DNA of 64,000 nt from Microbacterium sufflavum. GTDB taxonomy: Bacteria; Actinomycetota; Actinomycetes; Actinomycetales; Microbacteriaceae. Both the position numbers and the translations under genes were made by a program. The notes under the pieces were generated by a model, which was not told where the DNA came from, did no database searches, and saw nothing but the letters and a program-made list of their open reading frames with translations. The DNA is taken from contig NZ_CP078076.1 of assembly GCF_023101165.1 (NCBI RefSeq), positions 682,001 through 746,000 of the forward strand. The letters run 5' to 3'. Below are positions 1-64,000 of this stretch, in pieces (position 1 is the stretch's first letter; each line of letters starts with the position of its first letter).

Positions 1-495
1 TGCCCGCAGGTGCTCCTTCGACGGGCCGCCCTCGACGAGGTAGGCCGCGAGCGTGAAAGGCGCGCCGGCGAAGCCGATCACCGGGGTGTCGCCGAGCTCC
101 GCCGCGACGATGCCCACCGCCTCCGCGATCGCCGTGCCGTCGAGCGACTCCGGGTCGATCGCGGTGATCCGCTCGACATCGGCCCTCGTGCGCACGGGGT
201 TCGCGAACACCGGCCCGCGCCCCGGCTCGATCTCCACCTCGACGCCGGCGAGGCGCAGCGGGATCACGATGTCGCTGAAGAACACCGCCGCGTCCACACC
301 GTGCCGCCGCACCGGCTGCAGGGTGATCTCCGCCGCGAGGTCGGGCGTGAGGCAGGCGTCGAGCATCCGTGTGCCCACCCGCAGCTCCCGGTACTCGGGC
401 AGCGAGCGGCCGGCCTGCCGCATGAACCAGACGGGCGTCGTGTCGGGGCGGTCGCCCGTGAGGGCGCGCAGCAGCGGAGCGTCGGAAAGGGCCAT
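1..495 (-). CDS. hemE: Uroporphyrinogen decarboxylase, N-terminal part (runs off window)
   Basis: This enzyme decarboxylates the four acetate side chains of uroporphyrinogen III to give coproporphyrinogen III in cytoplasmic haem synthesis. The first 165 codons are present and stay open to the window edge. The family signature [15 protein letters not shown] lies near residues 21-35, and the active-site stretch F-S-D-I-V-I-P follows near residues 68-75. The chosen ATG is preceded on the minus strand by a purine-rich GGAGG/GGGGGA stretch. It is divergent from hemA with about 70 bp between them, the usual actinobacterial arrangement in which hemE heads the late haem genes. Identity is clear; the C-terminal part lies outside the window. 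Confidence 0.95.
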
Positions 496-568
496 TCCCC
501 CATCCTCCCATTGCCCGGTTATGGGGCCGCCGAGTCCGCCTGTCCGAACGCTCCGGTACAATCGAGGG

Positions 569-1864
569 GTGCTGCTGTGTGTGACGGCGAGTCACAAGAC
601 CGCCTCCTTCGAACTGCTCGAACGCCTGAGCCGCACCCCCGACGATGTCGCCCCCACCCTGGTGGGCATGACGCCGTGCGTGCAGGGTGCCGTGGTGCTG
701 GCGACGTGCAACCGGTTCGAGGCGTACGTCGAGATGGACGAGCCGATGACCGCCGCGGGCGCGATCGGCGTCGAGGCCGTGCTCGAAGCCGTCGAGTCCG
801 CCACGGGCATCCCGGCCGCCGACCTCGACGGCGCCTACACCGTCCACGCCGGGCGCCGGGTGGCCGAGCACCTGTTCTCCGTCGCCTCCGGCCTCGAGTC
901 GGTCGTGTCGGGTGAGGGCGAGATCGCCGGCCAGGTGCGCCGGGCCCTGAAGTCGGCCCGCAAGGACGGCACCACTTCCCCCGAGCTCGAGCGCCTCTTC
1001 CAGCGCGCGAGCCAGGCGCAGCGCAAGGTCAAGAACGTCACCGCGCTCGGGCGCGCCGGTCGCTCGCTCGTGCGCCTGGCACTCGAACTGGCCGACAGCC
1101 GCATCGCCGACTGGTCCGCCGAGCGCGTGCTCCTGGTGGGCACCGGCGCCTACGCGGCCGTGACCCTCGCGACGCTGCGCGAGCGCGGCGCGGTCGACAT
1201 CTCCGTGTACTCACCCTCCGGTCGGGCCGAGATCTTCGCGGCGAAGCACGGCATCCGCGCGGTCGCAGCCGCGGACTACGCCCGCACAGCCGCACACTCC
1301 AGCCTGCTCATCACCTGCACGTCCGCCACCGAACCGGTGCTGGGACCGGAACACCTGCAGCTCCCCGTCGGTCTCGCCGCGGCCGGATGCCCGGTGGGCT
1401 CGCACAGTCAGCTGGTCGTCGACCTCGGGATGCCGCGCAACGTCGACCCCGCGGTCGCGACCCTGGAGGGCGTGGCGCTGCTCGACCTCGAGACCATCCG
1501 CCTGCACGCGCCGCTCGAGGAGCTGCAGGCGACCGACGCCGCCCGCACCGTCGTGCGTGAGGCCGCGGACACCTTCCACGTCGTGGGTGCCCGCCAGAGC
1601 GTGACCCCCTCGGTCGTGGCCCTGCGGTCGCACATCTTCTCGCTGCTCGACACCGAGATCGACCGGGCCCGTGCGCGCGGCGACGAGGACGGCAAGGTCG
1701 AGCAGGCGCTGCGGCACCTCGTCGGCGTGCTGCTGCACACCCCGACCGTCCGCGCCCACGAGCTCGCCGCAGAAGGCAGGGCCGACGAGTTCGCCGCCGC
1801 GCTGTCCGCCCTGTACGGCCTCAGCCCCGAGGCCCCCGCCGCCGAGGACGCCGCCTCCGCCTGA
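569..1864 (+). CDS. hemA: Glutamyl-tRNA reductase
   Basis: HemA reduces glutamyl-tRNA(Glu) with NADPH to glutamate-1-semialdehyde, the committed step of C5-pathway tetrapyrrole synthesis. The 431-residue product has the N-terminal S-H-K-T-A-S motif, the catalytic Cys47 in A-T-C-N-R-F-E-A-Y, a G-E-x-E-I-x-G-Q substrate loop, a Rossmann G-T-G-A-Y motif in the NADPH domain and a helical C-terminal dimerisation region. The frame is open much further upstream, but family alignment places the start at this GTG. A perfect-looking -10 box (TACAAT, 557-562) sits 6 nt before it, so the mRNA is probably leaderless. It is divergent from hemE, as expected for a haem locus. Confidence 0.95.
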
Positions 1865-1934
1865 CGGCGCGGTCGCCCGGGATCAGCGCGTAGCCGCTCA
1901 GCCGGAGGCGGCGACGCCAGTCATGCGCGAAGAA

Positions 1935-2318
1935 CTACGGCAGCAGTGCGCAATCCGCAGCGGATGCCGCGAGACGAGCATCGAGAGTCAGCAATGAGCA
2001 CTGCGCCGCGCGCGCGAGCACGAGGTACATCGCGTCATACGCGCTGACGTTGTGCCGCAGCGCGTAGACAGCCGGAAGCATCGACATCATCGGCATCTGC
2101 TCGACTCCGAGCGCGTCGAACTCACCGAACGCCCGCAGCGCCTGCTCATCTGTGATCTGTTCGCTGAGAGACCATCCCCGGATGATGGAGGCGACCTCGG
2201 CCGTGAGGTGCTGCGGCGCCAGTAGCTCATGCCCGTCGATCAACGCGGCTGCCCTTCGGCCCGCCTCGGTGCCGAACAGGATCTCGGCGACCGCGGATGC
2301 GTCGATGACCAGTGTCAT
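1935..2318 (-). CDS. PIN-domain ribonuclease toxin (VapC/FitB-like)
   Basis: This 127-residue protein is a PIN-fold nuclease, the toxin of a type II toxin-antitoxin pair; such toxins cleave RNA with Mg2+ when not neutralised. The four acidic PIN positions are visible: Asp6 in V-I-D-A-S, Glu41, Asp95 in S-A-Y-D-A-M-Y and Asp113 in L-T-L-D-A-R. Length is normal for VapC. Its ATG overlaps the stop of the upstream antitoxin (ATGA), so the two are translationally coupled. All catalytic residues are intact, so it should be active. The RNA target cannot be read from sequence. Confidence 0.9.
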   Translation of the reverse strand: MTLVIDASAVAEILFGTEAGRRAAALIDGHELLAPQHLTAEVASIIRGWSLSEQITDEQALRAFGEFDALGVEQMPMMSMLPAVYALRHNVSAYDAMYLVLARAAQCSLLTLDARLAASAADCALLP

Positions 2319-2539
2319 CGACCGGGCCGCTGCTCGGCGAGCACCTGTGCTGCGGGTTCGAGCGTTGCGACACCACGACTCGCGATCCGTTCCAGCAATT
2401 CGGCCCGACTCGGACGCGTCGCGAGGCGGTCGAGCTCGCGCAGCAGGTAGTCACTCAGCGAGCGGCCCTCGAGTGCAGCCTTCGCCTTGAGCGCACGACT
2501 CGTCTCGTCGGAAACGTTTCGAACCTGGATCGTCGTCAT
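2315..2539 (-). CDS. FitA-like ribbon-helix-helix antitoxin
   Basis: The 74-residue protein begins with T-T-I-Q-V-R-N-V, a beta strand followed by helices typical of FitA/VapB ribbon-helix-helix antitoxins (L-K-A-K-A-A-L-E-G-R-S-L-S-D-Y-L). Its C-terminal part would wrap the toxin. It should dimerise, bind its own promoter and neutralise the PIN toxin encoded immediately downstream. I chose the ATG at 2539 because homology starts there, although the frame is open further upstream. A TATGCT -10-like hexamer lies just before the start, and a perfect palindrome lies 12 nt upstream. No Shine-Dalgarno sequence is visible, so the message may be leaderless. Confidence 0.88.
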   Translation of the reverse strand: MTTIQVRNVSDETSRALKAKAALEGRSLSDYLLRELDRLATRPSRAELLERIASRGVATLEPAAQVLAEQRPGR

Positions 2540-2551
2540 GCACCAAGCATA

Positions 2552-2576
2552 CGGCACATGCATAATGCATGTGCCG
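2552..2576. promoter_or_regulatory. Perfect palindrome upstream of toxin-antitoxin operon (putative operator)
   Basis: Two perfectly complementary 12-nt arms (CGGCACATGCAT and its reverse complement) flank a single A, 13 bp before the antitoxin start. The AT-rich centre overlaps the expected -10 region of the minus-strand promoter. FitAB/VapBC complexes autorepress at such inverted repeats, so this is the likely operator. Function is inferred; the symmetry is seen directly. Confidence 0.75.
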
Positions 2577-2635
2577 GCACTGCACGGTCCTGCCACCGCC
2601 CCCGCGGCATCCGCCCGGGATGGGACACTGGGGGC

Positions 2636-3208
2636 ATGGCCCTTCACATCACCGGAGACACCGCCGCCGACACCCTGCTGACCGAGAACCCGCTCGCGCT
2701 GCTCGTGGGGATGCTGCTCGACCAGCAAGTGCCCATGGAGACCGCTTTCGCCGGTCCGCTCAAGATCGAACAGCGCACCGGTGCGGCCGATGCCGCGGCC
2801 ATCGCGGGGATGGCACCCGAGGAGTTCCTCGAGGCGTTCCGCCAGACGCCCGCCGTGCACCGGTTCCCCGGGTCGATGGCCGCACGCGTGCAGACGCTGT
2901 GCCAGGCGATCGTCGACGAGTGGGGCGGCGACGCCTCAGCGCTGTGGACCGCGGGCGACCCGGACGGTGCGGAGGTGCTGAAGCGCCTGAAGGCTCTACC
3001 CGGCTTCGGTGAGCAGAAGGCCAAGATCTTCCTGGCGCTGCTCGGCAAGCAGTACGGCTTCACGGGCGAGGGCTGGCGCGAGGCCTCGGCGCCCTACGGC
3101 GAGGACGGCTCGTACCGCAGCGTCGCCGACATCGTCTCCCCCGAGTCGCTCACGAAGGTGCGCGAGTACAAGAAGGCGATGAAGGCCGCTGCCAAGGCGG
3201 CGAAGTGA
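2636..3208 (+). CDS. HhH-GPD family base-excision-repair-type protein
   Basis: The 190-residue protein resembles the small actinobacterial HhH-GPD family related to DNA glycosylases such as endonuclease III and AlkA. A helix-hairpin-helix is visible near residues 118-137 (L-K-A-L-P-G-F-G-E-Q-K-A-K). The early segment L-L-V-G-M-L-L-D-Q-Q-V matches the first HhH-GPD helices of the family. The C-terminus is Lys/Ala-rich. No iron-sulphur cysteine cluster is present. Substrate lesion is unknown. The stop codon overlaps the GTG of the following DUF1801 gene (GTGA), so the two form an operon. I cannot say whether it retains glycosylase activity. Confidence 0.8.
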   Translation: MALHITGDTAADTLLTENPLALLVGMLLDQQVPMETAFAGPLKIEQRTGAADAAAIAGMAPEEFLEAFRQTPAVHRFPGSMAARVQTLCQAIVDEWGGDASALWTAGDPDGAEVLKRLKALPGFGEQKAKIFLALLGKQYGFTGEGWREASAPYGEDGSYRSVADIVSPESLTKVREYKKAMKAAAKAAK

Positions 3209-3630
3209 AGCCGACGGGGAACGACGTCGCCGGGCTCATCGCCCGCTCCTCCCCCGCCGCTCGGCGCCGAGACGCGGAGACGCTCACCGCGCTCATGCAG
3301 GAGATCACCGGCCGCGAGCCGCAGACCTGGGGCACCATCATCGGCTTCGGCTCCTGCCACTACCGCTACCCGACCGGTACCGAGGGCGACAGCCCGCTCC
3401 TCGGCTTCGCGCCGCGCCGAGCCGCCACCACGATCTACCTCTTCGAGGGGACGGACGCACACGCCGACGACCTGGCACGGCTCGGGCCGCACACCACCGG
3501 CGTCGGCTGCCTCTACCTCTCCGACCTGGAGCAGGTGGACCTGACGGTGCTGCGCGGGATCCTGGAGCACTCGCTCGCCTGGGCCGAAGCGGGCGGCGAC
3601 GAGGGCGCGGCGGTCACCGTCACCGGCTGA
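3205..3630 (+). CDS. DUF1801 domain protein
   Basis: This 141-residue cytoplasmic protein matches DUF1801 (YdhG-like): the N-terminal helices contain A-E-T-L-T-A-L-M-Q-E-I-T-G, followed by the conserved W-G-x-x-I-I-G-F-G-S-C-H-Y-x-Y core and the late segment G-V-G-C-L-Y-L-S-D-L. The biochemical role of the family is not established. Its GTG start overlaps the stop of the HhH-GPD gene, suggesting co-translation and perhaps a related role, but that is only context. Confidence 0.8.
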   Translation: MKPTGNDVAGLIARSSPAARRRDAETLTALMQEITGREPQTWGTIIGFGSCHYRYPTGTEGDSPLLGFAPRRAATTIYLFEGTDAHADDLARLGPHTTGVGCLYLSDLEQVDLTVLRGILEHSLAWAEAGGDEGAAVTVTG

Positions 3631-3654
3631 CCGCACGCCCCCGCGGCCGCCGCG

Positions 3655-5370
<1,716 letters not shown>

Positions 5371-5384
5371 GAGGGGTCCTCGCT

Positions 5385-5403
5385 GCGGTGCGGACGGCAC
5401 CGC
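5385..5403 (-). promoter_or_regulatory. Leader hairpin upstream of ABC-F gene
   Basis: A 7-bp perfect stem (GCGGTGC/GCACCGC) with a 5-nt loop ends 15 nt before the ABC-F start codon and borders its AGGA ribosome-binding region. ABC-F resistance genes are often controlled by attenuating leaders. I found no clear short leader peptide here, so the attenuator reading is tentative. Confidence 0.35.
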
Positions 5404-5579
5404 GGATACGCGTCGGACGACGCAGGGGAAACGGACCTCGATCGCGTCACAAGAGGACACGTTCGCTCAGGACCCACCGCGGAGAAGACGTCTCGACGCA
5501 GTGTCCCGATCTAGCGAATCAGAGTACCCACGGAGAGAGACCGTAGCAGCCTCGGGCTCCCGGCGCCAGGGTCGGCACG

Positions 5580-5615
5580 CGATCGCCCCCGCGCGTGGGG
5601 GCGCGGGGGCGATCG
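5580..5615 (-). terminator. Strong hairpin after epoxide hydrolase gene
   Basis: A 15-bp perfect GC-rich stem (CGATCGCCCCCGCGC and its complement) with a 6-nt loop starts 10 nt after the stop codon of the epoxide hydrolase gene. No long U-tract follows, as is common in high-GC actinobacteria. It probably ends transcription before the ABC-F promoter. Confidence 0.75.
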
Positions 5616-5624
5616 TGGCAGGGG

Positions 5625-6758
5625 TCAGCGCGGGTCGGCGAAGAAGGCCCGGAGGTCGGCGGCGAGCAGATCGGGGCGCTCCAGCGCGGCGAAGTGCCCG
5701 CCCTCGTCGAAACGGCTCCAGTGCACGATGTTGTCGTTGTCGCGCTCGGCGAAGACCCGGATGGTCTGGAAGTCGTCCGCGAACACCGCGACCCCGGTCC
5801 GCGCGTGGTTGACCTGCGGCTCGGCCTCGGCGCGCGCGTTCTCCAGGTAACTGCGGCTCATGCCCGAGGCGGCGTTCGCGAACCAGTTCACGCTCACCTC
5901 CAGCAGGATGCTCTCGAGCGGCACGAGCGAGGTGCCGTTGCCGAAGGAGGTGAACAGCTCACTGTAGGCGAGGAGCCCGACCGGGGAATCGCTGAGGCCC
6001 ACCGCGACGGTCTGCGGACGGGAGGCGTTCATCGCGTTGTAGCCGCCCACCGACTGGAACCACTGCATGTGCTCCAGTCCCGCGTAGTCCTGCGGCTCGA
6101 GCTTCTCGAACTCCGCGGGGTCGCCCGAAGGGAACGAGAACAGCTGCAGCACGTGCAACCCGAGGAAGCCCTCCGGCGCCAGCAGCCCGAGCTCGCGCGC
6201 GACCATCGCGCCGTTGTCGGAGCCGTGGATGCCGTAGCTGTCGTACCCGAGGCCGCGCATGAGCCGGTCGTACGCGGCGGCGACCTTCCCCACCGTCCAC
6301 CCGGCGGAGGCGAGCGGCTGCGAGAAACCGTAGCCGGGGGCATCCGGGATCACGAGGTGGAACGCCTCCTCCGCGCGACCGCCGTGCGCCTCGGGGTCGG
6401 TGAGCCGGTCGATGAGGTCGAGGTAGTCGACGGAGGAACCGGGGTAGGTGTGTGCGAGCAGCAGCGGGGTCGCGTTCTCGTGCCGCGAGCGGATGTGGAG
6501 GAAGCGGATCGTCTGGCCGTCGATCTCGGTGGTGAACTGCGGGTGGGCGTTGAGCCGCTCCTGCGCGGCAGCCCAGTCGAACTCCTGCCACGCGGTCAGC
6601 GCCTCGCGCAGGAAGTGGTTCGGGGTGCCGGCGTCCCAGTCGTCGACGGGCGCGGTGCGGGGCAGGCGCGTGCGGGCGAGGCGGTCGCGGAGGTCGGCGA
6701 CCTCGGCGTCGGAGACGTCGACGGAGAAGGGGCGGAAGGCGAGGGTCGTGGTGTTCAT
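5625..6758 (-). CDS. Epoxide hydrolase (EHN domain plus alpha/beta hydrolase)
   Basis: The 377-residue protein opens with the epoxide-hydrolase N-terminal domain (F-x-V-D-V-S-D-A-E-V-A-D-L) and continues as an alpha/beta hydrolase. The oxyanion motif reads H-T-Y-P-G-S (103-108), the nucleophile elbow G-S-D-N-G contains Asp181, and the catalytic His is near residue 355 in E-G-G-H-F-A. Family members open epoxides through an aspartyl ester; the physiological substrate is unknown. A TATCGT hexamer lies 7 nt before the ATG, so the message may be leaderless. It is divergent from a WYL regulator, with an inverted repeat in the 67-bp gap, so that regulator probably controls it. Confidence 0.88.
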   Translation of the reverse strand: MNTTTLAFRPFSVDVSDAEVADLRDRLARTRLPRTAPVDDWDAGTPNHFLREALTAWQEFDWAAAQERLNAHPQFTTEIDGQTIRFLHIRSRHENATPLLLAHTYPGSSVDYLDLIDRLTDPEAHGGRAEEAFHLVIPDAPGYGFSQPLASAGWTVGKVAAAYDRLMRGLGYDSYGIHGSDNGAMVARELGLLAPEGFLGLHVLQLFSFPSGDPAEFEKLEPQDYAGLEHMQWFQSVGGYNAMNASRPQTVAVGLSDSPVGLLAYSELFTSFGNGTSLVPLESILLEVSVNWFANAASGMSRSYLENARAEAEPQVNHARTGVAVFADDFQTIRVFAERDNDNIVHWSRFDEGGHFAALERPDLLAADLRAFFADPR

Positions 6759-6778
6759 GTCTCCGACGATAGAAGCCC

Positions 6779-6801
6779 ATTAGGCTGGATACGTTCCTAA
6801 T
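6779..6801. promoter_or_regulatory. Inverted repeat ATTAGG-N11-CCTAAT between epoxide hydrolase and WYL regulator
   Basis: Perfect 6-bp half-sites with 17-bp centre-to-centre spacing lie in the shared divergent promoter region. The neighbouring WYL regulator has an N-terminal winged helix and is the obvious candidate to bind it. The symmetry is seen; the binding is inferred. Confidence 0.5.
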
Positions 6802-6825
6802 TATTCGGCGACTTTCGGAGGCCTC

Positions 6826-7782
6826 ATGGCGGACCCGACCGCACGGCTCCTGGCGCTGCTCGCCCTGCTGCAGACGGGTTCGGAGCGATCCGGCAGCGAG
6901 CTCGCGCAGCGGCTCGGCGTCTCACCCCGCACCGTGCGCCACGACGTCGAGCGCCTCCGCGAACTCGGATACCCGGTCGACGCCCGTCGCGGCTCCACCG
7001 GCGGCTACCGGCTCGGGGCGGGCGGCAAGCTCCCCCCGCTGCTGCTCGACGACGAGGAGGCGGTGGCGGTGACCGTCGGCCTGCGCGCCGCCGCCGGCAT
7101 CGCGGGCATCGCCGACTCCGGCGCGAGAGCGCTCGCCAAGCTCGAACAGGTCCTCCCCTCGCACCTGCGCCCCACCGTCGACGCACTGCGCACGAGCGTC
7201 GACCGCGCGCCGGAGAACAACGACACCGACGCCCCCGACCCGGAGGTCGACGCTGCCGTGCTGCGGGCCGTCGCGGGAGCGATCCGCGACCAGGAGTGGC
7301 TGCGCTTCGACTACGACGGCCGCCCCGTGCTGGTCGAGCCGTACCGCCTGCTCACCTGGGTGCGACGCTGGTACCTCGTGGCACGCGACCCGCAGACGAG
7401 CGAATGGGGCACGTACCGCGTGGACTGGATGGAGCTGCGGATGCCGACGCGCCGCCGCTTCGACCCGCAGCCGTTGCCCGGGGGCGACTACACCGCGTTC
7501 GCCATGCGCACCATCGCCGTGAGCGGCTGGCAGGTGCACGCGCGACTGCGCATCGACGCGCCCGCCGAGGCCGTGCTCGACCGGATCCACGCCGCGGTCG
7601 GCGTGGTCGAGCCGGTCGACGAGGAACACTGCATCCTCGTCACCGGCGCCGACAGCCTCGACACGATCGCCGCCTACATCGGGATGCTGATGATGGACTT
7701 CACCGTCGAGTCGCCGCCCGAACTGCTGCCCCGACTCCAGCTGCTGTCGGAGCGGTATGCCAGGGCCGTCGCGGGCTCCTGA
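6826..7782 (+). CDS. HTH-WYL transcriptional regulator
   Basis: The 318-residue protein has an HTH_11-type winged helix at residues 4-60 (S-G-S-E-L-A-Q-R-L-G-V-S-P-R-T-V-R-H-D-V) ending in the G-G-Y-R-L wing, followed by a WYL domain near 150-240 in which R-W-Y-L-V-A is the namesake motif, and a C-terminal WCX-type extension. WYL domains sense ligands such as nucleic acids or small molecules; none can be assigned here. The ATG follows a CGGAGG Shine-Dalgarno, so unlike many genes here its mRNA has a leader. It is divergent from the epoxide hydrolase and probably its regulator. It converges on glyS with only 8 bp between the stops. Confidence 0.9.
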   Translation: MADPTARLLALLALLQTGSERSGSELAQRLGVSPRTVRHDVERLRELGYPVDARRGSTGGYRLGAGGKLPPLLLDDEEAVAVTVGLRAAAGIAGIADSGARALAKLEQVLPSHLRPTVDALRTSVDRAPENNDTDAPDPEVDAAVLRAVAGAIRDQEWLRFDYDGRPVLVEPYRLLTWVRRWYLVARDPQTSEWGTYRVDWMELRMPTRRRFDPQPLPGGDYTAFAMRTIAVSGWQVHARLRIDAPAEAVLDRIHAAVGVVEPVDEEHCILVTGADSLDTIAAYIGMLMMDFTVESPPELLPRLQLLSERYARAVAGS

Positions 7783-7790
7783 CCCGGGAC

Positions 7791-9176
7791 TCAGGCCCCG
7801 CGCAGGCGCTCCGCGAGGTACGCGTGCAGGCCGTCGATCGGCACCCGCTCCTGCGCCATCGTGTCGCGGTCGCGCACCGTGACGGCCCGGTCGTCGAGCG
7901 AGTCGAAGTCGACCGTCACGCAGAACGGGGTGCCGATCTCGTCCTGACGACGGTAGCGGCGACCGATCGCGCCGGCGTCGTCGAAGTCCACGGCCCACGA
8001 GCCGCGCAGGGTGTCGGCCACCTCGCGCGCGAGCGGCGACAGGTTCTCGTTGCGGCTGAGCGGCAGCACCGCAGCCTTGACGGGAGCCAGACGCGGGTCG
8101 AGCTTGAGCACCGTGCGGGTGTCGGTGCCGCCCTTGGCGTTGGGCACCTGCTCCTCCACATACGCGTCGACGAGGAACGCCATCATGGCCCGCGTGAGGC
8201 CGAACGACGGCTCGATCACGTACGGCGTGTAGCGCTCGCCCGTCGCCTGGTCGAAGTAGGTCAGGCTCTGGCCGGACGCCTCGCTGTGACTGGAGAGGTC
8301 GTAGTCGGTGCGGTTGGCGACGCCCATGAGCTCGCCCCACTCCTTGCCCGCGAAACCGAAGCGGTACTCCACGTCGATCGTGCCGGCGGAGTAGTGCGCG
8401 CGGTCCTCCTCGGGCACGTCGAACTGCCGCATGTTCTCCGGGTCGATGCCGAGGTCGATGAACCAGTTCCAGCACGCCTCGACCCAGTGGTCGAACCACT
8501 GCGGGGCCTCGGCGGGCGGCGTGAAGAACTCGATCTCCATCTGCTCGAACTCGCGCGTGCGGAAGATGAAGTTGCCGGGGGTGATCTCGTTGCGGAACGC
8601 CTTGCCGACCTGGCCGATGCCGAACGGCGGCTTCTTGCGGCTCGCGGTGAGCACGTTGGAGAAGTTGACGAAGATGCCCTGCGCGGTCTCGGGACGCAGG
8701 TAGTACAGGCCGGACTCGTCATCGACCACGCCGAGGTACGTCTTTACCAGACCGGAGAACGCCTTGGGCTCGGTGTACTGGCCCTTGGTGCCGCAGTTCG
8801 GGCACGGGATGTCGGCGAGACCGTTCTCGGCCTTGCGGCCCTTGCGCGCCTCGAAGTCCTCGATCAGGTTGTCGGCGCGGAAGCGCTTGTGGCACTGCAG
8901 GCACTCCACCAACGGGTCGGTGAAGGTGGCGACGTGACCCGACGCCTCCCACACGCGCTTGGGCAGGATGATGCTGGAGTCGAGGCCGACCATGTCGCCA
9001 CGGCCGCGCACGAACGTCTGCCACCACTGGCGACGGATGTTCTCCTTGAGCTCGGTGCCGAGGGGTCCGTAGTCCCAGGCCGACCGGGAACCGCCGTAGA
9101 TCTCACCCGCCTGGAACACGAACCCGCGGTGGCGGGCGAGGGCGATGACCTTGTCAAGACGGGACTGTTCGGCCAC
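7791..9176 (-). CDS. glyS: Glycyl-tRNA synthetase (alpha2 type)
   Basis: This 461-residue class II synthetase charges tRNA(Gly). Motif 1 surroundings appear as F-Q-A-G-E-I-Y-G-G and D-Y-G-P-L-G, motif 2 as F-R-N-E-I-x-P with [10 protein letters not shown], and motif 3 near the distal E-P-S-F-G-L-T-R. Four cysteines, Cys92/Cys95 and Cys125/Cys128, form a zinc ribbon as in bacterial single-chain GlyRS. It starts with GTG after a TTGGAG ribosome-binding site. A TAGAAT -10 box lies at 9233-9228 on the minus strand, giving a leader of about 45 nt that contains a short GCCCGTG/CACGGGC inverted repeat. No T-box is visible. Confidence 0.96.
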
Positions 9177-9291
9177 GGTGGCTCCAATGGTCGGATGCGG
9201 AGAACGCCCGTGAGCACGGGCATCCCCATTCTATCGGTGGTCGCAGCGCGCCCCCTGGCCGCGGTCGCCGCCGGAGAGTACCGTCCCACGC

Positions 9292-10761
9292 ATGAGCACC
9301 ACCGAGCGACAGCCCGCTTCCCGCGACGAGGACACCCGCTTCTTCGGGCAGCCCTGGCCCCTCGTGCACGTCTTCGGCGTCGAGATGTGGGAGCGCTTCA
9401 GCTTCTATGGCATGCAGGGCATCCTGCTCATCTACCTCTACCACTCGGTCACGCAGGGCGGTCTCGGTCTGCCCGAGGCCACGGCCGGCGGGATCCTCGG
9501 CGCGTACGGCGGCTCGGTCTACCTCGCGACGATCCTCGGCGCCTGGCTGGCCGACCGGCTGTTCGGCTCGGAGCGCGTGCTGTTCGTGAGCGCGATGGTG
9601 ATCGTCGCCGGGCACCTCGCGCTCGCCCTGCTGCCGGGCTTCGTGGGCGTCGGGGTCGGACTCGTGCTCGTGGCGCTCGGCTCCGGCGGCCTCAAGGCCA
9701 ACGCGACCGCGGTCGTCGGCACCCTCTACGCCCCGGACGACGTGCGCCGCGACGCCGGGTTCTCGCTGTTCTATCTGGGCATCAACCTCGGCGCCTTCCT
9801 CGGGCCGATCCTCACCGGTCTGCTCCAGTCCACGCTCGGGTTCCACTGGGGCTTCGGACTCGCCGCGCTCGGGATGACGCTCGGCCTCGTGCAGTACGCG
9901 TTCGGACGGCGCGGGCTCCCGGACACGGCGCGCGAGGTGCCCAACCCCCTGCCCCGGTCGCGCTACCCGCTGGTGGGGATAATCGCGGGCGGCGCCGTGC
10001 TCGTCATCGCCGTGTGCGTGCTCACGGGGCTGATCCACGCCGACAACCTCGCGCTCATCGTGATCATCGGCACGATCGTCGCGGCGATCGCCTACTTCGC
10101 GGTCATCCTGTCCAGCCACCGCATCGACGCCACCGAGCGCTCGCGCGTCTGGAGCTTCGTCCCGCTGTTCCTCACCAGCGTGGCGTTCTGGTCGCTGTAC
10201 CAGCAGCAGTTCACCGTGCTGACCGTCTACTCCGACAAGCGCCTGGACCGGAACCTGTTCGGGTGGGAGATGCCGGTGTCGTGGGTGCAGTCCATCAACC
10301 CGGTGTTCATCATCATCCTGTCGGGCGTCTTCGCCGCGATCTGGACCAAGCTCGGCACCCGGCAGCCGTCGACGCCGGTGAAGTTCGGTCTCGCCGCCAT
10401 CATCATGGGCGCGGCGTTCCTGCTGTTCCTGCCGTTCTCCGGGGGCGGCGAGAACTCTACGCCGCTGCTGGCGATCGTCGGCATCCTCTTCGTGTTCACG
10501 GTCGCCGAGCTGCTGCTGTCCCCCGTCGGGCTCTCCGCCTCGACCAAGCTCGCCCCCGCGGTGTTCCACACGCAGATGGTGGCGCTGTTCTTCCTGTCGG
10601 TGGCGCTGGGCACGGCGATCGCCGGGTGGCTCGTGCAGTTCTACGACCCCGAGAACGAGGTGCCGTTCTTCTCGATCCTCGGCGGGATCGCGATCCTCGT
10701 CGGCGTCGGGATGCTGCTGAGCGTGAAGCCTGTGCTGCGCCTCATGCGCGGCGTGCGCTGA
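9292..10761 (+). CDS. POT-family proton-dependent oligopeptide transporter
   Basis: This 489-residue integral membrane protein imports di- and tripeptides with protons. The POT hallmark E-M-W-E-R-F-S-F-Y-G (31-40) lies on the first helix and supplies the proton-coupling E-x-x-E-R-F residues. A second signature occurs near G-x-x-L-F-Y-L-G-I-N-L-G-A-F-L-G-P. Hydrophobicity suggests 14 membrane segments, and the length fits the bacterial DtpT class. It is monocistronic, with an ATG about 115 bp from the divergent glyS, and converges on a GNAT gene. Confidence 0.92.
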   Translation: MSTTERQPASRDEDTRFFGQPWPLVHVFGVEMWERFSFYGMQGILLIYLYHSVTQGGLGLPEATAGGILGAYGGSVYLATILGAWLADRLFGSERVLFVSAMVIVAGHLALALLPGFVGVGVGLVLVALGSGGLKANATAVVGTLYAPDDVRRDAGFSLFYLGINLGAFLGPILTGLLQSTLGFHWGFGLAALGMTLGLVQYAFGRRGLPDTAREVPNPLPRSRYPLVGIIAGGAVLVIAVCVLTGLIHADNLALIVIIGTIVAAIAYFAVILSSHRIDATERSRVWSFVPLFLTSVAFWSLYQQQFTVLTVYSDKRLDRNLFGWEMPVSWVQSINPVFIIILSGVFAAIWTKLGTRQPSTPVKFGLAAIIMGAAFLLFLPFSGGGENSTPLLAIVGILFVFTVAELLLSPVGLSASTKLAPAVFHTQMVALFFLSVALGTAIAGWLVQFYDPENEVPFFSILGGIAILVGVGMLLSVKPVLRLMRGVR

Positions 10762-10786
10762 ACCGCGCCGTCACCCCGCGAGGGGC

Positions 10787-11476
10787 TCAGGCGGTGAACA
10801 GGTAGCCGCGCCCCGACTCGAAACCGGCGATCCGCAGACCGCTGCCGAGCAGACCCTCCATCTGCGCGCGCAGCCGCAGCCGCCACTCGTGCGCGGCCGC
10901 CGGGTCGGAGACCCGCATCGCCTCGATGTCGTCCGGGATCTCCAGGGTCTCCACGACGTCGCCGTCGGCCGGGGGCTTGGCGATGTCGGCCAGCGCCCAC
11001 TCGACATCGAGCCGGTCGCTTTCGTCGCCCGCGTCACCGCCGCCGAAGATGCCGTAGCGGTTCACGGAGTAGCCGGTGGCGCGGGCCCCGAGCACCGAGA
11101 AGAAGAAGTGCGCGTTGCGGGCCACGAGCGGGTCGAACACCCACGTGATGCGGCCGACGTCGCGCGAGAAGGCCCACTGCCGCTGGTGCTCCTTCAGCTC
11201 GCGACCCCAGCCGCGGCCGCGGTACTCCGGCAGCAGCGCCGTGATGTGCGAGTGCATCGCCCGGCGGGCCGGTTCGCCGAAGAACGCGATGGACGCACCG
11301 ACCATGCGCTCCTCATCGCCCTCGCCGTCGAAGAACCCGACGACGTAGTTGCCCGACTGCTGCAGGGCGCGGAGGGTGCCGGCATCGACCACGCGCTGCG
11401 GACCCCGGATGGAGTCGAGCAGGCCCTGCGCGTCGAGGATGAGTTCAACGGTGTCGAGGTCACGGATGGTACGCAC
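10787..11476 (-). CDS. GNAT-type acetyltransferase (COG3375-like)
   Basis: The 229-residue protein has a GNAT core: the acetyl-CoA loop is L-L-P-E-Y-R-G-R-G-W-G-R-E-L near residues 110-125, preceded by strands containing V-V-G-F-F-D-G and followed by V-F-D-P-L-V-A-R-N-A-H-F-F, typical of the predicted GNAT family COG3375. Substrate is unknown. I begin at the GTG giving V-R-T-I-R-D-L because a CAGACT hexamer lies 6 nt before it; the frame is open 31 codons further upstream without homology. The next gene upstream on the same strand (HIT-like) ends 49 bp away. Confidence 0.8.
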   Translation of the reverse strand: MRTIRDLDTVELILDAQGLLDSIRGPQRVVDAGTLRALQQSGNYVVGFFDGEGDEERMVGASIAFFGEPARRAMHSHITALLPEYRGRGWGRELKEHQRQWAFSRDVGRITWVFDPLVARNAHFFFSVLGARATGYSVNRYGIFGGGDAGDESDRLDVEWALADIAKPPADGDVVETLEIPDDIEAMRVSDPAAAHEWRLRLRAQMEGLLGSGLRIAGFESGRGYLFTA

Positions 11477-11525
11477 GGCTCCAGTCTGCCCCTCCACGGC
11501 GGGTTCGCGGAAACCCGGGCGGGCC

Positions 11526-12146
11526 TCAGCGGTACGGGAACGCCTCTCCCCCGCCCGCGGCGAGCGCATCGGCGACGATGCGGAGGTGCTCCGACGCCAT
11601 CTCGGGCGGCAGCGGGGGCAGGATCTCGTCCCAGAACGCGAGCACCGCGCCGCGCCCCTGCATCATGCCGGCGGGGCGCCCCATCGCCCACATGTGGAAG
11701 TGCGCGGAACCATCGTTCCAGCGTCCGAAGTGACAGCGGGCGACCCCGGGGACGCTCTTCACCGCCTGCGACACCCGCTGCAGCAGCGGGCCCAGCGCCG
11801 CGAGCACGTCATGCGGGGCGTCCTCGAGCAGCCAGTGCTCGCGCGGGGCGACGCCGCCGATGAACGGCAGGCCGCCGACGTCCCAGCCGGCGCGCACCTG
11901 CCAGAGGTCGTCGTGCCAGATCGTGTGCGGGCTCGGACCGCAGTGCCCGCACTCGCGCGGGTCGAGCTCCCCCGCCCTCGGCTCCTCCGGCACCAGCATC
12001 GGCTCGAGCGGTCGCATCGTCACCGTCTCGAAGGCCCACGGCAGACCGTCGGCGATCGCCGAGGCGTCGAGCACCTCTCCGATCGGCAGTCGGCGGTGGA
12101 ACGGGGAATCGGCCGGGTGCTGCGTGGGTGGGGCGTCGTCGCTCAT
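11526..12146 (-). CDS. HIT-like domain protein
   Basis: This 206-residue protein carries a late H-F-H-M-W-A-M-G motif resembling the histidine triad of HIT nucleotide hydrolases/transferases, in the context G-R-W-N-D-G-S-A-H-F-H, together with an earlier C-G-H-C-G pair. It lacks the full H-x-H-x-H-x-x triad (the third position is Trp), so catalysis is uncertain. Related actinobacterial proteins are annotated as HIT-like without known substrate. I begin at the ATG giving M-S-D-D-A-P; the frame is open far upstream across antisense DNA and should not be extended. It starts 32 bp after the lactate monooxygenase-like stop. Confidence 0.65.
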   Translation of the reverse strand: MSDDAPPTQHPADSPFHRRLPIGEVLDASAIADGLPWAFETVTMRPLEPMLVPEEPRAGELDPRECGHCGPSPHTIWHDDLWQVRAGWDVGGLPFIGGVAPREHWLLEDAPHDVLAALGPLLQRVSQAVKSVPGVARCHFGRWNDGSAHFHMWAMGRPAGMMQGRGAVLAFWDEILPPLPPEMASEHLRIVADALAAGGGEAFPYR

Positions 12147-12178
12147 CCGTTCATGCAACCACGGCACTGTCCACCCGG

Positions 12179-13504
12179 TCACACGGCGCGCAGGGCATCG
12201 CGGTCGAGCTGCGCGACCGCGGTCAGCCCGGCGAGGCCGAGGGTGATGTCGAGCTCGGCGAGCACGTTCCGCACCACCTCGCGCACCCCCTGCTCGCCCG
12301 CGATGCCGAGGCCGTACGCGTAGGGCCGGCCGAGCGCGACCACCGTGGCGCCGAGCGCGAGGGCGATCGCGACATCGGCGCCGCCGCGCACCCCGGAGTC
12401 GAACACGATCGGCACCCGCCCGGCCATCCGCTCCGCGATCGTCGGCAGCACGTCGAGGGTGGGCACGGACCGGTCGATCTGGCGTCCGCCGTGGTTGGAG
12501 ATCCAGATGCCGTCCACGCCCGCGTCCAGCGCGCGCTGCGCATCGTCCGGGTGCACGATGCCCTTGAGGATGATCGGCAGCGTGGTCCACTCGCGCGCCT
12601 TCGCGAGGTCGTCCCACGTGAGCGCGGGGGTGGAGAACACGTCGAGGAACGTCTCGACGGCCGCCCGCGGCAACGGCGAGCGCAGGTTGTCGCGCAGGCG
12701 TCCGCCCTCGGTGAGGGCCGCGCCCTTCCTGGCGATGCTGAGCGCGGCGGCGACCGCCGTCGGGGTGACCTTCACCGCGGAGGCGTCGCTCTTCGGGGCG
12801 GCCGCCCGCTGTCGCACGAGCTCGCGGAACACGGGATCGCTGGTGTACTGCGCGATGCCCAGGCCCCGGGTGAACGGCAGGTAGGCGAGGTCGAGGTCCC
12901 GGGTGCGCCACCCCAGCAGGTGCGTGTCGAGCGTGACGACGATCGCCTCGCAGCCGGACGCCGCGGCGCGGGCGAGCAGGGAACGGTTCAGGTCGTCCGA
13001 CGACGACCAGTACAGCTGGAACAGCCGTGACCCGGACGGCGCGGCGGCCGCCACGTGCTCCATCGGGAGCGACGCCTGGTTCGACAGCGTGTACGGGACG
13101 CCGAGGGAGGCGGCGGCGCGGGCGACCGCACGGTCGGCGTCGGGGTGCGCGAGCTCCATGACCCCGAGCGGCGCGAGGATCAGCGGGCTCGTCCGTCGTG
13201 TCCCGAGGAACTCGACGCCGAGGTCGCGTTCGCTGACGTCGCGCAGCGGCCGCGGCCAGACCTGCCACCGATCGAACGCCGCCCGGTTCGCCGTCACCGT
13301 GTGCTCCGCTCCCGCACCCCCGGCGATGTACGCGAAGGCCTCGGCGCTCAGCGTCTTCCGCGCCGCCTCCTCCAGCGCGGCCGGAGCGACCGGGACGGCC
13401 GGTCGGGTGCCGCTGATCCCGGCGCGATAGATGTCGGACTGGGTACGCCGGGAGATGCCGCGGTGGGCGGCGGGATCGTCCGGAGCGACGCTGCTCGTGA
13501 CCAT
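12179..13504 (-). CDS. FMN-dependent alpha-hydroxy acid oxidase, lactate 2-monooxygenase-like
   Basis: This 441-residue TIM-barrel flavoenzyme would oxidise L-lactate or another 2-hydroxy acid. Family residues are visible: the FMN-binding Y-I-A-G-G-A-G segment, the A-P-L-G-V-M substrate strand, the V-T-L-D-T-H-L-L-G-W-R-x-R-D-L-D-L-A-x-L-P-F insertion typical of lactate 2-monooxygenases, the catalytic S-N-H-G-G-R-Q-I-D and the phosphate-binding F-D-S-G-V-R-G-G. Two starts are six bases apart; ATG 13504 is preferred because TAGCAT (13516-13511 on the minus strand) sits exactly 6 nt before it. It is divergent from an MFS exporter across 61 bp. Confidence 0.87.
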   Translation of the reverse strand: MVTSSVAPDDPAAHRGISRRTQSDIYRAGISGTRPAVPVAPAALEEAARKTLSAEAFAYIAGGAGAEHTVTANRAAFDRWQVWPRPLRDVSERDLGVEFLGTRRTSPLILAPLGVMELAHPDADRAVARAAASLGVPYTLSNQASLPMEHVAAAAPSGSRLFQLYWSSSDDLNRSLLARAAASGCEAIVVTLDTHLLGWRTRDLDLAYLPFTRGLGIAQYTSDPVFRELVRQRAAAPKSDASAVKVTPTAVAAALSIARKGAALTEGGRLRDNLRSPLPRAAVETFLDVFSTPALTWDDLAKAREWTTLPIILKGIVHPDDAQRALDAGVDGIWISNHGGRQIDRSVPTLDVLPTIAERMAGRVPIVFDSGVRGGADVAIALALGATVVALGRPYAYGLGIAGEQGVREVVRNVLAELDITLGLAGLTAVAQLDRDALRAV

Positions 13505-13565
13505 GACCACATGCTAGCCACGGCCGAACGGCCCCGCACCGCGCACGGGCCGATAGCCTGGGCCG

Positions 13566-15005
13566 GTGGGTGCGAGCGACGACAGAGCCAGGAAGCGCCT
13601 CTCCCGCACCCCGCCCCGGTGGGCGATCATCGCGGTGCTGGCCTTCGCGGGGCTGTGTTCGTCGTTCATGTTCACGCTCGTCGTGCCGCTGCAGGCCGAG
13701 CTGCCGCAGCTGCTGAACGCCTCGCGCGAAGACACCACGTGGGTCGTCACGATCACGCTGCTCGTCGCCGCCGTCGCCACCCCGATCTCGGGCCGCCTCG
13801 GCGACATGTACGGCAAGCGCCGCGTGGTCATCGTGCTGCTCGCGATCCTGATCCTCGGCTCCGTGATCGCCGCCGTGTCCGGCTCGATCGTCGGCGTGAT
13901 CATCGGCCGCGCCCTGCAGGGTGCCGTGACGGGCGTGGTGCCGCTGGGCATCGCGATCATGCGCGACGTGCTCCCGCCCGAGCGCCTGGGCACCGCGGTC
14001 GCCCTCATGAGCGCGACCATGGGCGTCGGCGGCGCGATCGGCATGCCCGTGGCTGCCCTGCTCGCCGAGAACGCCGACTGGCACATGCTCTTCTGGCTCG
14101 CCGCAGCGCTCGGCGTCGCCGGACTCGCGCTCGTGCTCGCGGTCGTGCCGGAAGACGTGCTCCGCTCCCCCGGTCGGCTCGACGTGCTCGGCGCCGTCGG
14201 CCTCGCGATCGGCCTCACCGGGCTGCTGCTCTTCGTGTCGCGCGGCGCCGAGTGGGGCTGGACGTCGCCCGTGACCCTCGCGTGCGTGATCGGCGGCGTC
14301 GCCGTGCTGCTGGTGTGGGGCTGGTACCAGCTCAGGACGAGGGATCCGCTGCTCGACCTGCGCGTGGCCGCGCGGCCCGCCGTGCTGTTCACCAACATCG
14401 CCGCGATCGGGATGGGCTTCGCCCTGTTCGCGTCGAACGTCACGTTCCCGCAGATGCTGGAGATGCCAGTGGTCGGCGGCGGCTTCGGGCTCGACATGGT
14501 CGCGGCCTCGCTCGTGATCATGCCGGCCGGCCTGGTGATGATGGTGATCTCTCCGCTGTCCGGCTGGCTGGAGCGCACCGTCGGACCGCGCCCCCTGTTC
14601 ACCGTGGGCGCGATCGCGATCGTGCTCGCCTACGTGTTCGTGCTGCTGTGGTCCACGGCCGTGTGGCACGTGTTCGTCGCGAACATCTTCATCGGCATCG
14701 GCATCGGGTTCACGTTCGCCGCGATGCCCATGATCATCATGCGCTCGGTGCCGGCGAACGAGACCGGCGCCTCGAACGGGCTCAACGCGCTGTTCCGCTC
14801 GGTGGGCACCTCGACCGCCTCGGCCGTGATGGGCGGGGTCCTCGCCGCCATGAGCGTCGACGTCGACGGGGTGGCCGTCCCCACGCGCAGCGCGTTCGAG
14901 GTGTGCTTCTGGCTCGCGATCGCGGCCGGGGTGCTCGCGGTCGTGCTGTCGCTGTTCATCCCGCGGCGCCGCGCCGCCGAGCAGCATCCGTCGCTGCCCG
15001 AGTGA
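13566..15005 (+). CDS. MFS drug-exporter-type permease (DHA2/EmrB-QacA-like)
   Basis: The 479-residue protein has about 14 hydrophobic helices, the number expected for DHA2 drug:H+ antiporters. Conserved MFS motif A appears as G-R-L-G-D-M-Y-G-K-R-R (around 75-85), and motif C-like G-V-G-G-A-I-G-M-P-V follows on helix 5. Substrate is not predictable. It starts with GTG; TAGCCT (13554-13559) lies 6 nt upstream, so transcription is probably leaderless. Its stop lies 17 bp from the first copy of a 55-bp repeat that marks the left edge of an inserted cassette. Confidence 0.9.
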   Translation: MGASDDRARKRLSRTPPRWAIIAVLAFAGLCSSFMFTLVVPLQAELPQLLNASREDTTWVVTITLLVAAVATPISGRLGDMYGKRRVVIVLLAILILGSVIAAVSGSIVGVIIGRALQGAVTGVVPLGIAIMRDVLPPERLGTAVALMSATMGVGGAIGMPVAALLAENADWHMLFWLAAALGVAGLALVLAVVPEDVLRSPGRLDVLGAVGLAIGLTGLLLFVSRGAEWGWTSPVTLACVIGGVAVLLVWGWYQLRTRDPLLDLRVAARPAVLFTNIAAIGMGFALFASNVTFPQMLEMPVVGGGFGLDMVAASLVIMPAGLVMMVISPLSGWLERTVGPRPLFTVGAIAIVLAYVFVLLWSTAVWHVFVANIFIGIGIGFTFAAMPMIIMRSVPANETGASNGLNALFRSVGTSTASAVMGGVLAAMSVDVDGVAVPTRSAFEVCFWLAIAAGVLAVVLSLFIPRRRAAEQHPSLPE

Positions 15006-15022
15006 CGCCCTCGGCGCGACGA

Positions 15023-15077
15023 GTCAGTGGGTGTACTCCATGAGCTCGACGCCCAGCACACGGAACGCGTCGTGCGC
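15023..15077. repeat. Direct repeat, left copy: displaced 3' end of the beta-lactamase-like gene
   Basis: This 55-bp segment matches 16283-16337 at 54 of 55 positions (A versus G at 15060/16320), in the same orientation and exactly 1260 bp apart. It encodes the last 18 codons and stop of the beta-lactamase-like gene on the minus strand, but here it is detached from the gene. It marks the outer junction of the cassette that lies between the copies, like an attachment-site remnant. Confidence 0.92.
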
Positions 15078-15113
15078 GAGCCTCTCCAGTCTGTGCGCTG
15101 CGTGCGGGCCGGA

Positions 15114-15308
15114 TCAATGGCGAATGCGACCCGATTGAGACCAGAGGACGTAGGTCACAACCCAGAATCCGGCATCGATTGCGAGCACGGACAGCAACTC
15201 GATCGATGCAGCCCAGAGCCCTACCGCAACGAAGAATCCCTGAAGGACGACGATCGGTGCGATGACAAGTGTCGCGAACAGCGCCGGCCTCATTCGTCTC
15301 CGTTTCAT
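15114..15308 (-). CDS. Small two-TM membrane protein, partner of secreted protein
   Basis: The 64-residue product begins with a basic cluster (M-K-R-R-R-M-R) and has two predicted membrane helices, about residues 9-32 and 37-58, with a short basic tail. Its ATG overlaps the stop of the upstream secreted-protein gene (ATGA), so the two are produced together. A small basic two-helix membrane protein coupled to a secreted protein is the layout of many bacteriocin-immunity or toxin-immunity pairs. That is only an analogy; I recognise no family. Confidence 0.65.
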   Translation of the reverse strand: MKRRRMRPALFATLVIAPIVVLQGFFVAVGLWAASIELLSVLAIDAGFWVVTYVLWSQSGRIRH

Positions 15309-16075
15309 CGCTGGCAACTGAATCCAGTCGGCCCGACCAGCGGATAGATCCTCATCTGTCGGTTGTACGGGCATACCCCATTGGCGACGATGATTCCCAC
15401 GATCATTGCGATCACAGCGGCACCGACGCCGCAACCGACACCGGCGGTGGTCGGCGCGAGCAGCGCACAGATCGCTGCGACCAACGCACCAGATGCGCCG
15501 GTCACCATTGCCTGTTGCTCGGCATTCGTGAGCTGGATGTACGGCCAGGGGTCAGCACCGCCAACCACCGCCGCCCTCATGAGGCCGCGGACCGCACTTC
15601 CCGCGGCCAGAGCCGTCGGAAAGACGATGGTCATCCCGGGCGCGAGCTCATAGGTGGAGACGACGCCATTGCGATCGATCTCCACCGACGAGGGTGCGTT
15701 CGTTTCTCGGAGTCCGTCGCGCAACTCTGCAAATGCCTCACTCAGTTCGGCGGGGCTTGCGCCAGCCTCTCCCAGAGACACAACCGCGAGGAACGCCTGC
15801 CCTTCGTCGCTGTTCAAGACCTCGCTCGGCACTGCAGCGAGATCAAACCGGTGCGCGTCGTGGTCGTAGGCGGCCACGAGTTGATTGATCCGCGATACAA
15901 GCGCATTGATCGATGCGTCCCCGCCCACCGCTCCTGCGGGAGGGGCACCTGCGACGCTACCGCTCGTTTTCGGCGTCGCCGCCACGTCTTCTCGCGCGCT
16001 GGCGGGCGACACCGTCGCGAGTGCCGTGCAAAGTACGACGGCAGCGCCGAGGAACATCTGCAAACCCCGCCTCAT
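15305..16075 (-). CDS. Secreted protein with Cys-containing hydrophobic C-terminus, unknown function
   Basis: This 256-residue protein has a clear Sec signal peptide (M-R-R-G-L-Q then a hydrophobic core, cleavage after S-P-A-S-A near residue 27). The mature part has an Ala/Gly-rich linker and a helical domain (about 55-150). The C-terminal 60 residues are a Gly/Ala/Ile-rich hydrophobic stretch with four cysteines, ending N-G-V-C-P-Y-N-R-Q-M-R-I-Y and S-C-Q-R. The mixture of hydrophobic GxxxG-like segments and cysteines suggests membrane insertion or disulphide-bonded hairpins. A GGAAGG ribosome-binding site is present, and the start overlaps the stop of a 17-codon leader ORF. No family is recognised; a secreted antagonistic or adhesive protein is a guess. 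Confidence 0.75.
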   Translation of the reverse strand: MRRGLQMFLGAAVVLCTALATVSPASAREDVAATPKTSGSVAGAPPAGAVGGDASINALVSRINQLVAAYDHDAHRFDLAAVPSEVLNSDEGQAFLAVVSLGEAGASPAELSEAFAELRDGLRETNAPSSVEIDRNGVVSTYELAPGMTIVFPTALAAGSAVRGLMRAAVVGGADPWPYIQLTNAEQQAMVTGASGALVAAICALLAPTTAGVGCGVGAAVIAMIVGIIVANGVCPYNRQMRIYPLVGPTGFSCQR

Positions 16076-16125
16076 TGGTCGACCTTCCCGCTCGATCCCG
16101 GGACCCCGAAATCCGTTGAGCGCAT
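16072..16125 (-). CDS. 17-residue leader ORF coupled to the secreted protein
   Basis: An ATG with an excellent Shine-Dalgarno (AAGGAG, about 6 nt upstream) opens a 17-codon frame ending in TGA that overlaps the ATG of the secreted-protein gene (ATGA). The peptide is M-R-S-T-D-F-G-V-P-G-S-S-G-K-V-D-Q. Its ribosome-binding site is stronger than that of the downstream gene, so ribosomes probably load here and restart. It could be a regulatory leader peptide, an expression-coupling device or a small functional peptide. It is too short to judge by codon use. Confidence 0.5.
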   Translation of the reverse strand: MRSTDFGVPGSSGKVDQ

Positions 16126-16189
16126 GCTGATCTCCTTGAACTCTTCGGGCGCACCCGCATCGAGTTTGGACGAAGGGTGAGCTCAGTGG

Positions 16190-16223
16190 ACATGTAGAGT
16201 GTTACATGTCATGCGTCACATGT
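16190..16223. promoter_or_regulatory. Three ACATGT palindromes at 14-bp spacing (putative operator array)
   Basis: ACATGT occurs at 16190, 16204 and 16218, each exactly 14 bp apart, upstream of the cassette operon. A longer imperfect inverted repeat (GTGGACATGT versus ACATGTCTGTCCAC) spans the array. Evenly phased palindromic hexamers suggest cooperative binding of a regulator. No regulator is encoded in the cassette. Confidence 0.5.
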
Positions 16224-16282
16224 CTGTCCACCTTTCGGAGGACATGAGTGGCTGGTTCGTCGAGAGCTGCCCTGCCGGTCGC

Positions 16283-16337
16283 GTCAGTGGGTGTACTCCA
16301 TGAGCTCGACGCCCAGCACGCGGAACGCGTCGTGCGC
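16283..16337. repeat. Direct repeat, right copy: native 3' end of the beta-lactamase-like gene
   Basis: This copy is continuous with the gene body and supplies its last 18 codons and stop; the repeat begins one base beyond the stop codon. The partner at 15023-15077 is 1260 bp away with one mismatch. A duplicated gene 3' end that keeps the gene intact is the pattern left when elements integrate at 3' ends. Confidence 0.92.
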
Positions 16338-17249
16338 ACGCAGGCGGTGCGTGATCGACAGGTCGTCGAAGCACACGATGAGCGCGTAGCCGACGCCCGC
16401 GCGCGGTCCCGCCAGCACGCCCGCCTCGGCGCGGACACCGCGGTCGCGGCCGGTCTTGTTCACGAACAGCAGCCCGTGCGCGTCGTGGTCGTGCGCGAAC
16501 GGGTCGAGCCCGGTCGCGGAGGCCACCAGACTCAGGTCCTGGTTGAGGCTCAGCCACTCGGCCACCTGCGCGCTCACCGCGGCGTCGACCACCTGGGAGT
16601 TGACGAGCGCGGAGAACAGCCCGGCGAACTCGCGCGCCGACCCCACCGCCACCTGCGGCGCGTCGTCGGGGCCCCGGCGGTCGCGGAACCGGTCGAGCAG
16701 CGCGGTGCGGCGCAGGCCGAGCCCCTCGATGCGCTCGCGCACCCGGTCGTGCCCGACCTTGTCCAACAGGATGTTGACCGCGATGGGGTCGCCCGCGGTC
16801 GCGGCCAGCACCGCCAGATCTTCCAGCGGCAGCGCGGGAGCCCGCAGGTGCCGCCACAACCCGGACGACTCGACCGCGTCGACGCTCGCGCGCTCCACGA
16901 TCTCGAGCGGGTCGAGCGCTCCGGACTCGAACGCCGCCGCGACCTCGATCAGCAGCGGGACGACCCCGAGCCCGCCGACGGGCATGGTGACGTGGTCGTC
17001 GCCCGCCAGGACATGCACGTGCGAGTCGAGGTCGACCACGTGCACCGACACCTGGGCGCCCGCATCGGCCAGGCCCTCGAGAGCCTTGAGCGTGGCCGTG
17101 AACGACCGGCGGCCGAGGGCGGCCCGACGGGGCAGACGACGGCTCGTGCGCTGCTGCGAACGGCGCCCGCTCGATGACGCGGACGCGCCTCCCATCGACT
17201 CGGGGACCGGGGAGTTCCGGAACCCGTCGCCAGGCTCGAGTGCGGCCAC
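16284..17249 (-). CDS. Beta-lactamase-like protein with lost catalytic serine (pseudoenzyme)
   Basis: The 321-residue protein aligns with class A beta-lactamase-fold serine hydrolases: K-T-G is intact (265-267, in V-N-K-T-G-R-D-R-G), and the P-x-x-S-x-x-K-x-P active-site helix is recognisable as P-V-G-G-L-G-V-V-P (90-98). However, the nucleophile Ser is Gly93 and the general-base Lys is Val96, and the S-D-N loop reads G-D-P (153-155). It should therefore not hydrolyse beta-lactams; a binding or regulatory role is more likely. There is no clear signal peptide; the N-terminus is Ser/Arg-rich. It starts at GTG with a GAAGGA ribosome-binding site. Its 3' end is the insertion point of the adjacent cassette. 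Confidence 0.78.
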   Translation of the reverse strand: MAALEPGDGFRNSPVPESMGGASASSSGRRSQQRTSRRLPRRAALGRRSFTATLKALEGLADAGAQVSVHVVDLDSHVHVLAGDDHVTMPVGGLGVVPLLIEVAAAFESGALDPLEIVERASVDAVESSGLWRHLRAPALPLEDLAVLAATAGDPIAVNILLDKVGHDRVRERIEGLGLRRTALLDRFRDRRGPDDAPQVAVGSAREFAGLFSALVNSQVVDAAVSAQVAEWLSLNQDLSLVASATGLDPFAHDHDAHGLLFVNKTGRDRGVRAEAGVLAGPRAGVGYALIVCFDDLSITHRLRAHDAFRVLGVELMEYTH

Positions 17250-17359
17250 GCGTGATCCTTCGGGAGGGGGCTGATCGGCATGCCAAGGGAGTCGCTCCCC
17301 AGCGGCAGGGCTATCGTAACCCCACCGCCGGGGGACACCTCACAGCCTGAGGAGAATGG

Positions 17360-19324
17360 TCACCAGATGGTCACCCGCGACGCCTCGGGCAGCCACAGGG
17401 CATCGTCCGGCGTCACGTCGAAGGCCTCGTAGAACGCGTCGATGTTGCGCACGATCTGGTTGCAACGGAACTCGTTGGGCGAGTGCGGGTCGATCGTGAG
17501 CAGCCGCAGCGTCTCCGCCTCCCGGCTCTTCTGCTGCCAGACCTGCGCCCACGACAGCAGCAGCCGCTGCACGCCCGTGTAGCCGTCGATGACCGGCGCC
17601 TCCTGCCCACCCAGCGACAGCTCGTACGCCTGGAGCGCGATGCCCAGACCGCCGAGGTCGCCGATGTTCTCGCCGATCGTGAGGGCGCCGTTCACGTGAT
17701 GCTCCGCGTCCAGCCCCTCAGGGACGAGCTCGTCGTACTGGGCGATCAGCGCCTTGGTGCGCTCCTCGAACGCGGCACGGTCGGCGTCGGTCCACCAGTC
17801 CTGCAGACGTCCGTCGCCGTCATAGCGGCTGCCCTGGTCGTCGAAGCCGTGACCGATCTCGTGTCCGATGACCGCGCCGATGCCGCCGTAGTTCGCGGCC
17901 GCGTCGCGACCCGCGTCGAAGAACGGATACTGCAGGATCGCGGCGGGGAAGACGATCTCGTTCATCGACGGGTTGTAGTACGCGTTGACCATCTGCGGCG
18001 GCATGTGCCACTCGGTGCGGTCGATGGGCCTGCCGACCTTGTCGATGTTGCGGTCGTGCTCGAAGGTCGCCGCGCGACGCACGTTGCCGAGCAGCTCCTC
18101 GCGGTCGATCACGAGGCTGGAGTAGTCGCGCCACACCTCGGGGTGGCCGATCTTGGGCGTGAACGCGTCGAGCTTGGCGAGCGCACGCTGCCGGGTCTCC
18201 GCCGTCATCCACTCCAGCGTCTCGATGCTCTGCCGGTACGCCTCGATGAGGTTGCCGACGAGCTCGTCCATCGCGGCCTTCGCCGTCGGCGGGTAGTGCC
18301 GCTCGACGTACACCTTGCCGATCGCCTCGCCGAGCGCGCCCTCGGTGACCGAGACGCCGCGCTTCCAGCGCTCCCGGATCGTGGGGACGCCGGTGAGCTC
18401 GGTGCCGTAGAACGAGAAGTTCTCCAGCACCAGGTCGTCGGTCAGGTAGGGCGCGGCGGCGTGCACGACCTTGGCGCGCAGCCAGGCCTTCCAGTCGTCG
18501 AGGCGCTCGGCGGTGAGCAGCGCACCCAGCCCCTCGAAGAAGCTGGGCTGCGACACGACCACCTCGTCGAACGCGGAGGGGTTCGACGGCGTGACGGCCT
18601 CGCGCCACGGTGCGAGGTCGACGCCCGCGAGCTCCTGCAGCTCGTCCCAGGTCTTGAGGTTGTAGGTGGCGACCGCGTCGCGGCTGCGCACGTTGTCCCA
18701 GTGGTGGCCCGCGAGCTCGGTCTCCAGGGCGATGGAGCGTTCGGCCTGGTCCGCGGCGTCGGCGATGCCCGCCAGGGACAGCAGGCGCTCGAGGTGGGCG
18801 CGGTACGCGGCGCGCGTGTCGGCGAAGGTGTCGAGGCGGAAGTAGCTCTCGTCCGGCAGCGACAGCCCGGCCTGCACGAGCACCGGGATGTAGCGCTCCG
18901 GGTCTCCCGGGTCGCCGTCGACGTAGAGGCCGATCACCGCGGCGCGCCCGTCACGGTCGTACGCCCCCACGGTGCGCAGGAAGCCGGGGATGTCGGCGAT
19001 CGCGTCGATCTCGGCGAGGGTCTCCGCGAGCGGCGCGACCCCGGCGGCCGCGATGCGGTCGGTGTCCATGAAGCTCGCGAACAGGTCGCCGATCTTGCGG
19101 GCGAGCGTGCCCTCCTCGGCGTCCTGCGACTCCTCGATGATCGTGCGGACGTCTTTCTCCGCCTGCTCGGCCAGCAGGTGGAAGGAGCCCCAGCGCGCCT
19201 TGTCGCCGGGGATCTCGGTGCGGGAGATCCAGGCGCCGTTCACGTGACGGTACAGGTCGTCCTGCGGGCGGATGTCGGGGCTGAACTCGTCGAGGGCAAG
19301 GCCCACGGGAAGCGCGTCGGTCAT
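17360..19324 (-). CDS. pepO: M13 family zinc metallopeptidase (neprilysin/PepO-like)
   Basis: This 654-residue zinc endopeptidase has the M13 catalytic H-E-I-G-H (488-492), the third zinc ligand in G-E-N-I-G-D (Glu near 552), the substrate-binding N-A-Y-Y-N-P segment and the family ending V-T-I-W. Length equals that of complete M13 enzymes. There is no signal peptide or membrane anchor, so it is probably a cytoplasmic oligopeptidase such as PepO, which degrades short peptides. ATG 19324 is favoured because TAGGCT (19337-19332, minus strand) lies 7 nt before it; the open extension upstream has no homology. Confidence 0.93.
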   Translation of the reverse strand: MTDALPVGLALDEFSPDIRPQDDLYRHVNGAWISRTEIPGDKARWGSFHLLAEQAEKDVRTIIEESQDAEEGTLARKIGDLFASFMDTDRIAAAGVAPLAETLAEIDAIADIPGFLRTVGAYDRDGRAAVIGLYVDGDPGDPERYIPVLVQAGLSLPDESYFRLDTFADTRAAYRAHLERLLSLAGIADAADQAERSIALETELAGHHWDNVRSRDAVATYNLKTWDELQELAGVDLAPWREAVTPSNPSAFDEVVVSQPSFFEGLGALLTAERLDDWKAWLRAKVVHAAAPYLTDDLVLENFSFYGTELTGVPTIRERWKRGVSVTEGALGEAIGKVYVERHYPPTAKAAMDELVGNLIEAYRQSIETLEWMTAETRQRALAKLDAFTPKIGHPEVWRDYSSLVIDREELLGNVRRAATFEHDRNIDKVGRPIDRTEWHMPPQMVNAYYNPSMNEIVFPAAILQYPFFDAGRDAAANYGGIGAVIGHEIGHGFDDQGSRYDGDGRLQDWWTDADRAAFEERTKALIAQYDELVPEGLDAEHHVNGALTIGENIGDLGGLGIALQAYELSLGGQEAPVIDGYTGVQRLLLSWAQVWQQKSREAETLRLLTIDPHSPNEFRCNQIVRNIDAFYEAFDVTPDDALWLPEASRVTIW

Positions 19325-19385
19325 GCGCTCCAGCCTATGACGGGGGTCCCCCACGGTGTCGAGGGCGGACACGCCCCGACACGGA

Positions 19386-19949
19386 TCAGCGCGGCCGTCG
19401 CCCGAACAGCCGGCGACGCGGACGCGCGGGGGCGGCCTCTGCCGACGATGCGACCCCGCGGGCGGAGCGGCGCTCGCGCCACGCGGCGACCTCGGCCTCC
19501 ACGTCCCGCGGCGCCGTGACCACGGGCGGGCCGCCCTGCAGCTGCCGCCTGGCCTCGATCACGCGGCGGTTGAAGTCCTCGAGCACCGCCCGCACGTCGG
19601 ACTCTCGTCCGAGGAGGTCGAGCTGTCCGTCGAGCTCGCGGTCCTCCGTGCGCAGCAGCAGCGCGGGCGGCCCGAGCCCGGTGAGGTTCTCGGTCTCGAT
19701 CTTGCGCCGGATCCACCAGTCAGGGTCGTGGTGGGTGCCGAGCCCCTCGATGGGCTTGCCCGCACCGGGGAGGTCGTCGAAGTCGCCGCGGCGGATCGCC
19801 ACCTGGATCGCGCTCTCGATGAACGCCGCCCGATCCACGGCCGCCGCCGCACCAGGCGTCGAGGAGACGGTCGTCTCGTCGTCGGCCCCGTCGCCCGGCG
19901 ACCGACGGCGCGCGAGGTACCGCGCCGCCTCGTCTCGGGGATCGGACAT
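19386..19949 (-). CDS. DUF1992 (DnaJC28-like) domain protein
   Basis: The 187-residue protein contains the DUF1992 core: A-A-F-I-E-S-A-I-Q-V-A-I-R-R-G-D-F-D-D-L-P-G-A-G-K-P-I-like sequence around residues 40-70, followed by an L-L-x-R-T-E-D-R-E segment and a coiled helical region with a basic C-terminus. Bacterial members lack a J domain and have no assigned biochemical function. The ATG follows a strong GGAGG at 7-nt spacing. The gene lies between the M13 peptidase (same strand) and the divergent MATE gene. Confidence 0.85.
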   Translation of the reverse strand: MSDPRDEAARYLARRRSPGDGADDETTVSSTPGAAAAVDRAAFIESAIQVAIRRGDFDDLPGAGKPIEGLGTHHDPDWWIRRKIETENLTGLGPPALLLRTEDRELDGQLDLLGRESDVRAVLEDFNRRVIEARRQLQGGPPVVTAPRDVEAEVAAWRERRSARGVASSAEAAPARPRRRLFGRRPR

Positions 19950-20040
19950 GATGCACCTCCGCCGCATCCTGCTCTCCTCCAGCCTACGTGCGGTCCGGGG
20001 GCACGGCACGGGTGTCGGCGCGAGGTCATAGGCTCGGAGG

Positions 20041-21363
20041 ATGGCCGCGCGCACCTCCCTCAACCGAGAGATCCTGCGACTGGCGGTTCCGGCACTCGGT
20101 GCGCTGATCGCCGAGCCGGCGTTCCTCATCGTCGACGCCGCGCTCGTCGGCCACCTCGGCACCACGCCGCTCGCGGGGCTCGGCATCGCCGGCGCCGTGC
20201 TGCAGACCATCGTGGGCCTGATGGTGTTCCTCGCCTACTCGACCACCCCGGCGGTCGCGCGGCGCTTCGGCGCCGGGCAGCCGGACGAGGCCGTGTCGGT
20301 CGGGATCAACGGCATGTGGCTGGCCCTGGGCCTCGGAGCCGTGCTGGCCGTGATCGGTGCGGTGTCGTCACCGTGGCTCGTGTCGCTGTTCGGCGCGAGC
20401 GAGGCCGTGGCCGCCCAGGCCGACGAGTACCTGGTGATCTCGATGTGGGGGCTGCCGGCGATGCTCATCGTCTTCGCGGCGACCGGGCTGCTGCGCGGCA
20501 TGCAGGACACCATGACCCCACTCTGGATCGCCGGCCTCGGCTTCGGTGCCAACGCGCTGCTCAACTGGCTCTTCATCTACGGCTTCGGCTGGGGCATCGC
20601 CGGATCCGCGGCCGGCACGGTCGCCGCGCAGTGGGGCATGGTCGCCGCGTACGTGCTGGTGGTGCAGCGGCTCGCCTCCCGCCACAGCGCCTCGCTCCGG
20701 GCGCAGCGCGACGGCCTGCGCAACACCGCCACCTCGGGCGGATGGCTGTTCCTGCGCACGGTCAGCCTCCGCGTGGCGCTGCTGGCGACCGTGGCGGTCG
20801 CGACCGGGGTCGGCACCGACGAGCTCGCCGGGTGGCAGATCGTGTTCACCATCTTCTCCGCGGCCGCCTTCGCCCTCGACGCCCTGGCCATCGCCGCGCA
20901 GGCGCTGATCGGCAAGGAGCTGGGCGCCGGAGACGAGCAGCAGGTGCAGCGCGTCCTCGGCCGGACGGTCGCCTGGGGCGCGTGGTTCGGCGTGGCGGTC
21001 GGCGCTGTCATCGCCGCACTGTCGGGCGTGCTCGGGATCGTGTTCACGGGCGACCCGCACGTCGCGGCACTCGTGCAGCCGGCGCTGCTGGTGCTCGCGG
21101 TCGCCCAGCCGATCGCCGGTGTCGTGTTCGTGCTCGACGGTGTGCTGATGGGCGCGAACGATGCGCGCTACCTCGCGATCGCGGGCGGCCTGAACCTGGT
21201 GCCGTTCCTGCCCGCGCTGTGGATCATCGCGGCGACGGGAGTGGACGGCGCGGCTGGTCTGATCTGGCTCGCGGTGGCCTTCTTCGGCGTGTACCTGCTC
21301 GCGCGGCTCGGCACGCTCGGCTGGCGGGTGCGGTCGGGACGCTGGCTCTCCGCCGCCGCCTGA
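20041..21363 (+). CDS. MATE family efflux transporter (DinF-like)
   Basis: The 440-residue protein has about 12 membrane helices in two related halves. The MATE N-terminal signature is visible (I-L-R-L-A-V-P-A-L-G-A-L-I-A-E-P with V-D-A-A-L-V-G-H-L-G), as is the second-half counterpart A-F-A-L-D-A-L-A-I-A-A-Q-A-L-I-G. The sequence is closest to the DinF branch, which exports organic cations or other toxic compounds with Na+ or H+. TAGGCT (20029-20034) lies 6 nt before the ATG, so the mRNA is likely leaderless. It converges on a SpoU methyltransferase. Confidence 0.92.
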   Translation: MAARTSLNREILRLAVPALGALIAEPAFLIVDAALVGHLGTTPLAGLGIAGAVLQTIVGLMVFLAYSTTPAVARRFGAGQPDEAVSVGINGMWLALGLGAVLAVIGAVSSPWLVSLFGASEAVAAQADEYLVISMWGLPAMLIVFAATGLLRGMQDTMTPLWIAGLGFGANALLNWLFIYGFGWGIAGSAAGTVAAQWGMVAAYVLVVQRLASRHSASLRAQRDGLRNTATSGGWLFLRTVSLRVALLATVAVATGVGTDELAGWQIVFTIFSAAAFALDALAIAAQALIGKELGAGDEQQVQRVLGRTVAWGAWFGVAVGAVIAALSGVLGIVFTGDPHVAALVQPALLVLAVAQPIAGVVFVLDGVLMGANDARYLAIAGGLNLVPFLPALWIIAATGVDGAAGLIWLAVAFFGVYLLARLGTLGWRVRSGRWLSAAA

Positions 21364-21396
21364 CCGTCGCGGCGCGGCGGGCCGAACACGCGCGCC

Positions 21397-22089
21397 TCAG
21401 TCCGCGGCGTGGCGGCGACACCACTCGTACATGATCACGGCGGCCGCGGCGCTGGCGTTGATGGAGCGGGTCGAGCCGTACTGCGTGATCTCCACGTGCG
21501 CGGAGGCCGCGGCGAGCGCCTCGTCCGAGAGCCCCGGACCCTCCTGCCCGAACAGCAGCACGCACGCACGCGGCAGGTCCGCCCGGTCGACGGGGACGGC
21601 GCCCTCGACGTTGTCGACCGCGATCACGGGCAGCCCCTCCGCCGCAGCCCAGGCGGCGAACGACGCCACGTCCTCGTGATGCACGACGTGCTGGTAGCGG
21701 TCGGTGACCATGGCGCCTCGCTTGTTCCAGCGGCGGCGCCCGATGATGTGCACGGTGTCGGCGAGGAACGCGTTGGCGCTGCGCACGATCGAACCGATGT
21801 TCATGTCGTGCTGCCAGTTCTCGATCGCGACGTGGAACGGGTGCCGCCGCGTGTCCAGGTCGGCCACGATCCGCTCCATCCGCCAGTAGCGGTAGCGGTC
21901 GATCACGTTGCGGGTGTCGCCGTTGGCGAGCAGCTCCGGGTCGTACTGCTCCCCCTCGGGCCAGGCGTCCCGTCCTCCCGGCCACGGGCCGACGCCGTAT
22001 CCGGGCTGGGCGAGGGACCCGCCCGCGCCGTCCGGGACCGGGGCCGCGGAGTCGTCCGTCGCCGGGCTCTCGGGCGTGCGTGCATCCAT
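21397..22089 (-). CDS. SpoU/TrmH family RNA 2'-O-methyltransferase
   Basis: This 230-residue SPOUT enzyme would methylate a ribose 2'-OH in tRNA or rRNA using S-adenosylmethionine. The three SpoU motifs are clear: N-I-G-S-I-V-R-S-A-N-A-F (97-108), L-L-F-G-Q-E-G-P-G-L-S, and the knot segment G-S-T-R-S-I-N-A-S-A-A-A-A-V. The N-terminal 50 residues are low-complexity Pro/Ala/Gly. TAGCCT lies 6 nt before the ATG on the minus strand. The gene is divergent from mntH. The modified RNA position cannot be read from sequence. Confidence 0.9.
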   Translation of the reverse strand: MDARTPESPATDDSAAPVPDGAGGSLAQPGYGVGPWPGGRDAWPEGEQYDPELLANGDTRNVIDRYRYWRMERIVADLDTRRHPFHVAIENWQHDMNIGSIVRSANAFLADTVHIIGRRRWNKRGAMVTDRYQHVVHHEDVASFAAWAAAEGLPVIAVDNVEGAVPVDRADLPRACVLLFGQEGPGLSDEALAAASAHVEITQYGSTRSINASAAAAVIMYEWCRRHAAD

Positions 22090-22168
22090 CCCGCCAGGCT
22101 ATCGCCGCCCCACTGCCGCCTGTCTCGGCGGAGCGATCGTCGTCACCGAGGTGGCCCAGATCCGGATA

Positions 22169-22187
22169 TTTAGGCATACCGAAAAAT
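22169..22187 (+). promoter_or_regulatory. MntR-type operator copy 1 upstream of mntH
   Basis: TTTAGG-N4-CCGAAA followed by AAT is a near-palindromic box that repeats 28 bp downstream. A TATGCT -10 hexamer (22187-22192) begins right at its end. An MntR-like regulator with manganese-type ligands is encoded about 5.5 kb away. Binding is inferred. Confidence 0.65.
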
Positions 22188-22196
22188 ATGCTACGG

Positions 22197-22215
22197 TTTC
22201 GGTGTGCCGAAAAAT
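22197..22215 (+). promoter_or_regulatory. MntR-type operator copy 2 overlapping the mntH start
   Basis: TTTCGG-N4-CCGAAA (perfect 6-bp arms) plus AAT repeats copy 1 and overlaps the GTG start codon at 22204. With the -10 at 22187-22192, the transcription start falls inside this box, so repressor binding would block initiation directly. Confidence 0.65.
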
Positions 22216-23484
22216 CTCGTCGCCCCCGTGACACCGTCCGCCGCCACCGCCCCGCGCAGCCTGTGGCTGCTCGGCCCCGCCCTCGTGGCCGGTGTCGCGT
22301 ATCTCGACCCGGGCAACGTCGCCAGCAACATGACCGCCGGCGCGCAGTACGGCTACCTCCTGGTGTGGGTGGTCATCGCGGGAAACGTCATGGCCTGGCT
22401 CATCCAGTACCTCTCCGCCAAGCTCGGCGTGGTCACGGGGCAGAGCCTGCCGGAGGTGCTCGGTGCACGCCTGAAGCGCCCATGGGCGCGACGCGCGTAC
22501 TGGCTCCAGGCCGAACTGGTGGCCATGGCGACCGACCTCGCCGAGGTGATCGGCGGCGCCGTCGCACTGTACCTGCTGTTCGACGTGCCGCTGCTCCTCG
22601 GCGGCCTGATCACCGGGGCCGTGTCGATGATCCTGCTCACCGTGCAGAGCCGCCGCGGCGCCCGCCCCTTCGAGTTCGTGATCATCGGACTGATGCTCGT
22701 CATCACGGTCGGCTTCCTGGCCGGCCTGTTCCTCGCCCCGCCCGAGCCCGCGGGTGTCGTCGCCGGACTCGTGCCCCGCTTCGAGGGCACCGGGTCGGTG
22801 CTGCTCGCGGCCTCCATCCTCGGCGCCACGATCATGCCGCACGCGATCTATGCGCACTCCTCGCTCGCCCGCGACCGCTTCGGGAGCGCGGGTCTGCCCC
22901 ACGAGGAGGCCACGCGGACCGAGGCCTCCCGCATCCGCCGCCTGCTCACCGCCACGCGCTGGGACGTGTCGATCGCGATGGTCATCGCGGGGTCGGTCAA
23001 CCTCGGCATCCTCCTGCTGGCCGCGGCGAACCTCGCCGGGGTCGAGGGCACCGACTCCCTGGAGGGCGCGCACGCCGCCCTGGCCGCCGGTCTCGGTCCC
23101 GTCGTCGCCACGTTCTTCGCGGTGGGGCTGCTCGCCTCCGGCCTGGCGTCCACCTCGGTCGGCGCCTACGCGGGCGCCGAGATCATGCACGGGCTGCTGC
23201 ACGTGCGCATCCCGCTGCTCGCACGGCGGCTGGTGACCCTGATCCCCGCCCTCGCGATCCTCGGACTCGGCGTCGACCCCACCCTCGCGCTCGTGCTGAG
23301 CCAGGTCGTGCTGTCGTTCGGCATCCCGTTCGCGCTCATCCCGCTGGTGGCGCTGACCGCGCAGCGGCGCACGCTCGGGGTGTGGGCCAACCGCGCATGG
23401 ACCACCATCGCCGGCGTCGTCGCCTCGGTGCTGCTCATCGCCCTCAACGCCGCGCTGCTCTGGCTGGTGCTGACGGGGGCATGA
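22204..23484 (+). CDS. mntH: Nramp-family manganese transporter
   Basis: The 426-residue protein imports Mn2+ (or related divalent ions) with protons across the cytoplasmic membrane. The metal-binding D-P-G-N (35-38) on helix 1 and M-P-H (211-213) on helix 6 are both intact, with about 11 helices. It begins at GTG, with TATGCT 11 nt upstream and no Shine-Dalgarno, so it is probably leaderless or nearly so. Twin operator boxes flank the -10 and cover the start codon, indicating metal-responsive repression, most likely by the MntR-like protein at 27.7 kb. Its stop overlaps a possible ATG of the small membrane-protein gene that follows. Confidence 0.93.
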   Translation: MPKNLVAPVTPSAATAPRSLWLLGPALVAGVAYLDPGNVASNMTAGAQYGYLLVWVVIAGNVMAWLIQYLSAKLGVVTGQSLPEVLGARLKRPWARRAYWLQAELVAMATDLAEVIGGAVALYLLFDVPLLLGGLITGAVSMILLTVQSRRGARPFEFVIIGLMLVITVGFLAGLFLAPPEPAGVVAGLVPRFEGTGSVLLAASILGATIMPHAIYAHSSLARDRFGSAGLPHEEATRTEASRIRRLLTATRWDVSIAMVIAGSVNLGILLLAAANLAGVEGTDSLEGAHAALAAGLGPVVATFFAVGLLASGLASTSVGAYAGAEIMHGLLHVRIPLLARRLVTLIPALAILGLGVDPTLALVLSQVVLSFGIPFALIPLVALTAQRRTLGVWANRAWTTIAGVVASVLLIALNAALLWLVLTGA

Positions 23485-23504
23485 GCCCGGATAGGCTCGA
23501 CACC

Positions 23505-23807
23505 ATGCCCGCCGAGAACGCCCGCCGCACCGTCCGCATCCTCACCTGGATCGGAATCGCGACCGGGGTGATCGGGGCCGTGCTGATCGCGTTCCCGAAG
23601 GTCGTCGGCCCGCTCGGACCGTGGCTGCAGCTCGCCCTCGGCATCGCCACGCTCGTGCTCGCCTTCCGCGCGCGCAAGGTCGGGATCGCCGAGGTGGAGG
23701 GCTTCGACGGGCGCCTGTCGCTCGCCGCCGCCCTCCTCGGCTTCCTCGTGGTGTTCTTCGCGGGGCAGGTGGCGTTCGGCCTGCTGGTCGCCGTCGCGAA
23801 TCCGTGA
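23505..23807 (+). CDS. Small three-TM membrane protein, unknown function
   Basis: A 100-residue protein with three predicted membrane helices (about 10-28, 38-56 and 75-97) separated by a basic loop and an acidic loop. No family is recognised. Two starts are possible: ATG 23481, which overlaps the mntH stop (ATGA), and ATG 23505, which follows TAGGCT by 7 nt. I prefer the second because of the promoter hexamer seen before many genes here. Placement behind mntH suggests a loose link to metal uptake, but its own promoter argues for independent expression. It converges on the NhaC gene. Confidence 0.65.
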   Translation: MPAENARRTVRILTWIGIATGVIGAVLIAFPKVVGPLGPWLQLALGIATLVLAFRARKVGIAEVEGFDGRLSLAAALLGFLVVFFAGQVAFGLLVAVANP

Positions 23808-23808
23808 C

Positions 23809-25254
23809 TCAGGCCGCGACGAACCCCGTCACCAGATAGAGCACGAGCGAGAGCCCGGCCGCGATCCCCGCGTAGGGCAGGATCGCCAGCATGAGGTTGA
23901 TCGGCTTGATGCCGATCGAACGCGAGGCCAGGATGATGCCGTCGCCGTACAGGCACGTGGTGCTGCCGAGCGCGGCGCCCGAGAACACCGCGGCACCGGC
24001 CAGGATCGGGTCGGCACCGAGAGCGAGCGCCAGCGGCAGCACGACCGGGGTGATGACGGCCGCGAGGTCCCAGAACGACCCGGTCGCGTAGGCGTAGACG
24101 CCGCACACGGCGAACACGATCGCCGGCAGCAGAGCAGGGGTGAGCACGGGCTCGGTCACCTGGATCACGAACTCGGCGAGCTGCAGGGCGATGTTCATCT
24201 CCTGCACCATGAACGCGAGCACGGTGAGCACCATCACGAAGAGCATGCTCTCGATGCCCTCGAGCGCCGCGTCCAGCACGCCGCGCACCGAGAGCCGACG
24301 CTGCACGAGCACCAGCACGACCGTGACCGCGAGGGCCGCCGCGGTACCGGCGACCACGTTGGCGTCCGTCGCGATCGTGACGCCGACCAGCACGGCCATC
24401 GCGATCAGGAACGACCACGGCTGCGGCTTGCGCGCGGTGTCCGTGGTCGTCTCGAGCGCCACGGCGACGCGCTGCGCGGTCGAACCGTCCGCGTCGTCCG
24501 CGCGGAGCTCGGAGAGCAGCGCCGCGCCCTCGGCCCGGCGTTCGGCGTCTGTCGTGCCGAGCGGGAAGACGTCGCCGTCGCGCTCGGCGCGCAGCGCGTC
24601 CTTCTTGATCAGGCCGAGCTTCGGCAGCCAGCCGATGCTCATCAGCAGCGCCACCGCGATGGCCGCCCAGCCGAAGAAGATGAACGGGATGGACTGCAGG
24701 TAGGCCCCGAAGCCGCTGCCGCCGACGGTGACCCCCTGCGCCTCGAACAGGCCCGAGAAGAACAGTGCCCACGTCGACACGGGGACGAGCACGGCGATCG
24801 GGGCAGCGGTCATCTTCATGATCGCGCCGAGCTGGGTGCGGGGAACCCGGTAGCGGTCGGTCACCTGCTTCATCGACGTGCCGGTGGTGAGCACGTTGAG
24901 GTAGTCGTCGACGAACAGCACGATCGAGAGCAGGAACGTGAGCAGGGTCGACTTCCGCCGCGAGGTCACGAACCGCTCGACCCAGCGGGCGAAGTCGGTG
25001 ACGATGCCCGACTTCTCGAACAGCATCATCAGGATGCCAAACAGGGCGACGATCAGCAGCAGCCACTGCGCCGTCTCGTTCGACAGGGCCTTGCCGGTGT
25101 ACTCGACCCAGACGTCGAAGCCGCCCCAGCCGCCGAGGATCAGAGCTCCGGCGACGGTGCCGCAGAGGAGCGCGAAGAGGGTGCGGCGGGTGGCGACGGC
25201 GACCACGAGGATCACCGCGATGGGCAGGAGCGCGAGGGCGCCGAATTCGGGCAT
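23809..25254 (-). CDS. NhaC-family Na+/H+ antiporter-like transporter
   Basis: This 481-residue membrane protein has about 11 to 12 helices and NhaC-type signatures: L-F-V-D-D-Y-L-N-V-L-T-T-G-T-S-M-K near residues 115-131 and the distal G-S-F-W-D-L-A-A-V-I-T-P with G-S-T-T-C-L-Y-G-D-G. A hydrophilic loop of about 60 residues lies mid-protein. Relatives exchange Na+ for H+ or malate for lactate; others move small organic acids, so the substrate is open. It follows the amidohydrolase gene by 50 bp with a GAGGTG ribosome-binding site. Co-transcription suggests it may export or import the product or substrate of that hydrolase. Confidence 0.85.
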   Translation of the reverse strand: MPEFGALALLPIAVILVVAVATRRTLFALLCGTVAGALILGGWGGFDVWVEYTGKALSNETAQWLLLIVALFGILMMLFEKSGIVTDFARWVERFVTSRRKSTLLTFLLSIVLFVDDYLNVLTTGTSMKQVTDRYRVPRTQLGAIMKMTAAPIAVLVPVSTWALFFSGLFEAQGVTVGGSGFGAYLQSIPFIFFGWAAIAVALLMSIGWLPKLGLIKKDALRAERDGDVFPLGTTDAERRAEGAALLSELRADDADGSTAQRVAVALETTTDTARKPQPWSFLIAMAVLVGVTIATDANVVAGTAAALAVTVVLVLVQRRLSVRGVLDAALEGIESMLFVMVLTVLAFMVQEMNIALQLAEFVIQVTEPVLTPALLPAIVFAVCGVYAYATGSFWDLAAVITPVVLPLALALGADPILAGAAVFSGAALGSTTCLYGDGIILASRSIGIKPINLMLAILPYAGIAAGLSLVLYLVTGFVAA

Positions 25255-25304
25255 GGGGTTCACCTCGGTGTGAAAGGAAAGGGAGGGGGTGGTCGAGCCG
25301 GGGG

Positions 25305-26918
25305 TCAGGGCTCGACGCCGCCGACGACCGTCCGCTGTACGGGCAGGTCGGGGAGGTCGTCGGGTGCCACGTGCAGCGGGTTCTCCGCCCACACGGCGTA
25401 GTCGGCGCGGTAGCCGGGGGCGATGCGACCGAGGTCGCCGTCGCCCTGCGCCCGCGCAGCGCCCACGGTGTAGCCGTGCAGCGCCTGGTAGGGGGTGAGC
25501 ACCTGGTGGGGCTCGAACACCGGGGCGTCGCGGTCGCCGGGGCGGCGGCGCAGCATGGCCCACGCGAGGCCGATCCGGGCGTCGTTCTGCGCGATGGGCC
25601 AGTCCGACCCGAGGGCGACCGGGGCACCCGCGTCCCAGTAGTCGCGCACGCGCCAGGCCCTGGCGGCCCGGGCGGGGCCGAGGCGCCGCGACCAGTCGTC
25701 GGAGGCGTCGGCCTTGCGCCACTGCAGGTGCAGCGGCTGCATCGATGCGGTGATGCCGGCGGCGGCGATGCGGGCGACGTCGCGGTCGGTCGTGGTCTCC
25801 AGGTGCTCGATACGGTGCGGGGCTCCGGTGGCGCAGCGCGCGCCCGCGGCGAGGTAGGCGTCGACGACCTCGCCGACCGCGCGGTCGCCGATCGCGTGGG
25901 TCGCGACCTGGAAGCCGGCGTCGGCGTAGCGCCGCACGGTGCGGGCGTAGGCGGCGGCGTCCTTCCAGAACGGCTCCGTGCCGCCGCCGGCCGTATCGGG
26001 CTCGTACAGCCACGCGGTGCCCGTCTCGACGACCCCGTCGGCGTACAGCTTCACGACCCCGCCGCGCCACCGCTCGCCGCGGCGGTCGCGCATCCGCAGG
26101 TTCTCCGCCGTGCGGTCGGCGTCGAACCCGGGCTCGTGGTCGATCGCGGACACGATGCGGAGGGGCAGACCCGGGCCGAGCTCGAGACCGTCGAGCAGGT
26201 CGAGCGCGGCGAAGCCGCCGTCCATGATGGTGCCGCCCGTGAGGCCGGAGTCCCGCAGTCCGCGCAGCAGCTCGTGGCCCGCCGCGAGGGTCTGCGTGCG
26301 GTCGAGGGCGGGGGCGGCGAGGCGCACGGGCTCGTACGCCGCGAGCTCGCGCAGCTCCCCGGTCGGCCGCCCGTCGTCGTCGACGACGATGCACGAGGAG
26401 TCGTCGGTCTCGCGGGGCCCGGTGATGCCGGCGCGGCGGAGACCCTCGTGACTGGCGAGGGCGGTGTGCCCGTCGAACACGATGAACAGGGCGGGGAGCC
26501 CGCGCACGGCGTCGTCGATCGCATCGGCGGTCATGGGGAGCTCGTGGAAGACGTCGTAGTCGAGGTTCCAGCCGCGCACCCAGGGGTCGCGGTCGTCGCG
26601 CAGCGCGCGGTCGGCCTCGGCGCGCAGAGCCGCCAGGAAGCCGGTGCCGGTGGTGATGCCACCGAGGTCGACCCCGGCGGTGAGCTCGAGCCCCTGCAGC
26701 GGGTGGAGGTGGGCGTCGATGAGCCCCGGGGTGACCGCGGCTCCCGCGAGGTCGTGGACGACGGTGCGCGGGCCGCGCAGTTCCCGCACGAGCGCGTCGT
26801 CACCCACCGCGAGGAAGCGGCCGTCGCGCACGGCGAACGCCGAGGCCTCCGGGCGGCGGGGGTCCATGGTCACGACGCGCGCGCCGGTGACGATAGTGTC
26901 GGCGTCGAAACCCGTCAT
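25305..26918 (-). CDS. Amidohydrolase family protein (YtcJ-like)
   Basis: The 537-residue protein has the amidohydrolase-3 layout: an N-terminal beta sandwich (T-I-V-T-G-A-R-V-V-T-M-D), the first metal ligands in G-L-I-D-A-H-L-H-P (about 65-73), a later H-A-I-G-D-R-A-V segment, H-R-I-E-H and the final metal Asp in G-S-D-W-P-I. Relatives act on N-substituted amides or formamides; substrate is unknown. It is divergent from a TetR regulator, with an ATTGAAA/TTTCAAT palindrome between them, and is co-directional with the NhaC gene. The three genes look like a small regulated catabolic unit. Confidence 0.88.
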   Translation of the reverse strand: MTGFDADTIVTGARVVTMDPRRPEASAFAVRDGRFLAVGDDALVRELRGPRTVVHDLAGAAVTPGLIDAHLHPLQGLELTAGVDLGGITTGTGFLAALRAEADRALRDDRDPWVRGWNLDYDVFHELPMTADAIDDAVRGLPALFIVFDGHTALASHEGLRRAGITGPRETDDSSCIVVDDDGRPTGELRELAAYEPVRLAAPALDRTQTLAAGHELLRGLRDSGLTGGTIMDGGFAALDLLDGLELGPGLPLRIVSAIDHEPGFDADRTAENLRMRDRRGERWRGGVVKLYADGVVETGTAWLYEPDTAGGGTEPFWKDAAAYARTVRRYADAGFQVATHAIGDRAVGEVVDAYLAAGARCATGAPHRIEHLETTTDRDVARIAAAGITASMQPLHLQWRKADASDDWSRRLGPARAARAWRVRDYWDAGAPVALGSDWPIAQNDARIGLAWAMLRRRPGDRDAPVFEPHQVLTPYQALHGYTVGAARAQGDGDLGRIAPGYRADYAVWAENPLHVAPDDLPDLPVQRTVVGGVEP

Positions 26919-26937
26919 GGCGTTCTTCCTCGAGCAA

Positions 26938-26954
26938 ATTGAAAGAGTTTCAAT
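26938..26954. promoter_or_regulatory. TetR-type operator palindrome
   Basis: ATTGAAA-GAG-TTTCAAT is a perfect 7-bp inverted repeat with a 3-nt centre in the 69-bp divergent gap. A TAAAGT -10-like hexamer for the TetR gene overlaps its right edge. It is AT-rich against a very GC-rich background, as expected for an operator. Confidence 0.65.
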
Positions 26955-26987
26955 AAAGTAGCAGACACCGAGCAGGAGTGAGCCCCG

Positions 26988-27659
26988 ATGACGACATCCC
27001 CGCGCAGCGTGGGCCGCCCGTCGACCAGGGTGCTCACCGAGGAGCGGATTCTCACGGCGGCGTTCCGGCTCAGCGCCGAGCGCACACCACGGCAGTTCAC
27101 GATGACGGCGCTCGCGGAGTCCCTGGGCGTGCGCACCTCGGCGCTCTACCACCACTTCGAGAGCCGCGACGCCGTGATCCGGGCGATGCGCGGGCGGATC
27201 AGCCGCGACCTCGCCACCCCCGAGCCCGGGGCCCTGCCACTGGAGGACGCGCTCCTCGCCTGGGCGCACAGCTACCGCGACGCCACGATCGCCGCACCCC
27301 AGGCGATGGTCATGCTCGCCACCTCCCCCATCGACGCCGACGAGGGCTCGTTCGCCGACTACGAGCAGATCGCCCGCCTGCTCGCCGACGACGGCTGGCC
27401 CACCGACACCATCGTCGACGCGATCGTCGCCCTGGAGTCCTTCATCATCGGATCCGCCCTCGACGCCCTCGCCCCGGCGGACAACATGTCGCCCGGCGAC
27501 CTCGCCCCCGCCTACCCGACCTTCGCCGAGGCCGAGCGCGCTCGCGCCCGCCTCAGCTCCGACCCCGCCCGCCGCACGTTCGAGATCGGCGTGCGCGCCC
27601 TCATCCACGGCCTCACCGCGTGGGCGCGCGCCGAAAGAGCCTCCGACGCCACCGCGTAG
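26988..27659 (+). CDS. TetR family transcriptional regulator
   Basis: The 223-residue protein has an N-terminal TetR helix-turn-helix (about residues 18-60, with F-T-M-T-A-L-A-E-S-L-G-V-R-T-S-A-L-Y-H-H-F) and a helical ligand domain. It follows a GCAGGAG ribosome-binding site. It is divergent from the amidohydrolase/NhaC pair and overlooks a perfect palindrome, so it very likely represses that operon and itself. The inducer is unknown. The MntR-like gene begins 9 bp after its stop. Confidence 0.9.
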   Translation: MTTSPRSVGRPSTRVLTEERILTAAFRLSAERTPRQFTMTALAESLGVRTSALYHHFESRDAVIRAMRGRISRDLATPEPGALPLEDALLAWAHSYRDATIAAPQAMVMLATSPIDADEGSFADYEQIARLLADDGWPTDTIVDAIVALESFIIGSALDALAPADNMSPGDLAPAYPTFAEAERARARLSSDPARRTFEIGVRALIHGLTAWARAERASDATA

Positions 27660-27668
27660 GCTGGACGG

Positions 27669-28301
27669 GTGGCCTCCCCCGCAGCTGACGACTACCTCAA
27701 GACCGTCTACGCCCACACCGAATGGCAGGACGCCCCGATCACCCCGTCGGTGCTGGCGGCCAAGCTCGGCATCGCCCCGTCGTCGGTCACCGAGATGGTG
27801 AAGAAGCTCGCCGCCGCGGGGCTCGTGTCGCACGTGCCCTACGGTGCCGTGCGGCTGACCGAAGCCGGGACGACCAGAGCCCTCGCGATGGTGCGGCGCC
27901 ACCGCCTCATCGAGACCTGGCTCGTGCAGGAGTTCGGCTACGGGTGGGACGAGGTGCACGACGAGGCCGAGGTGCTGGAGCACACCATCAGCGACCGGCT
28001 GCTCGAGGGCATCGACGCCCGCCTGGGCCGCCCGCGCTTCGACCCGCACGGCGACGCGATCCCCGACGCCGACGGGCACATCGAGCGGGAGCCGTTCGTG
28101 CTGCTCGCCGACGCCACAGAGGGGCACAGCGGTCGCGTGCTGCGGGTCGACGACCGCGACTCCGACCTGCTGCGGGCCCTGGAGGCCGAGGGGCTCACGG
28201 TCGGCAGCACCGTCGAGGTCCTCGCGGACGGCGTGCGCCTGGACGGCGTCGAGCGAGCCCTTCCCGACGGAAGCGCCGGCGTCGTGTGGATCACCGCCTG
28301 A
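27669..28301 (+). CDS. mntR: DtxR-family manganese-responsive regulator (MntR-like)
   Basis: This 210-residue regulator has an N-terminal winged helix (I-T-P-S-V-L-A-A-K-L-G-I-A-P-S-S-V-T-E-M-V), a dimerisation domain and an SH3/FeoA-like C-terminus. Metal ligands are visible: Asp8, His78, Glu101, Glu104 and His105. The iron regulator DtxR has Met10 and Cys102 at the positions of Asp8 and Glu101; the acidic residues match Bacillus MntR and predict Mn2+ sensing. TAGGCT (27657-27662) lies 6 nt before the GTG, so the mRNA is leaderless. The twin boxes at mntH in this window are its probable targets. Confidence 0.88.
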   Translation: MASPAADDYLKTVYAHTEWQDAPITPSVLAAKLGIAPSSVTEMVKKLAAAGLVSHVPYGAVRLTEAGTTRALAMVRRHRLIETWLVQEFGYGWDEVHDEAEVLEHTISDRLLEGIDARLGRPRFDPHGDAIPDADGHIEREPFVLLADATEGHSGRVLRVDDRDSDLLRALEAEGLTVGSTVEVLADGVRLDGVERALPDGSAGVVWITA

Positions 28302-28337
28302 GACCTGCCGGAAACACGCGGCCTCTAGGCTGAGCAC

Positions 28338-29147
28338 ATGGCACACCGTGACGACATCGAATGCTGGCTCACCGACATGGACGGCGTGCTCGTCCATGAG
28401 AACGACGCCATCCCCGGGGCCTCCGAACTGCTCGCCGGGTGGGAGCGCAACGACATCCCCTACCTGGTGCTGACGAACAACTCGATCTTCACCGCCCGCG
28501 ACCTCTCCGCGCGCCTGCGGCAGAGCGGCCTGGTCGTGCCGGAGGAGCGCATCTGGACCTCGGCGCTCGCGACGGCCGACTTCCTGGCCCAGCAGCTGCC
28601 CGGCGGCTCCGCCTTCGTGATCGGCGAGGCCGGCATCCTCACGGCTCTGCACGAGGCGGGCTTCATCATGACCGAGACGAACCCCGACTTCGTGGTGGTC
28701 GGCGAGACCCGCAACTACTCGTTCGAGGCGATCACCAAGGCCATCCGTCACATCATCAACGGCTCGCGGTTCATCGTCACCAACCCCGACGCGACGGGCC
28801 CGAGCATGGACGGCGTGCTGCCGGCCACCGGCGCGATCGCCGCGCTCATCACGAAGGCGACCGGCAAGGAGCCCTACGTGGTCGGCAAGCCCAACCCGAT
28901 GATGTTCCGCTCGGCGCTGAACAAGATCGGTGCGCACTCCAAGAAGACGGGCATGATCGGCGACCGCATGGACACCGACATCGTCGCCGGCATCGAGGCC
29001 GGCCTGCACACCGTGCTCGTGATGACCGGCATCAGCGATCGGCGCAGCATCGAGCAGTACCCGTTCCGTCCCGACGAGATCGTCGACTCCGTCGCCGACC
29101 TGCTGCCGACCATCACCGCATCGATCCCCACCCTGGACGAGGACTGA
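28338..29147 (+). CDS. HAD-IIA family phosphatase (NagD-like)
   Basis: A 269-residue HAD-superfamily hydrolase with the NagD/IIA cap. Motif I is D-M-D-G-V-L (Asp13, Asp15), motif II lies in V-L-T-N-N-S, the motif III Lys lies in V-V-G-K-P-N-P and motif IV is G-D-R-M-D-T-D. Such enzymes dephosphorylate sugar or nucleotide monophosphates; the substrate is open. TAGGCT sits 6 nt before the ATG. The downstream YdeI-like gene starts one base after its stop, so both are probably expressed together. Confidence 0.9.
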   Translation: MAHRDDIECWLTDMDGVLVHENDAIPGASELLAGWERNDIPYLVLTNNSIFTARDLSARLRQSGLVVPEERIWTSALATADFLAQQLPGGSAFVIGEAGILTALHEAGFIMTETNPDFVVVGETRNYSFEAITKAIRHIINGSRFIVTNPDATGPSMDGVLPATGAIAALITKATGKEPYVVGKPNPMMFRSALNKIGAHSKKTGMIGDRMDTDIVAGIEAGLHTVLVMTGISDRRSIEQYPFRPDEIVDSVADLLPTITASIPTLDED

Positions 29148-29148
29148 C

Positions 29149-29718
29149 GTGGGCGCCCTCGACGACGGCGAGCGGATCGCGGCGGCCGACGCCGCGGCCT
29201 GGCGCGCCTGGCTCGAGGAGCACCACGAGCGCACCGCGGGCGTGTGGCTGCTGAGCGTGCGCGGCCGCTCCGCCGTCGGCGTCGGCTATGAGGACGCGGT
29301 GCGGCAGGCGCTGTGCTTCGGGTGGATCGACGGCCCGGTGCGCAGCTTCGACGACCAGACGAACGGCCAGTGGTTCTCGCCGCGGCGGCCCGGCAGCGGG
29401 TGGGCGGCGACGAACAAGGCGCGCATCGCCGAGCTGGAGGCCGCCGGGCTGCTGGCCCCCGCGGGCGTCCGGGCGCTGGAGGTCGCGAAGGCCAACGGCT
29501 CGTGGACCCTGCTCGACGGACCGGAGGCGGGCATCGAGCCGCCCGAGCTCACGGCCGCACTCGACGCGGACCCCGCCGCCCGTGAGAACTGGGACGCGTT
29601 CCCGAAGTCGGTGAAGAAGTTCGGGCTCACGCACATCGCGATGGCCAAGCGACCGGAGACGAAGGCCGCCCGCATCGCGAAGATCGTGGCGGACGCCGCG
29701 GAGGGGAAACGCCCATGA
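29149..29718 (+). CDS. YdeI/OmpD-associated family protein
   Basis: The 189-residue protein has the family N-terminal segment (A-W-R-A-W-L-E-E-H-H with G-V-W-L-L), the conserved A-L-C-F-G-W-I-D-G core and the F-S-P-R-R-P-G-S-x-W motif, then the C-terminal W-D-A-F-P-K-S-V-K-K-F helix. Relatives are annotated as bacteriocin-protection or OmpD-associated, but their activity is unsettled. It starts with GTG one base after the HAD stop, and its stop overlaps the next small gene (ATGA). Confidence 0.82.
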   Translation: MGALDDGERIAAADAAAWRAWLEEHHERTAGVWLLSVRGRSAVGVGYEDAVRQALCFGWIDGPVRSFDDQTNGQWFSPRRPGSGWAATNKARIAELEAAGLLAPAGVRALEVAKANGSWTLLDGPEAGIEPPELTAALDADPAARENWDAFPKSVKKFGLTHIAMAKRPETKAARIAKIVADAAEGKRP

Positions 29719-29879
29719 CCCAGAACGACCTGCTGTTCCTCGTGCTGATCCTGATCGGGCTCACGTCGCTCACCGTGATCATCGTGCAGTTCGTGCGCTC
29801 CCGTCGCGGCCGCGGCTCGGACGACGGGCGTGCCGGCTGGTGGGAAGGCCCCTGGGACGACGACGACCGCCAGCGCTGA
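29715..29879 (+). CDS. Small single-TM protein
   Basis: A 54-residue protein with one predicted membrane helix (about residues 5-27) followed by an Arg-rich stretch and an acidic, Trp-rich tail (W-W-E-G-P-W-D-D-D-D). Its ATG overlaps the stop of the YdeI-like gene, so it is translationally coupled. No family is recognised. The hydrophobic start and strict coupling make it more likely a real gene than chance. Confidence 0.6.
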   Translation: MTQNDLLFLVLILIGLTSLTVIIVQFVRSRRGRGSDDGRAGWWEGPWDDDDRQR

Positions 29880-29881
29880 GC

Positions 29882-29905
29882 CCGCGGCCGTCGCCCCGGC
29901 CGCGG
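29882..29905. terminator. Hairpin between convergent genes
   Basis: A 9-bp perfect stem (CCGCGGCCG/CGGCCGCGG) with a 6-nt loop fills the 26-bp space between the small TM gene and the ABC ATPase gene, both of which end here. It is symmetric and could terminate in both directions. Confidence 0.55.
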
Positions 29906-31537
29906 TCAGGACGCCAGCGAGGCCCCCGGGATCGCGGCCAGCAGCTCCCGTGTGTACGGGTGCTGCGGGTCGTCGAAGATGCGCTCCGGTGTGCCGCTCT
30001 CGACCACGACCCCGCGCTGCATCACGTGCACCTCGTCGGAGATCATCCGCACGACCGCGAGGTCGTGGCTGATGAAGAGGTAGCTGAGGCCCAGGCGCGT
30101 CTGCAGCTCCGCCAGCAGATCGAGGATCTGCGCCTGCACCAGCACGTCGAGCGCCGACACGGCCTCGTCCAGCACCACCAGCTCGGGTTCGAGCGCCAGC
30201 GCCCGCGCGATCGCCACGCGCTGCCGTTGTCCGCCGGAGAGCTCGTGCGGCAGCCGCTCGGCCATCGCGGCCGGGAGCGCCACCTGCTCCAGCAGCTCCA
30301 GGACGCGGGCGTGACGCGAGGCCGCGGTGCCGATGCGGTGCACGCGCAGTGGTTCCGCGATCGACTGCTCCACGGTGAACCGCGGGTCGAGCGAGGCGTA
30401 GGGGTTCTGGAACACCGGCTGCACGCGGCGGCGCAGGGCGAACAGCTCCTTGCGGCGCAGCGTGGTGAGGTCGAGCCCGTCGAACAGGATCGATCCGGAG
30501 GTGGCGTCCTCCAGCCCCAGCACCATGTTCGCGGTCGTGGACTTGCCCGACCCGGACTCCCCCACGATCGACACGGTCGTGCCGCGGCGGATCGTGAGGC
30601 TCACACCGTCGACCGCCGTGAAGGTCTGCGGCTCCCCGGCCTTGGCGCCGCGCACCGGGAACTCCTTGCGCAGGTCGCGGATCTCCACGAACGGCACGGC
30701 GTCGGTCGCGGCCGTGCGCGCGGGCAGGGCGTCGCGCCGGGAGGAGAGGCTCGGCGCCGCGGCCAGCAGCTGCCTGGTGTACTCGTGCTGCGGGTTGCCC
30801 AGCACCTGGGCGGACGTGCCCTCCTCGACCACGCGGCCCCGGAACATGACCACGATGCGGTCGGCGCGCTCGGCCGCCAGCGCCAGGTCGTGCGTGATGA
30901 GGAAGACCGCGGTCCCGAGCTCGTCGGTGAGCTGATCGAGCTGGTCGAGGATGCGGCGCTGCACCGTGACGTCGAGGGCCGAGGTGGGCTCGTCGGCGAT
31001 CAGCAGCCGGGGCTTGCACGCGAGCCCCATCGCGATCAGCACGCGCTGGCGCATCCCGCCGGAGAACTCGTGCGGGTACTGCCGTGCGCGCCGGGCGGCG
31101 TCGGCGATGCCCACCATCTCCAGCAGCTCGACCACGCGGACCTTCGTCGCCTCGCCGCTGGTGTGACCGTGCACCTCCAGCGCCTCGCCGATCTGCTCCC
31201 CCACGCGCATGAGCGGGTTGAGGTTCGACATCGGGTCCTGCGGCACGAGGCCGATCCCGGCGCCGCGCAGCGAGATCATCGCGCTCTCGGGCAGCTCGGT
31301 CAGCTCGCGCCCGTCGAAGCGGATGCTGCCCGCCGTGATCACGCCGTTCTCGGGGAGCAGGCGGTTGACGGCGGCGGCGGTCGTGGACTTCCCCGAGCCG
31401 GACTCGCCGACCACCGCGACGGTCTCGCCCGCGGCGATGTCGATGTTCACGTCGCTGATCGCGGTGATCAGCTCGGAACCGGTCCGGAAGGCGACGGCGA
31501 GGCCGTCGATGCTCAGCACGGGCGGGGTGGTGCTCAT
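29906..31537 (-). CDS. Fused dual ATPase of oligopeptide/dipeptide-type ABC importer
   Basis: The 543-residue protein carries two complete ABC ATPase domains, equivalent to OppD and OppF fused. Both have Walker A G-E-S-G-S-G-K-S-T (first at 44-52); signatures are S-G-G-M-R-Q and S-G-G-Q-R-Q, and the Walker B regions are L-L-I-A-D-E-P-T and L-V-V-L-D-E-A-V. It energises the permeases encoded upstream in the same operon. Its ATG overlaps the stop of the serine hydrolase gene (ATGA). In the context of MurQ and AnmK the cargo is probably muropeptides or anhydro-muropeptides, an inference from neighbours. It is the last gene of the operon. Confidence 0.92.
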   Translation of the reverse strand: MSTTPPVLSIDGLAVAFRTGSELITAISDVNIDIAAGETVAVVGESGSGKSTTAAAVNRLLPENGVITAGSIRFDGRELTELPESAMISLRGAGIGLVPQDPMSNLNPLMRVGEQIGEALEVHGHTSGEATKVRVVELLEMVGIADAARRARQYPHEFSGGMRQRVLIAMGLACKPRLLIADEPTSALDVTVQRRILDQLDQLTDELGTAVFLITHDLALAAERADRIVVMFRGRVVEEGTSAQVLGNPQHEYTRQLLAAAPSLSSRRDALPARTAATDAVPFVEIRDLRKEFPVRGAKAGEPQTFTAVDGVSLTIRRGTTVSIVGESGSGKSTTANMVLGLEDATSGSILFDGLDLTTLRRKELFALRRRVQPVFQNPYASLDPRFTVEQSIAEPLRVHRIGTAASRHARVLELLEQVALPAAMAERLPHELSGGQRQRVAIARALALEPELVVLDEAVSALDVLVQAQILDLLAELQTRLGLSYLFISHDLAVVRMISDEVHVMQRGVVVESGTPERIFDDPQHPYTRELLAAIPGASLAS

Positions 31538-32640
31538 GGGGTACTCGTTCCTTCGGGGTCCAGGAGGGCGGGCAGCGCCGCACGCCACAGGGTCTCGGTC
31601 GGGGCGATCTCGGCCGCGAGGAGACGGGTGCTCAGCAGCACGGCCGCGGTCCCCGTCGCCGGCACGAGGCCGAGCGCGCAGCCGGTGTAGCCCGGGTGCC
31701 ACAGCAGGCGCGTGGGGCGGCCGTCGACCGGCACGGTGTCACTGCGCCAGCCCAGGGCCTGACCGGCGTCCGGGCCGTCACGGAAGAAGTCGGCGACCGC
31801 GTCGGGGTGCCAGAGGTCGGTGTGCCGGTCGGCGTCGGCGAGCGCGGCGCCGAGCGTGAGCAGGTCGTCGACCGTGCCGAACAGGCCCGCGTGCCCGGAG
31901 ACGCCGCCGAGCGCGTGGAAGCAGTTGCCGTCGTTGACGCTGCCGGCGATCTCGTCCTCCCGCCACGGGAAGTGCCGGCGCGACGTGAGGATCGGGTAGG
32001 GGTCGCCCGTGGCCACCATGCGGCGCTCGGCGGCGTCGCCGATGCCGGAGGACGCGACGGGAGGGCCGACGGGGCCGTAGCCCGTGTGCGCGAGTCCCAG
32101 CGGCGCGGTGACGAGCTCCCGCACGGCGGCGTCGAGCGGAAGGCCGGTCACCGCGGTGATGAGGCGCCCGAGCAGGATGAAGCCCAGGTCGGAGTAGTGC
32201 CGCCCCTCGTCGAGGCCGTAGCGCAGCGGCAGGGCGTCAACGACCGCGTCGGCGGGGGCGGGGTCGAGGTACAGCGGCTGCCACTCCCACAGTCCGGCGC
32301 GGTGCTGCAGCAGGTGGCGCACCGTGGTGCCGGGAGCGCACGCGGTGCCCGGGAGGAAGCGGTCGACCGGGTCGTCGACGCCGAGGTCGCCCGCGCTCAC
32401 CAGGCGCAGCAGAGCCGTGGTGGTCGCCGCGACCTTCGACACCGAGGCGAGGTCGAAGGCGGTGTCGCGCGTGACCGGGGTTCCCGCGAGGTCCGCGAGG
32501 CCACCCACCGCGACGTCACGCGAGGTGCGCGTGACCACCCCGGCGACCACCGCGCGGGGGGCGGTGTCGCCGCGCATCACCGCCGCGACGGCCCCTGCAG
32601 CGCTCGCGCCGCGCACCTGGCCTGCTCCGTGGCCGCTCAC
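31534..32640 (-). CDS. Beta-lactamase-fold serine hydrolase, AmiE-like MurNAc-L-Ala amidase candidate
   Basis: The 368-residue serine hydrolase has the class C/PBP-type S-V-S-K (66-69), the L-L-Q-H-R-A-G-L loop, Tyr149-Ser150-Asp151 in the Y-x-N position and a distal H-P-G-Y-T-G. No signal peptide is evident, so it is cytoplasmic. In Bacillus subtilis the muropeptide-rescue operon contains AmiE, a protein of this family that removes peptide from MurNAc. Placement between AnmK and the importer ATPase supports the same role here. Its GTG overlaps the AnmK stop (GTGA). Esterase or another amidase activity cannot be excluded. Confidence 0.78.
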   Translation of the reverse strand: MSGHGAGQVRGASAAGAVAAVMRGDTAPRAVVAGVVTRTSRDVAVGGLADLAGTPVTRDTAFDLASVSKVAATTTALLRLVSAGDLGVDDPVDRFLPGTACAPGTTVRHLLQHRAGLWEWQPLYLDPAPADAVVDALPLRYGLDEGRHYSDLGFILLGRLITAVTGLPLDAAVRELVTAPLGLAHTGYGPVGPPVASSGIGDAAERRMVATGDPYPILTSRRHFPWREDEIAGSVNDGNCFHALGGVSGHAGLFGTVDDLLTLGAALADADRHTDLWHPDAVADFFRDGPDAGQALGWRSDTVPVDGRPTRLLWHPGYTGCALGLVPATGTAAVLLSTRLLAAEIAPTETLWRAALPALLDPEGTSTP

Positions 32641-33827
32641 GACGCCGTCGCCTCCCCGAGCGTGAGCGAATCGATCGCCGCGACCGGCTCCGGCATGTGC
32701 AGCGGGCCGGCGCCGGGCGTGATCGTGCCGAGGATGCGGGGCTCGCGGGCGCCCGTGCCGCCGGCGACGATGGCGGGGACACCGTGCATCGTGGACCAGC
32801 CGATGAGCGCGAGCAGGATCGCCTCCTTGCTGTCGGCGGGAGCCCCCAGCTCGTCGGCCAGCACGACCTCGGTCTCCGGCAGCGCGGCGCGCAGACCCTC
32901 GAGGATCAGCGGGTTGCGGCACCCGCCGCCCGAGACGGCGAGGAAGCCGATGCCCGCCGCGGCGACGTCGCGGGCGACCGTGCGGACGGTGAGCTCGGTG
33001 AGCGTGCGCACCACATCGGCGACCGGGATGTCGCGGCCCTGCGCGGCCAGGTGCTCGTGCACGTAGCCGAGGTGGAAGTGCTCCTTGCCGGTGCTCTTCG
33101 GCGGCGTCAGCGCGTAGTACGGGTCGTCGAGGAGGGCCGACAGCAGCGCCTCGTCGACGCGGCCGGTGCGCGCCACGGCCGCATCGTCGTCGTAGCCGAG
33201 CGGGTTGAGCCCGTGCTCCACGATGACCGCGTCGACCAGCGCGTTCGCGGGACCGATGTCGTAGGCGACCAGGCCGTCCTGGCGCACGACCGTCATGTTC
33301 GAGATGCCGCCGAGGTTGAGGGCCGCCGTGACCCCGGCTCGTCCGCGCAGCAGCAGCTCGTCGAGGAACGACACCAGCGGGGCGCCGTGGCCGCCCGCGG
33401 TGATGTCGCGGATGCGGATGTCCGACACCACGGGAACCCCGACCCTCTCCGCGATCCAGGCGGGCTGCCCGATCTGCAGGGTCCCCAGGGCGTGGGCGCC
33501 GTCGACCCAGTGGTACACGGTCTGCCCGTGGGAGCAGATCGCGTCGACCCCGCCGACCTGCGCGGCGATGTCGGCCGCGACGTCGGCGAACGCCTGGCCG
33601 ATGAGGGTGTCGAGCTCCGCGACCTCGGCGAGCGTGGTCGGCGCGGGCGGGAGGGCGGCGATCAGCCGGGCGCGCAGCTCCGGCGCGTACGGCACGCTCG
33701 TGGCCGCGAGCACGGTGCCGGTCAGGTCGACGCCGTGGTCGGTGAAGCCCCCGCTGGTCGCGAAGTCGACGACGGCGGCATCGATCCCGTCGTGCGAGGT
33801 GCCGGAGATCAGTCCGAGGACGCGCAT
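32637..33827 (-). CDS. anmK: Anhydro-N-acetylmuramic acid kinase
   Basis: AnmK phosphorylates and opens 1,6-anhydro-MurNAc to give MurNAc-6-phosphate, the substrate of MurQ. The 396-residue protein starts M-R-V-L-G-L-I-S-G-T-S-H-D-G-I-D, the family's ATP-binding opening, and shows the C-S-H-G-Q-T-V-Y-H motif, N-L-G-G-I-S-N-M-T and the catalytic A-Y-D-I-G-P-A-N-A-L-V-D segment, then V-S-G-G-G-C-R-N-P and the conserved E-A-I-L-L-A-L-I. All key motifs are intact. Its start and the murQ stop share one base (TGATG), so translation is coupled. Confidence 0.94.
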   Translation of the reverse strand: MRVLGLISGTSHDGIDAAVVDFATSGGFTDHGVDLTGTVLAATSVPYAPELRARLIAALPPAPTTLAEVAELDTLIGQAFADVAADIAAQVGGVDAICSHGQTVYHWVDGAHALGTLQIGQPAWIAERVGVPVVSDIRIRDITAGGHGAPLVSFLDELLLRGRAGVTAALNLGGISNMTVVRQDGLVAYDIGPANALVDAVIVEHGLNPLGYDDDAAVARTGRVDEALLSALLDDPYYALTPPKSTGKEHFHLGYVHEHLAAQGRDIPVADVVRTLTELTVRTVARDVAAAGIGFLAVSGGGCRNPLILEGLRAALPETEVVLADELGAPADSKEAILLALIGWSTMHGVPAIVAGGTGAREPRILGTITPGAGPLHMPEPVAAIDSLTLGEATAS

Positions 33828-34732
33828 CAGTTCTCCTCCAGTGCCGTGCGCAGGCGTCCGCCTGCCGCGGTGAGTCGGGTGGTGGCCGCGGCGAGGTCCT
33901 CGCCGCGGCGGATCATGATCGACGCGAGCTTCACGTCCCAGGCGGCGGTCTCCAGCGCCGCGACCGCGGTGTCGCGATCGACCTCGGCGATCGTGCGCAC
34001 CATGCGGATCGCGCGCTCGCGGAGCTTGTGATTCGTGGCCTTCACATCCACCATCAGGTTGCCGTAGGCCTTGCCGCCTCGCACCATCGAGATGGTCGAG
34101 AACATGTTGAGCACGAGCTTCTGCGCCGTGCCCGACTTGAGGCGGGTGGAACCCGACAGCACCTCGGGGCCGACCTCGACCTCGATGCCGTGCTCGGCGA
34201 CGGCGCTCAGCGGGGTGTCCGCGTTGCACGACAGCCCGATGCCCAGCGCCCCGCGCTCGCGCGCCCGGCGGACGGCCGCGACCACGTACGGGGTGCGGCC
34301 GCTCGAGGCGATGCCGATCACGGTATCGAGCGGGCCGATGCCGGCGGCGTCGATCGCGGCGGCTCCGGCCTCGGCGTCGTCTTCCGCGCCCTCGACCGGG
34401 TTCACGATCGCGCCGGGCCCGCCGGCCATGATGGCGAACACCAGCTCGGGCGGCGTGCTGAACGTGGGCGGGCACTCCGAGGCGTCGAGCACCCCGATGC
34501 GACCGGGCGTCCCTGCCCCGACGTAGACCAGCCGTCCGCCCCGCGCCATGCGCTCCGCGGTGGCCTCGATGGCCGGGACGATCTGCGGCAGTGCGCGCCG
34601 CACGGCCGCGGGCACCGTGGCGTCGGCGTCGTTCATGGTCTGGGCGAGCTCCGTCACGCTCATCTGGTCGAGTCGCGCGTAGCGGGGGTCGCTGGCCTCG
34701 GTGGCGAGGGCGCCGAGATCCTCCAGGGTCAT
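33827..34732 (-). CDS. murQ: N-acetylmuramic acid 6-phosphate etherase
   Basis: MurQ cleaves the lactyl ether of MurNAc-6-phosphate, yielding GlcNAc-6-phosphate and D-lactate in peptidoglycan recycling. The 301-residue SIS-domain protein has the phosphosugar loops G-A-G-T-P-G-R-I-G-V-L-D-A-S-E-C-P-P-T-F (Glu86 corresponds to the catalytic Glu), I-A-S-S-G-R-T-P-Y and the long conserved S-G-S-T-R-L-K-S-G-T-A-Q-K-L-V-L-N. Its ATG overlaps the permease stop (ATGA). D-lactate released here could be oxidised elsewhere. The identity is firm. Confidence 0.95.
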   Translation of the reverse strand: MTLEDLGALATEASDPRYARLDQMSVTELAQTMNDADATVPAAVRRALPQIVPAIEATAERMARGGRLVYVGAGTPGRIGVLDASECPPTFSTPPELVFAIMAGGPGAIVNPVEGAEDDAEAGAAAIDAAGIGPLDTVIGIASSGRTPYVVAAVRRARERGALGIGLSCNADTPLSAVAEHGIEVEVGPEVLSGSTRLKSGTAQKLVLNMFSTISMVRGGKAYGNLMVDVKATNHKLRERAIRMVRTIAEVDRDTAVAALETAAWDVKLASIMIRRGEDLAAATTRLTAAGGRLRTALEEN

Positions 34733-35616
34733 CGCTTCCCCCGGTTCCGCGGGTCGAGGCTGTCGCGCAGCCCGTCGCCCAGCAGGTTGAGCCCGACCAC
34801 GAGCAGCACCACGACCACGCCGGGCGCGATCATGGTCCACGGCGCGATGGTGACGAGCGTGCGCGCCTCGAAGATCATCGAGCCGAGCGACGGCGCGGGC
34901 GGCGGCGTGCCGAGGCCGAGGAAGCTCAGCGACGCCTCGGTCAGCACGGCCCACGACAGCGACAGCGTGACCTGCACGATGATGATCGACGTGATGTTGG
35001 GCAGCACGTGCCGGAACATCGTGGCCATGCGGCCCTGCCCCGTGCTCTTGGCGGCCTTGACGTACTCGACCTCGCGCAGCGACAGCACCGGGCCGCGCGT
35101 GACGCGGATGAAGATCGGCACGTAGACGATCGCGATGGCGACCGCGATCGTGAACCAGTTACGGTCGAACACCGAGGCGAGCGACAGCGCCAGCAGCAGC
35201 GGCGGGAACGCGAACAGGACGTTGGTGACCGCGGTGATCGCACCGTCGGAGATGCCGCGGTAGAAGCCGGCGATGAGGCCGCAGACCGTGCCGACCACGG
35301 TCGCGAACGCCACCGCGACGACCGAGATCAGCGCCGAGTTCGCGACACCGGCGGCCACGCGCGAGAACACGTCGCGGCCGAACTGGTCGGTGCCGAACCA
35401 GTGCACGGCCGACGGCGGCTGCAGGCGCGAGGGCGGATCCTGCGCCAGCGGGTCGAAGGGCAGCAGGCCGAACGCCGACACGACGCTGAGCACCGCCAGC
35501 AGGAACACGATGATGAGGCCGGCGAGCCCGCTGCGGCTGCGCAGCAGGAGACGCACGCGCTCCATGGTGCGCCCTCCGCCGGGGGCGAGGGCCGGGGTCT
35601 GAGAGATGTCGGTCAT
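34729..35616 (-). CDS. ABC importer permease, DppC/OppC type
   Basis: The 295-residue inner-membrane permease has an N-terminal helix, a G-T-D-Q-F-G-R-D-V-F-S-R motif typical of DppC/OppC proteins, about six helices and the EAA loop Y-V-K-A-A-K-S-T-G that contacts the ATPase. It pairs with the DppB-type permease encoded just upstream. Start and stop overlap with both neighbours (ATGA), as expected for tightly coupled subunits. Substrate is inferred to be peptidoglycan peptides or muropeptides from the operon context. Confidence 0.92.
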   Translation of the reverse strand: MTDISQTPALAPGGGRTMERVRLLLRSRSGLAGLIIVFLLAVLSVVSAFGLLPFDPLAQDPPSRLQPPSAVHWFGTDQFGRDVFSRVAAGVANSALISVVAVAFATVVGTVCGLIAGFYRGISDGAITAVTNVLFAFPPLLLALSLASVFDRNWFTIAVAIAIVYVPIFIRVTRGPVLSLREVEYVKAAKSTGQGRMATMFRHVLPNITSIIIVQVTLSLSWAVLTEASLSFLGLGTPPPAPSLGSMIFEARTLVTIAPWTMIAPGVVVVLLVVGLNLLGDGLRDSLDPRNRGKR

Positions 35617-36584
35617 GCGGCACGCACCCGGGGATCGATGACCCGGTACAGCAGGTCGGTGAGCAGGTTGACGATGACGAAGGCGAGCGCGATCACCAGC
35701 ACGGTGCTCTGCACGAGCGCGTACTCCTTCTGCTGGATGCCGAGCAGCACCTGACGGCCGATGCCGGGGAGCGAGAAGATCTGCTCAACCACGACGGCGC
35801 CGCCGAGCAGGTAGCCGAACTGCAGGCCGGTCATGGTGACGATCGGGACCAGCGCGTTGCCGAGCACGTGGCGCACCTGGAGGCGGCGCGGCGGCACGCC
35901 CTTCGCCCGGGCCGTGCGGATGAAGTCGTTTGCGCGGATCTCCAGCACGGCGGTGCGGGTCGTGCGCATGATGGGCGCCGCGATGCCGAAGCCGAGCACG
36001 ATCGACGGGAGCAGCATCTGCTGCAGGTTCAGCAGCGGGTCGTCGAACAGCCGCGCGTAGCCCTGGCCGTTGGGGTTGAAGCCGAGCGACTGGGCCAGGA
36101 TCGCCAGCAGCGCCGTGCCGAGCAGGAACGCCGGGATGGAGAGGCCCGCGAGTCCCACGACCTGACCGACGCCGTCGCGGAGCGAGTCCGGCTTGGAGGC
36201 CGACAGCATGCCGAGCGGGATGCCGATCGCGAGGGCGATCACGATCGAGAGGATCGCGAGCTCGAACGTGACGGGAAGGGCGGCCGCGGTGAGGTCGAGC
36301 ACGCTCGTCTGCGCCCGCGACGAGAAGCCGAGGTTGCCGGTGAAGATGTTGCCCAGCCAGGAGAAGAACTGCACGAACAGCGGCTGGTCCAGGCCGTAGT
36401 AGGCCTCGAGAGCCTCACGCTGCGCCGGGGTGAGCGCGGCGGCCTCGGTGCCGAGTCCCGAGCTGATCTGGTCGCCGGGGATGGCGCGCAGCATCAGGAA
36501 GACGAACACGGCGACCCCGAAGAGGGTGCCGAGGGCTGCGAGGATGCGTCGCAGCACGCTGTTGCGGAGGAGCTGTCTGAACAT
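35613..36584 (-). CDS. ABC importer permease, DppB/OppB type
   Basis: A 323-residue permease with the classical DppB/OppB N-terminus (R-R-I-L-A-A-L-G-T-L-F-G-V-A-V-F-V-F), the extracytoplasmic Y-G-L-D-Q-P segment, about six helices and the EAA loop F-I-R-T-A-R-A-K-G-V. The C-terminal G-G-A-V-V-V-E-Q-I-F-S-L-P-G-I-G is typical. It follows the solute-binding protein gene across 70 bp that contains a stable hairpin, and overlaps the DppC-type gene. Confidence 0.93.
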   Translation of the reverse strand: MFRQLLRNSVLRRILAALGTLFGVAVFVFLMLRAIPGDQISSGLGTEAAALTPAQREALEAYYGLDQPLFVQFFSWLGNIFTGNLGFSSRAQTSVLDLTAAALPVTFELAILSIVIALAIGIPLGMLSASKPDSLRDGVGQVVGLAGLSIPAFLLGTALLAILAQSLGFNPNGQGYARLFDDPLLNLQQMLLPSIVLGFGIAAPIMRTTRTAVLEIRANDFIRTARAKGVPPRRLQVRHVLGNALVPIVTMTGLQFGYLLGGAVVVEQIFSLPGIGRQVLLGIQQKEYALVQSTVLVIALAFVIVNLLTDLLYRVIDPRVRAA

Positions 36585-36618
36585 GCGCGTGTGAGGGTGC
36601 CTGTCGTCGGAGGGGGAC

Positions 36619-36648
36619 GGAGGGGGCGCGGGCGGCCGCGCCCCCTCC
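36619..36648 (-). terminator. Intercistronic hairpin after the solute-binding protein gene
   Basis: A 13-bp perfect stem (GGAGGGGGCGCGG with complement) and 4-nt loop starts 7 nt after the SBP stop. Located inside the operon, it probably stabilises or attenuates, giving more binding protein than permease, a common arrangement. Confidence 0.6.
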
Positions 36649-36654
36649 GGTCCG

Positions 36655-38205
36655 CTACTGGATGGAGGTGGTCCGCAGGTACTGCAGCGAGCCGTTCGCC
36701 ATCGGGGTGAAGCCGTCCACGCTGGTGGCGGTGGCCGTATAGGTGTAGCTGGTGAACAGCCAGATCCAGGCGGCGTTGTCCTCGAGGTTCTCGGAGACCT
36801 CGGCGTAGATCTCCTTGCGCTTCTCGGTGTCGGCGGTCTGGCGGCCCTCGGCGAACAGCGCGTCGAGCTCGGGCGAGGAGTACCCCGCGACCTTGTTCAG
36901 GTTGCCGGTGCTGGTGAAGTAGCGTCCGTACATGCCGTCGGGGTCGGGGCGTCCGCCGTTGAGAGCGACCGCGGCGTCGAAGTCGGCGGCGATCCAGCGG
37001 TCGACGAACGCGCCGGACTCGAGCACCTCGAGGTCGAGCGTGATGTCGGCGTCGGCGAGCTGCGCCTTCAGGTTCTGCGCCTCGTTGACGGAGGTGGCGT
37101 ACTCGCCCTGCGACACGATCGTCTTGATCGTGACGCCGTCCTCCTTGCCGGCCTTCTTCAGGTACTCGGCCGCCTTGTCGAGGTCGCGCTCGGGGCACGG
37201 GCGCGCGTCGGGGTCGGACTTGAACGCCGGCGACGTGATGGGCCCGGTGACCTCGCCCTCGCCGAGCGCGGCGGTCTCCAGCACCTCCTCGCGGTCGATC
37301 GCGCACTGGATCGCGAGCCGCACGTTCACGTCGGCCAGGTCGCCGCGCGTGGCGTTGAGCTGAAGGGCGTGGTAGCTGAGCTGCGGGGTCGTGGCGACCT
37401 CGACGTTCGCGCCCTCGGCGGTCTGGGCGACCAGCGGGTCGTCGAACACCGCGAGCTGCACGTTGCCGGACTGCATGGCCGACACGATCGACGACTCGTC
37501 GGGGATCACGCGGAACTCGACCGTGTCGAGCAGCGCCTTGTCGCCCCAGTAGTCGTCGTTCTTGGCGAGCGTGAGCGACTGGCTGGCGGTGCGGTCCTCG
37601 AGCACGAACGGGCCGGTGCCGTTCGGGGTGGTGTTGAGCGCTTCCTCGGTGTCGTCGGAGGAGAGCATGGCCATGTTGATCACGGCGAGATTGGCGGGCA
37701 GGGCCGCGTCGGGGGCGCTGAGGGTGAGGGTGACGGTGGTCTCGTCGGTCGCCTCGACCGCGGTGACGGACGCCAGCGAGCTGCGCGCGACGGCCGCGGT
37801 GGCCTCGGCGGCGATCGCGTCGAGGGAGTACTTCACGTCTTCGGAGCCGAACGTGCTGCCGTCGGCGAAGGTGACGCCCTCGCGGAGGTGGAAGGTGACG
37901 GTGAGGCCGTCTTCCGAGACGTCCCACGACTCGGCGAGGCCGGGCACCACGTTCAGGTCCTCGTCGAACTCGGTGAGCGTGCCGTACAGGTTCTGCAGGA
38001 CGTTGACCGCTTGGAACTGCGTGGCCTTCCACGGGAAGAGGGTGTCCGGGTCGCTGGTGACGCCGATGACGAGGTCGCCGCCCGCGGTGCCGCCCTCGGA
38101 GGGCGAGGGGTTCGACGCCGGCGCGGAACACCCGGTGATGACGAGCGCCATCGCGACGCCCGCGGCGGAGAGAGCGCCGAATGACGCCCGCCGTACTGTG
38201 CTCAT
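36655..38205 (-). CDS. ABC-importer solute-binding lipoprotein (SBP family 5)
   Basis: The 516-residue protein begins with a lipoprotein signal (hydrophobic core then L-V-I-T-G-C-S, Cys near residue 26), so it should be anchored outside the membrane by lipidated Cys. The body matches peptide-binding family 5: D-P-D-T-L-F-P-W near the start, V-V-P-G-L-A-E-S-W and L-R-E-G-V-T-F-A-D-G-S. It captures ligand for the importer encoded downstream. It has a strong AGGAGG ribosome-binding site and heads the MurNAc-recycling operon under a promoter overlapped by the MurR-type inverted repeat. Ligand probably includes muropeptides. Confidence 0.92.
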   Translation of the reverse strand: MSTVRRASFGALSAAGVAMALVITGCSAPASNPSPSEGGTAGGDLVIGVTSDPDTLFPWKATQFQAVNVLQNLYGTLTEFDEDLNVVPGLAESWDVSEDGLTVTFHLREGVTFADGSTFGSEDVKYSLDAIAAEATAAVARSSLASVTAVEATDETTVTLTLSAPDAALPANLAVINMAMLSSDDTEEALNTTPNGTGPFVLEDRTASQSLTLAKNDDYWGDKALLDTVEFRVIPDESSIVSAMQSGNVQLAVFDDPLVAQTAEGANVEVATTPQLSYHALQLNATRGDLADVNVRLAIQCAIDREEVLETAALGEGEVTGPITSPAFKSDPDARPCPERDLDKAAEYLKKAGKEDGVTIKTIVSQGEYATSVNEAQNLKAQLADADITLDLEVLESGAFVDRWIAADFDAAVALNGGRPDPDGMYGRYFTSTGNLNKVAGYSSPELDALFAEGRQTADTEKRKEIYAEVSENLEDNAAWIWLFTSYTYTATATSVDGFTPMANGSLQYLRTTSIQ

Positions 38206-38298
38206 GCTGTTTCCTCCTGGCTGGGACCGCGTCGCCCTGGCTGGGTTCAGGCGATGCTGCCTGACGTCCCGTGAACATCGTCGGTCTGGGTGGTACCA

Positions 38299-38347
38299 AA
38301 AGTACACGAAGGTCGCTGTCGGTGTAACAGAAGTTCCTCTACTGTTA
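38299..38347 (-). promoter_or_regulatory. Operon promoter with MurR-type operator TAACAG-N11-CTGTTA
   Basis: On the minus strand a TTACAC -35 (38327-38322) and TACTTT -10 (38304-38299) are 17 bp apart, upstream of the SBP gene. The inverted repeat TAACAG (38325-38330) with CTGTTA (38342-38347) overlaps the -35 and also lies upstream of the divergent RpiR gene. This predicts that one bound regulator represses the structural operon and affects itself. Confidence 0.65.
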
Positions 38348-38368
38348 TGAACACCGATCGGAGAACAC

Positions 38369-39271
38369 ATGTCCCACGACGCCGCCCGCGACGACGCCGG
38401 CGCTCCCCCCGTGCTGGTGCGCATGCGGGCGATCCGCCCCGAGCTCCGCCCGAGCGAGCGGCGCATCGCCGATCTCTTCCTCGCCGACCCGGCCGCCACC
38501 GCCGGCCTCTCGGTCGCCGAGCTCGCCCACCGCTGCGACACCTCCACCACCTCCGTCGTCCGCTTCTGCAAGCGCCTGGGATACGAGCACGTGCGCGAGC
38601 TGCGCAACCACGTGCTGCGCGAGGTGGAGCGCGAGACGTACGACACCGCCGCGCTCCCCGCCGTGTCGGGCGACATCGACCGCAACGACACGCTCGCCGA
38701 CATCGTGGCGAAGGTCTCCCTCGCCGAGACGCTGTCGCTCGCCGACACCGCCAAGGTGCTCGACACCGAGTCGCTGCGCGCCGCGGTCGAGGCGATCACG
38801 TCGTCGAGCCGCGTCGACATCTTCGGTGTCGGGGCCAGCTCGATCGTCGGCCTCGACCTCCAGCGCAAGCTCACCCGGATCGGGCGGACGGCCCTGGAGT
38901 GGTCCGATCCGCACGCCGCCTGGACCTCCGCCGCCACCCTCGGCCCCGGCAACGTCGCCATCGCGGTGTCGCACAGCGGCGCGACCACCGACACCATCGA
39001 GTTCCTGCTCCTCGCCCGCAAGGCGGGGGCCACCACGATCGCGATCACCAACCACGCGGGCGCGCCGCTGGCCGGGCAGGCCGACATCGTGCTGACGACC
39101 GCCGCGCGCGAGACCGGCTTCCGCTCCGGCGCGCTCGGCAGCCGCATCGCGCAGCTCATGGTCGTCGACTGCATCTTCATCGGGGTCGCCCAGTCGAACT
39201 ACGACCGCTCGATGGAGGCGCTGCGCGACACGTTCGCGGCCGTGCACCACGTGCGCGCCAACGGCGCATGA
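38369..39271 (+). CDS. murR: RpiR-family regulator, MurR-like
   Basis: The 300-residue protein has an N-terminal RpiR helix-turn-helix (about 20-85, with S-V-A-E-L-A-H-R-C-D-T-S-T-T-S-V-V-R-F-C) and a C-terminal SIS domain (about 140-280; S-H-S-G-A-T-T-D-T and V-G-A-S-S-I). MurR proteins repress MurNAc catabolism until MurNAc-6P binds the SIS domain. Divergence from an operon holding murQ and anmK, with an inverted repeat over that operon's promoter, supports this assignment. Its stop overlaps the ATG of the MFS gene that follows. Confidence 0.85.
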   Translation: MSHDAARDDAGAPPVLVRMRAIRPELRPSERRIADLFLADPAATAGLSVAELAHRCDTSTTSVVRFCKRLGYEHVRELRNHVLREVERETYDTAALPAVSGDIDRNDTLADIVAKVSLAETLSLADTAKVLDTESLRAAVEAITSSSRVDIFGVGASSIVGLDLQRKLTRIGRTALEWSDPHAAWTSAATLGPGNVAIAVSHSGATTDTIEFLLLARKAGATTIAITNHAGAPLAGQADIVLTTAARETGFRSGALGSRIAQLMVVDCIFIGVAQSNYDRSMEALRDTFAAVHHVRANGA

Positions 39272-40414
39272 CGGGCGCGGACGGCCGGATCCGCCTCGGC
39301 CTGTTCAGCGCGTTCGCAGGACTCGGCGTGACCGCGGCGTTCGTCCCCGCCGTGCTGCCCTCGGCGCAGCGGGATATCGGCGCCGACCTCAGCGCCGCGG
39401 TGCCCGTGCTCTTCGCCGGGCTGCTGGTGGGCGTGCTGGCCTCGGGTCCGCTGCTGACGCGCAAGCCCCCGCGCACGACACTGCTGCTCGGCAGCGCCCT
39501 GCAGGCCGTCGCACTCGTCGCCGCCGCGTGGGCGGGCGATGCGGTCGTGTTCATCGCCGCCGCCGCCGTCGCCGGGTTCGGCTTCGGGCTCGTGGAGGCC
39601 TCGGGCTCGGTGGCCGCGAAGGCCGCGAGCACGGGCAGCGCGACCGGGCTGCTGAGTGCGCTGATGGGCACGGTCGCCGTGTGCGCCGCGGCCACCCCGC
39701 TCGCGGTGGTGCTGGGAGCGCACACCCGTCCGCTGCTGGCTCTTCTCGCCGCGGTGCCGCTGGTGACCGTGTCGGTGCTCATCGCGCCCGTGCCGACGGT
39801 CGCCGCGAAAGCCCCGGCGCCGCGTGACGTGCGATCGCTCGCGGTGCTGCTGCCGTTCGCGCTCGCCCTGCCGCTCTACGTGGGGGTCGAGACCGTGCTC
39901 TCCGGCTGGTCGGCCGTGATCCCGGAGCGCGTGCTCACGCTCGAACCGGCCGCGGCCGCGCTCGGCACCTCCGCGTTCTGGGGCCTGATGGCGGCGGGCC
40001 GTTTCGGGGCAGCGGCCCTGCGCCGCGCGTCGGTGCCCCCGCTCGCGATCCTGGTCGCGGCCACGGCGGGCGCGGCCGTGCTGATGGGCGTGGCCGGCGC
40101 GCTCGTGGGCCCTCAGCCGGTGGGAGCGCTCGTGGCCCTGGCGGCGGTGGTCGTGCTGCTCGCGCCGAGCTACGGCCTGATCCTCGGCCTCGCCCTCGAC
40201 CGCCTCGACCCCGCACGGAGCGCCGCCGTGACCCGGGGCCCTGGTCGCCTGCGGCGCGGTGGGCGGCACCTTCGTGCCCACGCTGATCCTGCTCATCGGT
40301 CGGGATCCGGCGGCTCCTGCGACCTTCGTCGTCTCGGCCGTGCTGTGCGCTGTCGTCCCGGTCCTGATGCTCGTGACGTCGCGCTCCGGACGGCACATGT
40401 CGGCGACCGGCTGA
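39268..40414 (+). pseudogene. MFS transporter with apparent +1 frameshift near 40235
   Basis: The reading frame from ATG 39268 encodes about ten MFS-like helices for roughly 320 residues. After S-A-A-V-T at a CCCGGGG run (40232-40238) it degenerates into Arg-rich low-quality sequence. The frame one base further on continues the protein sensibly: A-L-V-A-C-G-A-V-G-G-T-F-V-P-T-L-I-L-L-I and further hydrophobic sequence to a TGA at 40412-40414, giving a normal length of about 382 residues. One extra G explains it. It is a recent mutation or an assembly error. The gene overlaps murR, so a sugar or cell-wall-fragment transporter is conceivable. Confidence 0.8.
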
Positions 40415-40534
40415 GGCGCTCCTCCTCCCCCATCCGCGCCTCTCTCCCCTTCCTCACAGATGCCGGGATTCCGGGAGTCGCCACACCCGCAGCGACGTAT
40501 CGTCGAAGACACACCGCACCCGAGGAGAGCATCC

Positions 40535-40825
40535 GTGTCCACCGACAGCCTGACGGTCGTCATCAGCGCGATCGGCATCGTGCTCACCCTCGGCACCGGC
40601 ATGTTCGCCGCCATGGCCTGGGTCGTGCGCCGCATCGATGCCGTCGACGCGAAGCTCACCACCCGCATCGACACGGTCGAGGAGAAGCTCACCACCCGCA
40701 TCGACGCCGTCGAGGAGAAGCTCACCACCCGCCTCGACGCCGTCGCATCCGACGTCACCGACCTCAAGATCGCCGTCGCCCGCCTCGAGGGACCACCCCG
40801 CCATCTGCTGACCGCCACCCGCTGA
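40535..40825 (+). CDS. Small membrane-anchored coiled-coil protein, copy 1
   Basis: The 96-residue protein has an N-terminal membrane helix (about residues 8-30) and then a coiled coil built from 11-residue repeats of the type L-T-T-R-I-D-T-V-E-E-K; three copies occur in a row, ending D-V-T-D-L-K-I-A-V-A-R-L-E-G. The GTG follows a GAGGAG ribosome-binding site; an upstream in-frame ATG gives an unlikely Pro/Arg-rich extension. A close paralogue follows 29 bp downstream. No family function is known; the hendecad pattern suggests a parallel trimer or tetramer projecting from the membrane. Confidence 0.75.
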   Translation: MSTDSLTVVISAIGIVLTLGTGMFAAMAWVVRRIDAVDAKLTTRIDTVEEKLTTRIDAVEEKLTTRLDAVASDVTDLKIAVARLEGPPRHLLTATR

Positions 40826-41107
40826 CCCACCCGCACCGCTCGAAGGATCACCGCATGACCACGGACACCCTCGCCATCATCGTGAGTGCGATCGGCATCG
40901 TGCTCACCCTCGGCACCGGCATGTTCGCCGCCATGGCCTGGGTCGTGCGCCGCATCGACGCCGTCGACGAGAAGCTCACCACCCGCATCGACACGGTCGA
41001 GGACCGCCTCACCACCCGCCTCGACGCCGTCGCATCCGACGTCACCGACCTCAAGATCGCCGTCGCCCGCCTCGAGGGACCACCCCGCCACCTGCTGACC
41101 GCAGCCC
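40567..41107 (+). repeat. Tandem duplication of the coiled-coil gene with internal 33-bp repeats
   Basis: The DNA from about 40567-40825 recurs at about 40890-41107, differing mainly by loss of one 33-bp unit. Within each copy, the unit beginning AAGCTCACCACCCGCATCGA repeats with minor changes. This matches unequal crossing-over generating both the gene copies and the heptad/hendecad expansion. Confidence 0.85.
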
Positions 41108-41112
41108 GCTGA
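40855..41112 (+). CDS. Small membrane-anchored coiled-coil protein, copy 2
   Basis: This 85-residue protein is nearly identical to the preceding one: same membrane helix and same C-terminus, but one 11-residue coiled-coil repeat fewer. It has a GAAGGA ribosome-binding site. The two could form mixed oligomers. The near-identity at DNA level, including synonymous sites, indicates a recent duplication or ongoing gene conversion. Confidence 0.75.
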   Translation: MTTDTLAIIVSAIGIVLTLGTGMFAAMAWVVRRIDAVDEKLTTRIDTVEDRLTTRLDAVASDVTDLKIAVARLEGPPRHLLTAAR

Positions 41113-41130
41113 GGGCGTGCGCGTGAGGGT

Positions 41131-42033
41131 TCAACGGAGCGCGAGGGCGGCGGCGCCGATGAGGGGCCCTTCGTCGCCGAGGCCCGAGCGCACGGCCCGG
41201 GTACGCCGGGAGTACGGGTGCACGGCGTGCGCGGTGAGCGCCTGCTGCACGAGGTCGATGTAGTCGGACGACACCCGCGAGAACCCGCCGCCGATGGCCA
41301 CCACGTCGAGGTCGACCAGGGTCGCGGCGTCCGCGAGCGCTTCGCCGACCGCGCGGGCCGAGCGCTCGATGGCCGCGCGGGCGATCGCGTCTCCGGCTGC
41401 CGCGTCGCGCGCGAGGTCCTCCCCCGTCGCGCCGGTCCACCCCTGCTCCTGCGCCCAGGCGGCGCTCGCGGGGCCGGAGGCGATCTCCTCGAGCGTGAGC
41501 CCTCCCTCGCGGCGCACCTGACCGAGGTGACCCGCGTTGCCGGTGGCTCCCGGGATGTAGGCGCCGTTCACCACGAAGCCGCCGCCGACGCCCGTCGACA
41601 CCACGATCGACAGCGAGGCCCCCGCGTCACGGGTCGCCCCGAGCCACGACTCCGCCAGGGCGAGGGCGCCCCCGTCGTGGCCGAGCGTCGTGGGAAGGTC
41701 GCGGCCGAGCACCGCCGTCGCCGCGTCCCGCACCGCCGCCGCGAGGGCGAAGCCGTGCGCGAGCGGCATGTTCACCGGCTCGATGGTGCCCGCGACGCGA
41801 TCCACCGGACCGGCGCTGCCGATCCCCGCCCCGACGAGTTCCGCGCCGGCCGGCAGCGCGGCCAGGGCGTGCCGCACGATCGCGTCGACCGCGGCGGCGA
41901 GGGCCGGGGGCGTGGCCTCGCGACCGGTGGGCTGCCGGCTGCGGCTGCCTTCGACGAGCACGCCGTCCGCCGAGACGAGGGCGGCCTCCATCTTGGTGCC
42001 GCCGACGTCGACGGCCAGGGCGTAGCGGGTCAC
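41131..42033 (-). CDS. ROK-family sugar kinase lacking the zinc-cysteine motif
   Basis: The 300-residue protein has the ROK phosphate motif near the start (D-V-G-G-T-K-M-E-A-A-L) and the later V-V-S-T-G-V-G-G-G and G-A-T-G-N-A-G-H-L-G-Q. It would phosphorylate glucose or another hexose. Unusually, the zinc-binding C-x-C-G-x-x-G-C-x-E of classical ROK kinases is absent: the sequence after G-H-L-G-Q runs V-R-R-E-G-G-L-T-L-E-E. The G-P-V-D-R motif is present. It overlaps the pyrE stop (GTGA). Substrate is uncertain. Confidence 0.82.
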   Translation of the reverse strand: MTRYALAVDVGGTKMEAALVSADGVLVEGSRSRQPTGREATPPALAAAVDAIVRHALAALPAGAELVGAGIGSAGPVDRVAGTIEPVNMPLAHGFALAAAVRDAATAVLGRDLPTTLGHDGGALALAESWLGATRDAGASLSIVVSTGVGGGFVVNGAYIPGATGNAGHLGQVRREGGLTLEEIASGPASAAWAQEQGWTGATGEDLARDAAAGDAIARAAIERSARAVGEALADAATLVDLDVVAIGGGFSRVSSDYIDLVQQALTAHAVHPYSRRTRAVRSGLGDEGPLIGAAALALR

Positions 42034-42590
42034 TGCGGGTCGAGCCCGAGGTCGTCGAGGTCGAACGCGGCGCGCCACTCCAGCCCCTCGGCTTCGATGG
42101 CCGCCTGCGCTCCGGTCTTGCGGTCGACGATCACGGCGACGGCCACGACCTCGGCGCCCTCCGTGCGCAGCGCCTCGACGGCCTTGAGCGCGGACTGCCC
42201 GGTGGTCGACGTGTCCTCCAGCACGACCACGCGCTTGCCCTTCACGTCGGCGCCCTCGATCTGACGGCCGCGGCCGTGGTCCTTGGGCTCCTTGCGCACG
42301 ACGAACGCGTCGAGCGGACGGTCGGTGCCGACCGAGGCGTGCAGCACGGAGTTCGCGATGGGGTCGGCGCCGAGCGTGAGACCGCCGACCGCGACGACGT
42401 CGAGGTCGGCGATCAGGTCGAGCATGATCCGGCCGATGGCGGGAGCGGCGCGGTGGTCGAGCGTGAGCTTGCGCATGTCGACGTAGTAGGTGGCCTTCTT
42501 GCCGCTGGAGAGGGTGAAGTCGCCGTGGAACACCGCCTCGTCGGTGATGAGGTCGAGGAGGGTCTGGCGGTCTGCGTCGAGTGCGGTCAC
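42030..42590 (-). CDS. pyrE: Orotate phosphoribosyltransferase
   Basis: PyrE converts orotate and PRPP to OMP in pyrimidine synthesis. The 186-residue protein has the PRPP-binding V-V-V-L-E-D-T-S-T-T-G-Q-S-A-L near residue 120, the catalytic loop R-K-E-P-K-D-H-G and the substrate loop L-S-S-G-K-K-A-T-Y-Y-V-D. I chose GTG 42590 rather than the upstream start because TACACT (42603-42598, minus strand) lies 7 nt before it and homology begins here. It is divergent from xthA with only 37 bp between start codons. Confidence 0.93.
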   Translation of the reverse strand: MTALDADRQTLLDLITDEAVFHGDFTLSSGKKATYYVDMRKLTLDHRAAPAIGRIMLDLIADLDVVAVGGLTLGADPIANSVLHASVGTDRPLDAFVVRKEPKDHGRGRQIEGADVKGKRVVVLEDTSTTGQSALKAVEALRTEGAEVVAVAVIVDRKTGAQAAIEAEGLEWRAAFDLDDLGLDPQ

Positions 42591-42627
42591 GGCATCCAGT
42601 GTAGGAGGCCGCAACTAGGCTGGACGC

Positions 42628-43473
42628 ATGCGCTTGGCCACCTGGAACGTCAACTCCATCCGCACCCGTGTCGCCCGCACCGTCGAGTTCGCCGTCCGTG
42701 AAGACATCGACGTGCTCGCGATGCAGGAGGTGAAGTGCAAGCCGGAGCAGTTCCCCTTCGCCCCCTTCGAGGAGGCCGGCTACCACGTCGAGGTGCACGG
42801 CCTGAACCAGTGGAACGGCGTCGCGATCGCCAGCCGCCTGCCCGTCACCGACGTGCGCACCGCGTTCGACGGGATGCCCGGTTTCGCCAAGGGTCACGAG
42901 GGCCCCGACGCTCCGCAGGAGGCGCGCGCGCTCGGGGTGATGGTCGACGGCGTGCGCGTATGGAGCCTGTACGTGCCGAACGGGCGCTCCCTCGACGACC
43001 CGCACTACGCGTACAAGCTGCACTGGCTCGAGCAGCTGAGGCAGTCCACCGCGGCCGAGCTGTCGGCGAACCCCGACCTGCCGCTCGCCCTCGTCGGCGA
43101 CTTCAACATCATCCCGTTCGACCACGACAACGGCGACCCCGACATCGTGGTGGGCCGGTCGACGCACGTCTCGCCCGCCGAGCGTGAGGCGTTCTTCGCC
43201 CTGGCCGATGCCGGTGTCACCGATGTGGTGCGCCCGCTGCTGCCCGAGGGCTACACCTACTGGGACTACCAGCGGCTCAAGTTCCCGCGCAACGAGGGCA
43301 TCCGCATCGACTTCATCCTCGGTTCGAAGACGCTGGCCGACGCGGTCACCGGCGCCTCGATCCATCGCAACGAGCGCAAGGGCGAGCAGCCCAGCGACCA
43401 CGTGCCCGTGGTGGTGGACCTCGACTTCGGCGGAGCAGACGCCGACGACGACCTGCCGATGATCTTCTCCTGA
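42628..43473 (+). CDS. xthA: Exodeoxyribonuclease III / AP endonuclease
   Basis: The 281-residue enzyme incises DNA at abasic sites and trims 3' ends. Catalytic residues are visible: Asn7 in T-W-N-V-N-S, Glu34 in M-Q-E-V-K-C, the Y-V-P-N-G-R segment, Asp/Asn in V-G-D-F-N-I, R-I-D-F-I-L and the final S-D-H-V-P-V. TAGGCT (42616-42621) lies 6 nt before the ATG, so the transcript should be leaderless. A Cof-type HAD gene follows closely. Confidence 0.95.
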   Translation: MRLATWNVNSIRTRVARTVEFAVREDIDVLAMQEVKCKPEQFPFAPFEEAGYHVEVHGLNQWNGVAIASRLPVTDVRTAFDGMPGFAKGHEGPDAPQEARALGVMVDGVRVWSLYVPNGRSLDDPHYAYKLHWLEQLRQSTAAELSANPDLPLALVGDFNIIPFDHDNGDPDIVVGRSTHVSPAEREAFFALADAGVTDVVRPLLPEGYTYWDYQRLKFPRNEGIRIDFILGSKTLADAVTGASIHRNERKGEQPSDHVPVVVDLDFGGADADDDLPMIFS

Positions 43474-43487
43474 CGGAGCGCGACGAC

Positions 43488-44291
43488 GTGCGACTGATCG
43501 CGACCGATCTCGACGGCACGCTGCTCGACCCCTCATCCTCCGTGACACCGCGCACCCGCGCGGCGCTCGACGCGGCGCGGGAACGGGGCATCCCCGTGGT
43601 GCCCGTCACCGCGCGCCAGCCGATCGGACTGCGCGCGATCGCCGCCGACGCCGGATTCGACGGGTGGGCGCTGTGCAGCAACGGCGCCTACGCGGTGCAC
43701 CTCGGCGACGGACGGATGCTGTTCGCCGAGGAGCTGCCGTCCGACACGATCCGCACGCTCGCCGATGCCCTCCGCGCGAGCATCCCCGGGCTGCTGTTCG
43801 CGAGCGTGCGCGAGGGCGGCGAGACCTTCGTCGCGCAGGACGGCTACGCGGCGATCGCGAGCCTGTCCGACCACAAGCGCGATCCGGCGACGATGGGCGG
43901 CGTGCCGCTGGAGCAGGTGCTCGCGGCGCCGAGCCTGAAGCTCGTGATCCGCCACCCGGAGCTCGCACCCGCCGCACTGTTCGACACGCTGCGCTCGCTC
44001 GGGCTCACCGGCTTCGAAGCCACCCTGTCCGGTGCGCCGTTCGTGGAGGTGATGGCCGAGGGCGTGACGAAGGCGACCGGGCTCGCGCGGCTGTGCGCGC
44101 ACCTGGACATCGACCGCGCCGAGGTCGTCGCGTTCGGCGACGCGCTGAACGACGTCGAGATGCTCCGCTGGGCGGGGCGCGGGGTGGCGATGGCGCACGC
44201 GGAGCCCGTGGTGCGGGACGCCGCCGACGAGGTCACCGCGACCAACGACGAGGACGGCGTCGCGCGCGTGATCGAGCGACTGCTGAGCTGA
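43488..44291 (+). CDS. Cof-type HAD-IIB phosphatase
   Basis: A 267-residue HAD hydrolase with motif I D-L-D-G-T-L-L (Asp7, Asp9), motif II V-T-A-R-Q-P, a C2B cap, the motif III Lys in V-T-K-A-T-G and motif IV F-G-D-A-L-N-D-V-E-M. Such enzymes hydrolyse phosphorylated sugars or coenzymes. It starts with GTG 14 bp after xthA and is probably co-transcribed with it. Substrate is unknown. Confidence 0.9.
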   Translation: MRLIATDLDGTLLDPSSSVTPRTRAALDAARERGIPVVPVTARQPIGLRAIAADAGFDGWALCSNGAYAVHLGDGRMLFAEELPSDTIRTLADALRASIPGLLFASVREGGETFVAQDGYAAIASLSDHKRDPATMGGVPLEQVLAAPSLKLVIRHPELAPAALFDTLRSLGLTGFEATLSGAPFVEVMAEGVTKATGLARLCAHLDIDRAEVVAFGDALNDVEMLRWAGRGVAMAHAEPVVRDAADEVTATNDEDGVARVIERLLS

Positions 44292-44297
44292 CCCGCC

Positions 44298-44936
44298 TCA
44301 GGCGCCGAACGTGCCGACCTCCGGGGTGCGATCGGTGCGGCCGTAGCGGAGGAGCATCACGCCCGCGTCGTCGACGACCGGCGGTTCGAGCAGTCGCAGC
44401 ACCGACGGGAGCGCGGCGTCGTCGAACACCTTCTTCCCCGTGCCGAGCAGCAGCGGGTACACCCACAGGTTGAGCTGATCGAACAGCCCCTCGGCGAGCA
44501 GGGTGTGCACGAAGTCGATGCTGCCGATCACGTGCACCTCGCGGTGGGTCGCGCGCAGGCGGGCGATCTCGGCGGCCAGGTCGTCGCCCACGCGCGAGCT
44601 GCCCTGCCAGTCGAGCGCGAGGTCGGGGTTCCGCGACGCCACGTACTTCGGCACCGCGTCGAAGAGCCGGCCGATGTGGCCCTCCTCGCCGTCGGTGTGC
44701 TGCGGCCAGTACGAGGCGAAGATGTCGTAGGTGCGGCGGCCGAGCAGCAGCGCGTCGAGGCCCCGCATGCCCGCGTCGACCTCGGCGCCCATGCCGGGTG
44801 AGGGGTAGCCGGCCTGCCATCCGCTGAACCGGAATCCGCCCGAGGTGTCCTCCCCCACGCCGCCGGGGCCCTGGGCCACGCCGTCGAGGGTGCTGAACAG
44901 GTCGATCAGGATGCGACCGGGTGCGTCCTCGCTCAT
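44298..44936 (-). CDS. Dihydrofolate-reductase-family protein (RibD C-terminal-like)
   Basis: The 212-residue protein matches the RibD-C/DHFR-like family: I-L-I-D-L-F-S-T-L-D-G-V at the start, L-L-L-G-R-R-T-Y-D-I-F with Y-W-P near residue 65, and V-H-V-I-G-S-I-D-F-V-H-T-L-L in the nucleotide-binding part. These proteins bind NADPH and reduce various pterin-like or other substrates; true folate reduction is unlikely. It ends an operon with the HxlR regulator and VOC gene, one base from the former. Confidence 0.85.
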   Translation of the reverse strand: MSEDAPGRILIDLFSTLDGVAQGPGGVGEDTSGGFRFSGWQAGYPSPGMGAEVDAGMRGLDALLLGRRTYDIFASYWPQHTDGEEGHIGRLFDAVPKYVASRNPDLALDWQGSSRVGDDLAAEIARLRATHREVHVIGSIDFVHTLLAEGLFDQLNLWVYPLLLGTGKKVFDDAALPSVLRLLEPPVVDDAGVMLLRYGRTDRTPEVGTFGA

Positions 44937-44937
44937 G

Positions 44938-45249
44938 TCACTTCTCCGTTCTCGTCGAGGGATCTTCATCCTCCTCCGCGGCACCCCACGCCCGCAGCGC
45001 CTCGATCGCCTCCCGCAGCGCGAGCCCGCGGTCGGTGAGCGCGTACGCCCGGGTGTTGTGCCGGAGCGGCAGTCGCGCGAGCACCCCGGCGGCCTCCAGC
45101 TCGCGCAGGCGCGTGGCGAGGATGTTCGTGGGGACTCCGAGGTCGCGCTGCAGATCGCCGTAGCGCTGGGGTCCGTCGAGCAGCCGCTCCACGATCAGCA
45201 GCGCCCAGCGCGCCCCGACCACGCCGAGCGCGGCACCGAGGTCGCTCAC
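44938..45249 (-). CDS. HxlR-family transcriptional regulator
   Basis: The 103-residue protein is a single winged helix: W-A-L-L-I-V-E-R-L-L-D-G-P-Q-R-Y-G-D-L-Q followed by N-I-L-A-T-R-L-R-E-L and the wing T-R-A-Y-A-L-T-D-R-G. It lacks the conserved N-terminal Cys of the redox-sensing HypR/YodB class. Its GTG overlaps the VOC stop. A palindrome sits in the promoter of the operon's first gene, so autoregulation is likely. Confidence 0.87.
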   Translation of the reverse strand: MSDLGAALGVVGARWALLIVERLLDGPQRYGDLQRDLGVPTNILATRLRELEAAGVLARLPLRHNTRAYALTDRGLALREAIEALRAWGAAEEDEDPSTRTEK

Positions 45250-45650
45250 GCGTCGGCGTCGGCGTCCGGCTTCATCCAGAACGGCGAGTAGTGGTAGCCG
45301 TCGGGGTCGTCGAACTGGCGCTGGTACATGAAGGGGTAGTCGTCGGTGTCGCCGATGCGGCCGCCCGCCGCTCTCGCGCGCTCGACCAGCTCGTCGACCG
45401 CCTCGCGGCTGCCGAGGTCGAACGAGACGGTGACCTTGGACGGGGTGTCGGGGTCGCCGACGAGCTCGTCGACGCCACCGACGCTGGCGTACATCTCGCG
45501 GCTGCCGAGCATGACGTACTGCCCGGGCGCGATGGCGAAGCACGACACGTTGTGATCGGACATCTCCTCGTTGAGGGTCCAGCCGATGGCCGTGTAGAAG
45601 GCGGTCGCGCGTTCGACGCTCTCGACCGGGCAGGTGAGGAAGAGGCTCAT
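45246..45650 (-). CDS. VOC-superfamily (glyoxalase/bleomycin-resistance-like) protein
   Basis: The 134-residue protein has the VOC beta-alpha-beta fold pattern: E-R-A-T-A-F-Y-T-A-I-G-W-T-L-N near the start and the closing F-D-D-P-D-G-Y-H-Y-S-P-F-W. Substrate is unknown; members include glyoxalases, antibiotic-binding proteins and thioredoxin-linked enzymes. The promoter is unusually clear: TTGACC, 17-bp spacer, AAGTAT, then 6 nt to the ATG, so the transcript is leaderless. Confidence 0.85.
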   Translation of the reverse strand: MSLFLTCPVESVERATAFYTAIGWTLNEEMSDHNVSCFAIAPGQYVMLGSREMYASVGGVDELVGDPDTPSKVTVSFDLGSREAVDELVERARAAGGRIGDTDDYPFMYQRQFDDPDGYHYSPFWMKPDADADA

Positions 45651-45656
45651 GCGGTG

Positions 45657-45685
45657 ATACTTGCAAAAAACAAGTGCTCGGTCAA
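45657..45685 (-). promoter_or_regulatory. Promoter of the VOC-HxlR operon with palindrome in the spacer
   Basis: On the minus strand TTGACC (45685-45680) and AAGTAT (45662-45657) are 17 bp apart. ACTTG-N7-CAAGT (45659-45675) is a perfect palindrome lying within the spacer and overlapping the -10. A dimer bound here would exclude RNA polymerase; HxlR is the candidate. Confidence 0.65.
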
Positions 45686-45753
45686 GACCCCTCCGCGCCG
45701 CCTCCGCCGTCCGGGGGATGCGGCCCCGCCGAACGCCGCCCTACGGTGGAGGG

Positions 45754-47007
45754 ATGCCCTTCACCCGCACGCCGACCGAGCGCGACCGCCGCGGCGACCT
45801 GCTGCTCGCCGGGGTGCTGTTCGTCGGCGCGATCCTGAGCGCCGCGCTCTCCTCCATCGCCCAGGTGTACGGCGACGAGCAGGCCCCACTGTGGACCGCC
45901 CTCCTCTACGCCGTCGTGGTGTCCGGTCCGCTCGCGTTCCGTCGACGCTGGCCCGGCACCGTGGCCGTGGTCGTATCCGTCGCCTACTTCGCGGCCGTCA
46001 CGATCCGGGTACCGGAGATCTACGTCGGCAACATCGCGATGTTCATCGGCCTCTACACCGTCGGCGCGTGGATGAACGACCGGCGCCGCGCCCTCATCGT
46101 GCGCGTGGCGATCATCGTCGGCATGTTCGTGTGGCTGCTCCTCACGATGTACCGCGACGCGATCAGCGAGGCGGACAAGGCCGAGGTGGTGGCCGGGGCG
46201 ATGTCGCCCTACGTCGCCTTCATGCTGATCCAGATCCTGCTCAACGGGCTCTACTTCGGCGGGGCGTACTACTTCGGCGAACGGTCCTGGGCCGCCGCCG
46301 AGCAGCGGTCGGTGCTGGAGCAGCGCACGACCGAGCTGGAGCGCGAGCGCGAGGTGACGGCGGCGCAGGCGGTCGCCCTCGACCGGGTGCGCATCGCCCG
46401 CGAGCTGCACGACGTGGTGGCCCACCACGTCTCGGTCATGGGCGTGCAGGCCGGCGCGGCGCGCCTGGTGCTGGCCCAGGACCCCGCGCGGGCCGCCGAG
46501 ATCCTCTCGGGCGTCGAGGGCTCGGCGCGCGACGCGATCCACGAGCTGCGGCAGCTGCTGGAGACGCTGCGCACGCCCGGCGGCGAGACCGCGGACGGCG
46601 CCTCGACGCTCGGGCTCGACGACATCGCCGAACTCGCGGAGGCCTCGACGTCCGCGGGACTCCCCACCGCGTACACGGTCGTCGGCACTCCGACCGCGGT
46701 GCCCTCGGTGGTCGCCGTGAACCTCTACCGCATCGCCCAGGAGTCGCTCACGAACGCCCGCCGTCACGCAGGACCGGGAGCCACGGCCGATGTGCGGGTG
46801 CGCTACGACGACGACGGCGTCGAGGTGGAGGTCGTGAACACCGGCCGCGCGATCGCCCAGTTGCGACCGGGCCTCGGGCAGCTCGGGATGCGGGAGCGCG
46901 CGACGGCCTCGGGGGGCACGCTGGAGGTGGCGCCGCGGCCGTCCGGCGGGCTGCGCGTGCGGGCCCGGGTGCCCCTCGCCCCGGTCGCGGCGGGAGCGAG
47001 CCGATGA
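45754..47007 (+). CDS. Two-component sensor histidine kinase (HisKA_3/NarL-pair type)
   Basis: The 417-residue kinase has four to five N-terminal membrane helices (to about residue 172), a coiled linker (E-Q-R-T-T-E-L-E-R-E-R-E), the dimerisation/phosphorylation box R-I-A-R-E-L-H-D-V-V-A-H-H (His219) and a degenerate-looking but complete HATPase with Q-E-S-L-T-N-A-R-R-H and G-L-G-Q-L-G-M-R-E-R. It belongs to the DesK-like group and phosphorylates the response regulator encoded next, whose ATG overlaps its stop. TACGGT sits 6 nt before the ATG. Confidence 0.92.
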   Translation: MPFTRTPTERDRRGDLLLAGVLFVGAILSAALSSIAQVYGDEQAPLWTALLYAVVVSGPLAFRRRWPGTVAVVVSVAYFAAVTIRVPEIYVGNIAMFIGLYTVGAWMNDRRRALIVRVAIIVGMFVWLLLTMYRDAISEADKAEVVAGAMSPYVAFMLIQILLNGLYFGGAYYFGERSWAAAEQRSVLEQRTTELEREREVTAAQAVALDRVRIARELHDVVAHHVSVMGVQAGAARLVLAQDPARAAEILSGVEGSARDAIHELRQLLETLRTPGGETADGASTLGLDDIAELAEASTSAGLPTAYTVVGTPTAVPSVVAVNLYRIAQESLTNARRHAGPGATADVRVRYDDDGVEVEVVNTGRAIAQLRPGLGQLGMRERATASGGTLEVAPRPSGGLRVRARVPLAPVAAGASR

Positions 47008-47696
47008 GCGCCGACGCCATCCGCGTGCTGCTCGTGGACGACCATGCGCTGCTGCGCACCGGGTTCCGCACGATCCTGGAGACACAGCCCGACATCACGG
47101 TGGTGGGCGAGGCCTCGACCGGAGCGGAGGCCGTGGCCCAGGCGTCCGCCCTGCTCCCCGACGTCATCACGATGGACGTGCAGATGCCCGACATGGACGG
47201 CATCGAGGCCACCGAGCGGATCGTCGCGGATCCGGCGGTCCGCGCGGCCATCGCGATCATCACGACGTTCGACCGCGACGACTACCTGTACCGCGCGCTG
47301 GATGCCGGAGCCAGCGGCTTCCTGCTGAAGAACGCCGGGGCGGAGGACCTGATCGCCGCGGTCCGCGCCCTCGCCGCAGGTGACGGCATGCTGGCGCCCG
47401 AGGTGACGCGGCGCGTGCTCGCCCGGTTCTCCGCGGTGCCCGCGCCGGCCCCCGCGTCGCCCGCGCCGGTGCCGAGCTCCGCACGCACGACCCCCGCGCT
47501 CGCCGAGCCGCTCACCGAGCGGGAGGCCGAGGTGCTCGCGCTGCTCGCGGATGCCCGCAGCAACGGCGAGATCGCGCGGGCGCTGTACATCGGCGAGGCG
47601 ACCGTGAAGACGCACGTGTCGCGCATCCTGCAGAAGCTCGGCGCGCGCGACCGGGTGCAGGCCGTGGTGCTCGCGCACCGGCTCGGGCTCGCCTGA
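47004..47696 (+). CDS. NarL/FixJ-family response regulator
   Basis: A 230-residue regulator: receiver domain with acidic pair Asp12-Asp13, phosphoacceptor Asp58 in I-T-M-D-V-Q-M-P, Thr88 and Lys109 in L-L-K-N, a Pro/Ala-rich linker and a LuxR-type HTH (about 165-225; L-T-E-R-E-A-E-V-L-A-L-L and V-K-T-H-V-S-R-I-L). It is the partner of the overlapping histidine kinase gene. The NatAB-type ABC exporter 1.3 kb downstream is a plausible target, with BenE in between. Confidence 0.94.
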   Translation: MSADAIRVLLVDDHALLRTGFRTILETQPDITVVGEASTGAEAVAQASALLPDVITMDVQMPDMDGIEATERIVADPAVRAAIAIITTFDRDDYLYRALDAGASGFLLKNAGAEDLIAAVRALAAGDGMLAPEVTRRVLARFSAVPAPAPASPAPVPSSARTTPALAEPLTEREAEVLALLADARSNGEIARALYIGEATVKTHVSRILQKLGARDRVQAVVLAHRLGLA

Positions 47697-47734
47697 CGCG
47701 GCCGGGGACCGGGCTCCGCGATAGCCTCTGAGCC

Positions 47735-48907
47735 ATGCCGGAAACCGCTCCCCTGTCGCGCCCGATCCTGGCCGGGGTGGTCACGGCACTGGTCGGTTTC
47801 ACGAGTTCGTTCGCCGTGGTGCTCGCGGGACTCGACGCGATGGGCGCGACCGCGGCGGAGGCGGCCAGCGGGCTGCTGGCGGTGACGGTGACCATGGGCA
47901 TCGCGTGCGTGGTGCTGGCGTGGCGCTACCGGATGCCGATCACGGTCGCGTGGTCGACCCCCGGCGCCGCGCTGCTGGCCTCCACCGGGGCGATCGAGGG
48001 CGGATGGCCGGCGGCCGTCGGGGCGTTCCTGGTCACCGCGGCCCTGATCCTGCTCACGGCGCTGTGGCCCGCGCTCGGCGCCCTGATCGCCCGCATCCCT
48101 CCGTCGATCGCGCAGGCCATGCTCGCCGGGGTGCTGCTGCCGCTGTGCCTCGCACCGATCACGGGCGTCGTCGCGAACCCGTGGGGCGTGGTCCCGGTCG
48201 TGCTCACGTGGCTGGTGTTCGCGCGCCTCGCGCCGCGCTGGGCGGTGCCGTTCGCGTTCCTCGCCGCGGCCGCGGTGGTCGCGGTGACCCTGGTGGCGGA
48301 GGGCGACGCGGTCGACCCCGCGGTGCTGCTGCCCCGGGTGGAGCTGACCGCTCCGGTGTTCACGGTCGGGGCGCTCGTGGGCGTCGCGCTGCCGCTGTTC
48401 ATCGTGACCATGGCCTCGCAGAACGTGCCGGGCATCGCGATCATGCGCAGCTTCGGGTACGAGGTGCCGTGGCGTCCCGCGATGCTCGTGACCGGGCTCG
48501 GCACGGCGCTCGGCGCCACCGCGGGCGGACACGCGATCAACCTCGCCGCGATCAGCGCGGCCCTCGCGGCCTCCCCCGATGCCGATCCCGATGCGCGGCG
48601 CCGCTGGGTCGCCGGGGTGTCGACCGGGGTGTCGTACCTGGTGCTCGGCGGGTTCTCGGCGGCCTTCGCGACGCTCGTGGTGCTGGCCCCCGAGGCCGTG
48701 ATCCCCGCCGTGGCCGGGCTGGCGCTGTTCGCCGCGTTCGGCTCGGCCGTGCAGCAGGCGATCGACGACCCCGGCGAGCGCCTGCCCGCCGTGGTCACGT
48801 TCCTCGTCGCCGCGTCGGGCATCGCGGTGCTGGGTGTGAGCGCCGCGTTCTGGGCCCTCGTCGCCGGCCTCCTGGTGCGCACCGTGCTGCACGCCTTCCA
48901 CCGCTGA
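47735..48907 (+). CDS. benE: BenE-family benzoate/H+ symporter-like permease
   Basis: This 390-residue membrane protein has about 12 helices and BenE signatures: V-V-T-A-L-V-G-F-T-S-S-F-A at the start, I-T-V-A-W-S-T-P-G-A-A-L-L and V-T-M-A-S-Q-N-V-P-G-I-A followed by G-G-H-A-I-N-L-A-A-I-S-A. E. coli BenE-type proteins are thought to import benzoate with protons. No benzoate catabolism genes are nearby, so the true substrate may differ. TAGCCT (47722-47727) lies 7 nt before the ATG. Confidence 0.9.
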   Translation: MPETAPLSRPILAGVVTALVGFTSSFAVVLAGLDAMGATAAEAASGLLAVTVTMGIACVVLAWRYRMPITVAWSTPGAALLASTGAIEGGWPAAVGAFLVTAALILLTALWPALGALIARIPPSIAQAMLAGVLLPLCLAPITGVVANPWGVVPVVLTWLVFARLAPRWAVPFAFLAAAAVVAVTLVAEGDAVDPAVLLPRVELTAPVFTVGALVGVALPLFIVTMASQNVPGIAIMRSFGYEVPWRPAMLVTGLGTALGATAGGHAINLAAISAALAASPDADPDARRRWVAGVSTGVSYLVLGGFSAAFATLVVLAPEAVIPAVAGLALFAAFGSAVQQAIDDPGERLPAVVTFLVAASGIAVLGVSAAFWALVAGLLVRTVLHAFHR

Positions 48908-48989
48908 CCCCCTCCGCCCCACGGCTGAGGAGGGAAGGTCCGCCGCACGGGGGATGCCCCGGAACACGGGGCTCCGTAGCGTGAGGGGC

Positions 48990-49883
48990 ATGACAGGACT
49001 GCTCGAACTCTCCGGCATCACCAAGAGCTACGGCTCTCGGCGCGTGCTCGACGACGTCTCCTTCACGGTCGCCCCCGGGCGCCTGACGGGCTTCGTCGGC
49101 GGCAACGGCGCCGGCAAGACCACCACCATGCGGCTCGTCCTCGGACTGCTGTCGTCGGACGGCGGCCGCGTCGACCTCGATGGCGCCCCGCTCACGACCG
49201 CGGACCGCCGCCGCTTCGGCTACATGCCCGAGGAGCGCGGCCTGTACCCGAAGATGAAGGTGCTGGAGCAGATCGTGTATCTCGCGCGACTGCACGGCTT
49301 CGCCAAGCAGGATGCCACCGCGCGCGCGACCGCGCTGCTCACGGAGCTCGGGCTCGGGGAGCGGCTGAACGACACGATCGAGTCGCTGTCGCTCGGCAAC
49401 CAGCAGCGCGCGCAGATCGCCGCCTCCCTCGTGCACGACCCCGAGGTGCTGATCCTCGACGAGCCGTTCTCCGGGCTCGACCCGCTCGCGGTCGACGTGG
49501 TCGCCGGCGTGCTGCAGTCGAGCGCCGCGAAGGGCGCCTCGATCCTGTTCTCCTCCCATCAGCTCGACGTGGTGGAACGCCTGTGCGACGACCTCGTGAT
49601 CCTCGCCGGTGGCACGATCCGCGCCGCGGGCTCGCGTGACGCCCTGCGCGCCGAGCACGCCCGCGACCGCTACGAGCTGGTGTCGGCGGGTGACGCGGGC
49701 TGGCTGCGCACCGAGCCGGGCGTCACCGTGATCGACTTCGAGGGCGGCTACGCCCTGTTCGACGCCGACGGTCCGGAGACGGCGCAGCGCGTGCTGCAGT
49801 CGGCGGTCGCCCGGGGCGACGTCGCGAGCTTCGCCCCCAAGCACCCGTCCCTCGCCCAGATCTTCAAGGAGGTCATCCAGTGA
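48990..49883 (+). CDS. ABC exporter ATPase, NatA-like
   Basis: The 297-residue ATPase has Walker A G-G-N-G-A-G-K-T-T (about 37-45), signature L-S-L-G-N-Q-Q-R-A-Q, Walker B V-L-I-L-D-E-P-F-S-G-L-D-P-L and the switch His in S-S-H-Q. The DUF4162-type C-terminal region follows. The L-S-L-G-N-Q signature is the NatA/YhaQ type. It works with the overlapping ABC-2 permease gene (GTGA). A start 36 nt upstream is open, but TAGCGT 7 nt before ATG 48990 supports the chosen start. Confidence 0.93.
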   Translation: MTGLLELSGITKSYGSRRVLDDVSFTVAPGRLTGFVGGNGAGKTTTMRLVLGLLSSDGGRVDLDGAPLTTADRRRFGYMPEERGLYPKMKVLEQIVYLARLHGFAKQDATARATALLTELGLGERLNDTIESLSLGNQQRAQIAASLVHDPEVLILDEPFSGLDPLAVDVVAGVLQSSAAKGASILFSSHQLDVVERLCDDLVILAGGTIRAAGSRDALRAEHARDRYELVSAGDAGWLRTEPGVTVIDFEGGYALFDADGPETAQRVLQSAVARGDVASFAPKHPSLAQIFKEVIQ

Positions 49884-50983
49884 GCGCCCCCACCCCCTCC
49901 CCCACGCGCACGCCCAGCGGCATCTGGCTCGTCGCGGAGCGTGAGATCGGCTCGAAGCTGCGCAGCAAGGCGTTCCTGATCTCCACCGGGATCCTGCTCG
50001 TGCTCGCCCTCGCGGGTGTCCTGTTCGGCGGTTTCGCGAGCAAGAACACCGAAACCATGCCGGTCGCGGCGACGGCCGACACCGCCTCGGTCGTCTCGGC
50101 GATCCCGAACGTCGAGGTCACCACGGTCGCCGACGAGGCCGAGGCGGAGGAACTGGTCCGCGCGGAGAAGGTCGACGCGGCCGTGCTCCCGGCGAGCGGC
50201 ACCGAGGGTCACACCGGTTATTCGATCGTCGCCCTGCAGGATGCTCCCGGCTCGCTAGTGTCGGCACTGTCTCTGTCGCCCGAGGTCGTGATCCTGGAAC
50301 CGGTCACCACCAACCCGCTGCTGCGGTACTTCATCGCGATCGCGTTCGGCCTGGTGTTCATGATGGCCGCGGCGACGTTCGGCGGCACGATCGCGCAGAG
50401 CGTCGTCGAGGAGAAGCAGACCCGCGTGGTGGAGGTGCTGCTGTCGGCCATTCCCGCGCGCACCCTGCTGGCCGGCAAGGTGGTCGGCAACACGGTGCTG
50501 GCGATGGGGCAGATCCTCGCGCTGGCGGCCGTGGCGACGATCGGCCTGATCGTCACGGGTCAACGCGAGGTGCTGACCACGCTCGGTGCCCCGATCCTCT
50601 GGTTCGCGGTGTTCTTCCTGTTCGGGTTCATCCTGCTCGCGGCGATGTTCGCGGCGGCTGCCTCGATGGTGTCGCGCCAGGAGGACATCGGCTCCACGAC
50701 CACCCCGATCACGATGCTGATCATGGCGCCGTACATCCTGGTGATCGTGTTCAACGACAACCCGCTGGTGCTGACGATCATGTCGTACGTGCCGTTCTCC
50801 GCCCCGGTCGGCATGCCCATGCGGCTGTTCGTCGGCGAGGCGCAGTGGTGGGAGCCGCTGCTGAGCCTCGTGATCCTGCTCGCGAGCTGCGTGGCCGCGA
50901 TCGTGATCGGCGCGAAGATCTACGAGAACTCGCTGCTGCGGATGGGCTCGCGCGTCAAGCTCTCCGAGGCCCTGCGCGGCTGA
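49880..50983 (+). CDS. ABC-2 type exporter permease, NatB/YhaP-like
   Basis: The 367-residue permease has one N-terminal membrane helix (about 30-52), a large extracytoplasmic domain (about 55-150), then five or six helices with the conserved V-V-E-E-K-Q-T-R-V-V-E-V-L-L-S loop and G-K-V-V-G-N. This is the NatB/YhaP topology. The partner ATPase is encoded immediately upstream. Relatives export Na+ or cell-envelope stress compounds; the cargo here is unknown. A strong bidirectional terminator follows. Confidence 0.92.
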   Translation: MSAPTPSPTRTPSGIWLVAEREIGSKLRSKAFLISTGILLVLALAGVLFGGFASKNTETMPVAATADTASVVSAIPNVEVTTVADEAEAEELVRAEKVDAAVLPASGTEGHTGYSIVALQDAPGSLVSALSLSPEVVILEPVTTNPLLRYFIAIAFGLVFMMAAATFGGTIAQSVVEEKQTRVVEVLLSAIPARTLLAGKVVGNTVLAMGQILALAAVATIGLIVTGQREVLTTLGAPILWFAVFFLFGFILLAAMFAAAASMVSRQEDIGSTTTPITMLIMAPYILVIVFNDNPLVLTIMSYVPFSAPVGMPMRLFVGEAQWWEPLLSLVILLASCVAAIVIGAKIYENSLLRMGSRVKLSEALRG

Positions 50984-50994
50984 TCCCGCACGAG

Positions 50995-51029
50995 GAAGCC
51001 CCCTGCACCGCGGAGGTGCAGGGGGCTTC
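50995..51029. terminator. Bidirectional terminator between NatB and PutA genes
   Basis: A 15-bp perfect stem (GAAGCCCCCTGCACC and complement) with a 5-nt loop starts 12 nt after the permease stop and ends 20 nt before the PutA stop on the other strand. The arms begin with GAAG and end with CTTC, giving short A/T-flanked ends in both directions. Confidence 0.8.
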
Positions 51030-51049
51030 GGCGTGTGTGCGGCGGCGGG

Positions 51050-54000
51050 TCAGATGACGCCGTCGGACAGCGAGGTCGGGTTGCCGAAGCGGTGGTTGGT
51101 GATCGACACGGCCTGCTCGTGCAGGAACGGCAGGATCTCCACGCGACCCGCACCCGTCACCGCGTGCGACCACACGGCCACATCGGGCGAGCCCTCGAGC
51201 GCCTGGTACAGCGCCGTGGCGTCGCCGCCAACGAGCCGCACGCGCTGCCACGACCGGGCGCCCTTCGCGTAGCGCTTGGTCCAGGCCGCGTCGGACTCCG
51301 TCTTCACGGCGACCCCGGCGCCGGAGAGGACCTTCGTCGCGCGCGACGGCAGCGCCGCGGCCGACACGGTGAACGGGCTGCCGCTGCGCAGGGCGGCCGC
51401 GAGCACACGCACACCGTCGACGAGCGTCGCGCCCTCCGCGAGGCGCACGTCGACGGCGACCGGGCGGTAGCGGAACACGTTGCGCTCGACCCCGAGGCCG
51501 GACTTGTCGCTGACCGCCCCGAACTCGTCCACCCAGGCGCGCTCGTCGGAGGCGGCCGCGCGGTGCAGCCACTCGATCGCGGCCGGGTCGAGCTCGGGCG
51601 CGGCGGCCTCGAGCAGCCCCGACACCGCGGGGGTCACGGCGGCACCGGGCGCGGCGGCGGGCAGCTCGGCCGCCCGCCACTCGCCGAGACCGAACAGGTA
51701 GTTCGGGCCGCCCGCCTTGGCGCCGGCGCCCACGGCCGAGCGCTTCCACCCGCCGAACGGCTGCCGCTGCACGATCGCGCCGGTGATGCCGCGGTTCACG
51801 TACAGGTTGCCCGCCTCGACCCGGTCGAGCCAGGTGGCGACCTCGGCGGAGTCGAGCGAGTGCAGGCCGGCGGTGAGGCCGTAGTCCACGGCGTTCTGCA
51901 GGCGGATGGCCTCGTCGAGGTCCTTCGCGTGCATGATGCCGAGCACGGGGCCGAAGAACTCCGTGAGGTGGAAGTACGAGCCCTCGCGCACACCGGTCTT
52001 CACGCCGGGGGTCCACTGCTTCCCCTCGTCGTCGAGCTTGCGGGGCTCGACCAGCCAGCGCTCGCCCTTGTCGAGCGTGGTGAGCGCCGTGAGCAGCTTG
52101 CCGTTCGCGGGTTCGATGATCGGGCCCATCTGCGTGGCGGGGTCGTCGGGGAGCCCCACGCGCATCGAGGTCACGGCGTCGACGAGCTGCCGCTCGAACC
52201 GCTTCGAGTCCGCGACCGAGCCCACGAGGATCGCGAGGGAGGCGGCGGAGCACTTCTGTCCCGCGTGGCCGAAGGCGCTGCGGGCGACGTCGGCGGCGGC
52301 CAGGTCGAGGTCGGCGGAGGGCGTGACGATGATCGCGTTCTTGCCGCTGGTCTCGGCGAGCAGCGGCAGGTCGGCCCGGAACGAGCGGAACAGCTGCGCG
52401 GTCTCGTAGGCGCCGGTGAGGATGACCCGGTCGACCTGCGGGCTGGCGACCAGGCGGGTGCCGAGGTCGCGCGAGGCCAGGTCGACGAGGGCGAGGAGGT
52501 CGCGCGGCACACCAGCGGCCCACAGCGCCTCCACCATCACGGCACCGCAGCGCTGCGTGAGCTTGGCGGGCTTGATGATCACACCGGAGCCCGACGCGAG
52601 GCCGGCCAGCACGCCGCCCGCGGGGATCGCGACGGGGAAATTCCAGGGCGGTGTGACCACGGTGACCTTCGACGGCACGAACTCCGCGCCCGTCACGGCC
52701 TCCAGGTCCTTCGCGCGCTCGGCGTAGTAGTGCGCGAAGTCGATGGCCTCGCTCACCTCGGGGTCGGCCTCCGCGATGGTCTTGCCCGCCTCGTTGGCCA
52801 TGATCTCGATGAGCTGTCCCCGGCGCGCGGCGAGCTCGTCGCCCGCGCGGTGCAGCACGGCGGCACGCTCGGCGGCCGGCAGCGCCGCCCACCGCTCGGC
52901 GGCGGCGGTCGCGGCGGTGAAGACCGCGTCGAGCTCGGCCTCGGTCTCGATGCGGGCGGCGGCGATCGCGTCACGCCCCAGCGTCGTGGAGACGGAGCGG
53001 CGCAGGATGTCGCGCCCCCAGGCGCGGTTCGCGGCGAGCGCGGGGTCGCTGTCCGGCTGGTTCGCGAAGCCCTCGGTCACGCCGGCGGGGCGCTCGTCCG
53101 CCCGGTTCTGCGTGCGGTGCGGTGCCGGAACCCGCTGCGACTCCGGCAGCCCGGCGTCGGCGGCGAGGGCGGCGAGGGAGCGCTCGAACCGCTCGCGCTC
53201 GCGCGTGAGCAGGGTCGGGTTCGACGCGAGTTCGAACACGGCCGACATGAAGTTCTCCGGGCTCGCGTTCTCCTCCAGGCGGCGCACGAGGTAGGCGATC
53301 GCGACGTCGAACTCGGCGGGGTTCACGACCGGCGTGTAGAGCAGCAGGCGGCCGACGTCCTTGCGCACGGCCTCGGCCTGACCGGTCGCCATGCCCAGCA
53401 GCATCTCGTACTCGACCGCGTCGGTCACGCCGCGCGCCTTCGCGAGGAGCCAGGTGTAGGCGATGTCGAACAGGTTGTGTCCGGCGACGCCGATGCGCAC
53501 CGCGTCGAGGCGCTCGGGGGTCATGGCCCAGTCGAGCACCCGCTTGTAGTTCGTGTCGGAGTCCTGCTTGGTGCCGTAGGTCGCGAGCGGCCACCCGTGC
53601 ACGGTCGCGTCGACCTCTTCCATCGCGAGGTTGGCGCCCTTGACGACGCGGACCTTGATGGGCGCCCCGCCCTTGGCCCGGCGGGCGGTGGCCCACTCCT
53701 GCAGGCGCTGCATGGCACCGAGCGCGTCGGGCAGGTAGGCCTGCAGCACGATGCCGGCCTCGAGGTCCTCCAGCCCGGGCTGGTCGAGGATGCTCGTGAA
53801 GGCCGCGATCGTCAGGTCGAGGTCGCGGTACTCCTCCATGTCGAGGTTGATGAACTTGGCCTTGCCCGCAGCCTCCGCCTTCGCGGCGAGCCGGTAGAGC
53901 GGCGTGAGCTTCTCGACCACGTCGGCGACGGCCTCGTCGAACGACCACATCGACAGCTGGCTGACGACGCTCGACACCTTGATCGACACGTAGTCGACGT

Positions 54001-54511
54001 CGGGGCGGGCGAGGAAGTCGTACGTGCCCTGCAGGCGGCGGCCGGCCTCGCGCTCGCCCAGCACGGCCTCGCCGAGCAGGTTGAGGTTCAGGCGGTTGCC
54101 GGTCTTGCGCAGCTTCGCGATCGCGGGCCCGAGCTTCGACGGGGTGGCGTCGAGCACGAGGTGGCCCACCATCGCCCGCAGCACGCGACGCGAGATGGGG
54201 ACGACGACGCCGGGGAGCTTGGGCGCCCAGAAGCCGCCGGCCTTGATCGCGGCACGCAGGTAGCCGGGCAGCAGCGTGGGGGTGATGTCGCTGAGCTCGG
54301 CGAGCTTGCGGCCGGCGACGCGGAGGTCTTCCGGACGCATGACGCCGTCGACGAAGCCGACCGTGAAGTCGAGACCGTTCGGGTCTTTGAGCACCTCGGA
54401 GAGGCGCTGAGCGGCGGGCTCGACGGGGTGGGTCTCGCTCTCGGCGAGCCAGCGCTGCACGAGTGCGGCGACCTCTTCCGTGCGGGGCGTGGTGTCGTCG
54501 ATGACGGTCAT
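51050..54511 (-). CDS. putA: Bifunctional proline dehydrogenase / P5C dehydrogenase
   Basis: This 1153-residue enzyme oxidises proline to glutamate in two steps with substrate channelling. The N-terminal FAD domain (about 60-450) shows the K-A-N-L-A-like V-K-G-A-N-L-A-M-E-E and Y-L-V-R-R-L-E-E-N motifs. The aldehyde dehydrogenase domain (about 530-990) shows P-P-W-N-F-P, the catalytic Glu in L-L-A-E-T-S-G-K-N and Cys in F-G-H-A-G-Q-K-C-S, and E-F-F-G-P-V-L. A C-terminal ALDH-like tail follows. There is no N-terminal RHH DNA-binding domain, so regulation is external. It is divergent from a LysR gene with inverted repeats between. ATG 54511 is preferred over an upstream in-frame start. Confidence 0.94.
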   Translation of the reverse strand: MTVIDDTTPRTEEVAALVQRWLAESETHPVEPAAQRLSEVLKDPNGLDFTVGFVDGVMRPEDLRVAGRKLAELSDITPTLLPGYLRAAIKAGGFWAPKLPGVVVPISRRVLRAMVGHLVLDATPSKLGPAIAKLRKTGNRLNLNLLGEAVLGEREAGRRLQGTYDFLARPDVDYVSIKVSSVVSQLSMWSFDEAVADVVEKLTPLYRLAAKAEAAGKAKFINLDMEEYRDLDLTIAAFTSILDQPGLEDLEAGIVLQAYLPDALGAMQRLQEWATARRAKGGAPIKVRVVKGANLAMEEVDATVHGWPLATYGTKQDSDTNYKRVLDWAMTPERLDAVRIGVAGHNLFDIAYTWLLAKARGVTDAVEYEMLLGMATGQAEAVRKDVGRLLLYTPVVNPAEFDVAIAYLVRRLEENASPENFMSAVFELASNPTLLTRERERFERSLAALAADAGLPESQRVPAPHRTQNRADERPAGVTEGFANQPDSDPALAANRAWGRDILRRSVSTTLGRDAIAAARIETEAELDAVFTAATAAAERWAALPAAERAAVLHRAGDELAARRGQLIEIMANEAGKTIAEADPEVSEAIDFAHYYAERAKDLEAVTGAEFVPSKVTVVTPPWNFPVAIPAGGVLAGLASGSGVIIKPAKLTQRCGAVMVEALWAAGVPRDLLALVDLASRDLGTRLVASPQVDRVILTGAYETAQLFRSFRADLPLLAETSGKNAIIVTPSADLDLAAADVARSAFGHAGQKCSAASLAILVGSVADSKRFERQLVDAVTSMRVGLPDDPATQMGPIIEPANGKLLTALTTLDKGERWLVEPRKLDDEGKQWTPGVKTGVREGSYFHLTEFFGPVLGIMHAKDLDEAIRLQNAVDYGLTAGLHSLDSAEVATWLDRVEAGNLYVNRGITGAIVQRQPFGGWKRSAVGAGAKAGGPNYLFGLGEWRAAELPAAAPGAAVTPAVSGLLEAAAPELDPAAIEWLHRAAASDERAWVDEFGAVSDKSGLGVERNVFRYRPVAVDVRLAEGATLVDGVRVLAAALRSGSPFTVSAAALPSRATKVLSGAGVAVKTESDAAWTKRYAKGARSWQRVRLVGGDATALYQALEGSPDVAVWSHAVTGAGRVEILPFLHEQAVSITNHRFGNPTSLSDGVI

Positions 54512-54555
54512 GGGCGGGGTTACCTTCCTCGGCAGCGCACACCCGGGTGACGTGT

Positions 54556-54579
54556 GCGGCTGGATCATTGTCCAGCCGC
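54556..54579. promoter_or_regulatory. Inverted repeat in putA leader
   Basis: Nine-bp perfect arms (GCGGCTGGA/TCCAGCCGC) with a 6-nt centre lie 45 bp before the putA start. In the transcript they would form a hairpin with a UCAUUG/CAAUGA loop. It may be an operator or a leader structure. Confidence 0.45.
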
Positions 54580-54607
54580 TCGGTAGGCTCCGTCTATCAA
54601 CCGATTC

Positions 54608-54626
54608 GAGTGGATTCTGTTCACTC
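54608..54626. promoter_or_regulatory. LysR-type inverted repeat GAGTG-N9-CACTC
   Basis: Five-bp perfect half-sites lie in the gap between putA and the LysR gene, 24 bp before the LysR GTG, in a locally AT-rich stretch. Position and spacing fit a LysR-type activator binding both divergent promoters. Inference only. Confidence 0.45.
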
Positions 54627-54649
54627 AGACTTAACAGACGCGAGGCCCC

Positions 54650-55558
54650 GTGCTCGACATCACCCGCCTGCGCATGCTCGTGGAGCTGTCGCGTCGTGGC
54701 ACGCTCTCCGCGGTCGCCGACGCACTGTCCTACAGCAAGGCCTCGGTGTCGCAGCAGCTCGCGGCCCTCGAGCGCGACGTGGGCGTCCCCCTGCTGCGCC
54801 GGGTGGGGCGCGGCGTGCAGCTCACCCCGCAGGGCACCGTGCTGGTGACCGAGGCGATCGGCATCCTCGACCAGCTCGAGCACGCCAGGGTCGCGGTCGC
54901 GGAATCGCTCACCGAGGTGACGGGGACCGTGCGTCTGGCCGTGTTCCAGTCCACCGCCCACTCGCTCCTGCCCCGCGCCCTCGCCGCGCTCGCGGAACGT
55001 CACCCCGCCCTCCGGGTCGAGGTGACCGAGCGCGACCCGGAGTCCGCCCTCGACGCGGTCTCCGGCCGGGAGGACGACCTCATCCTCGCCGAGCAGTATC
55101 CGGGGCACAGCCGTCCGATCCACGCCGATCTCGACCGGGTGGCGCTCGCGCACGACGCGATCGCGCTCGCCCGGCGCCCCGGTTCCCCCGCGCACGGCGA
55201 CCCCGCGACGACACTCCGGTCGACCAGCACAGCCCCCTGGGTGCTGGAGCCGGCGGGCACCGCCTCGCGCGCCTGGGCCGAGCAGCTGTGCCGCACCGCG
55301 GGGTTCGAACCGGACGTGCGCTTCGAGCTCGCCGACCTCACGGCGCACATCCGCCTGATCCACGCCGGGCTGGCCGTCGGGCTGCTCCCCGAGCTGGTGT
55401 GGGCGGGCGACACCCCGACCGTCGACCTCTCCCCGCTGCCGCGCTCCCCGCGCCGCGAGATCTTCTCCTCCGCGCGACGGGTGTCGGCCGCCGCCCCGTC
55501 GATCCGCGCCGTGCGGGCGGCCCTCGCCGACGCCGCCTCGCACAACCTCCTCGACTGA
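54650..55558 (+). CDS. LysR-family regulator, probable putA activator
   Basis: The 302-residue protein has a canonical LysR winged helix (residues 3-62: L-R-M-L-V-E-L-S-R-R-G-T-L-S-A-V-A-D-A-L and S-V-S-Q-Q-L-A-A-L-E) followed by a periplasmic-binding-like effector domain (about 90-295). It is divergent from putA, with an inverted repeat between them. Actinobacteria commonly pair a LysR regulator with proline catabolism genes, so proline or a related metabolite is the likely effector. It begins with GTG; no start further upstream fits the family. Confidence 0.88.
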   Translation: MLDITRLRMLVELSRRGTLSAVADALSYSKASVSQQLAALERDVGVPLLRRVGRGVQLTPQGTVLVTEAIGILDQLEHARVAVAESLTEVTGTVRLAVFQSTAHSLLPRALAALAERHPALRVEVTERDPESALDAVSGREDDLILAEQYPGHSRPIHADLDRVALAHDAIALARRPGSPAHGDPATTLRSTSTAPWVLEPAGTASRAWAEQLCRTAGFEPDVRFELADLTAHIRLIHAGLAVGLLPELVWAGDTPTVDLSPLPRSPRREIFSSARRVSAAAPSIRAVRAALADAASHNLLD

Positions 55559-55618
55559 TCCGCCCGGTCATCCGCGAGGAGGACGCGCCCCGGAGGGCCC
55601 CGGGCTATCCTCGGCAAG

Positions 55619-57106
55619 ATGTCGCTCTTCCCTCCCCGCCTCCCAGCCGCCCGGTACTTCGCCCTGACCTGGGGCATCACGGAGCAGTTCGGGGGTATGA
55701 CGAGCGCGATGCTGCGGCGGTCCCGCTCGTTCCGCCGGATCGGGGGCGTCGACGTCGACCTGCTGACCCTCGACGACGGCCCCGACTACCCCGAGCTCTC
55801 GGAGCGGCTGCGGGCGAAGGGCGAGCTGATCGACGGGCTGCGCATCCGCAACCTGTGGGACGAGCTGCGCGCCACCCCGCCCGCACCCCGGGGCGTCATC
55901 CCGACGCTGCCGCCGCTGCTGGCCCCGGAAGACGACGACACCGTGCGCGAGCACGACGGCGTGGTGCTCAGCCGCGCACGCCGAGACGGGGACGGACACC
56001 TGTCGGTCGACCGGTTCCGCCGCGACGGCTCCCTCCTGGCGACCGAGCGCGAGGGGGCGGAGCGGCGCGTGGTCGTCTACGGCGTCGACGGGACCCCGCT
56101 GCGCTCCTGGCGCACCAGCTGGGGGCTGTACCGCTGGTGGTTCGACCGCCTGACGGCGGGGCGCGCGAGCTTCCTGCTGGTCGACTCGAAGACCGCCGCG
56201 CGACCGGTCGCGCGATACCGCCGTGACCACGTGACGACCCTGCACGTCGTGCACGCCTCGCACCGGGTGGCCGGACGCCCGCGGACGCTCCGCGCCTCCC
56301 GGGAGGGCGTCCTGCGACGCGCGGGAGACTTCGACGAGATCGTGGTGCTGACCGAGCGGCAGCGCAGCGACCTCGTGGAAGACCTGGCCGCCCTGGGCGT
56401 GCAGGCCCGCGTGCGCACGATCCCGAACGAGGTGACGCTGCCGCCCGCGGTCTCCGCACCCCGTCCGGCCACCCGCGGCGTGGTGGTCGCGTCGCTGGAC
56501 AAGCGCAAGCGCCTGGGCCACGCGATCGAGGCGCTCGCGAAGGCCCACACCGCGGACGCCCGGATCGAGGCCGACGTCATCGGCGAGGGCCCGGACGGGC
56601 CGAAGCTGGCCGCCCGCATCCGCGATCTCGGCGCCGAGGACTGGATCCGGTTGCGCGGCTTCGACCCGCACGCACGGGAGGAGTTCGCGACCGCCGGGTT
56701 CAGCCTGCTCACGTCGACGTCGGAGGGGCTGCCCCTCGTGCTCGTGGAGAGCATGGCGGCCGGGTGCATCCCGCTCGCCTACGACATCCGCTACGGCCCG
56801 GCCGACATGATCCGCGACGGGGTGAACGGCTTCCTGCTCCCCGAGGGCGACGTGGACGGGCTCGCCCGGCGGATCGCGGAACTCGCCGCGATGCCGCCCG
56901 GGCGGGTCGAGGGCATGCGGAGGAAGGCGCGGGCCAGGGCGGCCGAGTTCTCCGACCGGGCGATCACCCGACGGTGGGCGCGCGAACTCCGGGCCGCGTA
57001 CGACGCGAAGCTGCTGACGGCCGCACGGGAGCAGCCGATGGGCGTGCGGGCGCGGCGACTCGCGGGCGTGGTGCGGCGCCGGGCCCGGTGGGCGCTCGGC
57101 CGCTGA
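55619..57106 (+). CDS. GT4-family glycosyltransferase (poly(glycerol-phosphate) glucosyltransferase-like)
   Basis: The 495-residue protein is a GT-B glycosyltransferase. The C-terminal Rossmann half shows the GT4 donor-binding signature S-T-S-E-G-L-P-L-V-L-V-E-S-M-A-A-G-C-I-P (near residues 366-385) and G-V-N-G-F-L-L-P; the N-terminal half has the long beta region seen in TagE/TarM-type teichoic-acid glucosyltransferases. It may decorate wall or lipoteichoic acid from UDP-sugar at the cytoplasmic face. TATCCT (55606-55611) lies 7 nt before the ATG. The acceptor is an inference from overall resemblance. Confidence 0.82.
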   Translation: MSLFPPRLPAARYFALTWGITEQFGGMTSAMLRRSRSFRRIGGVDVDLLTLDDGPDYPELSERLRAKGELIDGLRIRNLWDELRATPPAPRGVIPTLPPLLAPEDDDTVREHDGVVLSRARRDGDGHLSVDRFRRDGSLLATEREGAERRVVVYGVDGTPLRSWRTSWGLYRWWFDRLTAGRASFLLVDSKTAARPVARYRRDHVTTLHVVHASHRVAGRPRTLRASREGVLRRAGDFDEIVVLTERQRSDLVEDLAALGVQARVRTIPNEVTLPPAVSAPRPATRGVVVASLDKRKRLGHAIEALAKAHTADARIEADVIGEGPDGPKLAARIRDLGAEDWIRLRGFDPHAREEFATAGFSLLTSTSEGLPLVLVESMAAGCIPLAYDIRYGPADMIRDGVNGFLLPEGDVDGLARRIAELAAMPPGRVEGMRRKARARAAEFSDRAITRRWARELRAAYDAKLLTAAREQPMGVRARRLAGVVRRRARWALGR

Positions 57107-57212
57107 GCATCCGCCGCTGACGCGCGGGAATATGCATGCGCATGTATGAGTTGGGTGGGGAGTAGCCCGGACGACGGCGTCCGATCCATCCCACCGTCCG
57201 AAAGGCACTTCC

Positions 57213-57800
57213 GTGAGCACTCCCGTCATCGACCGCACCGCCCCGACCGAGCACCCCGTCCTCGACGTCCTCGCCGGTCGCTGGAGCCCCCGCGCCTACG
57301 ACGCGCAGAACGCGATCGACGAGGACAAGCTCGCCACCGCCCTGGAGGCCGCCCGCTGGAGCCCCTCCGCCAACAACACCCAGCCCTGGCGCTTCCTGGT
57401 CGCCCGTCGCGGCACCGCACTGCACGCGCAGATCGTCGACGCGCTGATGGGCTTCAACCAGGCGTGGGCCGGCAACGCCGCGGCGCTGATCGTCGCGATC
57501 GCCGAGACCGAGACCGCCGACGGCACGCCGCTCACCCACGCCCTGTACGACCTCGGCCAGGCCGTCGCCCACCTCTCCGTGCAGGCGCACCATGACGGCC
57601 TCGTCGTGCACCAGATGAGCGGCTTCGACTCGGAGGTCGTGCGCGAGTTCGCCGACCTGGAGCCGCGCTTCACCCCCACCACCGTCATCGCGCTCGGCGA
57701 GCTGGGCGACATCGCCGCGCTGCCCGAGCCGCTGCAGGAGCGCGAGGTCGCGCCGCGCGTGCGTCGCCCGATCGCGGAGACCGTGCTCCTCAGCGCCTGA
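57213..57800 (+). CDS. Nitroreductase-family FMN protein
   Basis: The 195-residue protein matches the nitroreductase fold: R-W-S-P-R-A-Y (FMN contact), A-R-W-S-P-S-A-N-N-T-Q-P-W-R-F and the C-terminal Y-D-L-G-Q-A-V-A-H-L-S-V-Q-A. Substrate is unknown (nitro compounds, enals or quinones). It starts with GTG about 100 bp after the glycosyltransferase. The gap holds a near-palindrome around 57130-57147 (TATGCATG-CG-CATGTATG) that may be its promoter or operator. Confidence 0.88.
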   Translation: MSTPVIDRTAPTEHPVLDVLAGRWSPRAYDAQNAIDEDKLATALEAARWSPSANNTQPWRFLVARRGTALHAQIVDALMGFNQAWAGNAAALIVAIAETETADGTPLTHALYDLGQAVAHLSVQAHHDGLVVHQMSGFDSEVVREFADLEPRFTPTTVIALGELGDIAALPEPLQEREVAPRVRRPIAETVLLSA

Positions 57801-57830
57801 GTTGAGCGCTCACCGGCGGCTCCGCCGCGA

Positions 57831-57863
57831 CGAGGCCCGGTCCCCGCACGGGGCCGGGCCTCG
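57831..57863 (+). terminator. Terminator after nitroreductase gene
   Basis: CGAGGCCCGG pairs with CCGGGCCTCG, and an inner CCCC/GGGG extends the stem around a short loop. It begins 31 nt after the nitroreductase stop and precedes the APC permease promoter. Confidence 0.7.
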
Positions 57864-57924
57864 CCGTATCGGGCGGACTTTTGTGAGGGGTGCGGCACGA
57901 CCCCCCGCACCTACAATCGTCGGC

Positions 57925-59436
57925 ATGGCATTCCAGCGCAGGGTCAAGTCCGTCGAGCAGTCGATCGCCGAGACCCACGACGAGCAGAGATCGCTGAAGC
58001 GATCCCTCGGCGTGTGGGATCTCGCCGTCATGGGTGTCGCGGTCGCGGTCGGCGCCGGCATCTTCTCCGTCGGCGCCGAGGCTTCCGCGCGCCACGCGGG
58101 CCCGGCCGTCATCATCTCGTTCATCATCGCGGCGGCCGTCTGCGGTCTCGCGATCCTCTGCTACGCGGAGTTCGCCTCCTCCATCCCGGTGGCCGGGTCC
58201 GCATACACGTTCACGTACTCGACGCTGGGCGAGTTCCTGGCCTGGATCATCGGCTGGGATCTCATCCTCGAGATGCTGATGGCCTCCGCGGTGATCGCCA
58301 AGTACTGGGGCGTCTACCTGGGCGACGCCGTGTCGCTGTTCGACCTGCAGATCCCGATGACGCTGCAGCTCGGCCCGCTCAGCTTCGACTGGGGTCCCGT
58401 CGTGATCGTGGCGATCTTCACCGTGCTGCTCGCGCTCGGCACGCGGCTGTCCAGCCGCGTCAACAGCGTGTTCACGGTGATCAAGGTCGCGATCGTGCTG
58501 TTCGTCATCGTCGTGGGGCTGTTCTTCATCAACGGCGCCAACTACACCCCGTTCGTGCCGCCGGCGCAGGAGGGCGTCGCCTCGGAGAGCGCCTGGACGC
58601 AGTCGCTGTTCTCCTTCATGACCGGCGCCGACCCGTCGATCTACGGCGTGTTCGGGATCCTCAGCGGCGCGGCCCTGGTGTTCTTCGCGTTCATCGGGTT
58701 CGACGTCGTCGCCACCAGCGCCGAGGAGACGAAGGACCCCAAGCGCACCGTGCCGCGCGGCATCATCCTCGGGCTCGTGATCGTGACCGTGCTCTACGTG
58801 CTGGTCGCAATCGTCATCACCGGGATGGTGTCGTACACCGAGCTGGCCAAGCTCGACGAGCCGTCGCTGTCCAGTGCGTTCGAGCTGGTCGGGGCGACGT
58901 GGGCGGCGCAGGTGATCGCGATCGGCAGCCTCGTGGGGCTCACCACGGTGGTCATGGTGCTGCTCATGGGTCTGGCGCGCGTGGTCTTCGCGATGAGCCG
59001 TGACGGCCTGCTGCCCCGCTCGCTCAGCGTGACCGACGCCAAGCGCGGCACCCCCATCCGCATCCAGCTGATCGTCGGGGTGGTGATCGCGATCATCGCC
59101 GGATTCACCGACGTGCAGGTGCTGGGCGACATGATCAACATCGGCACCCTCTCGGCGTTCGTGCTCGTGAGCATCGGGGTGCCGATCCTGCGCAAGAGCC
59201 GCCCCGACCTGGAGCGGCCGTTCACGGTGCCGCTGTCGCCCTGGCTCCCGTGGATCTCCGCGATCGCCTGCTTCTGGCTGATGCTGAACCTCAGCACCGA
59301 GACCTGGGTGCGGTTCGCGATCTGGCTCGCGCTGGGCCTGGTGATCTACTTCGCTTACTCCCGCCGGCACTCGCTGATCGGCCGGGAGCTGGAGCGCGAC
59401 GCCCTCGGCGGCCTCCGCAGCCGGCCGTCGGACTGA
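57925..59436 (+). CDS. APC-family amino acid permease (cationic amino acid transporter-like)
   Basis: The 503-residue permease has about 12 to 14 helices and APC signatures: V-A-V-G-A-G-I-F-S-V-G on helix 1, C-Y-A-E-F-A-S-S-I-P-V-A-G-S-A-Y on helices 2-3 and F-F-A-F-I-G-F-D-V-V-A-T-S-A-E-E with the D-P-K-R-T-V-P loop of the CAT subfamily. It imports amino acids, probably basic or small neutral ones. TACAAT (57912-57917) lies 7 nt before the ATG, so transcription is leaderless. A longer open frame upstream crosses the promoter and is rejected. Confidence 0.92.
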   Translation: MAFQRRVKSVEQSIAETHDEQRSLKRSLGVWDLAVMGVAVAVGAGIFSVGAEASARHAGPAVIISFIIAAAVCGLAILCYAEFASSIPVAGSAYTFTYSTLGEFLAWIIGWDLILEMLMASAVIAKYWGVYLGDAVSLFDLQIPMTLQLGPLSFDWGPVVIVAIFTVLLALGTRLSSRVNSVFTVIKVAIVLFVIVVGLFFINGANYTPFVPPAQEGVASESAWTQSLFSFMTGADPSIYGVFGILSGAALVFFAFIGFDVVATSAEETKDPKRTVPRGIILGLVIVTVLYVLVAIVITGMVSYTELAKLDEPSLSSAFELVGATWAAQVIAIGSLVGLTTVVMVLLMGLARVVFAMSRDGLLPRSLSVTDAKRGTPIRIQLIVGVVIAIIAGFTDVQVLGDMINIGTLSAFVLVSIGVPILRKSRPDLERPFTVPLSPWLPWISAIACFWLMLNLSTETWVRFAIWLALGLVIYFAYSRRHSLIGRELERDALGGLRSRPSD

Positions 59437-59442
59437 CGGCGA

Positions 59443-59476
59443 AGAGCCCCGCCCCGGGTTTCCGGGACGGGGCTCT
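59443..59476. terminator. Bidirectional terminator between APC permease and clpB
   Basis: A 15-position stem (AGAGCCCCGCCCCGG against CCGGGACGGGGCTCT, one mismatch) with a 4-nt loop lies between the convergent stops, 6 nt after the permease and 17 nt from the clpB stop. Confidence 0.8.
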
Positions 59477-59493
59477 CGTGTGGTGACGGAGTC

Positions 59494-61710
59494 TCAGTCG
59501 TCGAGCAGCTCGGCCTCGATCACGTCGTCGTCGTCCTCCGCGGGCTCGGGCTCGGGGGTCGTCGACGTGAGCACGAGTCCCGAGCCGTCGGCCGCCACGT
59601 CCACGCGGACGGTGTCGCCGTCGCGCACGCCACCGGAGAGCAGCGCCGTGGCCAGCTTGTTCTGCACCTCGGTCTGGATGAGCCGGCGCAGCGGCCGCGC
59701 ACCGAACATCGGGTCGTAGCCGCGTTCGGCGAGCCACGCCCGCGCGTCCGGGGTGACGGCGAGCGTGAGCCGGCGGTCCTTGAGCCGGTCGTGCAGCTGG
59801 TCGACCGACAGCTCCACGATCTGCGCGAGGTCGTCCTCGCTCAGCGCGCTGAACATCACGATGTCGTCGAGCCGGTTGAGGAACTCCGGGCGGAACGCCT
59901 GCCGCACCAGCGCCATCACCTGCTCGCGCTTCTCGTCGGGCGAGAGCACGGGGTCGATGAGGATCGGCGAGCCGAGGTTCGAGGTGAGGATCAGGATCAC
60001 GTTCGAGAAGTCGACCGTGCGACCCTGGCCGTCGGTGAGGCGGCCGTCGTCGAGCACCTGCAGCAGCACGTCGAACACCTCGGGGTGCGCCTTCTCCACC
60101 TCGTCGAGCAGCACCACGCTGTACGGACGACGCCGCACGGCCTCGGTGAGCTGGCCGCCCTGCTCGTAGCCGACGTACCCGGGAGGGGCGCCGACGAGCC
60201 GGGAGACCGAGTGCTTCTCGCCGTACTCCGACATGTCGATGCGCACCATGGCGTGCTCGTCGTCGAAGAGGAACGCGGCGAGCGCCTTGGCCAGCTCGGT
60301 CTTTCCGACACCGGTCGGACCGAGGAACAGGAACGATCCGGTCGGACGGCCGGGGTCGCTGATGCCCGCACGGGAGCGGCGCACCGCGTCGGACACGGCC
60401 TTCACGGCATCCTTCTGGCCGATCAGGCGCTTGCCGAGCTCGTTCTCCAGGTGCAGCAGCTTCTCGCTCTCGCCCTGGAGCAGACGCCCGACGGGGATGC
60501 CCGTCCAGGCGGCGATCACCGCGGCGATGTCCTCCTCGGTCACCTGCTCGTTCACCATGCGCGGCTCGGTCGAGGTGGTCGCCTCCGCCTGCTCCGCTTC
60601 GGCGATCTCGCGCTCCAGCCGCTTGATGGTCTCGTACTCGAGCTTGGACGCCTTCGTGTAGTCGGCGTTGCGCATCGCGAGGTCGCGCTGGGTGACGGCG
60701 TCGTCGAGCTGCTTCTTCAGCTCGCCGACGCGGTTGAGCCCCTGACGCTCGCGCGCCCAGCGGGCCTCGAGGCCGGCGAGCTCCTTCTCCAGCTCGACCA
60801 GGTGCTCGCGCAGCGCGCCGAGGCGCTCCTTCGAGGCGGCATCCTTCTCACGCTTGAGGGCCAGCTCCTCCAGCTTGAGCCGGTCGACCTGACGCTTGAG
60901 CTGGTCGATCTCGACCGGGGAGGAGTCGATCTCCATCTTGAGCCGCGACATCGACTCGTCGATCAGGTCGATGGCCTTGTCCGGGAGCTGCCGAGCGGGC
61001 AGGTACCGGTTGGACAGGGCGGCCGCCGCCACGAGGGCGCTGTCGGAGATCGTCACCCCGTGGTGCGCCTCGTAGCGCCCCTTGAGGCCGCGGAGGATCG
61101 CGATCGTGTCCTCGACCGATGGCTCGCCGACATACACCTGCTGGAACCGGCGCTCCAGGGCCGCGTCCTTCTCGATGAACTCGCGGTACTCGTTGAGCGT
61201 GGTCGCGCCGATGAGCCGCAGCTCGCCGCGGGCCAGCATCGGCTTGAGCATGTTGGAGGCCGCGACGGAGCCCTCCCCGCCGCCCGCGCCCATGAGCACG
61301 TGCAGCTCGTCGATGAAGGTGATGACGCGCCCGTCCGATTCGGTGATCTCCTTGAGCACCTGCTTCAGCCGCTCCTCGAACTGCCCGCGGTACATGGCAC
61401 CGGCCACGAGGGCGGAGATGTCGAGCGTGACGAGCTCCTTGTCCTTCAGCGACTCGGCCACGTCGCCCGCGACGATGCGCTGCGCGAGCCCTTCGACGAC
61501 GGCCGTCTTGCCGACGCCGGGCTCGCCGATCAGCACCGGGTTGTTCTTGGTGCGACGCGTGAGGACCTGGCTGACGCGTCGGATCTCGCTGTCCCGTCCG
61601 ATGACGGGGTCGAGCTTGCCCTCGCGGGCGCGGTCGGTCAGGTTGATGCCGAACTGCTCGAGGGCGGACTGCTGTTCCTGGTTCGGGGATCCGGTCTGCG
61701 GGGTGGTCAT
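59494..61710 (-). CDS. clpB: ClpB-type AAA+ disaggregase lacking the N-domain
   Basis: The 738-residue chaperone has two AAA+ modules. The first shows Walker A G-E-P-G-V-G-K-T (62-69), the F-I-D-E-L-H Walker B and pore segment; a long coiled-coil M-domain (about 280-420) follows; the second shows [17 protein letters not shown] and P-P-G-Y-V-G. The M-domain identifies a ClpB-type disaggregase that works with DnaK. The usual N-terminal Clp_N repeats (about 140 residues) are missing: residue 35 already begins D-P-V-I-G-R-D. A HAIR element upstream indicates HspR heat-shock control. The start is the ATG after a GGAGG-like site. Confidence 0.9.
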
Positions 61711-61775
61711 GCGCTCCTCCTGGAGGTACTCCTTCTGGTCGGCCCCGCCGCCGAAGTCCGGGGACGGGATAAAAA

Positions 61776-61796
61776 GTTGAGCCGTGTTGACTCAAG
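61776..61796 (-). promoter_or_regulatory. HspR/HAIR element upstream of clpB
   Basis: On the minus strand the sequence CTTGAGT-N7-GCTCAAC matches the HspR HAIR consensus CTTGAGT-N7-ACTCAAG at 12 of 14 positions. TTGAGT inside it could serve as a -35, with TTATCC 17 bp downstream as -10, so HspR binding would cover the promoter. It lies 66 bp upstream of the clpB start. Confidence 0.8.
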
Positions 61797-61831
61797 TTTA
61801 CCATTCCGGGGGTCGTGCCTCCAGCCCGTCG

Positions 61832-63031
61832 TCACCTCTCCCGGACGATGGCATCCCAGACCGCGGCGGCGACCTCGCGCTTCGACCCCGATGCGGTGCC
61901 GGCCGCGGTACCGCCAGGACCGAGGATGTGCACGGTGTTCTCCGCGCGCTCGAAGCCGCGGTCCCAGCCGACCTCGTTCACCACCAGCAGGTCGACCCCC
62001 TTGCGCTGCTGCTTCGCGCGGGCGCGGTCGAGCATCTCGGCCTCGTCCTCCGGCGTCTCCGCGGCGAACGCGATCACGAGCTGTCCCGCGCGCCGAGCGG
62101 CCGCGAGCCCGGCGACGATGTCCTCGTTCTCCACGAGCTCGATCGGCGGCACGCCCCCGGTGTCCTTCGTGAGCTTGCGCGCCGACACCTCGACCGGGCG
62201 ATAGTCGGCCACCGCCGCCGCCATGACCACGACCTGGGCGTCCGCGCCCGCCTCGGCCATCGCGGCGGACAGCTCCGCGGCCGTGCCGACCGTGACCACC
62301 CGGATGCCCGGATGCCGCGCGGCCTCGCGCACGTCGCCCGACACGTTCGCCGCCACCAGGGTCACCTCGGCTCCGCGGGCGGCGGCTTCGGCGGCCAGGG
62401 CGACCCCCTGCCGCCCGCTGGAACGGTTGCCGAGGAAGCGCACCGGATCGATCGGCTCGCGCGTGCCACCCGCCGACACCACCACGCGGACGCCGGCGAG
62501 GTCGCCGGGCGTGAGGAGGGCCTGCGCCGCCGCGAACACCTCCTCCGGCTCCGCCATCCGCCCCGGACCGCTGTCGCCACCCGCCAGCTCGCCGTCGGCC
62601 GGACCGACCACGTGCACGCCGCGCTCACGGAGCGTGCCCATGTTCGCCTGCGTGGCGGGGTGCCGCCACATCTCCGCGTGCATCGCCGGGGCCACCAGCA
62701 CCGGCGCCTCGGTCGCGAGCAGGGTGGTGCCCAGGAGGTCGTCGGCCAGCCCTGCGGCCATCTTCGCGAGCGTGTTGGCGGTCGCGGGCGCCACCACCAC
62801 GAGCTCCGCGGCCTGCCCGAGCGCGACGTGGCGCACCTTCGCCACATCGTCGTGCACGCTCGTGGTGACCGGGTGCCTGCTGATCGCCTCCCACGTCGGC
62901 AGCCCCACGAAACGCAGGGCGTCCGCCGTGGGCACCACTGTCACGTCGTGACCCGCCTTCGTCAGCAGGCGCACCAGGTGCACCGTCTTGTAGGCGGCGA
63001 TGCCGCCCGTGACCCCCACCACGATGTTCAC
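61832..63031 (-). CDS. coaBC: Bifunctional phosphopantothenoylcysteine synthetase/decarboxylase
   Basis: CoaBC makes 4'-phosphopantetheine in coenzyme A synthesis. The 399-residue protein has the flavoprotein CoaC half with G-V-T-G-G-I-A-A-Y-K, the catalytic His in V-R-H-V-A-L-G and P-A-T-A-N-T, then the CoaB half with S-A-G-G-T-R-E-P-I-D-P-V-R and N-R-S-S-G and the K-L-T-K-D Lys motif. The active-site flap reads E-L-A-G-G-D-S-G-P-G-R-M, so Gly151 stands where E. coli Dfp has Cys158. It starts with GTG; the open frame upstream is not homologous. Upstream of clpB's promoter region it ends without overlap. Confidence 0.93.
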   Translation of the reverse strand: MNIVVGVTGGIAAYKTVHLVRLLTKAGHDVTVVPTADALRFVGLPTWEAISRHPVTTSVHDDVAKVRHVALGQAAELVVVAPATANTLAKMAAGLADDLLGTTLLATEAPVLVAPAMHAEMWRHPATQANMGTLRERGVHVVGPADGELAGGDSGPGRMAEPEEVFAAAQALLTPGDLAGVRVVVSAGGTREPIDPVRFLGNRSSGRQGVALAAEAAARGAEVTLVAANVSGDVREAARHPGIRVVTVGTAAELSAAMAEAGADAQVVVMAAAVADYRPVEVSARKLTKDTGGVPPIELVENEDIVAGLAAARRAGQLVIAFAAETPEDEAEMLDRARAKQQRKGVDLLVVNEVGWDRGFERAENTVHILGPGGTAAGTASGSKREVAAAVWDAIVRER

Positions 63032-63167
63032 GTCTCGATTCTGCCCCAGCCCGCCCCCGCCCGGGCCTGCAGGATCGCAGAGGGGCCGGGCACGCCCGGT
63101 CCCGCGCACGTCGTCGACGCCGCGCCGGGAGGGCCCCGGCGCGCGCGGGCGACCTAGACTCGGGAGG

Positions 63168-63866
63168 GTGTGCACGGTCGTGATCGATGTCGAGACTGCC
63201 GGTTCGGCACGGCTCCTGGCCGTGCGAGACGAGGATCCTCACCGCGAGTGGGACGCGCTCGGCCCGTGGTGGCCGGAGCAGTATCCGGGGGTGATCGGCA
63301 TCCGCGACCGCCGGGCGGGCGGGGCCTGGCTCGCGGTGAACCCGCAGGAGCGCCGCCTCGCGGTGCTGCTCAACCGTGCCGACGTGAACGACCTCCCCGG
63401 CCCCGCGGCATCGCGCGGATCGCTGCCGCTCGAATCGGTGTCGGGCCGTTCGCCGCAGGGCCTCCCCCGCATGCACGGGTTCAACCTGCTCGAGGTGGGG
63501 CCCGACGGCGCGCGGGTGGTGTCGTGGGACGGCGCGGCGCTGCGCGAGACCCCGGTGACGCCCGGAACCCACATGATCGCGCACGACGACCTGGACGACG
63601 AGCAGACGCCGCGCATCACCGCGTGGCTGCCGGAGTTCCGCGCCCTCGGGCCCGCCGCGGCGAGCGCCGACTGGGTCGCGGAGTGGACGGCGCTGCTCGG
63701 GGCCTCCGCGGAGCTGTCACCCGAGGACGACCGCGCGATCATCCGCGACAACCGTCCGCACGGGTATCCGACGCAGTCGCTGCTGTACGCCGTGGCCGCG
63801 GTCACCCCCGCGGGGGTCGAGGTGCGCGACGTCACCCTCCCGTCCCCCGCGCACTGGACCGCCTGA
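63168..63866 (+). CDS. NRDE (TANGO2-like) family protein
   Basis: The 232-residue protein begins V/M-C-T-V-V-I-D-V; the Cys2 after initiator removal is the expected N-terminal nucleophile of this Ntn-hydrolase-like family. The namesake region appears here as V-R-D-E-D-P-H (R-D-E in place of N-R-D-E), and V-N-P-Q-E-R-R-L-A-V-L-L-N follows. The family has been linked to haem handling and lipid homeostasis in eukaryotes (TANGO2/HRG-9); its bacterial role is unclear. TAGACT (63155-63160) lies 7 nt before the GTG, and choosing this start puts Cys at position 2, which supports it. Confidence 0.87.
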   Translation: MCTVVIDVETAGSARLLAVRDEDPHREWDALGPWWPEQYPGVIGIRDRRAGGAWLAVNPQERRLAVLLNRADVNDLPGPAASRGSLPLESVSGRSPQGLPRMHGFNLLEVGPDGARVVSWDGAALRETPVTPGTHMIAHDDLDDEQTPRITAWLPEFRALGPAAASADWVAEWTALLGASAELSPEDDRAIIRDNRPHGYPTQSLLYAVAAVTPAGVEVRDVTLPSPAHWTA

Positions 63867-63870
63867 CCCG

Positions 63871-63913
63871 CGGCACCCTGACCCACGGCACCCTGACCCA
63901 CGGCGCCCTGGCC
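63871..63913. repeat. Short tandem repeat, 15-bp unit
   Basis: CGGCACCCTGACCCA occurs twice in a row, followed by a third, imperfect copy, directly after the NRDE stop. It looks like slippage-prone filler; no function is evident. The remaining 87 bases to the window end hold no feature I can support. Confidence 0.75.
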
Positions 63914-64000
63914 TTCCGGATCGAAACCGCGCCTCCCCGCGCCTCCCCCGGCACGCCATCCACGCCGCACGACCCGCACCGCCCGGCACCGACCCGGCGC

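Follow-up and report, generated by a model that had tools for sequence, protein, structure and literature searches.

Several described systems resemble the locus reported here. Cis-mobilizable remnants (CIMEs) and integrative elements at the 3′ ends of genes are flanked by direct repeats, and the target gene regains its 3′ end from one of the copies. Minimal mobile elements of Neisseria are integrase-free cassettes of whole genes that are exchanged between conserved neighbors by homologous recombination; to our knowledge, no duplicated gene end surrounds those cassettes. In Campbell insertions and homology-facilitated illegitimate recombination, foreign DNA is inserted and a homologous stretch is duplicated (109 to 950 bp in PMC3240628), although these are rare, plasmid-selected laboratory events.

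The cassette analyzed here lies in a 64,000-nucleotide stretch of the Microbacterium sufflavum genome (the window; genome G000). It shares with CIMEs the flanking direct repeats and the restored gene end, but it carries no integrase gene, no tyrosine recombinase is encoded within ∼44 kb in G000, and it and its relatives have repeats of 39 to ∼170 bp that lack a common core, around inserts of ∼0.9 to 1.7 kb. Like the Neisseria elements it is integrase-free, but it has a duplicated gene end, and unlike the laboratory insertions the cassettes are natural and recurrent, mostly around one class of cargo. The best overall explanation, to which we assign a probability of roughly 0.7, is that the window cassette is a foreign, integrase-free, target-duplicating unit and one of a recurrent set of such insertions in Microbacteriaceae. 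What is new here is a target-gene-preserving insertion with no recombinase in the element and a target duplication that is both long and variable; the insertion type itself is known. In titles and the starts of abstracts from open-license PMC literature, no description of this footprint was found.

The direct repeats have the same orientation and are identical at 54 of 55 positions, exactly as an earlier note on this DNA had reported; extended to 15020–15077 and 16280–16337, they match at 56 of 58. The repeat consists of the final 17 sense codons plus the stop codon of the beta-lactamase-like gene (54 nt, 16284–16337) and one further base, rather than the 18 codons plus stop counted previously, a figure of 18 being reached only if the stop codon is included. 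The right copy completes the 321-aa target gene and the left copy is an orphan, again as first described: it starts 17 nt past the stop of the major facilitator superfamily (MFS) transporter gene (15005) and is part of neither adjacent gene. That the right copy runs on into the beta-lactamase-like gene and the left copy into ancestral MFS intergenic DNA is the arrangement predicted by insertion with target duplication. Scanning of 464 kb of G000, window included, for direct repeats (spacing 600–2500; score of at least 26) returned six pairs, four of which look by eye like paralogous coding motifs, while the other two correspond to the window cassette and one other cassette. The same scan of 29 beta-lactamase loci from other Microbacterium genomes (110.7 kb) returned 0 pairs, and together these scans argue that the window repeat is not a chance match. 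The repeat is coding sequence without a strong hairpin. No tRNA was identified in the window, and an Rfam search of window positions 13000–18000 gave no structured RNA match that could have served as the target.

Table 1. Positions of the window cassette, its flanking genes and related units (window coordinates unless a locus is named)
Feature	Position	Strand	Remarks
MFS transporter, convergent, far side of the insertion	13566..15005	+	PF07690
Left repeat copy, orphan	15023..15077	-	Outer side runs into ancestral MFS intergenic DNA; empty site of G005 (L039) used for comparison at the junction
Inserted cassette, 1,205 bp	15078..16282	-	GC 63.0% versus 71.9% in the 3-kb flanks
64-aa hydrophobic protein, about two transmembrane (TM) segments, putative immunity protein	15114..15308	-	ATGA overlap with the stop of the 256-aa gene
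256-aa secreted protein, putative bacteriocin-like precursor	15305..16075	-	Signal-peptide-like N terminus; C-terminal domain hydrophobic, rich in Gly/Ala, with conserved Cys
Perfect 8-bp inverted repeat GACATGTA-6 nt-TACATGTC, possible operator	16189..16210	.	Upstream of the operon
Right repeat copy, 3′ end of the beta-lactamase-like gene in place	16283..16337	-	54/55 versus left copy
Beta-lactamase-like protein, target gene, 321 aa	16284..17249	-	Pfam Beta-lactamase2 PF13354, 101 bits, 7.9e−29
Cassette at the terminator downstream of an OpuC-like binding protein	L123:3843-5619 (G000 C1 about 1,162,990-1,164,770)		Repeat of ∼62 bp
Cassette at the end of a DAG-kinase-like gene	L173:13693-15675 (G000 C1 1,673,693-1,675,675)		Repeat 121/121
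Cassette between two MarR genes	L190:7065-8589 (G000 C1 357,065-358,589)		Repeat 71/72
Insertion at the leuS 3′ end	L291:12885-14499 (G520)		Repeat 56/59; found in a 400-kb scan of G520

The earlier note had proposed comparison with related Microbacterium genomes, in which an empty site would carry one repeat copy, and such a site was found in a congener (G005, L039), where the beta-lactamase and MFS genes are directly adjacent, with a single repeat copy and no cassette. Given this site, it is well supported that the window cassette is a foreign insertion with target duplication that spared the target gene. The conspecific genome G160 carries the same insertion (L003; 99.1% DNA identity over 3,770 columns), with repeat copies identical at 57 of 58 positions. 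Two outcomes named in advance as contrary to insertion were not what was found: the cassette is not shared by all relatives, the 256-aa protein alone as query having matched 6 of 198 genomes of the genus (G000 and G160 among them), and neither the G000 nor the G160 copies have diverged in the manner of an ancient duplication. In a different order of events, the gene end would already have been duplicated in tandem and unrelated DNA would have entered between the copies later. Short tandem duplications do arise at staggered breaks in human and mouse cells (PMC8355091). At the junctions examined, however, the relatives had a single copy without a cassette and none had two copies without one, so that this order of events appears very improbable. 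In several other relatives (loci L037, L038, L040 and L044), what appears by eye to be a small conserved gene lies between the beta-lactamase-like and MFS genes; it is absent from G000, G160 and G005.

The lower GC content between the repeats, pointed out at the start, was borne out, as was, for tyrosine recombinases, the lack of a recombinase: no tyrosine-recombinase match was identified in the window. Hydropathy, sequence and the ATGA overlap indicate both a probable secretion signal and a small linked membrane protein in the cassette. Four relatives of the 64-aa protein were aligned, with 36 to 47% identity. The 256-aa protein matched nothing above the curated cutoffs of Pfam or NCBIfam and nothing in PHROGs; for the secreted proteins of the cassettes, likewise, no Pfam or NCBIfam match exceeded the curated cutoff and none in PADLOC or PHROGs was convincing. 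An AlphaFold model of the 256-aa protein built from a 19-row alignment was weak (pLDDT 68.6; pTM 0.40) and, compared with the PDB, gave no match below an E value of 1.2; a search by sequence yielded no PDB chain below 0.03. Read from its anatomy, the gene pair may encode a bacteriocin-like precursor and its immunity protein. As in secreted bacteriocins that are paired with a small immunity protein in the membrane, a signal peptide, a hydrophobic Cys-bearing C terminus, an adjoining small TM gene and a patchy distribution are found together; unlike in those systems, the secreted proteins of the cassettes have no curated family match, and the likeness is one of anatomy.

The search at other loci that the earlier note had suggested revealed related units with the same footprint, including three more in G000 (L123, L173 and L190). 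Three of the four G000 units were found by scanning ∼35% of the genome and L123 through protein similarity. Direct-repeat scans of G000 made regardless of cargo (464 kb and a further 800 kb) recovered the window cassette, L173 and L190, apart from seemingly paralogous repeats and one further locus, L208, where a perfect 29-bp direct repeat (L208:4456-4484 and 5932-5960; 1,476 bp apart) lies near Tat-signal-like secreted genes. In every G000 unit, a small membrane protein is encoded alongside a secreted one. Besides a 147-aa secreted protein and a membrane protein, L173 carries a TetR regulator, and in L190 two overlapping frames divide the secreted part between them. The 72-bp duplication at L190 covers the whole intergenic region.

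Two of these three sites are empty in the conspecific G160. Its MarR site has one 72-bp copy, equal to the left copy of G000 and one base off the right copy, between flanks of ∼99% identity, and its binding-protein site also has a single copy; at the DAG-kinase site, both genomes carry the cassette. In more distant comparisons, the gene end runs straight to its neighbor at the DAG-kinase and binding-protein sites of G002, G022 and G005 and at the MarR site of G002, G022 and G004. The ∼675 bp that follow the right copy at L123 in G000 contain a lipoprotein-like reading frame and are absent from G160; the right copy is thus not the outer edge there. A remnant of the 256-aa protein family was identified at the binding-protein site of G023. 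At the MarR site of G005 (L240), other DNA follows the terminator and a second MarR match lies ∼2.7 kb farther on; a different insert may be present here. Because empty and occupied versions of a site can be paired within one species, the mechanism of entry is directly testable.

The insertion at the 3′ end of leuS in G520 carries a 359-aa CBS-domain protein with a GC content of 50.6% in a 75% GC setting. This protein had no PADLOC match and is possibly a defense gene. With its different cargo, the leuS unit indicates that the footprint is not restricted to bacteriocin-like genes. A repeat at L296, obtained in the control scans, was discarded as a cassette mark; by eye it looks paralogous.

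Among 44 loci encoding members of the 256-aa family, 9 were bracketed by direct repeats (score of at least 28, within 900 bp on each side), versus 1,846 of 200,000 length-matched random intervals (0.92%; binomial P = 2.6e−10 with loci taken as independent, although the 44 likely include the same old insertion in sister genomes, and paralogous repeats were judged by eye). The random intervals came from 1.664 Mb of G000, G520 and the window, control DNA that itself includes the G000 cassettes (window, L173 and L190) and the leuS cassette of G520. The bracketed loci were found in G000 (two), G520 (two), G100, G072, G295, G231 and G284. The 44 loci are what remained of 50 curated rows after L118, the same insertion in a conspecific, and the weak L160, L161, L162, L163a and L163b had been set aside; 13 weaker matches without 4-kb flanks lie outside this set. 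No strict bracketing repeat was present at the other 35 loci, and the weaker repeats that a gapped search identified at L147, L148, L155 and L159 are counted among these misses.

Leaving out the G072 repeat (L125), the repeats correspond to a terminator or to a gene 3′ end, the gene being either upstream and codirectional or downstream and convergent (the latter at L132 in G520 and L151 in G284). The 11 inserts compared are 861 to 1,714 bp long, and each has a GC content 5 to 24 points under that of its flanks. No core is common to all 11 repeats; eight 8-mers recur in subsets of three or four, and exact matches between pairs of repeats reach at most 12 bp (counts made without a shuffled baseline). 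Among the 22 sixty-base insert ends, no 8-mer is common to three or more and no end motif was identified. A weak common signal among the repeats could nonetheless be present.

These features bear directly on the involvement of a recombinase. The earlier note had supposed an element mobilized in trans or a remnant. Such an element could be a CIME, whose repeats would be the attL and attR sites of tyrosine recombinases acting in trans or since lost. The geometry agrees, with direct repeats and a restored gene 3′ end; elements of this kind often use gene 3′ ends and have repeats of 8 to 60 bp (PMC5704250), and G000 contains five tyrosine-recombinase (PF00589) matches. The nearest of these, however, is the one ∼44 kb away, measured from any of the four G000 cassettes, and repeats of 112, 121 and 139 bp, together with the 72-bp repeat that spans an entire intergenic region, exceed the usual range. 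A different repeat at each cassette, without a common core, is better explained by duplication of an arbitrary target than by a site-specific recombinase. Neither mobilization in trans nor a remnant of an integrase-bearing element is well supported, and we consider this origin of the units unlikely.

Integron-like gene cassettes with attC-type sites were also considered, the inserts being small, of one or two genes, and 7 of the 11 repeats folding by eye as strong hairpins. Against the attC consensus as it is generally given, however, the R core and its inverse were missing in 9 of the 11 repeats and never occurred in both copies, and the window repeat, being coding, forms no strong hairpin; integron attC sites were rejected on these grounds and an integron origin is scarcely credible. 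A DDE transposon was likewise rejected, with no shared end motif and a duplication that is neither short nor fixed. More generally, a fixed-stagger transposase, an integron or a single dedicated integrase does not fit well.

At the window locus, a foreign two-gene unit probably inserted immediately downstream of the beta-lactamase-like gene and, in doing so, copied 55 to 58 bp of the target, which is why the gene kept its 3′ end and why an orphan copy lies at the far edge. The incoming DNA may have been caught in a staggered break whose ends lay 40 to 170 bp apart; fill-in of both overhangs would then copy the target, and end joining by Ku would seal the capture. Such capture would account for both the arbitrary targets and the variable length of the duplications. 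Ku was identified in 13 of 15 genomes tested, all of them cassette genomes, with no match in G295 (39/39 repeat) or G221 (weaker repeat, L147). We propose this mechanism tentatively, with less than even confidence.

Single-crossover (Campbell) integration would leave the same direct repeats if a nonreplicating circle with the cassette and a short stretch of the target recombined with the chromosome; an earlier excision between the repeats, in a different strain, might have supplied such a circle. The duplications from E. coli cited above, seen in 14 sequenced clones of single crossovers with a circular conjugated plasmid (PMC3240628), show that the process yields repeats. The DAG-kinase site offers two further points in its favor. 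One base of the repeats is T in both G160 copies and C in both G000 copies, as if the copies exchange, although this is one site; and 121 identical base pairs are followed by ∼30 bp that differ at several positions, a mosaic that suits a crossover between slightly different strains and is unexpected from clean simultaneous duplication unless gene conversion acted. Campbell integration nevertheless accounts for spread more readily than for origin: the end of the host's own gene has to be on the circle beforehand, and eleven unlike targets would each require a matching circle. As the source of the cassettes it is somewhat unlikely. Something other than capture, a single crossover or a trans-acting integrase is less likely still. 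On present evidence we lean slightly towards staggered-break capture for the origin of the cassettes and towards ordinary recombination for their spread and loss: recombination in the flanks would carry them between strains, and recombination between the repeats would remove them.

A small insert enclosed by a long duplication of its target is a footprint that can be counted, and it bears on how small accessory genes enter bacterial chromosomes with no integrase or transposase nearby. The footprint may also point to a family of uncharacterized secreted proteins, putative bacteriocins. It is conceivable, although we would not yet favor it over the alternatives taken together, that Microbacteriaceae gain small antagonism cassettes, possibly also defense cassettes, by integrase-free capture that duplicates 40 to 170 bp of the target, and that the resulting reservoir of small insertions spreads via the flanks and leaves without a scar via the repeats.

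With a profile of 19 relatives of the 256-aa protein, matches, some of them weak, were found in 15 of 247 genomes from the genus, 32 of 398 from the family and 6 of 296 from the class, in draws that overlap and take in the window's own genome. Phage records contained no relative of the cassette, and neither did two scans of genome contigs, from which records near this genome may be absent. An Arthrobacter plasmid carries one distant match, with 37% identity across 55%. In G004 (L005), a cassette relative that lacks long repeats lies between homologues of two neighboring genes of the window (10787-11569 and 11526-12123).
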